A stretch of DNA of 27,849 nt. Source: a virus. The position numbers were made by a program, and so were the translations under genes. Location: IMG/VR virus record IMGVR_UViG_3300002835_000875, positions 1-27,849 of that record. One strand, given 5' to 3'. Position 1 is the first letter of the stretch. The number at the start of each line of letters is the position of its first letter. Shown one piece after another: positions 1 through 27,849 of this stretch. The notes under the pieces were generated by a model. It was not told the origin of the DNA. It saw only the letters and a list, made by a program, of their open reading frames with translations, and ran no database searches.

Positions 1-455
1 TCAACATCTGTTTGACTCAAATACAATGGAAACAACGTTTGATTTGATAACAAATACTTTGTGATTCTTTCGCTATACCATTCGGCTTTGTTTTTGCATC
101 TGTCCATTAACACTTGTATTTCGCTAAGACTAGCAGGATTCATGTTGTCTGCATTTTGAACACCAACAGACTTATTAAAATACTTGTAATTTATGTTTAA
201 AGGTAATTCCATACGAACATACCAAATCATGGCAGGCGTGATGTATAAATCCAATAAATTCTTATCGTTATTTGTTAACGTGCTTGCGATAATCTTTGAA
301 GAAATATCATTGTACAAACTCGTGCCTAATATTGGTAAGATATACATATTTTGCACGTCTTTAATTGTTGGTGTTACCACTTTCATATCAACGTTATCTT
401 GCAAAATTGATTCTGCTTTTAATGTTTGTTCGCTTAAAAAAATTGCTGTTGCCAT
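1..455 (-). CDS. DUF6712-like head-tail connector, 3' end cut by window edge
   Basis: The first 151 codons are visible and the reading frame is open to the window edge, so the protein continues beyond position 1. The start at 455 is an ATG placed directly after the portal stop (TAA at 457-459), with one base between them. The visible part begins MATAIFLSEQTLK and contains the segment LPILGTSLY near residue 45, which fits the DUF6712-like family of Bacteroidota phages. These proteins usually sit just after the portal and are thought to act as connector or neck proteins between head and tail. The assignment rests on recalled family resemblance and on position after the portal, not on a search. 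The opposite-strand frame at 193-465 is a shadow of this gene. Confidence 0.7.
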   Translation of the reverse strand, partial: MATAIFLSEQTLKAESILQDNVDMKVVTPTIKDVQNMYILPILGTSLYNDISSKIIASTLTNNDKNLLDLYITPAMIWYVRMELPLNINYKYFNKSVGVQNADNMNPASLSEIQVLMDRCKNKAEWYSERITKYLLSNQTLFPLYLSQTDV

Positions 456-456
456 A

Positions 457-2427
457 TTACTTTAATTTAACTAATTCTTGATTCCAAATGTGTCTACAAA
501 AAGGCAAGTTTACATCCTTGTTTGGATCGTGATACCATCCACCACGTCTTTTAAAGGCATCATAATTTGGTATGCCATAAATTTGACCTAATTCATCGCT
601 AATGTTTTCTATGTCTTCGCGTGTAAAATACCTTGGATTTGAAATCATAGCATCGCAAAACGCTCTTGACTCACCACCTGGCAACAATGCAGGTGCATCT
701 GGTCTTAGAATATAACGATACCTAATAAATATGTCTTCAAACGTTGGTATGTCCTTATTTGTTCCTTTAGTAGTTATCTTTAAATCTTTATTAATTAATC
801 CATCGCCAATTAAAGTTTCGATTGATGTTTCAATTTTTGTTTTATCAACTTTTAAAATCTTTACTAAATCTTCAACAGAAATCTTTGGCGTTTTCTTTAT
901 TAAATCCAATACGCCTTCATCTAATTTGCTAATGAAATCTTGCTTTGAATAAATAAACTTTTTATGTTTAATGCTTGTAAAATTTTCAATTGGTTCGCCA
1001 TATTTTGAAAACACTTCGTAATCAACTTCGTCATCTGAACTAAAATGCTCACACTTACTAAATGCAGCAGGTGTTGCGCTTGGTATTGTTTCGCCTCCTG
1101 ATATTGCAGGCTTGCTAACTATTTCACGAATTTCGTTTGCAGTCAATGTGCCTAATACTTTATTTGCAACTAATGGACTTAATGCATTCAAATCATCAAC
1201 GATTGAGGTGTTTAAATTAGCTTTGATGTCTAGTGGTTTTCTACCTATAATTTGCCTCATTTCATCTTTAGTTAAAATCTGCAATAAAACAGATTCGCTA
1301 AACGATGGCATGATAGGCTCGGTTGGTTTGATTTTTAACTTGCCTTTTACTGGTGCAAAATAATCAAACACTTGTTGTTGTGTTGCTTGCTTTGGTGCAA
1401 CATAAGTGTTTTGGAATAAATTATAAGCGTCAACCAATTCACTTCTTCCACCCAATTGGCCTTCTACACGCACTCCAAATAACATAGGTGAGGTAATCTT
1501 ATGCCCGACAAATATTTCTTCTTGTATCGTCTTGTTTAAAGCGTTGTATTTGTCAGCAAAATCTCCTGCGGATAAATCTAAAATCTCAGGAACCATGTTT
1601 GGATCGTCTACGAAATCAATTACAAATGTTCCTGCTTTATCCGTTGGGGCAAACTTTGCTTTCATCCGCTTTTCAACTGACTTTATTTCCTCGTTTGATG
1701 GCACACCATTTTTGAAAACAATTAACTTTGAACCTTTGAATCCATTCTGTATTTCTGCTCTATGGAAATTGGCAATCTCAGCATCGGTAATAATAGCAGG
1801 CACTGCGCCAATGTACTCAGGTAATGTGTAAGTATTTAAACCTGGTCTGTATGACTTATAATAAAATATCCAATCCTTTTGCTTTTTAGTTTCGTCATAA
1901 GGTTCAACTACAAAATATTGGTCTGCTTTAATGTTTGTATTTTCACTGCCATCTTCGTTCAACCAACAATCGGAAATGTAAAACTTTTCGTTTTTTTCAT
2001 CACTTCTAATTTTTGAATAATCTATATGGTACAAATCAAACTTTTTTCCGCTTTTTGATGGTATGCCATGCAAATAAAACCCGCCAAACAATTCATTATC
2101 TAAAGTGGTTTTGCCCATTATATCGTCAAGCGATTCATAAGGATTTGGATGATCAATAAAAGCTTGCAACGCAACAATGCTATCGCCATCCATATTGGTT
2201 TGATCAAAATAAAATCCTTGACCTTTTATGTATGTTTGCTTTGATGTTAAGATTGCGTTATGCTTTGCCGAACGATTAAACAACGTAAGCAAAAACTCAG
2301 GATAATTATTTGTTTCGCCATATTTAACGAATGGTATTTTATCCGACTTTTTAGGCTCAATAAATTGCGGCACTTTGTCGTTCGTGAATTGAACCGACAT
2401 TAAAGATTCATAATTGTTTTCTCTCAT
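457..2427 (-). CDS. Portal protein with long C-terminal extension
   Basis: The 656-residue protein looks like a phage portal: an N-terminal region with KYGETNNYPEFL and repeated aromatic/charged segments, then a central stem-like region ending in GQLGGRSELVDAYNLFQ, a typical portal signature around residues 325-345. Portals form the dodecameric ring at one capsid vertex through which DNA is packaged and the tail attaches. The protein is longer than most portals. Residues about 491-555 read like a winged helix (KISVEDLVKILKVDK, then LIGDGLINKD), and residues 625-648 carry RRGGWYHDP and CRHIW, recalling the cysteine/histidine end of MuF-type minor head proteins. The gene overlaps the preceding gene by ATGA. 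It lies downstream of the capsid gene, which is unusual. The portal call is fairly sure; the meaning of the extension is inference. Confidence 0.85.
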   Translation of the reverse strand: MRENNYESLMSVQFTNDKVPQFIEPKKSDKIPFVKYGETNNYPEFLLTLFNRSAKHNAILTSKQTYIKGQGFYFDQTNMDGDSIVALQAFIDHPNPYESLDDIMGKTTLDNELFGGFYLHGIPSKSGKKFDLYHIDYSKIRSDEKNEKFYISDCWLNEDGSENTNIKADQYFVVEPYDETKKQKDWIFYYKSYRPGLNTYTLPEYIGAVPAIITDAEIANFHRAEIQNGFKGSKLIVFKNGVPSNEEIKSVEKRMKAKFAPTDKAGTFVIDFVDDPNMVPEILDLSAGDFADKYNALNKTIQEEIFVGHKITSPMLFGVRVEGQLGGRSELVDAYNLFQNTYVAPKQATQQQVFDYFAPVKGKLKIKPTEPIMPSFSESVLLQILTKDEMRQIIGRKPLDIKANLNTSIVDDLNALSPLVANKVLGTLTANEIREIVSKPAISGGETIPSATPAAFSKCEHFSSDDEVDYEVFSKYGEPIENFTSIKHKKFIYSKQDFISKLDEGVLDLIKKTPKISVEDLVKILKVDKTKIETSIETLIGDGLINKDLKITTKGTNKDIPTFEDIFIRYRYILRPDAPALLPGGESRAFCDAMISNPRYFTREDIENISDELGQIYGIPNYDAFKRRGGWYHDPNKDVNLPFCRHIWNQELVKLK

Positions 2428-2843
2428 TCTGGGTTATAAATAATTGTTGTTGTTGATAACGGGTTGTAATCTGTTGTTTGTAATTCGTCAGGCACAACCC
2501 AAACCAAACCAACTTCAACTGTTTTAGTAATAAAAGGAACTGCTGCCAATGCATTTGCCAATCCTGTTGTATTGGCTAAACTTGTTTGATAAATTGTGTA
2601 ATCATAAAACCCTTCGTTGTCTAGACTTACTTCGCCATTTAACGTGTTTGCATTTGCTTTTTCAATTACTTGAAATTGATTGTAGCGTTGTTTGAATGCA
2701 GATGTATCTGTTGCAATAAAATAATAATTTACTCCGCTTTGCTGATTCTTAAAAAGAAACAAATAAATCGGATTGCTAATAGTTGCGTTTTCCGTTAGCG
2801 TAACAGTTACATTATTGGTGTATGTTTTTCTGAATTCTATCAC
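2424..2843 (-). CDS. Beta-rich conserved phage protein of unknown function
   Basis: A 139-residue protein starting at GTG (2841-2843), with an A/T-only leader containing TATATATTAAA two bases upstream. It has no recognisable catalytic motif. Strands alternate through the whole length (for example YLFLFKN, NYYFIATD, YDYTIYQT), so a small beta sandwich is likely. Similar proteins, recalled as a recurrent unknown family, sit among the head genes of Bacteroidota phages. The gene comes just after an intrinsic terminator and its stop overlaps the portal start by ATGA, so its expression is tied to the portal. A head decoration, neck or tail accessory role is possible; none can be shown here. Confidence 0.75.
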   Translation of the reverse strand: MIEFRKTYTNNVTVTLTENATISNPIYLFLFKNQQSGVNYYFIATDTSAFKQRYNQFQVIEKANANTLNGEVSLDNEGFYDYTIYQTSLANTTGLANALAAVPFITKTVEVGLVWVVPDELQTTDYNPLSTTTIIYNPE

Positions 2844-2879
2844 AATTTAATATATAAAATAAAACAAAAATTGCTAAAC

Positions 2880-2907
2880 AAAAAAGGCTACCACAATGGA
2901 TAGCCTT
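2880..2907 (-). terminator. Rho-independent terminator after capsid and tail tube genes
   Basis: Read on the minus strand, AAGGCTA pairs with TAGCCTT seven bases deep, two further C-G pairs close a five-base loop (one bulged T), and six T follow at 2880-2885. It lies about 30 bases after the stop of the gene at 2935. It would reduce read-through from the capsid/tail tube genes into the portal genes. Confidence 0.8.
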
Positions 2908-2934
2908 CTCTGTACAACTAACAACAACTTTCTT

Positions 2935-3453
2935 TTAAGTAAGTAAGGCAGCAATAATGCTTGAATCAACTTCGTTTGCCAATGCTTTTTCCATTCCTGT
3001 AAAAGTCAATTGGTAACCTTGAAATTCATTCATTGCTTGGCCTGAATTAGCAGAACCTGCAGTCACTTCCATTCCGTTTAATTTACCGAATAAAAAGTAA
3101 CTATCATCTTTGGTTTTAACAATTACAATTGTTCTGTTCTTAATCAATTGCTCAAGCACAATTTGTGTTTCGTATTGCAATTTTGAAAAGTTTCCAACAA
3201 CCGATTGCTCATAAGCAACAGTTCCTGCTGCCGCATCTGCTTGGATATTTTGAGTGAAATTATTCGCTCCTCTTGGCAATAAAGCATACTGGTAAAATTT
3301 CTTTCCAGCAGCCTTAGTGATTGCAGTCACAAAGCCACTTGCATTTTCTGTTATAGTAGTTACGTTGGCAAGTTCGGTGATGTAGATGGCTGATATGCCA
3401 CCTACAACATCCTTACAATCTAATGCGTAACCACTTACTATTGCGCAAGGCAT
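2935..3453 (-). CDS. Candidate major tail tube protein
   Basis: The 172-residue protein starts MPCAIVSGYALDCKDVVGG and is rich in beta strands and small residues, with GYQLTFTGMEKA near the C-terminus. It resembles a Bacteroidota phage family that begins with a short cysteine pair followed by DxxGG, which I recall as tail tube-like. A tube protein would polymerise around the tape measure. It follows the capsid gene by two bases and ends just before a terminator, so capsid and this protein would share one abundant transcript, as expected for the two most numerous virion proteins. An alternative is a head decoration protein. The function is inferred from composition, size and position. Confidence 0.6.
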   Translation of the reverse strand: MPCAIVSGYALDCKDVVGGISAIYITELANVTTITENASGFVTAITKAAGKKFYQYALLPRGANNFTQNIQADAAAGTVAYEQSVVGNFSKLQYETQIVLEQLIKNRTIVIVKTKDDSYFLFGKLNGMEVTAGSANSGQAMNEFQGYQLTFTGMEKALANEVDSSIIAALLT

Positions 3454-3455
3454 AA

Positions 3456-4397
3456 TTAATATGTAAATTTAACTACTTGTGAAGTAATACCAACTTGTGT
3501 TCCCATTTTAAACTTAACTCGTAAGTTTACAGTGTCATAGTCTTCGCTATACCAAACTCTCATTTCTTCTTCTTCGTTCTCTAAGTCAACACCCAAGAAC
3601 ATGTTTGAAGTTCTTAAAGCATAAGCAGCGTTAACGCCTGTTAAACCATTAACTGGAACAATCATAACGTTAGTTCCATAGATTGGAAACTCAGCCAATG
3701 GATCGGTTGATGGATTAAAATGAAATAAGTTTGCTGCTTTTAAAGCGTTTAAATAAAGTCTTGCTTTATCAACACCCATAAAAACTTTCAAATCAGTTTT
3801 GTCAAGTAATGCAGCAGGAATAGCATTGTAAATCATATCTCCAACGCTTAATACATTTGCGGCAGTGATTGAAGTTACAACTGTTCCAAAAGCAGCAGCG
3901 TTAGCTTGAACAGTACCACTTGCAGCGTTGATAATCTTAACAAGTCCATCGAACTTATTTAAGTAATCTTGCCATACAGTGGTGTCACCTTGCCAAATTG
4001 CTAATTCTACTTTTTCACCTTGCGAACCCATTACAAACTCCATAAAAGCTTGGTCGATTCCACCTGGCAAAGCCTCATACTGAGAACCTGGCGAAAGCAA
4101 TAACTGAGTATACTTAGATTCTAAGTCAGCCACGCACCATGATTTTTCAGCTTTGATTTTACCAACTGTTAGCACTCTTGCAGTAATTGAAGTATCGCCT
4201 GAAGCGTTAATCAATCCACAAGTGCCACCTGTTTGCCAATACATCTCATCTGTAAGTTGAGGAATTTGGCCACTTGATTTAATGCCTGTTAATTTCTGCA
4301 TGTAAGTTGCAGTTTTAGGCTCGAAAAACGATTTTACTAATAAAATGTTTTCGTTTGTTTTGACGTAGTTCGTCAAACTTGTTACTACGAATCCCAT
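3456..4397 (-). CDS. Major capsid protein (HK97-type fold expected)
   Basis: A 313-residue protein following the scaffold and protease genes, the usual place for the capsid. It has the character of Bacteroidota phage capsid proteins: an N-terminal segment with ITxxxNYV-like spacing (TSLTNYVKTNENILL), a central GVDKARLYLNALK helix, and a C-terminal VWYSEDYDTVNLRVKFKMG stretch that resembles the end of an HK97-fold A domain. The start at 4397 follows a purely A/T leader of 13 bases. It should self-assemble on the scaffold encoded upstream and be matured by the protease at 5037-5927. No cleavage site can be placed with certainty. Next to no doubt about the gene; the fold is inferred. Confidence 0.85.
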   Translation of the reverse strand: MGFVVTSLTNYVKTNENILLVKSFFEPKTATYMQKLTGIKSSGQIPQLTDEMYWQTGGTCGLINASGDTSITARVLTVGKIKAEKSWCVADLESKYTQLLLSPGSQYEALPGGIDQAFMEFVMGSQGEKVELAIWQGDTTVWQDYLNKFDGLVKIINAASGTVQANAAAFGTVVTSITAANVLSVGDMIYNAIPAALLDKTDLKVFMGVDKARLYLNALKAANLFHFNPSTDPLAEFPIYGTNVMIVPVNGLTGVNAAYALRTSNMFLGVDLENEEEEMRVWYSEDYDTVNLRVKFKMGTQVGITSQVVKFTY

Positions 4398-4410
4398 AAT
4401 TTTTTGTTAT

Positions 4411-5001
4411 TTATTTATTTAATTTGTTTTGATAATCTTTAAAAATTTCAATTGCACTTTGCTTGTTTGGTATCTTTTTGTAAGTAATATTTCTTGGTGC
4501 TTCAACAATTGTTGCAGGCTCGTTTGAAATAGCTTCAACTAACTCAATCACTTTTGCAAACTTATCCGATGTGCTTGTTTCGGTGTTTTTTACTGTTTCG
4601 GTAATGGCTGAAAATTTGCTTTCATACTCGGCAAGTTTGTTTTCAATTGCGGTCATTCTTTCAACCATCATTTTAAAGTCTTCAAGATGCTTGATAAACT
4701 CAGGATTTGGTTCTGCTGCCATTTCTTCTTCGATTACTTCTTCTTCCTTTTTGCCTTCAATTTTAGTAACTAAACCACCAACAGTTGTAACCATTGTGCC
4801 GTCTTCTAATTCATGAACTGCATCAGGTGCAGGCATTACGTTACCATCTTCGCCAACAACCATTATGGCTGTGCCTTCGCCCAAATCATCTTCCCATTGG
4901 ATGATTGTTCCATCAGCTAATTTAGCTTGCTCAAACTTAGCTTCTACTGTACCGAATTTAATCAAATTTTTGATTTTATCGATTGCGTCTTTACTTGTCA
5001 T
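4411..5001 (-). CDS. Capsid scaffold-like protein
   Basis: A 196-residue acidic protein with three visible parts. Residues about 20-80 form a beta-type segment with repeated D-G-T steps (LADGTIIQW, LEDGTMVTTVGG). A glutamate-rich linker follows near 83-95 (KKEEEVIEEE). A long helical, probably coiled-coil region covers 100-170, before a basic C-terminus (ITYKKIPNKQ). Lying between protease and capsid, this is the standard layout of a scaffold that fills the prohead and is then degraded. The start ATG at 5001 is preceded by ATATATTAAAA. The role comes from composition and position; no enzyme motif is present. Confidence 0.7.
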   Translation of the reverse strand: MTSKDAIDKIKNLIKFGTVEAKFEQAKLADGTIIQWEDDLGEGTAIMVVGEDGNVMPAPDAVHELEDGTMVTTVGGLVTKIEGKKEEEVIEEEMAAEPNPEFIKHLEDFKMMVERMTAIENKLAEYESKFSAITETVKNTETSTSDKFAKVIELVEAISNEPATIVEAPRNITYKKIPNKQSAIEIFKDYQNKLNK

Positions 5002-5036
5002 ATTTTAATATATTAGATTTTAATTTTATTGTTTTT

Positions 5037-5927
5037 TTAGTCTTCAATTTGTTTGATAATTTCAATAACCTGCTCAATTATGCTTAATGGTTTTGCATCT
5101 ACTTGAACCTCTTTAAACATACCTTCAACGCTGAATCCTTTAAATTCTCCGTTGTTTATAAAGTTATCCCAAACATCTTTATTGTCTACCTTGTAAGAAG
5201 CAAACCATGATCCATTAGGCAACTTAAATCCATTAGGTGAATTGATTCCTCTTTCGCTATCAATAATAAAAGACTCGATCATGTAAACGCCATCTATGCT
5301 TTGCGATGGATCGTGCATTTTATTAACCGAGTTGCCAAATTGATTTTTAGAAAATTTGTTTCTAAGATTATAAATGTCTTCAGCTTCAAATATGCCGTAA
5401 TATTCGCCTGATTCGTTACGTCTGTAAATTGGCAAACCTGCAACCATTAATGGGCCAGATATAATTTGCTTTTGCTCGTCTGCTTGGAATTTTATAAATC
5501 CTTTTTTATCTATTTGCTCTAACTTTCTTTTAGCCCACTCTACACCTGCATCACCGCCCCAAGCTAACCACATCAATCTGCCGCATCCATCACCTAATTC
5601 TTTTTGTGAACTTTGTCTGTGGCGTTCAAATGCTGACATTCTTGCAATGGTTTCTCTTGTGATTGGTTCTCCATTAGCTAACTGATTTGCTCGTGCTTTA
5701 CCGACTGCCGTTCCACAATCGCCCCATCCGTTTTCCTCTGCATATCTCAAAGCGATTTTAGCGTTCTCTTTTGCTGCTTCTGGATAATCATCATAGGTTT
5801 CTGCAAATTGCGTACTAAACGCGTGCCAATTCATCTCTATTGCGGGCATATCTACCAACGCAACGGCAGTGATTTCGCTTTCATCTTCGGCATCCACTTT
5901 CCAACGATATATTGGTAATTTCTCCAT
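5037..5927 (-). CDS. XkdF-type prohead serine protease with inserted domain
   Basis: The 296-residue protein carries the XkdF-like protease core at about residues 150-275. The candidate catalytic residues are His205 (NKMHDPSQS) and Ser266 in KGFSVEG; GSWFASYKVDN precedes the serine. The short N-terminal XkdF piece (residues 4-37, ending AIEMNWHAF) is separated from the core by about 95 residues at 46-140. That insert contains YPEAAKENA, GWGDCGTAVGKARANQLAN, MSAFERH and LMWLAWGGDAG, a compact cysteine-containing domain known next to phage proteases in Bacteroidota. The enzyme would cleave scaffold and capsid during head maturation. Upstream is the tape measure gene and downstream the scaffold. 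The leader contains TATATATTAAA. The protease call is solid; the insert has no known role. Confidence 0.85.
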   Translation of the reverse strand: MEKLPIYRWKVDAEDESEITAVALVDMPAIEMNWHAFSTQFAETYDDYPEAAKENAKIALRYAEENGWGDCGTAVGKARANQLANGEPITRETIARMSAFERHRQSSQKELGDGCGRLMWLAWGGDAGVEWAKRKLEQIDKKGFIKFQADEQKQIISGPLMVAGLPIYRRNESGEYYGIFEAEDIYNLRNKFSKNQFGNSVNKMHDPSQSIDGVYMIESFIIDSERGINSPNGFKLPNGSWFASYKVDNKDVWDNFINNGEFKGFSVEGMFKEVQVDAKPLSIIEQVIEIIKQIED

Positions 5928-5946
5928 GTCAATTTAATATATAAGT

Positions 5947-7698
5947 TTATTTAATAGTTGCTTTTTTCTTAATGGAATCTACATTGTTTTGGCTATTAGT
6001 AATGTCTGATTCTAAAACATAAACTTTGCCACCTTCATTTTGATTGGTTGTTTTAATTGGATTCGTATTGCCAATGTTTACGTTGCTTGAAGTTGGCCTT
6101 ACTATTGGAGGCGCAGACGATGGCATACTTGGCATTGAACCTCCACCACCTCCACCACCTGAGTTTGGAACTTGCACAGACATAATCGCTCTAATGTTTG
6201 CCAATCCACCTACAACTGCTGCTGCTGCTGCTATTGCTCCAAGTATTGGACTCGCTACTGTAGCCACAGGTAAAAATGCACTTTCGTAAGCCTTTTGTGC
6301 AGACAAGTAAGTTGATATGGTAGTTGATGCAATTGCAAGTGCTTTGCCTGCTGCTGTGTTTTTACCTGCTAAATCTGCGAATGCATTTAAAGCATTGGCA
6401 TAAATTTCTAACTCTTTTGATTTCTGTTCTGATTCTAATTTTGCTAATTTTATACTTGCATCTGTAGCATCTTTTTCAGTGATTAATTTATTTGCATAAA
6501 AGTAGTCTAAAACTTGTTTTCGTTCTTCTAATGTTTTAGACTCATCATTGATAGCCTTTAATCCTTTTTCGCGTGTTTCTTCATAGGCTTTAGTTGTATC
6601 ATCAAATCTCTTGCTTGCTTCTTGAAATCCTTTTCTTGCTTTATCAAGTTGAAAGTCAAGTCTTGCTTGTTCTGCTTCTGCTTCTAATTTTTCTTGCGCT
6701 AATTTCTTTTCGGCAAGTACTTTTCTATCATCCTCGCCTTTTTTTCTTATGGCAGTTCTTGTTGTTTCAATTTCAACTAACTTGGCATTGTATTCTTCAG
6801 ATCCTTTTTCAAGTAACGACAATTCATCTTTTTGTAATTTTAATTTGAATTGTAAAGAATCTTTACCTTGTGCTTCAAGAATTGCTAATTGTTGTTTTCT
6901 AGCATTTATTGAATTTTCAATTTTAATCTTTGCATCTTCTTCTGCAAAACCTTCGTTGTATGCCTTAGAAATTCGCTCGCCTAATCCTTTAGCTTCATCA
7001 ATTGCTTCTGAGAAATCACCTGAAAAAAACTTTCCTATAATTGAACCTAAACCCTTAAAGCCTTCTGTTATTCCTTTGATAGTACCAAACGCTATTTGTC
7101 TGAAGTTTGCAAAGAAATCGCCAACAACTTTGAATGCAGGAAATGCATCTGTTATAGCCTTATTAAAAGCCTTCCAATTTACAACTAATGTTCCAACTAA
7201 AACTGCAATTGCACCAATACCTGTGGCAATTAACGCACCTCTTAATGTGAATAAAGACTTAATTCCATCTTTTAACTGCGCACCAAATAGTTTTAATGAA
7301 TCTTGCATTCCAAGCAAACCATTTAAGCCTGTAGCCAATGCGATTGCGCCTTGAGTTTTAACCATTACTTTCTCAAGTTCTTTTGCATCACTTCCAAATA
7401 TTGCCATTGCACCTTGAGCAGCAGCAAATCCATTTGCTACTCCACCAATTACACCTGCAAATGCTTGGAATTTTGCCTCAGGATTAAATGCTTTAACGGC
7501 ATTCTTTGCATCTTCCATTTTATCTTGCAATTCTCCTGCTCGTTTAGCAGCAGTCAAGAACGCTTGTGATCCTGGTTCAAGGTTTGCAAGTTCATTTGTT
7601 AATGCTCTTAACTCGGCTTTTAACGATTTTACCGATGATGTTGAATTGCCTAGTTTTACTTCGGTTTCAAGTATTATTTTTTCTGTTTCTGCTGCCAT
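5947..7698 (-). CDS. Tail tape measure protein
   Basis: A 583-residue protein with the features of a tape measure. The N-terminus is helical (SVKSLKAELRALTNELANLE), and glycine/alanine-rich hydrophobic stretches lie near 80-120 and 150-172 (GALIATGIGAIAVLVG). A long charged coiled coil follows from about 250 to 430, then a second alanine-rich hydrophobic segment near 480-505. A run of seven glycines at 514-520 precedes a flexible Ser/Pro/Asn tail. Tape measures set tail length; at about 1.5 angstrom per residue this would give a tail near 85-90 nm, so a siphovirus-like tail of short to medium length. It follows the tail tip genes rather than preceding them, reversing the common order. The opposite-strand frames here are shadows. 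Confidence 0.88.
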   Translation of the reverse strand: MAAETEKIILETEVKLGNSTSSVKSLKAELRALTNELANLEPGSQAFLTAAKRAGELQDKMEDAKNAVKAFNPEAKFQAFAGVIGGVANGFAAAQGAMAIFGSDAKELEKVMVKTQGAIALATGLNGLLGMQDSLKLFGAQLKDGIKSLFTLRGALIATGIGAIAVLVGTLVVNWKAFNKAITDAFPAFKVVGDFFANFRQIAFGTIKGITEGFKGLGSIIGKFFSGDFSEAIDEAKGLGERISKAYNEGFAEEDAKIKIENSINARKQQLAILEAQGKDSLQFKLKLQKDELSLLEKGSEEYNAKLVEIETTRTAIRKKGEDDRKVLAEKKLAQEKLEAEAEQARLDFQLDKARKGFQEASKRFDDTTKAYEETREKGLKAINDESKTLEERKQVLDYFYANKLITEKDATDASIKLAKLESEQKSKELEIYANALNAFADLAGKNTAAGKALAIASTTISTYLSAQKAYESAFLPVATVASPILGAIAAAAAVVGGLANIRAIMSVQVPNSGGGGGGGSMPSMPSSAPPIVRPTSSNVNIGNTNPIKTTNQNEGGKVYVLESDITNSQNNVDSIKKKATIK

Positions 7699-7704
7699 TT
7701 TATT

Positions 7705-10191
7705 TTATAGTTTAAACCATTCAACTCCGTTGGTCATAAATTTGTGTGCTTTTTTGTTTTCTATCTCAAATGATTCTGAGTTCGTGCTATCAAATACATC
7801 AAGTTTTCCGCTATGATTATTGTAAATTGTTATTTCAATTGATTTATTTGTTTCGAAATTATATCCACTTGCTGGCGTAGGTAAGTAAACATCCTCTGTT
7901 ATTACGCAGAATTGAGTCGTGTTGTTTAATACACCTTCGGTCGAATCGCTCACTATGGCTACATATTGAGATTCCTTTTCTACAAACTCGCCGTTGTTAT
8001 AATATTGCAATGTCGGCATTTGCTCACCACCACCAATAGTTCCAATTCCACCATTGCTAGTTCCTTGTGTTGGAACAAATACAGGTGCAACCTTTAACTT
8101 TAAAAATTCGCACTTGGCAGGTTCATCAGAGTTTAAATCTGTTGTTATTTTATAAAGTCTGTAGTACTGCCTATCTATCAAATATGAATCTCTAAATGAT
8201 ATATTTTGCAAATCAACATTTGACAAGTGAACCGAACACTTTAAAATCTTTGAATCCTTGTCGGTAATTTCTTCAATTGATTTTTTCCAATACTTATTGT
8301 ACAAATTATTGTTTGTTAATAGTGGTCTTGTTCCTGCACCAAAGTAGATTGTTTCAGGCATTCCAAAACTTAAATCAAAAGTAGGATTAGCAACATTATC
8401 TAAATGGCCTGCATACGCAAATGTGCTTCTAATTGTTGGTGTTATATTTCCCAATAAATAAGTGCCACTAATAGTTGGAACTAATCCGCCATAATATAAA
8501 ATTCTTGGTTTGGCTGCTGTTGCTTGCCTTATGTTGTCGGCATTAAAAAATCTAATCTTGCTTATAGTTCTATCATTATTACTTGCGTCTGCTAATGGCG
8601 TTGGCGCAAATGGTAATTCTATTTTTTTTACTTCTGTCAAAAAATCATTTGATACAGTTACACGCTTAAAACCATATTCGTTTTCGTATTGCTCCAAATA
8701 TTTAGTGTTATACTCATCCTTATCTTTTTGATAATGAAATTCAAGTGATTTCCATTGCAACGCGCCCATAGGCTCAAGATTGTATTCTTTAGATACGTCA
8801 ACCTTTTGTGTTAAGTCAATAACGTTAGAACTATAAAAATCATCCCTTGGTTCAATAATTAATTTTTTATCATCGGTTGGATCTGGTTGAAAATAAAGAT
8901 TAAACATTTTGATTAATCCTTTTAAAAAATCAGCTTGCTTTAGTTGTTTTGGCAACGAATTTGCAAGTTGAATGTTTGTGCCTAAATTATAAACTCCATC
9001 CGAGCTATTGAAGAATGATGAACCTGCGTTGAATCTAATTTGTATGTTAGCAGGCGTATTTAAATTTTTAAAAGTTATTACATCAAAATCAACATAAACT
9101 ATATCGCCATCTTCTAAATAACTTAAAGGACTTTGCCCGTTATATTTAAAATTAAATGTGCTATTTGTAGTAATTGAACCAGTCCAATTTATTCTGAATT
9201 GGTCTGCAAATAAAGCGGTTATTACTCCTCCTCTATCTCTTAAAATTGATATATCAAACATTACAACATCATTGGTATATGATGATCCGCCAATGTATTT
9301 AACTGTCATATCAAGTTCTGCTCTAAAAATATAATTTCCTAAGTACCCTGATGGCACTGTCCACGAATTACTAGCTATTCCTGCTGGAACTGAATTTTTA
9401 ATTATGTTTGGAAATAAAATTTTAGTTTGCAAACCAGTTGTGGTCATTGTTATAAATGAACTTGCAGCATTAAATGCAACTTCAAATAACCTATCTTCAA
9501 CTTCACTTTGTGTCATCCTAAATCCATCGCCAGTGTATGGCATTATTAAGGATTTAAAAATTGTTGATTCAAAAAAATTGCTGCGAAATCTATAGCCAGC
9601 ATCTTTAAATATTGCATCAACCAAACTTTTGATATAAGTCGCAGGAAATGTTTCCTTGTAATAATAAAATTGCTCGTTTGTCGAATAACCTCTATCAATT
9701 AATGGGTAAACATAGCCTACTCCAATAGCAGCAGTCCAAGATGCGTCAATGTTAGTTCCATTCCAAGTGTGATTATAAGCAGATAGGTTTAATTCTGTCA
9801 GCATTTTATCGCCTAAATCTTGAAATAGGTTTGCATTTCTGCCAATTACTACAATATCATAGGTTACGTTTTGTTCGTCTTCAATTTTAATATTTGTTAA
9901 TTGCAATAAACCTCTCATTTGAGGTATGCCATCACGAAATAATATGCAGTTTACTTTTATATTTGGATTAAATCCGCCACTTATAACAGAATTATTGACC
10001 TCAAATATGTTTGAAAATATAGTGTTGTTGTTATGTGTGCCAGGAATAGTAATCGTTCTAGTGAAATCCGATGTGCGTTGGTCAGGTTCTTGTATGTCAA
10101 CAATAGATTTTTCTAGCTGAATAGGAACGTTATCAAACAAGTCTATGTTATAGTAGGTTGTTGCACTGTATATTTTTAATTCGGTTCTCAT
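7705..10191 (-). CDS. Large tail tip / hub protein candidate
   Basis: The 828-residue, beta-rich protein begins MRTELKIYSATTYYNIDLFD and contains RTSDFTRTITIPGTHNNN near residues 38-55, followed by NIFEVN and GFNPNIKV. This pattern is known to me from large tail proteins of Bacteroidota phages whose N-terminal region resembles the hub (gp27-like) fold at the tail tip. The C-terminus is a run of short strands ending in HKFMTNGVEWFKL, which may be a small receptor-contact or carbohydrate-binding module. It overlaps the preceding gene by ATGA, so the pair is translated together, and the tape measure follows after six bases. A tail fibre or baseplate wedge role cannot be excluded. Confidence 0.65.
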   Translation of the reverse strand: MRTELKIYSATTYYNIDLFDNVPIQLEKSIVDIQEPDQRTSDFTRTITIPGTHNNNTIFSNIFEVNNSVISGGFNPNIKVNCILFRDGIPQMRGLLQLTNIKIEDEQNVTYDIVVIGRNANLFQDLGDKMLTELNLSAYNHTWNGTNIDASWTAAIGVGYVYPLIDRGYSTNEQFYYYKETFPATYIKSLVDAIFKDAGYRFRSNFFESTIFKSLIMPYTGDGFRMTQSEVEDRLFEVAFNAASSFITMTTTGLQTKILFPNIIKNSVPAGIASNSWTVPSGYLGNYIFRAELDMTVKYIGGSSYTNDVVMFDISILRDRGGVITALFADQFRINWTGSITTNSTFNFKYNGQSPLSYLEDGDIVYVDFDVITFKNLNTPANIQIRFNAGSSFFNSSDGVYNLGTNIQLANSLPKQLKQADFLKGLIKMFNLYFQPDPTDDKKLIIEPRDDFYSSNVIDLTQKVDVSKEYNLEPMGALQWKSLEFHYQKDKDEYNTKYLEQYENEYGFKRVTVSNDFLTEVKKIELPFAPTPLADASNNDRTISKIRFFNADNIRQATAAKPRILYYGGLVPTISGTYLLGNITPTIRSTFAYAGHLDNVANPTFDLSFGMPETIYFGAGTRPLLTNNNLYNKYWKKSIEEITDKDSKILKCSVHLSNVDLQNISFRDSYLIDRQYYRLYKITTDLNSDEPAKCEFLKLKVAPVFVPTQGTSNGGIGTIGGGEQMPTLQYYNNGEFVEKESQYVAIVSDSTEGVLNNTTQFCVITEDVYLPTPASGYNFETNKSIEITIYNNHSGKLDVFDSTNSESFEIENKKAHKFMTNGVEWFKL

Positions 10192-11339
10192 AGTGATTGT
10201 CTGTAGCGATTATAAGTTAAATCAAATCTAATTGAAAGGTTGTGCAATGCTCTGCCGTTCATGTACTTTTTAACATCGTATGCGCTATCTGATAAGTTGA
10301 TTGGAACAAAAGTATTATCTTCTCTTTCTAACATCACAATTGGTGATTCTAATAAAGACTTCATCCAAACGCTTTCGTCATCGCTCAACCAATCAGATGT
10401 ACATAACACATTATCTTTTATAGTCGTGTTGTATGTTGTTATTAATCGCGTGTTGGCAGTATAACCCAAAGGTGTTATCTTCTTAAATTGTGAGCGATCA
10501 ATTGATTCGCTTTCTTGGCTTACTTTATTAAAGTTGTAAGAATCCCAGCCACCCAAGTTATTTAACCAATGTAATCTGTATATTGGGAACTTTTCTTGAC
10601 AACTATTAACTGCAACCCTTATCGTTGCTACAACTGCTGTAGAATTATCGTAAAGTTCTACATCATAAAATCCGTTGGCTAATACTGCGGTGTCTAATCC
10701 TTGCAAGACAATTTCAGACCATAACACGCTAATGTTATAAACATATTGATTTGCAACAGATGTAGATGCGACTATGTATTCTGGAAGGCCACTTAATACC
10801 TTTCCTGAATCAACAACCGCACTTGGATCGTAATAGCTTAAGAATAAATCTTGCCCTTCCTTTATTGTGATTGAGTTATTTTTTAATAAATAACCAAAAG
10901 TTGAAACATTATAACTTGCCATAATGTTTGGTGTGAATTGCTCAAAATCAAATATTGAATTTAAAGCATACTTACTTCCTGACGTTGGGTTGCGTGTTAA
11001 GTTGGCAAATACAGTTGGAACTGTGGCCACGTCATACAACTCGCCAAACTGAACAAAATATGCAACCTGTGAATTGCTATTAAATGCCCACGTTGCCGAA
11101 TATACGTTTGCCATATCATAAGTAACATAGTTCTTAATTACAGGACTTATATCAATTGTGATTCCAGTTGAACCAGGTTGCTTTGGGAATAGCAATCTTG
11201 ACACTAAAGTTCCTGCAACATAAACATCAGCAATAAAGTTGAAGTTAGGTTCTGCCGTTCTTGTTGATGTTATACTAAATAACATTTGATTATATGCAGG
11301 TTGTGTTGTATTTGGACTGCTTACTACTGTTATGCTCAT
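10188..11339 (-). CDS. Tail tip protein candidate (Dit-like position)
   Basis: The 383-residue protein is beta-rich. It has FNFIADVYVAGTLVSRL near residues 34-50 and IYRLHWLNNLGGWDSYNF near 253-270, a segment that recurs in an unknown family of Bacteroidota phage tail proteins. The C-terminal quarter (SDWLSDDESVWMKSLLESP, then an aspartate/asparagine-rich end) is also typical of that family. It lies between the tail completion gene and the large hub candidate, sharing ATGA overlaps with both, so a distal tail or baseplate role is the natural reading. This is a positional and recalled-family inference; there is no enzyme motif. Confidence 0.6.
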   Translation of the reverse strand: MSITVVSSPNTTQPAYNQMLFSITSTRTAEPNFNFIADVYVAGTLVSRLLFPKQPGSTGITIDISPVIKNYVTYDMANVYSATWAFNSNSQVAYFVQFGELYDVATVPTVFANLTRNPTSGSKYALNSIFDFEQFTPNIMASYNVSTFGYLLKNNSITIKEGQDLFLSYYDPSAVVDSGKVLSGLPEYIVASTSVANQYVYNISVLWSEIVLQGLDTAVLANGFYDVELYDNSTAVVATIRVAVNSCQEKFPIYRLHWLNNLGGWDSYNFNKVSQESESIDRSQFKKITPLGYTANTRLITTYNTTIKDNVLCTSDWLSDDESVWMKSLLESPIVMLEREDNTFVPINLSDSAYDVKKYMNGRALHNLSIRFDLTYNRYRQSL

Positions 11340-11983
11340 TTGATGCTATTTATTATATTGATTTTGATTGTTTGACCTAGTGCAACTTTAACATCGTTTC
11401 TTAGTTGTTTATTTCTTTGGTCATTTAATGCTTTGGCTAAAAAGTTTTTTGGTTCAATACCTCCGATTTTAGTCATTACTGCTAATTGTTTTGCTACAGT
11501 AATATTATCTTTTATTCCTTGTATTTTACTTTTACCTTTTCTGCTTAAAGTGATATTGTTTACTTGTTTTATTCCTGCTCTTGCTGCCCAATTCATAAAC
11601 GATTTAATCATTTTTTTAGGAACTCCAAGGTTTCTAAATTTATATTTTGATTCGTTTGGTGGTTTAATAGGCTGCTTTTTTTTAGCTGAATGCTTTAACC
11701 CTTTTACTCCGTAATTTACAAACTTCCAATAATATTCACTTGTCACCACTTTAACCGAAACCGAATTTGGTTTTTGTACTGGCATTGATTCCATTGAACT
11801 TGCTAATGTGCTTGCGCTTCCTGATTTAGATGTAAGTTTGATTTGATTAGACATCAATTTTATATTTTCATTGCAGTGAGCAACAAGAATATCAGTAAGA
11901 ACATTGCCCGATGCAGTTGCAAAGTCTTCTGTGCTTTGCCCATACTTCTTACCCAACGCTCTTAATGCGGCATCATTAGCCAT
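11336..11983 (-). CDS. Tail completion / neck protein candidate (gp10-like)
   Basis: A basic 215-residue protein. An N-terminal helical region is followed by a central segment VTSEYYWKFVNYGVKG, which resembles the EYG/NYGT element of HK97 gp10-type tail completion proteins. The C-terminal half is very rich in lysine and arginine (HSAKKKQPIKPP, SRKGKSKIQGIK). The start at 11983 overlaps the end of the chaperone extension by eight bases, and an AAAGGATGA stretch lies just upstream, one of the few plausible Shine-Dalgarno sites in the window. Gp10-like proteins close the head-proximal end of the tail tube. Position in the tail operon agrees. Alternative: an unrelated DNA- or neck-binding protein. 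Confidence 0.55.
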   Translation of the reverse strand: MANDAALRALGKKYGQSTEDFATASGNVLTDILVAHCNENIKLMSNQIKLTSKSGSASTLASSMESMPVQKPNSVSVKVVTSEYYWKFVNYGVKGLKHSAKKKQPIKPPNESKYKFRNLGVPKKMIKSFMNWAARAGIKQVNNITLSRKGKSKIQGIKDNITVAKQLAVMTKIGGIEPKNFLAKALNDQRNKQLRNDVKVALGQTIKINIINSIK

Positions 11984-12239
11984 TTCTTTTCATCCTTTCA
12001 ATTTCTGCTTTATCGCTTTCGCCTTTGTCTTTCATAAACGAAACAGTGTTCAATAATTCAATCACATTTAAATTAAAATAATAATCCCACTTTTGCCTGT
12101 CGTTGTTTGACATATCGTTTATGGTTGCAATCCAACCCCATTTATCTCTAAATGATCCCCCACTTCCTTCACTACCTTCTCCGCTTCCGCTATCAAATAA
12201 GTTTGAATATTGTCGGTTAATGTCTTGAAGTACTCGCAA
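11976..12239 (-). CDS. Tail chaperone extension (gpT-like), read by -1 frameshift
   Basis: This frame has no ATG at its 5' end; the first possible start is a TTG lying inside the T run, with no ribosome site. It is in the -1 frame relative to the preceding gene and overlaps its last 40 codons. It begins with a Ser/Gly linker (SGSGEGSEGSGGS), then a compact helical domain with FRDKWGWIATIND and DYYFNLNVIELLN, in the manner of the T domain of lambda-type tail chaperones. The natural product is a fusion: 162 residues of the upstream protein plus these 87, with the TTG read as Leu, giving 249 residues. Such fusions recruit tube protein to the tape measure during tail assembly. A separate 87-residue protein is unlikely. 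Confidence 0.82.
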   Translation of the reverse strand: MRVLQDINRQYSNLFDSGSGEGSEGSGGSFRDKWGWIATINDMSNNDRQKWDYYFNLNVIELLNTVSFMKDKGESDKAEIERMKRNG

Positions 12240-12724
12240 AAAAAAACATAGATAGGATAAACCTGTGCCATTTTTAATTCGTTCTTGAATGTTTCCGCGC
12301 GTTCTTTGTGATTATTTCCATCGTAAGGTAATTCTTTACCATACCAATTTACTTCAACGGCTATTGATGCTAAAACGTTGTGAATGTTTTTTTCAATCTT
12401 AGCTTCGTCTTTTAAAAAGTGCATTGAATCGATGTATTGAGAACCTAGTAAATCTTGTGTTCTCCATTTTAAAATCCACTTTTTGCCACCTGCTTTAAGT
12501 TTCATGTTGACTTTTCCACCTTCAGGTATTTCGGCAATTCTATCTAGCTTTTCAAGTCTTGAAATTAATTCGCCAATTGGTAATGCTTCTGCCCATTCAA
12601 GACTCTGCCCACTGACTTCGGCAAGCATTTTCATCTTCCTAATCAGTGGGTCAGATTCAAGTTCTGCAATTAGTTTTAATTGCAAATATTGTTTAATTGT
12701 TAGTTGGTCGTATGATGTGATCAT
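12119..12724 (-). CDS. Tail assembly chaperone (gpG-like)
   Basis: The 201-residue helical protein (MITSYDQLTIKQYLQLKLI at the start, GGKKWILKWRT near the middle) is the short product of the tail chaperone pair. It comes directly after terminase and before the tail completion gene. Codons 160-162 read GTT TTT TTT at a nine-T run, where ribosomes can slip back by one to join the frame ending at 11976. Without slippage translation continues for 39 more residues to a TAA at 12119-12121. The leader contains TATATATTAAA four bases before the ATG. Sequence similarity to lambda gpG is not visible; the call rests on gene size, position before tail genes and the frameshift arrangement. Confidence 0.78.
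   Translation of the reverse strand: MITSYDQLTIKQYLQLKLIAELESDPLIRKMKMLAEVSGQSLEWAEALPIGELISRLEKLDRIAEIPEGGKVNMKLKAGGKKWILKWRTQDLLGSQYIDSMHFLKDEAKIEKNIHNVLASIAVEVNWYGKELPYDGNNHKERAETFKNELKMAQVYPIYVFFCEYFKTLTDNIQTYLIAEAEKVVKEVGDHLEINGVGLQP
12238..12247 (-). promoter_or_regulatory. -1 ribosomal frameshift site (T9 slippery run)
   Basis: On the minus strand the sequence is G followed by nine T, then GC. In the upstream frame it reads GTT TTT TTT TGC, so a T TTT TTT heptamer is in the correct register for -1 slippage. The -1 frame is open through the site and on to 11976. Transcriptional slippage on the T run is an alternative that would give the same fusion. No strong downstream hairpin is obvious by eye. 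Confidence 0.82.
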
Positions 12725-12741
12725 TTGTTTAATATATAATT

Positions 12742-13917
12742 TTACACGTTTATTGTTGCATATTTTCCACTGGCTCTATTCGTCAAATGAATTAACGCAA
12801 CATATCTTAAAGGATCAATCAAATGGTTGAAGTTATCAATTGGCTTGCCTGTTTGCTTTCCTTCTTTGTCGGTTTCCCAAACATAACCGCGCAATTCTTT
12901 AATTAAATTTACACTTGACTTGGTTACCATCAAATCGTTTCGCTTCAAAATGTCAATGCCTATCTTTATTGAGTCTGGCCCTTTTATCGCACCACGCACA
13001 TTAAACCCCTGCCGCCTTAGTTCCTCGATTGATTTAGGTTCTGCACTATCGCAAATCAACTCATTGCGATTAAATGACATGGCTTTTAAAAAGTTACCAA
13101 TATCGTTATTAGTCATGTTGGTTCTATGCAACAATTCATCAACCCAAATCTTGCCATCGTGTTTATAAACTGCAATTAATGTTGTCGGATCATTCGTAAA
13201 ACCAAAATCCATTGCGTGGGCAATTAATTTAGCATCCTCAGGGATTTTATCTACTTGTTTCCAATTATCAATAACAACACCTTGAACCGAACCAATCTGA
13301 CCTAATCCATAAACAGTCCACCAATTAGACCAATAAGAAGATGTTAACGCTTTTGTTTCTGCTTGCTCTATGTCGTGAATAATAGTTGCAGGCAACGCCT
13401 CGTTATCTTTATAAGTTAAAATTAAATGCTGTGAATCGCCATCTTGCATTAACTCAGTATGCGCCCAAAATTCTGATGTTGGATTAAAGTCTAAATAAAC
13501 ATCGCCACTTGTACGGATAGCTAATTGGTGATAGCTTTCAAAATCAATGTTGTTTGCCTCATTAATATAAAGCACGTTCCTTCTTGCACCTCGCAATTTG
13601 CTTTCTTGCTCTGCGCTAAAGAATTCAATATAACTTCCGTTAACAAATCGATATGTTAATAATGACCTGTTCCAATTCGCATCAACATAACGGCCTGTCC
13701 ATTCCATTATCTTTAAAAAGTCCTTCATTGCGCCACGTCTTAGATGCGGTATGGTTTCGGACACAACAGATATTTCCAAGCCAGGTGTTTTGCAAGCCTT
13801 GTCAATTAGTATTGGTAAGATTCCAAATGTCTTGCCTGCACTTGTTCCGCCTTGAATGATTTTCTTTCTAGCCGTTAATGCTAGAATCCGATTAATTGCC
13901 GTTGTCCGTTTGAACAT
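12742..13917 (-). CDS. terL: Terminase large subunit
   Basis: The 391-residue protein has both halves of a DNA-packaging motor. The ATPase part shows Walker A GGTSAGKT at residues 23-30, Walker B VLYINE at 115-120 with the catalytic glutamate, and the coupling segment DFNPT at 143-147. The nuclease part shows the three expected acidic positions: Asp237 in AMDFGFTNDPT, Asp290 in LICDSAEPKS, and Asp368 in NHLIDPLRY. This is the PBSX-type/Terminase_3 layout. It pumps DNA into the prohead through the portal and cuts genome ends. The start lies inside the end of the small subunit gene (26-base overlap), so the two are co-translated. The C-terminus is complete. Confidence 0.97.
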   Translation of the reverse strand: MFKRTTAINRILALTARKKIIQGGTSAGKTFGILPILIDKACKTPGLEISVVSETIPHLRRGAMKDFLKIMEWTGRYVDANWNRSLLTYRFVNGSYIEFFSAEQESKLRGARRNVLYINEANNIDFESYHQLAIRTSGDVYLDFNPTSEFWAHTELMQDGDSQHLILTYKDNEALPATIIHDIEQAETKALTSSYWSNWWTVYGLGQIGSVQGVVIDNWKQVDKIPEDAKLIAHAMDFGFTNDPTTLIAVYKHDGKIWVDELLHRTNMTNNDIGNFLKAMSFNRNELICDSAEPKSIEELRRQGFNVRGAIKGPDSIKIGIDILKRNDLMVTKSSVNLIKELRGYVWETDKEGKQTGKPIDNFNHLIDPLRYVALIHLTNRASGKYATINV

Positions 13918-14320
13918 CTGGAAACAATGGTTGCTCTTTCATGACTACTTCGCTTTTATCAGTCAATCCGTTTAGTCTTGCAGTAATGCTTTGGCTATAA
14001 ATGCCAACCATACCACCTTCGATTTGGTCGTTCTTAACTTTCCTTTTAATATGCGAACAAACCTCAATGAAATCGTTGTAAAATTCGCCTCTATTATCAA
14101 AGTAATTCCTGATGCTTTTAACACCATTCTCGTAACACCAACAATAAAAGCCATCCATTGTCAATGGTTTCTCTTTATCTCGATAAACAGCGTTGCCATC
14201 CTTACCAACATAATCCTGTACCTTCTTTGGGTTTGATTTTACCAACTCTAAGTATACATTGAACATGTCAAGTATCTCGTTTGGATCGTTTATTTGCTTT
14301 GTGCCTATAGGTCTTGCCAT
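13892..14320 (-). CDS. terS: Terminase small subunit
   Basis: The best start is the ATG at 14320 (MARPIGTKQINDPNEI), giving 142 residues. A longer frame reaches up to 14371 but would add residues that overlap the glycosyltransferase end and are not typical of the family. The ATG is preceded by TATATATTATAAC. The body contains KPLTMDGFYCWCYENGV and YFDNRGEFYNDF, and ends in SITARLNGLTDKSEV, as in GP3-type DNA-packaging proteins. It recognises the phage DNA and recruits the large subunit, encoded directly downstream with an overlap. The family assignment is from recall but strongly supported by the neighbour. Confidence 0.88.
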   Translation of the reverse strand: MARPIGTKQINDPNEILDMFNVYLELVKSNPKKVQDYVGKDGNAVYRDKEKPLTMDGFYCWCYENGVKSIRNYFDNRGEFYNDFIEVCSHIKRKVKNDQIEGGMVGIYSQSITARLNGLTDKSEVVMKEQPLFPDVQTDNGN

Positions 14321-14321
14321 G

Positions 14322-14936
14322 TTATAATATATAAATATGCTCCATATTTGCTTTACCATTACCATGCACAAAAGTGGGCATAGTGAATTGAGGTGTTAAT
14401 AACCTTTTACCATTAATCTCATAATCTTTGTTTAAAGTAATTCCGCACAAACTCATAAACACATCTTGTTCATAATCTAATTGCAGGTTATTACTCAAAA
14501 CCCAATCGGTCATTATTCGTTGATCATCGTCACTATTGCTAACGTTTGTTTTTTGCATCAAACTTTTAAATAAATCAGCAGTCATGTAATAGCTTCCACT
14601 ATTTGCAAACTTGAATCGGCTTTTAGTATGTGGGTAATGCTCGAATCGTTCAGCATCAGGCCAACAATTTATTTCGGTTGAAATTAAACTATCACTAACA
14701 ATATTTAATTCACTTGGTTTTCCCATTGCATAGGTATCGTAACCATCTAAAAAAATGAATCGTTTAATGTCTGGATTCTGCATTAAGTATTCATAGGTCT
14801 GATTTAGCTTAGTTCCAAACCCTCGCCAACTTGCTTGGATAATTTCGTAATCGTAACCTTGTTTTTGCAAAGAACGCTCTAATTGGTGCGCTCTGCTTCG
14901 GTCATCACAAACCGATATAATTTTTAATGCTTCCAT
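14322..14936 (-). CDS. Glycosyltransferase, procollagen-lysine glucosyltransferase (PLOD)-like
   Basis: The 204-residue protein matches the GT domain found in PLOD enzymes and related viral proteins. It has FIFLDGYDTYA at 60-70 with the metal-binding D64/D67 pair, FKFANSGSYYM at 108-118, DDDQ at 136-139, DYEQDVFMSL near 154-162 and FVHGNGK at 189-195. These correspond to the sugar-nucleotide and Mn-binding elements of that family. It would transfer a hexose from a UDP-sugar; the acceptor is unknown. The start overlaps the upstream GT2 gene by 32 bases and the stop is one base before the small terminase start, so it is locked into the late operon. There is no signal peptide, so it acts in the cytoplasm. 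Confidence 0.85.
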   Translation of the reverse strand: MEALKIISVCDDRSRAHQLERSLQKQGYDYEIIQASWRGFGTKLNQTYEYLMQNPDIKRFIFLDGYDTYAMGKPSELNIVSDSLISTEINCWPDAERFEHYPHTKSRFKFANSGSYYMTADLFKSLMQKTNVSNSDDDQRIMTDWVLSNNLQLDYEQDVFMSLCGITLNKDYEINGKRLLTPQFTMPTFVHGNGKANMEHIYIL

Positions 14937-15678
14937 TTATTAATCCGTTTTTCATTTCGTTAAATTCTTTCATTCTATAACTCGCTTCATCGCGTTTCCA
15001 TTGCGTGTAATTGTTTCCACCTTCGTCTAAATGATCAATTTCGATGTGAGGTAAAAAACAATTCTTGAATCCTGCCAACTTACTTCGCACACTCATGATG
15101 GTATCGTCAAAGCCATACAAGCCTGGCTGCATTAATCCGCCTATTTTGTCAATCAATCTATAATTATGCAGTACACATGTACCCATTACTCCGCTAACGT
15201 CTTCAACTATTATCCAAGGTTGCCCATTTTGATGCGGTAACATACGCAAAGTTGATTTAAATTCGTCATGCCTGCTTGGACTTTCAAGCAAATCCTTTCT
15301 TTTTAATCCTAACAAGCCAATTAATGGATCACGTTCAACTGCTTGTTCTAATTCATCAACCCAACCAACGCTAAGAATATCAACGTCATTGTCAATCTTA
15401 ATTAAATGTTCTTTTGGTTTGCGTAATGCCCATGCTTTATTGATAGCTTTGGCAGTTCCTATGTTTTCATCCAACTCAATTACATCAACATTTCTATTCG
15501 TGCAAGTTAAAAACTCGCTAATAATATGCTTTGTTTCTTGGCATGAATTATTATCAACTATAATCAATCGATTGCAATCCAGATCCACTGTTTGGTAAAT
15601 AGTGTTTAATGTTTTGTGAGTGTATTTGCTCCTGCCATTTTCTTCGGTATCGTGTACCGCCATTGCAATTAACGCCAT
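14905..15678 (-). CDS. Family 2 glycosyltransferase (GT-A)
   Basis: The 257-residue protein has a clear GT2 layout: VDNNS at 41-45, the nucleotide-binding NIGTAKAINKA at 72-82, the metal-binding DND at 96-98 (IKIDNDVDI), and an acceptor-side segment GLYGFDDTIM followed by HLDEGGN near the C-terminus. It would move a sugar from a nucleotide donor to an unknown acceptor. No membrane segment follows the catalytic domain, so it is soluble. It sits in a run of three late-operon glycosyltransferases with a small unknown protein upstream and the PLOD-like enzyme overlapping downstream. Confidence 0.88.
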   Translation of the reverse strand: MALIAMAVHDTEENGRSKYTHKTLNTIYQTVDLDCNRLIIVDNNSCQETKHIISEFLTCTNRNVDVIELDENIGTAKAINKAWALRKPKEHLIKIDNDVDILSVGWVDELEQAVERDPLIGLLGLKRKDLLESPSRHDEFKSTLRMLPHQNGQPWIIVEDVSGVMGTCVLHNYRLIDKIGGLMQPGLYGFDDTIMSVRSKLAGFKNCFLPHIEIDHLDEGGNNYTQWKRDEASYRMKEFNEMKNGLINGSIKNYIGL

Positions 15679-15679
15679 A

Positions 15680-15976
15680 CTATTTACCGACTGGCCTCCC
15701 TACTTTAGGCTTCTTTGGATTTTCAATCAATTGCTTTTCGTAATTAGTCAACCATCTGCCCATGTCACTAATTGCGTTAATATTGCAACCACTACATCCA
15801 CCTGGTCTTATACCTGTGATGTTATGTATTAAAGATTTAATTTCAAGTAACTGTTGAGGCTGCCCAACCCAATCCGATTCGTTTTGGAATATCTTAATCA
15901 ATTCGTAAATGGTGAATCGATGGCCTTCATCGGTTCTGATTTTGTTGTAAATTTCTTCGTATGTCATTAGGTTCAT
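15680..15976 (-). CDS. Small conserved protein, unknown function
   Basis: A 98-residue protein with YELIKIFQNESDW, a glycine/cysteine turn GGCSGCN near residue 60 and a basic C-terminus PKVGRPVGK that looks like an AT-hook-type DNA contact. Two cysteines three residues apart are too few for a zinc site on their own. The gene overlaps the membrane protein gene by ATGA and ends one base before the GT2 gene. An alternative start three codons downstream (MTYEE) is possible. It may be a partner of the neighbouring glycosyltransferases, but nothing in the sequence proves this. Confidence 0.65.
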   Translation of the reverse strand: MNLMTYEEIYNKIRTDEGHRFTIYELIKIFQNESDWVGQPQQLLEIKSLIHNITGIRPGGCSGCNINAISDMGRWLTNYEKQLIENPKKPKVGRPVGK

Positions 15977-16215
15977 ATTTTAAATAATATTCGTTTTGCA
16001 ACTATTGAAATGTAAGCACCTATTCCCGCAACGCCTAACGCGTCAAAAATTGGTTTTATAGTTGGTATGTAACTTGATAAAAGAAACGCAAGCAATACAC
16101 TCCAAAATGTTAAGCACACTATGCAGTTAAATGGCTTGAAGTCCATCCAGTTTGGGAATGGTAATGGGTTGACCGAATAAAATGCCAACCATAAAAATGC
16201 TATGCCTATGCTCAT
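15973..16215 (-). CDS. Small membrane protein
   Basis: The 80-residue protein has an N-terminal hydrophobic stretch (residues 2-14), a second and stronger one around 30-50 preceded by FNCIVCLTFW, and a third candidate near 59-73. The cysteine pair CIVC next to FW at the start of a membrane helix is a pattern seen in small phage membrane proteins. Two or three passes through the inner membrane are likely. It overlaps both neighbours, GT4 and the small unknown gene, by ATGA. It could be a holin by size, but no endolysin is nearby; an anchor or flippase-like helper for the glycosyltransferases is an equally open option. Confidence 0.65.
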   Translation of the reverse strand: MSIGIAFLWLAFYSVNPLPFPNWMDFKPFNCIVCLTFWSVLLAFLLSSYIPTIKPIFDALGVAGIGAYISIVAKRILFKI

Positions 16216-17258
16216 AATATTGATTTATAAAAATTGTAACGTAATTCTGCAACCTTGTCTATGTGGTATTCTTGCACATCTTCGTAAAGTTGCTCGGCTA
16301 ATGTTTCTCGCAAGTCTTTTGAATCGATTAACGCCTTCATGTGTTTGTACCAATCATTTTTGTGCTTTACGCTCAAGCAATTCCAACTATGTTCTATAAG
16401 TCCAATGTATGGATTAACATGCGAAACGATTACCGATTTCTTTTTAAAGCCTGCCTCAAGCATTTTTAAATTTGACTTCATTGAATTAAACCTATTATCA
16501 CGCAATGGAATCAAACTTATATTGATGTTGTCGTAAAATGTGCCATAGTTTAAAACGTCAGTTGCAGGAAACGTCATAAACGAATTAGCATCTGCTGTTC
16601 CTTTTGCGGATAATATACCTGCTATTGCGCAACTCGTCATATCTGTGCCATCGTAACCACCATGCACAACAGTAAATTTAGATTCTGATTGATACAAGTA
16701 TTTGATCGCATCGTGCATTAACAACACATCTTCAAAGTGAGTGATTGAACCACTCCAACCCATGCGTGGTCTTTCAAATTCAACTTGTCTTGCCTCAAAT
16801 TGATTTACTGGATTAATTCCGTTTGGAATAATACCGCATTTTGTTTTACCTATCTCAGCGTTTAAAACTGCTGCCAATCTTTCGTTGGTAGTTGTTACGG
16901 CATAGGCTGATTTTACTGCCTCGACTATTTGCAATGCATGGTTTTTTTGTTTAGATGCACCATGTAAGATGTGCCAAGGTGGCAAAACGTAATCATCATC
17001 TAAATCCAAGATGTATCTTAGCCTAGCTTTTTTTAGTTTTAGAATCAAACTTGAATAATCGCCAGTTTTAGAAAGAAATCTATTAACTACACAAAAATCG
17101 TATTGCATTAAAAAAGAAATCTCGGCCGTGTCTATTTCGTTGATCATGTCAACCTCAACGCCTTCATATTTGCCAATGACTTTATGTGGCTCAACTATTC
17201 GATGAAAGTCAACACCGCTAAATTTTGGATATGAAGGAACGACTATAAGTATTTTCAT
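16212..17258 (-). CDS. Family 4-like glycosyltransferase (GT-B)
   Basis: The 348-residue protein has the two-domain GT-B build. The N-terminal domain starts MKILIVVPSYPKFSGVDFHR and includes YILDLDDDY at 83-90. The domain boundary carries IIPNGIN at 143-149 and MGWSGS at 166-171. The C-terminal donor-binding domain has SMKSNLKMLEAG at 259-270 and a VSHVNPY turn; the usual E-x7-E signature is only partly present (Glu268). It would use an NDP-sugar to modify an unknown acceptor. It overlaps the sigma factor gene upstream by ATGA, so it is the first effector gene after the late regulator. Confidence 0.87.
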   Translation of the reverse strand: MKILIVVPSYPKFSGVDFHRIVEPHKVIGKYEGVEVDMINEIDTAEISFLMQYDFCVVNRFLSKTGDYSSLILKLKKARLRYILDLDDDYVLPPWHILHGASKQKNHALQIVEAVKSAYAVTTTNERLAAVLNAEIGKTKCGIIPNGINPVNQFEARQVEFERPRMGWSGSITHFEDVLLMHDAIKYLYQSESKFTVVHGGYDGTDMTSCAIAGILSAKGTADANSFMTFPATDVLNYGTFYDNINISLIPLRDNRFNSMKSNLKMLEAGFKKKSVIVSHVNPYIGLIEHSWNCLSVKHKNDWYKHMKALIDSKDLRETLAEQLYEDVQEYHIDKVAELRYNFYKSIL

Positions 17259-17764
17259 TTAAATGTTTTTAATTTGTTTTTAACTGCTCTTAACGCTGAG
17301 TAACTAATGCCTGTTATCTTTTCAACCTTTTTCATGTTGCCATGTTCGTTGTAAAGCAATACGACTCTATTTTCAAACTCAGATAATTCAAGCATGAATA
17401 ATTCTGCTCGCCTATTTATTTGCTCATCGTATTTGATTTCTTCAACTTCTTCTTTAATGTCAGAAATATAATAAGGCATTCTTTGCTTGTGTTCTGGTTC
17501 GTCTTGATCGTCTATGCAAATCAATTCAAATTCATTCTTTAAAACTAATTTGCCAAACGTTCCTGTCTTACTTGACATATTGCGAACGATGCAATAAAAC
17601 CAAAAATTAAGACCATCTAATCTTGGCAATCTATCTTCTGGCATTTCAAGAATCTTCAAGCATACTTCTTGCATTATGTCTTCGGCATATGAGTGATTCA
17701 AAACTTTGCAAATCTTTTTAAAATTTGGATCGCTAACTATTTTTTGAATCAATGCATTTCTCAT
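17255..17764 (-). CDS. Sigma-70-like factor (regions 2 and 4), likely late-gene regulator
   Basis: The 169-residue protein has the minimal sigma build. Residues about 20-65 match region 2 (YAEDIMQEVCLKILE, then LNFWFYCIVRNM). An acidic linker covers 83-115. Region 4 lies at about 125-168, with LSEFENRVVLLY and the helix-turn-helix GNMKKVEKITGISYSALRAVKNKLK split across it. Such a factor would bind host RNA polymerase core and direct it to phage promoters. It is the second gene of the operon that runs through terminase, tail and head genes, so late switching is the natural role. Its start overlaps the upstream 48-residue gene by ATGA. Alternative: a sigma-derived DNA-binding protein without polymerase binding. 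Confidence 0.82.
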   Translation of the reverse strand: MRNALIQKIVSDPNFKKICKVLNHSYAEDIMQEVCLKILEMPEDRLPRLDGLNFWFYCIVRNMSSKTGTFGKLVLKNEFELICIDDQDEPEHKQRMPYYISDIKEEVEEIKYDEQINRRAELFMLELSEFENRVVLLYNEHGNMKKVEKITGISYSALRAVKNKLKTFK

Positions 17765-17907
17765 TGCTTAGAAAAAGTATTTTGGATTTTTGTTCTTACT
17801 GCTTCCATTCCACCTGTTCTAATAATATCGTCAACCAATAACATCACTGTCACAGGTTGCCTTGTTTTTCCCTTTGGTCTTCCGCGTTTACTTTTTACTA
17901 TTTCCAT
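17761..17907 (-). CDS. 48-residue basic protein before the sigma gene
   Basis: A short frame from ATG at 17907 to TGA at 17761, overlapping the sigma factor start by ATGA. The protein begins MEIVKSKRGRPKGKTRQP, an AT-hook-like basic motif, and then has a helical C-terminal half (VDDIIRTGGMEAVRTKIQ). It may bind DNA or partner the sigma factor. The reading frame, the coupling and the basic motif support a real gene despite its size. Confidence 0.7.
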   Translation of the reverse strand: MEIVKSKRGRPKGKTRQPVTVMLLVDDIIRTGGMEAVRTKIQNTFSKQ

Positions 17908-17911
17908 TTGA

Positions 17912-17919
17912 CAAAAATA
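17912..17919 (-). promoter_or_regulatory. Candidate promoter -7 element for the late operon
   Basis: TATTTTTG on the minus strand fits the Bacteroidota -7 consensus TAnnTTTG and shares TTTTTGTC with the early promoter at 23560. It lies only four bases before the ATG at 17907, so the transcript would be nearly leaderless. There is no clear TTTG 19 bases further upstream (TTTT instead). Tentative. Confidence 0.4.
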
Positions 17920-17945
17920 TTAATTAAATTTAAACTAAAAAACTT

Positions 17946-18263
17946 TTAAACGAATATTTGCTTAAAATCATTTAAAGAGCGTATAACGAAGTATTTTTGC
18001 CCAAGTGATATAACACTACTCTCAAAGTGTTTTTGAGCCATAGATTGAGTATTAATATCGTTCTTGACCTCAACAAATATTACTTGACCTTGCAAAATTA
18101 CAATTAAATCACTTACGCCAGTTAACACTCCACTTGTTTTAAAGTTCTTATTAGTGTAGGTCGCTTCGTTTGGCACACTAAATATTAAACCTAAACCTTT
18201 TCGAGTATATTCGTTTCTGAACCATACTATAATTTCTGCTTGTATTTGGAATTCGCTTTTCAT
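17946..18263 (-). CDS. VRR-NUC domain nuclease
   Basis: The 105-residue protein is a complete single-domain VRR-NUC nuclease of the PD-(D/E)xK fold. It shows Glu10 in an N-terminal helix (QIQAEIIVWFR), SVPN at 29-32, SGVLTGVSDLIV at 44-55 with the catalytic Asp52, EVK at 65-67, and Gln77 in the following helix. Phage members are thought to cut branched or flap DNA, so a role in processing recombination or replication intermediates is likely. It follows the repeat array and is separated from the 48-residue gene by 38 bases. Confidence 0.9.
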   Translation of the reverse strand: MKSEFQIQAEIIVWFRNEYTRKGLGLIFSVPNEATYTNKNFKTSGVLTGVSDLIVILQGQVIFVEVKNDINTQSMAQKHFESSVISLGQKYFVIRSLNDFKQIFV

Positions 18264-18281
18264 TTTGGTATTTAGTAATAA

Positions 18282-18437
18282 AGTAACAGAAAGTAACAGC
18301 TCTCAAATGTTAACTGTTACTTAGAGTACCATAGGTTGTAACAGAGTAACAGTACTTTTTAAAAAGTTTATAAATTTAAATATAGTTAAATTATTATATA
18401 GGAAGTTGGTAACATATAGTTCTAGTTACTGTTACTG
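18282..18437. repeat. GTAACAG iteron-like array in AT-rich gap; candidate origin or operator
   Basis: The seven-base unit GTAACAG occurs at 18283, 18293, 18338 and 18346 on the plus strand and as CTGTTAC at 18314 and 18429; several copies are extended to AGTAACAG. The first pair forms a perfect 10-base tandem repeat when read on the minus strand (CTGTTACTTT twice). Between 18353 and 18405 the DNA is almost only A and T. The array fills the 184-base non-coding gap between the SF3 helicase and VRR-NUC genes, the largest untranslated gap in the window. Iterons beside an AT-rich stretch near a replicative helicase suggest an origin; promoter operators for the VRR-NUC gene are the alternative. Confidence 0.6.
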
Positions 18438-18447
18438 AGTTAAGTTA

Positions 18448-19953
18448 TTATAAATCAATAGTTTGATTAAAATTAGCAAATTTCTTTTTGGTAAATTTAT
18501 AAGGTCTACCAGTCTTTTTGTCTTCATTTAGGTTCGAAAATGGGTGATATTTACATAATTCGGTATTCATTTTCATTTCTGCTCTTATTATTTTTGAAAT
18601 ATAGTGAATTGATATTTGATTGTCTCTCGAAAACCATCTTTCTTTAATATCGCTTGCACTAGCATAGAAGGATTCTATTTGCGAGTTATTTAAAAAGAAA
18701 TCCTCTAAGTGGTATTCTAACTCCTTGCGTAAGCCTGATTTGCTTTCTTCCATGATAACGTCTAGTTGGTTAGTTTTAATTTGGTCAGATGTAAATATCA
18801 TGCGTGATTTCGTGAAGTCAATTGCAGGTAACTCGGTAAGGAATTTCAAGAAGCTAGGTATTTCAGCACCAAGGTCTAATTCAACTAAAGTGTTTAATGC
18901 TTGTATTTTTGGGACTTTACGAATCCAAAACCTGATTTCATCTTCTTCTACTTTTAAGAAGTCTTCTTCTTTATTAGTGCAAAGAATCACTTTTCCATAA
19001 AATGGAATAGCGTAATTAGAAACAAACTTTTGATTTACTATTATTTCTTTTTGGGTTGCTAATGCTTTTAAGCGTTCTATCGTGCTAGATTTCTCGATTG
19101 TAGTTTCGTCTATTAAAATAATATTCTTATCGCTATACGAACTATTAAAATCACTTGCAAGCACGCTTGGCGATATTAACGCTGTGTTGTTTCCAAATAG
19201 CATCGAAATCCAATTTAAGAAAGTAGTTTTACCTGTGCCGCGTTCTTTTGATACAAGGCAGAGAATTGGCAGTGGTTGTTTTGGGTAAAGATATAAGCAT
19301 TGCATGTAAGTTAACGCAAGCATTACTTGTTCATCTCCAAAGATATGGCAAAGCATTGTTGCGGTAGCAGGAAAGTCATCGATTGAAATATCTTGCTTTT
19401 CGGATGGCTTATGCGGGAATGGTGAATATTGATTATAACAACCTTCAAAGACTAACGAGTATTCGGTGTTGTTAGGTTCGAGAGTAAAATCGTTAAATTT
19501 AGGAATCAATTGAATAAAGTCTTTGCCATGATCGTCAACAATGGTTTGCTTGTTAGTTGCTTTCATAGTCACAAGATTATATCCATATCGGTTTGATTTA
19601 GGAAACACATGAAAGTAATCAACACCAACGCGGATGTATGGAATTTCACATTTAATAATATCAAATTTAATATACGACTCGGCATGTTCTTGGTTGCCAT
19701 TAAACATTATTTCGGTTAGCAACATAAATTTGGTTGTGATGCCATCTGTTTGAAGATTTTTATATTCGCGATGAATTTTGACAGTTCCATTTAATAAGTC
19801 GGTGCAAAAAGTATCATAGCCATCAACAAGTTTGATTTGAATTTTTGTAGAGGATATTATTTTAAAATCTTTTTGGCCTGAGAATATAGAAACGAAATCG
19901 CCAAAGTGATTAAAGTAATCTATTGGGTTATATTTGTAATTTGATTTGCTCAT
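18448..19953 (-). CDS. SF3/D5-like replicative helicase (DUF5906-type)
   Basis: The 501-residue protein has an unassigned N-terminal half (1-200) and a helicase core. Walker A is RGTGKTTF within residues 238-245, Walker B is IILIDET at 278-284, and the SF3 motif C is GKVILCTN at 320-327. This fits the DUF5906/D5 group of phage helicases, which unwind DNA at the replication fork and often carry a primase N-terminally. No archaeo-eukaryotic primase motif is clear in residues 1-200. The start overlaps the coiled-coil gene upstream by 26 bases. Directly downstream is the repeat array that may be the origin. The C-terminus (about 440-490) is basic and could bind DNA. Confidence 0.88.
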   Translation of the reverse strand: MSKSNYKYNPIDYFNHFGDFVSIFSGQKDFKIISSTKIQIKLVDGYDTFCTDLLNGTVKIHREYKNLQTDGITTKFMLLTEIMFNGNQEHAESYIKFDIIKCEIPYIRVGVDYFHVFPKSNRYGYNLVTMKATNKQTIVDDHGKDFIQLIPKFNDFTLEPNNTEYSLVFEGCYNQYSPFPHKPSEKQDISIDDFPATATMLCHIFGDEQVMLALTYMQCLYLYPKQPLPILCLVSKERGTGKTTFLNWISMLFGNNTALISPSVLASDFNSSYSDKNIILIDETTIEKSSTIERLKALATQKEIIVNQKFVSNYAIPFYGKVILCTNKEEDFLKVEEDEIRFWIRKVPKIQALNTLVELDLGAEIPSFLKFLTELPAIDFTKSRMIFTSDQIKTNQLDVIMEESKSGLRKELEYHLEDFFLNNSQIESFYASASDIKERWFSRDNQISIHYISKIIRAEMKMNTELCKYHPFSNLNEDKKTGRPYKFTKKKFANFNQTIDL

Positions 19954-20269
19954 ATAGAAAGTCGATTGTTTTAAGTAGTTCTAAATTTTCTTTTTGTAAT
20001 TTAAATGATTTTTTGCGAGCGGAAAGTTCGTCTAAGTAAACATTACCAATTCTATTAAAAACAAAGTAAAGTGATTTTAAAGTTTTAATTGCGTTTTCTT
20101 TTCTTGCTCCTTCTAGTAAATCAACCGACTCGTCAAACTTTTGAATTATTGATTTAAGGTGTTCAATTGTTCGCAGGTTTTGTTCTTCGGCTCTATCACG
20201 TTCTTCAATTTCTCGCGTTTTAAAATATAGTTGTTCAAGTGTTTCAAGGTATCTTTTTTTATAATCCAT
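19928..20269 (-). CDS. Coiled-coil protein in replication operon, unknown function
   Basis: The 113-residue protein is almost entirely charged helix: RYLETLEQLYFKTREIEERDR at the start (split over two heptads), a central LKSIIQKFDES and a C-terminal LQKENLELLKTIDFLYEQI with leucines in heptad spacing. No enzyme motif is present. It overlaps the SF2 helicase stop by 11 bases and the SF3 helicase start by 26 bases, so it is translated between the two helicases. A loader, adaptor or helicase regulator is a reasonable but unproven guess. Confidence 0.7.
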   Translation of the reverse strand: MDYKKRYLETLEQLYFKTREIEERDRAEEQNLRTIEHLKSIIQKFDESVDLLEGARKENAIKTLKSLYFVFNRIGNVYLDELSARKKSFKLQKENLELLKTIDFLYEQIKLQI

Positions 20270-21842
20270 ATAGTCTTTTTAATTTATCAATGATTTTATC
20301 AGTCAATGCATTGTTAGTTCTGTTCATTCCTTCTAAACTATTACTCAAGCGATAGTATTGTTTTATGTATGATCTAATTCTTGGCTCAAGTGTATCGTTT
20401 GAAATTCGGTTGCAGAACGTTTGAGCATCACCATGAAACTTCCAAAGGTCAACGTATCGGTCGGTAATTATATTCCAATAGTGCGACTTGCCTAATTGGT
20501 TTCGTTGGCAATATTCAAGTATTTTATTTCCGTTAGGCCATTTAATTTCAACACTGGCGGTTGTTAGCCTATCGGTGTTGTCTGTTTCTAAAGTTCTGCC
20601 TGCTTTCGCTTTCGCTTTATTTTTGTGACCACATTCAGCGCATGGTTCTAAAGCAGAGCCAAGCCAATTAAATCCGCAAGAATCGCATTCTATTAATTGC
20701 GGTTTGGTTTGTTTTGGTTTTGATGTTCCGTTGTAAAATATATCTTTCCAATTACGATTATAACTCCAAGGCATAAATCTATCAACGTTTCCTCCAAGAT
20801 CAATTACAATAAAATGATCTTTAAATATTTTGTCACTTGGTCTAGCACCTCTGCCTATAATTTGCAAGTATAACGATAATGATTTAGTTGGTCGGTTAAT
20901 TATTATTGCTTCAACCTCTTTTACATCAAAGCCCGTTGTAAATGTACCTGTTGAAACCAATATAGCACCAGGTGTATTTCTAAACCACTCAACCATTTCT
21001 TTGCGTTCGCTCGCGTTATTGTGTACTGAATCGTATGAACGTATAGGGTAGCCATTAAACGTTTCGCACAAAGATGGATTTTGTTTTGTTGACGCGGTGA
21101 AGATCATTGTCTTTTTGCCTTCGCATTTATCCAAATATTCCGCCAATACGTTTTGATCGTGCTTGATTGATTCGGCTGCAATTTGGTTTTTATCTTCAAT
21201 GTCTTTTACTTCTGAATAATAATTGTATTTAAAAACTAAATCCTTTACCAAGCTACCTTGCTCAATAAGTTCTTCAATCGATGGGCCGATGAATATTTCG
21301 TTATAGAATTCTGATAGCGTTATTGGCCTTGACCATTTAGATGCTTCTTCATTAAAGCAGCATATTGTTTTTTGTGTGTAGATGTTATAGCAATATTGAC
21401 ATTGATAATAACTTTCGCGATCATTTATTATTGGCGTGGCAGTAAATCCAATACGTTTTGCCTCTGGAAAGAAATCAAACGTTTTAACGTGGATTTGTTC
21501 ATGTGCTTCGTCAATGATAAGTATATCAACATTTGGTGGGATAATACGCCTAGCATACAGCGTTTGAGTCATAGCAACCATAACATTGCAACGTGTAAGA
21601 GAATATTTACCTTTTGAGGTTATTGGTTCGCAATCTATTCCAAATGCTTTTAAAGTGTTAGCGGTTTGAATTACTAACTCCTCGCGATGCACTGAGATAA
21701 TAATACGCTTTGTTGGCAACGCTTGAATAATTCCGCCAATGATTACAGTCTTGCCTGCGCCAGTAGCTGCTTGTATTAAGCAACTACTAGTGGCGTTTAC
21801 GGCTTGACTAACTAATTGTTGTTGGTAAGGTCTGAGAATCAT
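20259..21842 (-). CDS. SF2 (DEAH-type) helicase with zinc-ribbon-like cysteines
   Basis: The 527-residue protein has all the main SF2 motifs: RPYQ at 4-7, Walker A AATGAGKT at 25-32, DEAH at 111-114, TATP at 134-137, the second RecA-like domain with STGTFTTGFDV near 297-307, and motif VI QIIGRGARPS at 327-336. Two cysteine groups stand out. One lies in an insert at 148-162 (CQYC and CC). The other, at 386-404 (CDSC and CAEC), is a four-cysteine zinc ribbon. The protein resembles UvrB/RecG-like DEAD helicases of phages such as UvsW-type enzymes, which remodel branched DNA or R-loops. It overlaps the TAGT-like gene by ATGA. Substrate is inferred. Confidence 0.92.
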   Translation of the reverse strand: MILRPYQQQLVSQAVNATSSCLIQAATGAGKTVIIGGIIQALPTKRIIISVHREELVIQTANTLKAFGIDCEPITSKGKYSLTRCNVMVAMTQTLYARRIIPPNVDILIIDEAHEQIHVKTFDFFPEAKRIGFTATPIINDRESYYQCQYCYNIYTQKTICCFNEEASKWSRPITLSEFYNEIFIGPSIEELIEQGSLVKDLVFKYNYYSEVKDIEDKNQIAAESIKHDQNVLAEYLDKCEGKKTMIFTASTKQNPSLCETFNGYPIRSYDSVHNNASERKEMVEWFRNTPGAILVSTGTFTTGFDVKEVEAIIINRPTKSLSLYLQIIGRGARPSDKIFKDHFIVIDLGGNVDRFMPWSYNRNWKDIFYNGTSKPKQTKPQLIECDSCGFNWLGSALEPCAECGHKNKAKAKAGRTLETDNTDRLTTASVEIKWPNGNKILEYCQRNQLGKSHYWNIITDRYVDLWKFHGDAQTFCNRISNDTLEPRIRSYIKQYYRLSNSLEGMNRTNNALTDKIIDKLKRLYGL

Positions 21843-22678
21843 TTTTTATGCCTCTCGTCTAATATCATTGGAGTTGTGTTAACCCATTTGATTAAGTGGT
21901 GAATTCTTATATTGCTAGTATTCATCATTGAAACTTTAACTCCACTCGGATGCATCATTACTGTTGTAAAAGATTTGCAGTATGTTCCATATTTTAAATA
22001 CATATCAGTAATACCGCTTTTTTGACTCTGCGTTTGTGCTTGGTCTAATTGGATAGAAGTAAAAGTAAAAAACAATTCGCCTCTACTACCAAGTGTTGTG
22101 TATGTGTTAACATCTTCGTTCATTGCGCCAACAAATTGAAATCGCTTTTTTGTACTACATACAAAAGAATTCATGCATTTTCTTTTTAATTTAGTTGTAC
22201 TAAACCCTCCAATATGATCTCCACCCTGAGAAAATGCAATTGATTTTATGTTTATATTACTATCTAAAAAACCAACAAAGGTTGAAAACACTTTATTTAT
22301 ATTATTAACCCTTGCTTCATATCCTAATTTATTTTCAAACCTAAATTTAAATTGAGAATAATCATCATCAAGTTCTATAAAATAAGTAATACCTATTTCC
22401 TCTGCTATATCAAAACAAGCATTTCTAGCGTGGGTAATTGTTCTGCGTTCATCAAAATTATTTCCCTCATCAACTTTATCGGCTATTGCTTTTTTATCAA
22501 ATATCTTAACGTTTTCAATTCCGAAATTCTTTTGATATTGCTCAATAGTTTTATCTTCATTATCTACAATAAAATAAACCTTGCCAGTATATCCGCACTT
22601 TTTTAAAGTTGCTAAGGTTTTTATATTATCTGGCCTTCCATGTGTTAAAATAAACACCGCGAAATTATTATTCTCCAT
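21839..22678 (-). CDS. TAGT-like glycosyltransferase (DNA-hypermodification type)
   Basis: The 279-residue protein opens with FAVFILTHGRPDNIKTLATL and YTGKVYFIVDNED (residues 6-42). It has HARNACFDIA at 83-92 and the metal-binding FIELDDDY at 100-107. This pattern is the TET-associated glycosyltransferase (TAGT) family, GT-A enzymes that in phages lie beside TET/JBP oxygenases and add sugars to oxidised pyrimidines in DNA. No TET/JBP oxygenase, thymidylate-synthase-like hydroxymethylase or kinase is visible in this window, so the base it would modify is open. It is coupled to the helical protein upstream (11-base overlap) and the SF2 helicase downstream (ATGA), placing it in the DNA-replication operon rather than with the late glycosyltransferases. 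Confidence 0.78.
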   Translation of the reverse strand: MENNNFAVFILTHGRPDNIKTLATLKKCGYTGKVYFIVDNEDKTIEQYQKNFGIENVKIFDKKAIADKVDEGNNFDERRTITHARNACFDIAEEIGITYFIELDDDYSQFKFRFENKLGYEARVNNINKVFSTFVGFLDSNINIKSIAFSQGGDHIGGFSTTKLKRKCMNSFVCSTKKRFQFVGAMNEDVNTYTTLGSRGELFFTFTSIQLDQAQTQSQKSGITDMYLKYGTYCKSFTTVMMHPSGVKVSMMNTSNIRIHHLIKWVNTTPMILDERHKK

Positions 22679-23066
22679 ATTCTTCTAAGTATTGAGTTTT
22701 AATTTCATCGCATAGCCTAACATAGCCAAGTTGAATTGCTTTTTCAAAGTCAATAATTACCAATGCAGACTTTTCCATTAAGTTTTGCACTTCTTTTGAT
22801 GAATTAGCATAGTAATCTGCTATTCTTTCATAGTTAAAAACTGTATGCCTTTTAGCTGCTTCTATTAAAAATTTTTTGTCTTCGTCACTTACTTTAGAAT
22901 TGTTGATCTCATTAATTAACCTATCTGTTTTAAGTTTATCATATAGCGACATAACATGTGGCTTTTGATTTTTAGGCTCATAAATTGGCGTTTCAATTTT
23001 TTTAGAGTATTTTGAATCTTCTTGGTTTGGTGCATACTCTTGGCCAAACATATTAATTTGTTTCAT
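22668..23066 (-). CDS. Helical protein coupled to the TAGT-like gene
   Basis: The preferred start is the ATG at 23066 (MKQINMFGQEY), giving 132 residues; a frame up to 23123 exists but would overlap the upstream small gene, and the ATGA junction with that gene supports 23066. After a proline/lysine-rich lead (YEPKNQKPHVMSLYDKL) comes a conserved-looking helical domain: DEDKKFLIEAAKRHTVFNYE, then LMEKSALVIIDFEKAIQLGYV. I recall similar C-terminal segments near phage DNA-modification genes, but cannot verify it. No catalytic residues are evident. Its 11-base overlap with the TAGT-like gene suggests a joint function. Confidence 0.75.
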   Translation of the reverse strand: MKQINMFGQEYAPNQEDSKYSKKIETPIYEPKNQKPHVMSLYDKLKTDRLINEINNSKVSDEDKKFLIEAAKRHTVFNYERIADYYANSSKEVQNLMEKSALVIIDFEKAIQLGYVRLCDEIKTQYLEEYGE

Positions 23067-23242
23067 ACGAATTGATTTATATAAGGTAAAGTTTTTGATG
23101 TTCCAACTCCAAGTATTCTGCAAGGAAAGTTTAATGCGTTAAACGTATCTAATGCAATTTGCATTGATTTTGCTTGCAACTGATACTGATTAATGATTAG
23201 TTTAGTGTTAGTTGGAGAGATGTAAATTATGAAATTTTTCAT
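23063..23242 (-). CDS. 59-residue protein, unknown function
   Basis: ATG at 23242 to TGA at 23063, overlapping both neighbours by ATGA. The protein begins MKNFIIYISPTNTKLIIN, continues with a helix (QLQAKSMQIALDTFNAL) and ends PCRILGVGTSKTLPYINQF. It looks like a small alpha/beta fold. No family is recognised. The double coupling in a tight series of small genes supports its reality. Confidence 0.65.
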   Translation of the reverse strand: MKNFIIYISPTNTKLIINQYQLQAKSMQIALDTFNALNFPCRILGVGTSKTLPYINQFV

Positions 23243-23370
23243 GATTTTATTAATTTTAAAATTTGTTCTTTTAATGTTATTGCTTTTTCTTTTGGTACTC
23301 TAAAACAAAGTACCAAAGTAGGAGCAGATTTTGGCCTACCTGCTCCTGTTCGTTTTTCTTTTTTGATCAT
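23239..23370 (-). CDS. 43-residue basic protein, possible DNA-binding
   Basis: ATG at 23370 to TGA at 23239. The N-terminus is basic with a GRPK turn (MIKKEKRTGAGRPKSAP), followed by a strand (TLVLCFRV) and a lysine-rich helix (KEKAITLKEQILKLIK). The strand-helix pattern recalls a half-size ribbon-helix-helix protein. The gene contains two small inverted repeats (see findings). It overlaps upstream by one base (TAATG) and downstream by ATGA. Confidence 0.65.
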   Translation of the reverse strand: MIKKEKRTGAGRPKSAPTLVLCFRVPKEKAITLKEQILKLIKS

Positions 23371-23537
23371 TAGTTAATTGCTTCTTTTAATCTTGTTACT
23401 CCTAATAATTTTCTTGAAATCTGTATTTTTGCAAACCTTAAATTAGTATTAATGTTTTTTATTCCATTAATAGTAAATTCATAATAACCATTGATTTCTG
23501 TAATTTCAATTCCTTTGTAAATAATTGTAGTTGTCAT
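23370..23537 (-). CDS. 55-residue protein, first gene of second early operon
   Basis: ATG at 23537 to TAA at 23370. The protein begins MTTTIIYKGIEITEINGYYEF and is a likely small beta-hairpin fold with a basic helical end (ISRKLLGVTRLKEAI). No family is recognised. It is the first gene after a promoter-like element, and its N-terminus (MTT) and leader copy those of the gene at 27526-27777, the first gene of the other early operon. Confidence 0.68.
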   Translation of the reverse strand: MTTTIIYKGIEITEINGYYEFTINGIKNINTNLRFAKIQISRKLLGVTRLKEAIN

Positions 23538-23564
23538 TGTTTCGTTGTTAATTGTAGGACAAAA
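23531..23564 (-). repeat. Duplicated early leader, copy A
   Basis: These 34 bases match 27771-27805 with one substitution and one base insertion. The first 20 transcribed bases, from the TTTTG of the -7 element onward, are identical in both. The shared part covers the end of the promoter, the untranslated leader and the first codons (ATG ACA AC). A shared regulator site or a translation signal would explain the conservation. Confidence 0.8.
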
Positions 23565-23567
23565 ATA
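23560..23567 (-). promoter_or_regulatory. Promoter -7 element for the second early operon
   Basis: TATTTTTG on the minus strand matches TAnnTTTG, 22 bases before the ATG at 23537. The transcribed leader after it is nearly identical to that at 27771-27805. No TTTG -33 element is visible at the expected spacing (TATA at 23587-23590), so strength is uncertain. The 108-base gap 23538-23645 contains this element and otherwise only AT-rich DNA. Confidence 0.6.
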
Positions 23568-23645
23568 ATATTATAATTGATATTTGTATACATAAATTTG
23601 TAACTACTTAAAAATTAACCGATTAAAATTTATTTTAAATTAAAT

Positions 23646-23930
23646 TTATAATTCCATTAACTCTTGATCTAACCCTTCTAATACTTTATACATCGAATCT
23701 TGCAACTGCTCCCAATCTTTGCTCTTAAATCTGGCATCGCTAAGTAAGGTTTCATCAATCTGTTTAATGAAGTAGTTGATTTTGGGTTTAGCCTCTTTAA
23801 TTACTCCGATGATGTGCTTGTTGTCTATTGCATCTCTGCAACTCCAAACTGTCTGCATTGCCTCGCTTGCTGCCTTGCTGCACATATAAGCCATTAAAAG
23901 GTTTTGGATAATAGTTCTTTCTGATATCAT
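23646..23930 (-). CDS. Helical protein, unknown function
   Basis: A 94-residue protein, mostly alpha-helical, with RTIIQNLLMAYMCSKAASEAM near the start and DWEQLQDSMYKVLEGLDQEL at the end (each a helix). No motif points to a function. It overlaps the DnaA-domain gene by ATGA and is the last gene of the first early operon; a promoter for the next operon lies downstream. It may act with the DnaA-like protein, by position only. The frame at 23797-23985 is a shadow. Confidence 0.7.
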   Translation of the reverse strand: MISERTIIQNLLMAYMCSKAASEAMQTVWSCRDAIDNKHIIGVIKEAKPKINYFIKQIDETLLSDARFKSKDWEQLQDSMYKVLEGLDQELMEL

Positions 23931-24271
23931 AATAGCGTTTCAATTTTTTTAATCCGTTCCACAAATAGCGCATCTTTGTAGTCAAGATAATTCTGAATCT
24001 TGGTTCGAGCGTTCATTATAGTAGTATGGTCACGACCGCCTAATCTTAAACCGATTGATTGTAGGCTTGAATAAGTATGTTTGCAGGCTAAGTAAGCTAT
24101 GCAATGCCTCCACCACATTATCTCACGTTTGCGGTTATTGGATGTTAGTTCCTTTTCTGAGTAACCGCTTACTTTAGTTACTGCCCAAATGATGCCGTCA
24201 AGTGTTATCTTATGTTTGTTAACCCCATGAACTCTAACGTAGAAGTTTGGTTTGCTTATTAGTAGTGTCAT
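23927..24271 (-). CDS. Stand-alone DnaA domain IV DNA-binding protein
   Basis: The 114-residue protein carries the DnaA signature GLRLGGRDHTTIMNA at residues 74-88, in a helix-turn-helix context (residues 24-95) as in the C-terminal domain IV of DnaA. There is no AAA+ ATPase domain, so it binds DNA but cannot load helicase by itself. Phage copies may steer origin recognition or mimic the host initiator. It sits in the early operon between MazG-like and helical genes, with overlaps on both sides. I see no clear match to the DnaA box TTATCCACA by eye. Confidence 0.88.
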   Translation of the reverse strand: MTLLISKPNFYVRVHGVNKHKITLDGIIWAVTKVSGYSEKELTSNNRKREIMWWRHCIAYLACKHTYSSLQSIGLRLGGRDHTTIMNARTKIQNYLDYKDALFVERIKKIETLL

Positions 24272-24561
24272 TTAATTCTTTTGCCTTCAATATAAGTTCT
24301 TGTATTTAGTTGAATTAATTTCTTTGCCATTGCTGCTTCTATATCTTCTAGGTCAAAGCCTGTTAAATGCGCCATTTTAAACATTAAAAAGAAGCAGTCT
24401 GCTAGTTCATCCGCTTGCTCGTTTCTACCATCCAAGACTACCGCCTTTCTAAACTCCCAAACTTCTTCGTTGCGTAACTTGGATAATACGTCTAGCCATC
24501 TTTCATCGCCAAAGGTGTCTTTGCTCCATTGGATGTATTCGTTGATTAGTAATTGGTTCAT
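24268..24561 (-). CDS. MazG-like nucleotide pyrophosphohydrolase
   Basis: The 97-residue protein has the all-alpha NTP pyrophosphohydrolase layout: a helix with LRNEEVWEFRKA (residues 29-40; metal-binding Glu32, Glu33, Glu36), a second acidic motif DELADCFFLMF (51-61; Glu52, Asp55), then KLIQLNTRTY. These residues bind Mg and cleave NTPs or dNTPs to the monophosphate plus pyrophosphate. In phages such enzymes trim nucleotide pools or lower host alarmone signalling. It overlaps both neighbours by ATGA. Substrate cannot be told from sequence. Confidence 0.85.
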   Translation of the reverse strand: MNQLLINEYIQWSKDTFGDERWLDVLSKLRNEEVWEFRKAVVLDGRNEQADELADCFFLMFKMAHLTGFDLEDIEAAMAKKLIQLNTRTYIEGKRIK

Positions 24562-24803
24562 ACTATTCCATCATTAAAGTGTCCTAGATATAAAGAGCCA
24601 GCGTTTCTATCATTAAAGTAGGCATACATTAAATCAAAACCAAAGCCTGCAAAATCTTTACAAATCAATTCTATGTTTTCGAAGTTTTTAGGTTTTATTT
24701 CTGTTTCCTCAGCACCATGTTGAAATGAAAAGAAATATACAAACTTAATCGGCTTTAACTCTTTTTTTTCGGGTTGCTCCCCTATTATTATTACTTTTGT
24801 CAT
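24558..24803 (-). CDS. 81-residue protein, unknown function
   Basis: The start at 24803 follows a leader (ATTAACAACTAACACAATGACA) that resembles the leaders of the genes at 23537 and 27777 in its last part; the protein begins MTKVIIIGEQPEKKELKP. It is a mixed alpha/beta small protein with GFGFDLMYAYFND in the second half. No family is recognised. An RNA-type hairpin lies 17 bases upstream of its ATG. It overlaps the MazG-like gene by ATGA. Confidence 0.68.
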   Translation of the reverse strand: MTKVIIIGEQPEKKELKPIKFVYFFSFQHGAEETEIKPKNFENIELICKDFAGFGFDLMYAYFNDRNAGSLYLGHFNDGIV

Positions 24804-24819
24804 TGTGTTAGTTGTTAAT

Positions 24820-24847
24820 GGCAGTAAGCAGTTGCCCGCCTACCGCC
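24820..24847 (-). promoter_or_regulatory. RNA hairpin with two G-U pairs in an early-operon gap
   Basis: On the transcribed (minus) strand, GGCGGTAGGC can pair with GCTTACTGCC over ten bases around an eight-base loop. Eight pairs are Watson-Crick and two are G-U, which work in RNA but not as a DNA palindrome. No T run follows, so it is not a standard terminator. It lies between the DUF3127 stop and the start at 24803 and may affect mRNA processing, stability or translation. Confidence 0.65.
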
Positions 24848-24855
24848 TTGTTAAT

Positions 24856-25116
24856 TTAGATTTTCCAACATTTGATGCTAGTGAACCATCTGCCGTTATA
24901 TTCCCTAGATTCGATATTAATCGAGCAGGTAATGGTGTGACCGATTTGATAGTCTTGCAGTCTGCTAATTGCTTTCTCGCTTACCTCAACTGCAATTAAC
25001 TTTGGATAAGTTTCTTGAGTTTCTACTACAATCGTTTGCTTTTGCCATGCTTTGCCTGACTTGCTTTCGCCTGATTCTAATGGTAGAATCTGTTTAAGTG
25101 TTCCCTGAATTTCCAT
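24856..25116 (-). CDS. DUF3127 OB-fold protein, likely ssDNA-binding
   Basis: The 86-residue protein matches DUF3127: GTLKQILPLESG at residues 5-16, SKSGKAWQKQ at 19-28, and the C-terminal NIESREYNGRWF followed by a WKI end. The family has an OB fold and is common in Bacteroidota and their phages, where it may stand in for a single-strand DNA-binding protein. It follows the exonuclease and annealing protein genes, which fits a recombination set. Binding to ssDNA is known for the fold, not proven for this protein. Confidence 0.85.
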   Translation of the reverse strand: MEIQGTLKQILPLESGESKSGKAWQKQTIVVETQETYPKLIAVEVSEKAISRLQDYQIGHTITCSINIESREYNGRWFTSIKCWKI

Positions 25117-25128
25117 CTGTTTATTTAT

Positions 25129-25806
25129 TTAAAGTGTGTTTATCAATTTAAGCATCATTTCATGCGCTATTTCTACCTTATCTAGGATTTTATCTATTCG
25201 TTCCTGATTGCGTTCTATTTCGATTAAATGATAGCTACGTTTAGAATCCTTGAATCTTGGATCATAACTCATAAAGTAACAAGAATCAGAATCGCACAAG
25301 TAAAGGTTAGTTTGGATCTGATCATAATATTTCGGTAGTTCAGTTTGAAAGTTCTTAGAGTTAACAAATGCCTTGTAGTATAGATGCGTATCGCTATTAG
25401 GGCATTTTATCTCTACTATCTTTTTTTGGCTTGTCAAAATCATATCAGGCGTTCCACCTAACTTGCCGTTGGTAAAAAAAACAATCCCACCAGAAGAGGT
25501 ATAAATGACATCTTTACTCGCAGGGTTGAGTTCAAGTAATTCGCACAACCTCAATGCTGCTTCTGATTCTTTTTCTTTACCCCATTCCATTTCGCTGTTA
25601 TAATAATTAGGCTTTGGCGTATTAAAATAGGCTGCTACCTTTTCTAACAAATAAGTAATCGCTCCGTCACTTAATAGTCTTCCCTCTGTTTGTGCTTTTT
25701 TGGTTGGCTCAGCCATTAGCCTGTTAACCTCTGATGCTGTGAATTGGGTTTTACGATTATCTAGCCAATCCGTTTCTGTTTCAAAATTTAATCTTTTAAT
25801 TTCCAT
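25129..25806 (-). CDS. YqaJ-like viral exonuclease
   Basis: The 225-residue protein has the YqaJ/lambda-exonuclease core: W14 and R18 with TASEV (residues 23-27) at the start, WGKEKESEAA at 75-84 with the conserved Glu80, GGTPDM at 117-122 with catalytic Asp121, VEIKCP at 131-136 with Glu132 and Lys134, and YYDQIQTNLYLC near 160-171. It would resect double-stranded ends to give single strands for annealing. It overlaps the candidate annealing protein gene by 11 bases, the usual pairing of phage recombination enzymes. Confidence 0.93.
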   Translation of the reverse strand: MEIKRLNFETETDWLDNRKTQFTASEVNRLMAEPTKKAQTEGRLLSDGAITYLLEKVAAYFNTPKPNYYNSEMEWGKEKESEAALRLCELLELNPASKDVIYTSSGGIVFFTNGKLGGTPDMILTSQKKIVEIKCPNSDTHLYYKAFVNSKNFQTELPKYYDQIQTNLYLCDSDSCYFMSYDPRFKDSKRSYHLIEIERNQERIDKILDKVEIAHEMMLKLINTL

Positions 25807-26338
25807 TTAGTTTCTCCTTATTGTTACCGAATTTTGCTGCTAGGTCTGAATCAGGTTTGTAGTCTAAAGTTTCCTTTCTATTCAAGTCTGCACCGAATAA
25901 CTTACCGATATGGTCGGCTGCATCTTTTACGGCTATGGTTTTAGCTATTGGAAACGCCATTGATAATGCTCCATTGTTAATGTTTTGCAGGTCGGCAGGT
26001 GAAGTTCCTTGCTTGGTTTGTAACTGAGCCGCTCCTATGCCATCAAACTGCATCACTTCTCCGTTTGTAGGGTTCTTTATTGTTAACCTAACAGTTACCC
26101 ATACGCCATTGAATGCCGTGCCTTGACCTGTAATCTGTATTTGGTAGGTCTTGAAAATTCTAGTTAGTAAATACTCGACCTTGTCAATCGGTAGGTATTT
26201 GTAGCCCCTAATGAATGGATGCTCTTTAACCCATTTTGCAGGCGGTGGTTGGTTTAAAAGTAGATTTAGCTGGTCGTTCTTGTACGCTAACTCAATGTCC
26301 TGAGTTAAGTCTGCGAGTGTTGGTAGTTTAGTTTCCAT
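25796..26338 (-). CDS. Single-strand annealing protein candidate (Rad52/ERF-like)
   Basis: The 180-residue protein is the upstream partner of the YqaJ exonuclease, the normal position for an annealing protein. It contains YKYLPIDKVEYLL near 46-58, a beta-hairpin stretch VWVTVRLTIKNP (79-90), and a C-terminal helical segment AFPIAKTIAVKDAADHIGK (128-146) followed by LFGADLN. That last segment resembles the Rad52 motif in which an alanine-rich helix leads to a small-residue turn. No RecT or Red-beta pattern is seen. The gene pair suggests a recombination function; the exact family is uncertain. Confidence 0.7.
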   Translation of the reverse strand: METKLPTLADLTQDIELAYKNDQLNLLLNQPPPAKWVKEHPFIRGYKYLPIDKVEYLLTRIFKTYQIQITGQGTAFNGVWVTVRLTIKNPTNGEVMQFDGIGAAQLQTKQGTSPADLQNINNGALSMAFPIAKTIAVKDAADHIGKLFGADLNRKETLDYKPDSDLAAKFGNNKEKLNGN

Positions 26339-26339
26339 T

Positions 26340-26525
26340 TTAAATAGTGTTAGGGTGATCTGTAATAGTTGGGAACATAATCTCTCTTGCTTCCTTCATG
26401 CCATCTACCTCGGCCGAAATAATAAGTAGATCAATGTTAGATTTTAAAGTGCTTTCTGAGATGTTGCTGCCGCTATCAATGATCTGCTTGATTAATGCGG
26501 TTTTGATTGATTGTGTGTTGCTCAT
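26340..26525 (-). CDS. 61-residue protein, unknown function
   Basis: A small helical protein (MSNTQSIKTALIKQIIDSG, then DLLIISAEVDGMKEARE) with no recognised family. Its start is four bases before the neighbour's stop and its stop is one base before the annealing-protein start, so it is fully packed into the operon. The C-terminal part is proline/histidine-containing and probably flexible. Confidence 0.65.
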   Translation of the reverse strand: MSNTQSIKTALIKQIIDSGSNISESTLKSNIDLLIISAEVDGMKEAREIMFPTITDHPNTI

Positions 26526-26806
26526 AAAAATAATGAAATAGTAAAAATAAAAAATAAACCTAGTAACACGCCACCTAACTTATCAAAATAGTTTAGGTCG
26601 CTGATTTCTCTCACGCGTTCTGCCCATGCCGCATCTATTGTGTCGGCTAACTCAGGATGTAATTGAACTGCTTTGATTTTCTTTAATGCCTCTATTTTAG
26701 TCGGGCAATTAGCCTCATGTACTTGGTCGATCAAGTCTGATTCAACGTAGTCTAATAATGCTTGATGTCTCTTTGCATCGTCAATGATAAATATTCTGTT
26801 TTCCAT
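26522..26806 (-). CDS. Tail-anchored small membrane protein, unknown function
   Basis: A 94-residue protein with a helical soluble part (residues 1-70, acidic, e.g. DAKRHQALLDYVESDL) and a C-terminal hydrophobic segment at about 76-93 (KLGGVLLGLFFIFTISLF). This looks like a single membrane anchor with the bulk in the cytoplasm. No family is recognised. It overlaps the downstream gene by ATGA. It may tether a phage early function to the membrane, by inference. Confidence 0.65.
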   Translation of the reverse strand: MENRIFIIDDAKRHQALLDYVESDLIDQVHEANCPTKIEALKKIKAVQLHPELADTIDAAWAERVREISDLNYFDKLGGVLLGLFFIFTISLFL

Positions 26807-26807
26807 G

Positions 26808-27026
26808 TTATTTCTTGTAATAAAAGCTAGTTAATAAAGTTTCGTATTTAGTCGCTTCAAGACTTGCTTCGTGCCAATCTTCTTTAATCTTGGTTAGCAA
26901 AGTGAAGTCTTCATCCGTGCTGTTTTCTGAGTTGCAAACTTTGATTTGCTTTCCGTAGTTATTAAATAGCCTGATGTTGTTATCAGTCGCTCTTTTAATG
27001 TTTAGTTTTACTTGTGTGCGTGTCAT
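26808..27026 (-). CDS. 72-residue protein, unknown function
   Basis: A small helical protein beginning MTRTQVKLNIKRATDNNIR, with an acidic middle (ENSTDEDFTLLTKIKEDW) and a basic end. Such a charge pattern suggests a protein-protein contact rather than an enzyme. It is separated by one base from its neighbours on both sides. No family is recognised. Confidence 0.62.
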   Translation of the reverse strand: MTRTQVKLNIKRATDNNIRLFNNYGKQIKVCNSENSTDEDFTLLTKIKEDWHEASLEATKYETLLTSFYYKK

Positions 27027-27027
27027 G

Positions 27028-27216
27028 TTAGTTATTATTCATGTTTTGAAGTAACTCCCGATAACTTACTTTGCCTTTCTCGCCTCTCATATACTTGCAG
27101 GCTCTGAATAGTTGGTTGCGTGTCATGCCGTTGCGTTTAATGAAGTCTTGGCGTTCTTTGCGTGCTTCCTTGCCAACTATTAAGGCAAGCAGCGTTAATG
27201 TAAATAGCCACATCAT
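27028..27216 (-). CDS. 62-residue membrane-anchored protein, unknown function
   Basis: The N-terminus is one hydrophobic stretch (MMWLFTLTLLALIVGK) that would serve as a membrane anchor or signal, followed by a basic cytoplasmic-type region (RKERQDFIKRNG) and a helical end. No cleavage site is clear. It overlaps the upstream gene by ATGA. No family is recognised. Confidence 0.62.
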   Translation of the reverse strand: MMWLFTLTLLALIVGKEARKERQDFIKRNGMTRNQLFRACKYMRGEKGKVSYRELLQNMNNN

Positions 27217-27398
27217 ATTTGCTCCTTTTTTAAAAGCATCTCAATAGCCTCGTTGTGTAGGTCAGCTATTGACACGATTGGTTCAGAATCTGCTTTGATT
27301 TTGTTGCGCCTAACTTGTAGGGCTTGCAGCCTATTTGGTAGGTCTACATTGAGTAGCGTTGTTGCCACTTTACGTTTTGGTTTAGTTATGTTTGCCAT
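27213..27398 (-). CDS. Small ribbon-helix-helix-like protein candidate
   Basis: The 61-residue protein has a basic N-terminus (MANITKPKRKVATTLLNVDL) that could form a DNA-contacting strand, followed by two helices (NRLQALQVRRNKI and SIADLHNEAIEMLLKK). This strand-helix-helix order fits a CopG/Arc-type DNA-binding dimer. If so, it may control the early promoter that lies about 430 bases upstream. The call is from pattern only. Confidence 0.6.
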   Translation of the reverse strand: MANITKPKRKVATTLLNVDLPNRLQALQVRRNKIKADSEPIVSIADLHNEAIEMLLKKEQI

Positions 27399-27399
27399 A

Positions 27400-27522
27400 T
27401 TATAAGTATGTTATTGTGTTTTCTTTCTTAGTCTTCTTAGATGCTTTGTTGTTTGCTTCTACATAGTTGCAGAATATGCTAGTTAAAATAGCCATGCAAG
27501 TGAGTGTGATTAGTGTTGCCAT
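27400..27522 (-). CDS. 40-residue hydrophobic peptide, possible membrane peptide
   Basis: ATG at 27522 to TAA at 27400. The first 17 residues are hydrophobic (MATLITLTCMAILTSIF), the rest basic (KASKKTKKEN). A single membrane pass is likely. It fills the gap between two other early genes, with three bases upstream and one downstream. Confidence 0.58.
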   Translation of the reverse strand: MATLITLTCMAILTSIFCNYVEANNKASKKTKKENTITYL

Positions 27523-27525
27523 TGG

Positions 27526-27777
27526 TTAACGTTGTTGAATTTGCAATACCTCAAAATTAACATCACCATTGAAAGGGCATTTGCCTTTGTACTTTTCTTG
27601 CCACCTATTATTTATCTCGTCACAAGTGCTTGCTAAGTTAGTTTCACTTGGCATTAAATGAGTAGTTGTATATGGCTTTTGATTTACTCCAAGCCAAACT
27701 CTTTGGGCTTTATAGGTTACAAAAAATTGACCTACTACTTTGGTGTTATCACCTCTTTTTGAAATTATTGTTGTCAT
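27526..27777 (-). CDS. 83-residue protein, first gene of the early operon
   Basis: The protein begins MTTIISKRGDNTKVVGQFFV and is beta-rich in the first half (GQFFVTYKAQRVWLG), with an alpha segment near 45-60 (NLASTCDEINNRW) and a cysteine pair C52 and C67. No family is recognised. It is the first gene after the best promoter in the window, so it would be made very early in infection; early phage genes of this size often act on the host. That role is inference. Confidence 0.68.
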   Translation of the reverse strand: MTTIISKRGDNTKVVGQFFVTYKAQRVWLGVNQKPYTTTHLMPSETNLASTCDEINNRWQEKYKGKCPFNGDVNFEVLQIQQR

Positions 27778-27805
27778 TGTTTTGATTGTTAATTGTAGGA
27801 CAAAA
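27771..27805 (-). repeat. Duplicated early leader, copy B
   Basis: Partner of 23531-23564. It carries the same 20-base core from the end of the -7 element through the untranslated leader, then the start ATG and ACA codons. The two copies differ by one substitution and one inserted base. Confidence 0.8.
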
Positions 27806-27831
27806 GTAAAATAATTATTTAACTATGCAAA
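27801..27831 (-). promoter_or_regulatory. Early promoter, Bacteroidota consensus
   Basis: The minus strand has TTTG at 27828-27831, a spacer of 19 bases, and TACTTTTG at 27801-27808, matching the Bacteroidota housekeeping promoter TTTG-N19-TAnnTTTG exactly. The start codon at 27777 is 23 bases past the -7 element. It would be read by the host primary sigma factor and drive genes 27777 down to 23646. Confidence 0.82.
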
Positions 27832-27849
27832 ATAAATATTTATGTATTG

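Follow-up and report, generated by a model that had tools for sequence, protein, structure and literature searches.

A TAGT glycosyltransferase and a ParB-derived partner form a conserved two-gene viral module that may glycosylate DNA without an oxygenase

The TAGT glycosyltransferase gene and the partner gene described here constitute one conserved two-gene module, in which the partner is derived from a ParB-like protein. We consider it reasonably likely that this pair is an oxygenase-independent ParB–TAGT module for DNA glycosylation. The pair was analysed in a stretch of 27,849 nt (the window), which is the virus record IMGVR_UViG_3300002835_000875 and possibly a fragment (Table 1). An original prediction, made from the letters of the window, had read the glycosyltransferase as a TAGT enzyme that might modify DNA together with a TET/JBP oxygenase or hydroxymethylase encoded elsewhere in the genome. 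The TAGT assignment held and a DNA target gained support from context, but the oxygenase or hydroxymethylase partner did not materialize.

Table 1. Positions in the window of the two-gene module and of the adjoining helicase gene
Feature	Position	Strand	Basis
Partner (132 aa), a YnaK/ParB-like adaptor's C-terminal domain on its own, with no ParB_N	22668..23066	(-)	phrog_620, alignment, position
Partner/TAGT gene overlap, 11 nt, recurrent junction	22668..22678	(-)	ORF coordinates
TAGT-family GT-A glycosyltransferase, 279 aa	21839..22678	(-)	PF20691, phrog_842, alignment invariants, AF2 model, GT-A fold
SF2 (ResIII-type) helicase, downstream of TAGT	20259..21842	(-)	PF04851 2.4e-21, phrog_16 2.7e-72

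Enzymes of the TAGT family are GT-A glycosyltransferases that use a nucleotide sugar and a metal. The motifs on which the original prediction was based (ILTHGRPDN, HARNACF and LDDD) are all present in the 279-residue ORF, and the profile searches proposed with it found clear similarity, both to PF20691 (4.8e-35; 121.8 bits against a cut-off of 27.5 bits) and to the PHROG profile phrog_842 (4.9e-66). In an alignment of 60 sequences of relatives, D105 and D106 (of DDD), R85, D189 (of NED), H260 and H261 were invariant. The AlphaFold2 model (pLDDT 89.2, pTM 0.89) has a GT-A fold; its best VIA match was N-acetylglucosaminyltransferase I (GnT I, 1fo8; Z 15.3) and its top Foldseek match was AvpGT (1.9e-5, TM 0.46). 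The fold is accompanied by an acidic DxD-type motif in the invariant D105-D106. The product is a TAGT glycosyltransferase whose GT-A model is confident and whose catalytic-type residues are intact.

The second protein had been described as helical and of unknown function. The first part of this description stood, since the AlphaFold2 model contains six helices, although it is confident only over about residues 31-100; its best PDB match has an E of 2.4, for a short model of which barely half is confident. The second part can be replaced by a label. The partner ORF begins at an ATG and its product has no Pfam match above cut-off, but it matches positions 148-215 of the 217 in phrog_620, 'ParB-like partition protein', that is, the last third (9e-9). 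It also aligns to the C-terminal ends of ParB_N-containing partners of 243-316 aa from other genomes. Many of the partners from other genomes are about 245-320 aa long with a ParB_N-type domain at the front, and profile searches for that domain (PF02195, ParB/Srx) returned nothing in the window partner or in the rest of the window. Both the similarity to the C-terminal domains of full-length partners and the place upstream of the TAGT gene agree with the YnaK/phrog_620 C-terminal domain, and on sequence grounds we assign the window partner to the C-terminal domain of ParB-like proteins of the E. coli YnaK type.

In a quick TAGT tree with many open forks, the window clade, with its short partner, falls inside a set of fused forms, and the partner changes between fused and short forms at least four times, most parsimoniously seven. 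Stand-alone ParB_N-like proteins of about 155-165 aa are encoded near the terminase in several loci (L003, 13785-14279; L048, 13547-14026; L067, 11685-12149), and L031, L044 and L045 likewise combine such a protein near the terminase with a TAGT partner that lacks ParB_N. In such genomes the stand-alone protein and the short partner are possibly the two halves of a split adaptor. A separate ParB_N protein was seen in several short-form genomes and not in the window.

The TAGT gene had also been described as locked by overlaps to the helicase gene and to the gene for the helical protein, and as lying well away from the other glycosyltransferases. Both statements are accurate: the overlaps are 4 nt and 11 nt, respectively, and the other glycosyltransferases are found at 14322-17258. 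In most relatives the partner and TAGT genes overlap by 2-14 nt. A helicase follows the TAGT gene in Vibrio phage pv27 as it does in the window; it belongs to the replication neighbourhood and is no constant member of the module. The glycosyltransferases at 14322-17258 are three in number and near the terminase, and one has a PLOD-type GT domain (PF25342, 4.7e-18). At 24268-24561 the window encodes a MazG/PRA-PH-like protein that matches dATP-dGTP pyrophosphohydrolase as well (PF04447, 7e-6).

The pairing is close to invariant. Among IMG/VR loci found with the TAGT, the partner is upstream in 79 of 80, and the remaining locus begins at a contig edge. A search seeded with the partner gave an adjacent TAGT in 80 of 80 loci, and loci seeded with YnaK, the E. 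coli type, contained a TAGT in 56 of 58 cases, the other two of which look like deletions. An HMM scan placed 123 of 134 TAGT hits at most 400 nt from a partner. The 11 unpaired hits comprise five in tandem TAGT arrays (L100, L103, L106 and, twice, L128), three in which a methyltransferase gene intervenes (L010, L062 and L091), one ORF-calling artefact (L086), one at the edge of its contig (L037) and, in L130 (8391-8825), a divergent TAGT that is truncated by the contig and lacks an upstream partner, which is the sole genuine exception to the pairing. In the 90 loci left after 90% dereplication, the partner is the sole near-universal neighbour, followed by the large terminase. The constant partner of this TAGT subfamily is a ParB-like adaptor and not a TET enzyme. 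The pair occurs in phages of E. coli, Lactobacillus, Nocardia, Vibrio and Porphyromonas, in the archaeal virus HHTV-2, and in genome contigs of Bacteroidota, Bacillota, Pseudomonadota, Verrucomicrobiota, Spirochaetota, Kiritimatiellota and others, many of which are probably prophages. A position directly before the terminase is frequent among relatives; in the window and in pv27 the module lies in the replication region, away from the terminase.

Some loci contain additional genes. Two or three tandem TAGT copies are present in L128 (5255-8629) and also in L100, L103 and L106; those of L128 are followed by a radical SAM gene, and the arrangement suggests that modification proceeds in steps or is more elaborate. 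A search for a recurrent third enzyme yielded a class I SAM methyltransferase alone, in a minority of loci. This SAM-dependent enzyme is encoded inside or directly upstream of the pair in L010 (9117-10001), L062 (4334-5185), L091 (5883-6719) and L048 (8858-9604), with placement of the same type in L046, L047, L053, L054 and L120, and it possibly caps the sugar or acts on the base. In Vibrio phage 1.124.O (L141, 11232-13334) a distant TAGT is found two genes before a DNA N6-adenine methyltransferase, and no partner was detected there.

In E. coli, where the pair is annotated as ynaK and a hypothetical gene, its DNA has megablast matches in 1,572 of 5,426 complete genomes, with coverage of at least 80% of the pair in 885 of them. 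In K-12 MG1655 (L142, NC_000913.3 1424000-1430500; 1378-1981) what is left of the partner is ynaK, with 87 codons and an overlap with ydaY, and the TAGT gene and the structural genes that follow it are missing. The Rac-type copy puts the module within reach of a standard laboratory host.

The ParB_N domain of full-length partners is also found with other enzymes. In mycobacteriophages Zemanar (L134, 1-3000) and Nigel (L135, 1-3000), a ParB-like gp1 gene overlaps that of gp2, a TET/JBP-type oxygenase (Tet_JBP 4.3e-6 for Nigel gp2), near the left genome end and near the terminase, which in Nigel is two genes further on. Neither phage has a TAGT. The PHROGs label of gp2, 'queuine tRNA-ribosyltransferase', is probably wrong, and gp3 of Zemanar has a match to ADDT (amino acid:DNA transferase; 5e-9). 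Over its first 138 residues, the partner that precedes TAGT in the Nocardia phage NTR1 is 54.5% identical to Nigel gp1 (2e-48). The C-terminal domain of Nigel gp1 was considered as a homologue of that of the TAGT partners and set aside, as similarity was not detected. The ParB_N domain of YnaK, the partner in E. coli, matches the N-terminal part of phrog_498, 'DNA methyltransferase' (8.8e-51), and in contigs found with this type of ParB_N the domain is fused to N6_N4_Mtase beside terminase- or packaging-like genes. ParB-type domains have been described in fusions with DNA methyltransferases as well as next to a DNA cytosine carboxymethyltransferase (PMC12783734). A single type of ParB_N thus appears in the company of DNA-modifying enzymes of three or four kinds; the C-terminal domain goes with TAGT. 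We interpret the ParB domain as a shared adaptor for DNA-modifying enzymes, usually encoded beside the terminase. Because other DNA-modifying enzymes carry this domain or have it as a neighbour, DNA is likely to be the target of the TAGT, and this context is the strongest argument for it. Serratia phage eta, which carries a ParB homologue and may or may not carry TAGT, has normal nucleosides.

In the best-studied cases of phage DNA glycosylation, the sugar is added to a base that already has a hydroxyl or hydroxymethyl handle. The original prediction noted no base-oxidizing enzyme in the window, and our profile searches of this possibly fragmentary record likewise found no Tet_JBP, 2OG-FeII_Oxy_3, thymidylate synthase/hydroxymethylase or ThyX; the dCMP hydroxymethylase (PF00303) that characterizes T-even type genomes is among the families absent. 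The further expectation that an oxidase partner would lie elsewhere in the genome is unsupported, because relatives with the pair lack it too. Tet_JBP (PF12851), which defines TET/JBP-linked systems when present in the same genome, was found in none of 39 pair-bearing records, which include larger relatives and six complete, unrelated isolate genomes (jlb1, c5, HHTV-2, NTR1, pv27 and a Porphyromonas phage). An E. coli record with the pair is also labelled complete, and the IMG/VR records may be fragments. Profile searches for 2OG-FeII_Oxy_3 (PF13640) were equally empty across the 39 records, and PF00303 (thymidylate-synthase family or dCMP hydroxymethylase type) and ThyX (PF02511) were each found once, in Vibrio phage pv27 and in G028, respectively. 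Nigel and Zemanar served as positive controls for Tet_JBP, and the search works because both were detected, even though the Nigel TET protein (gp2) scores under Pfam's own cut-off. The annotation of phage c5, complete at 31.8 kb, lists neither an oxidase nor a thymidylate synthase nor a DNA methyltransferase, and no oxidase recurs in the 90 dereplicated neighbourhoods. Within the sensitivity of the profiles, known handle-making enzymes are essentially absent from the relatives.

We propose a mechanism in which TAGT would transfer a sugar from a nucleotide sugar to viral DNA, with the C-terminal domain of the partner docking the TAGT. In full-length partners the fused ParB_N would bring the complex to DNA, as it apparently does for DNA methyltransferases and the TET/JBP oxygenase. 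As acceptor we envisage a base without modification or some other group that is not hydroxymethyl, and the modification would shield the viral DNA from the nucleases of the host. That a module found in many bacterial phyla and in a virus of archaea comes without any handle-making enzyme that could be detected suggests a different acceptor or a different route, and the pair probably glycosylates viral DNA by such a route. The window lineage has lost ParB_N and carries its module in a replication operon, so that targeting would be by other means, presumably through the TAGT, through a ParB_N protein encoded separately or through the replication machinery; the DNA-tethering step is unsupported in this virus because its partner lacks ParB_N. 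A more specific version, which we put forward only tentatively, is that a TAGT on a ParB-type adaptor glycosylates an unmodified base directly (for example, on an exocyclic amine) with no hydroxymethyl handle, and that this class is common to bacterial and archaeal viruses and, by way of Rac-type prophages, is present in roughly a sixth of the complete genomes of E. coli.

A classical pathway, with TAGT acting on a hydroxymethylated or hydroxylated base made by the host or by a divergent, undetected phage enzyme, is in our judgment unlikely. A handle supplied by the host or a helper, or a divergent oxidase missed by the profiles, is possible, and the dCMP hydroxymethylase beside T6 Ggt, the thymidylate-synthase-family gene of pv27 and the ThyX of G028 are in keeping with such a pathway. 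It is at odds, however, with the empty Tet_JBP and 2OG-FeII_Oxy_3 searches, with the annotation of the complete c5 genome, with neighbourhoods in which no oxidase recurs and with the many phyla in the host range of the pair, among which we know of no host that supplies 5hmC or 5hmU.

We give a little less weight still to an acceptor other than DNA, such as RNA, a nucleotide or a protein (terminase, portal or capsid), in which case the ParB-like part would only tether the enzyme. ParB_N beside the terminase is common and could confer proximity to DNA without DNA modification. The frequent position directly before the terminase fits this reading, as does the nearest Foldseek match, AvpGT, which glucosylates free nucleoside analogues (PMC11959488), but the attachment of the same ParB_N to, or its location next to, enzymes acting on DNA argues against it, as do the modules of the window and pv27 in replication regions. 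The spread of the pair in prophages, including the E. coli genomes with high coverage, could also be taken to mean that it modifies host or competing DNA or serves superinfection exclusion instead of marking its own genome. This we regard as very improbable, given that the module is placed with late packaging or early replication genes and not with lysogenic accessory genes, and that no PADLOC defence family matches the TAGT.

Glycosylation of the viral DNA itself by the ParB–TAGT pair, our preferred reading, bears on earlier work. TAGT without alpha- or beta-glucosyltransferase was reported in 2026 for 288 of 753 phage genomes, for which novel transferases were proposed, and the T6 TAGT, a characterised relative, acts on DNA (PMC13216743). 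The TAGT of the pair resembles these solitary TAGTs in that it is without an alpha-GT or beta-GT; that paper makes no mention of ParB in its main text and describes neither the pairing nor the module nor the adaptor swap. Solitary TAGTs, reported as unexplained, gain a specific partner, and ParB_N may be a general adaptor of viral DNA modification enzymes. The outcome is of more interest than the version first predicted, since the absence of the oxidase looks real. Our literature search found no paper on the ParB–TAGT pair, and the association is new relative to the literature that could be searched; a 2013 TAGT paper outside that search, which reportedly named TAGT, may mention a ParB link earlier. 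Two Vibrio phage papers contain nothing usable on the restriction sensitivity of DNA from pair-bearing phages.

T6 Ggt, the T-even beta-glucosyl-HMC-alpha-glucosyltransferase, shares the PF20691 and phrog_842 families with the window TAGT and illustrates the use of this GT-A enzyme family on phage DNA. It is, however, very distant (PF20691 1e-8 for T6 Ggt, which the subfamily HMM misses), adjoins a dCMP hydroxymethylase, works after an alpha-glucosyltransferase and has no detected ParB-like partner. Ggt adds a second glucose onto an already glucosylated cytosine, and because of this second-glucose step and the great distance its chemistry may not transfer to the window TAGT; a transfer of its active-site logic was rejected, since the alignment is unreliable and the subfamily HMM gives no match to T6. 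The TET/JBP-associated TAGT systems, the source of the Pfam name TAGT, share the TAGT domain and a predicted DNA base modification with the pair, but pair-bearing records are without TET/JBP and the constant partner is the ParB-like adaptor. Also close are the phrog_498 fusions and the ParB–TET genes of Nigel and Zemanar, in which, as in the pair, a homologous ParB_N is beside or fused to a DNA-modifying enzyme near the terminase. The pair differs from them in that its enzyme is a TAGT and its adaptor has a TAGT-linked C-terminal domain that was not detected in Nigel gp1, and of this adaptor the window keeps only that domain.
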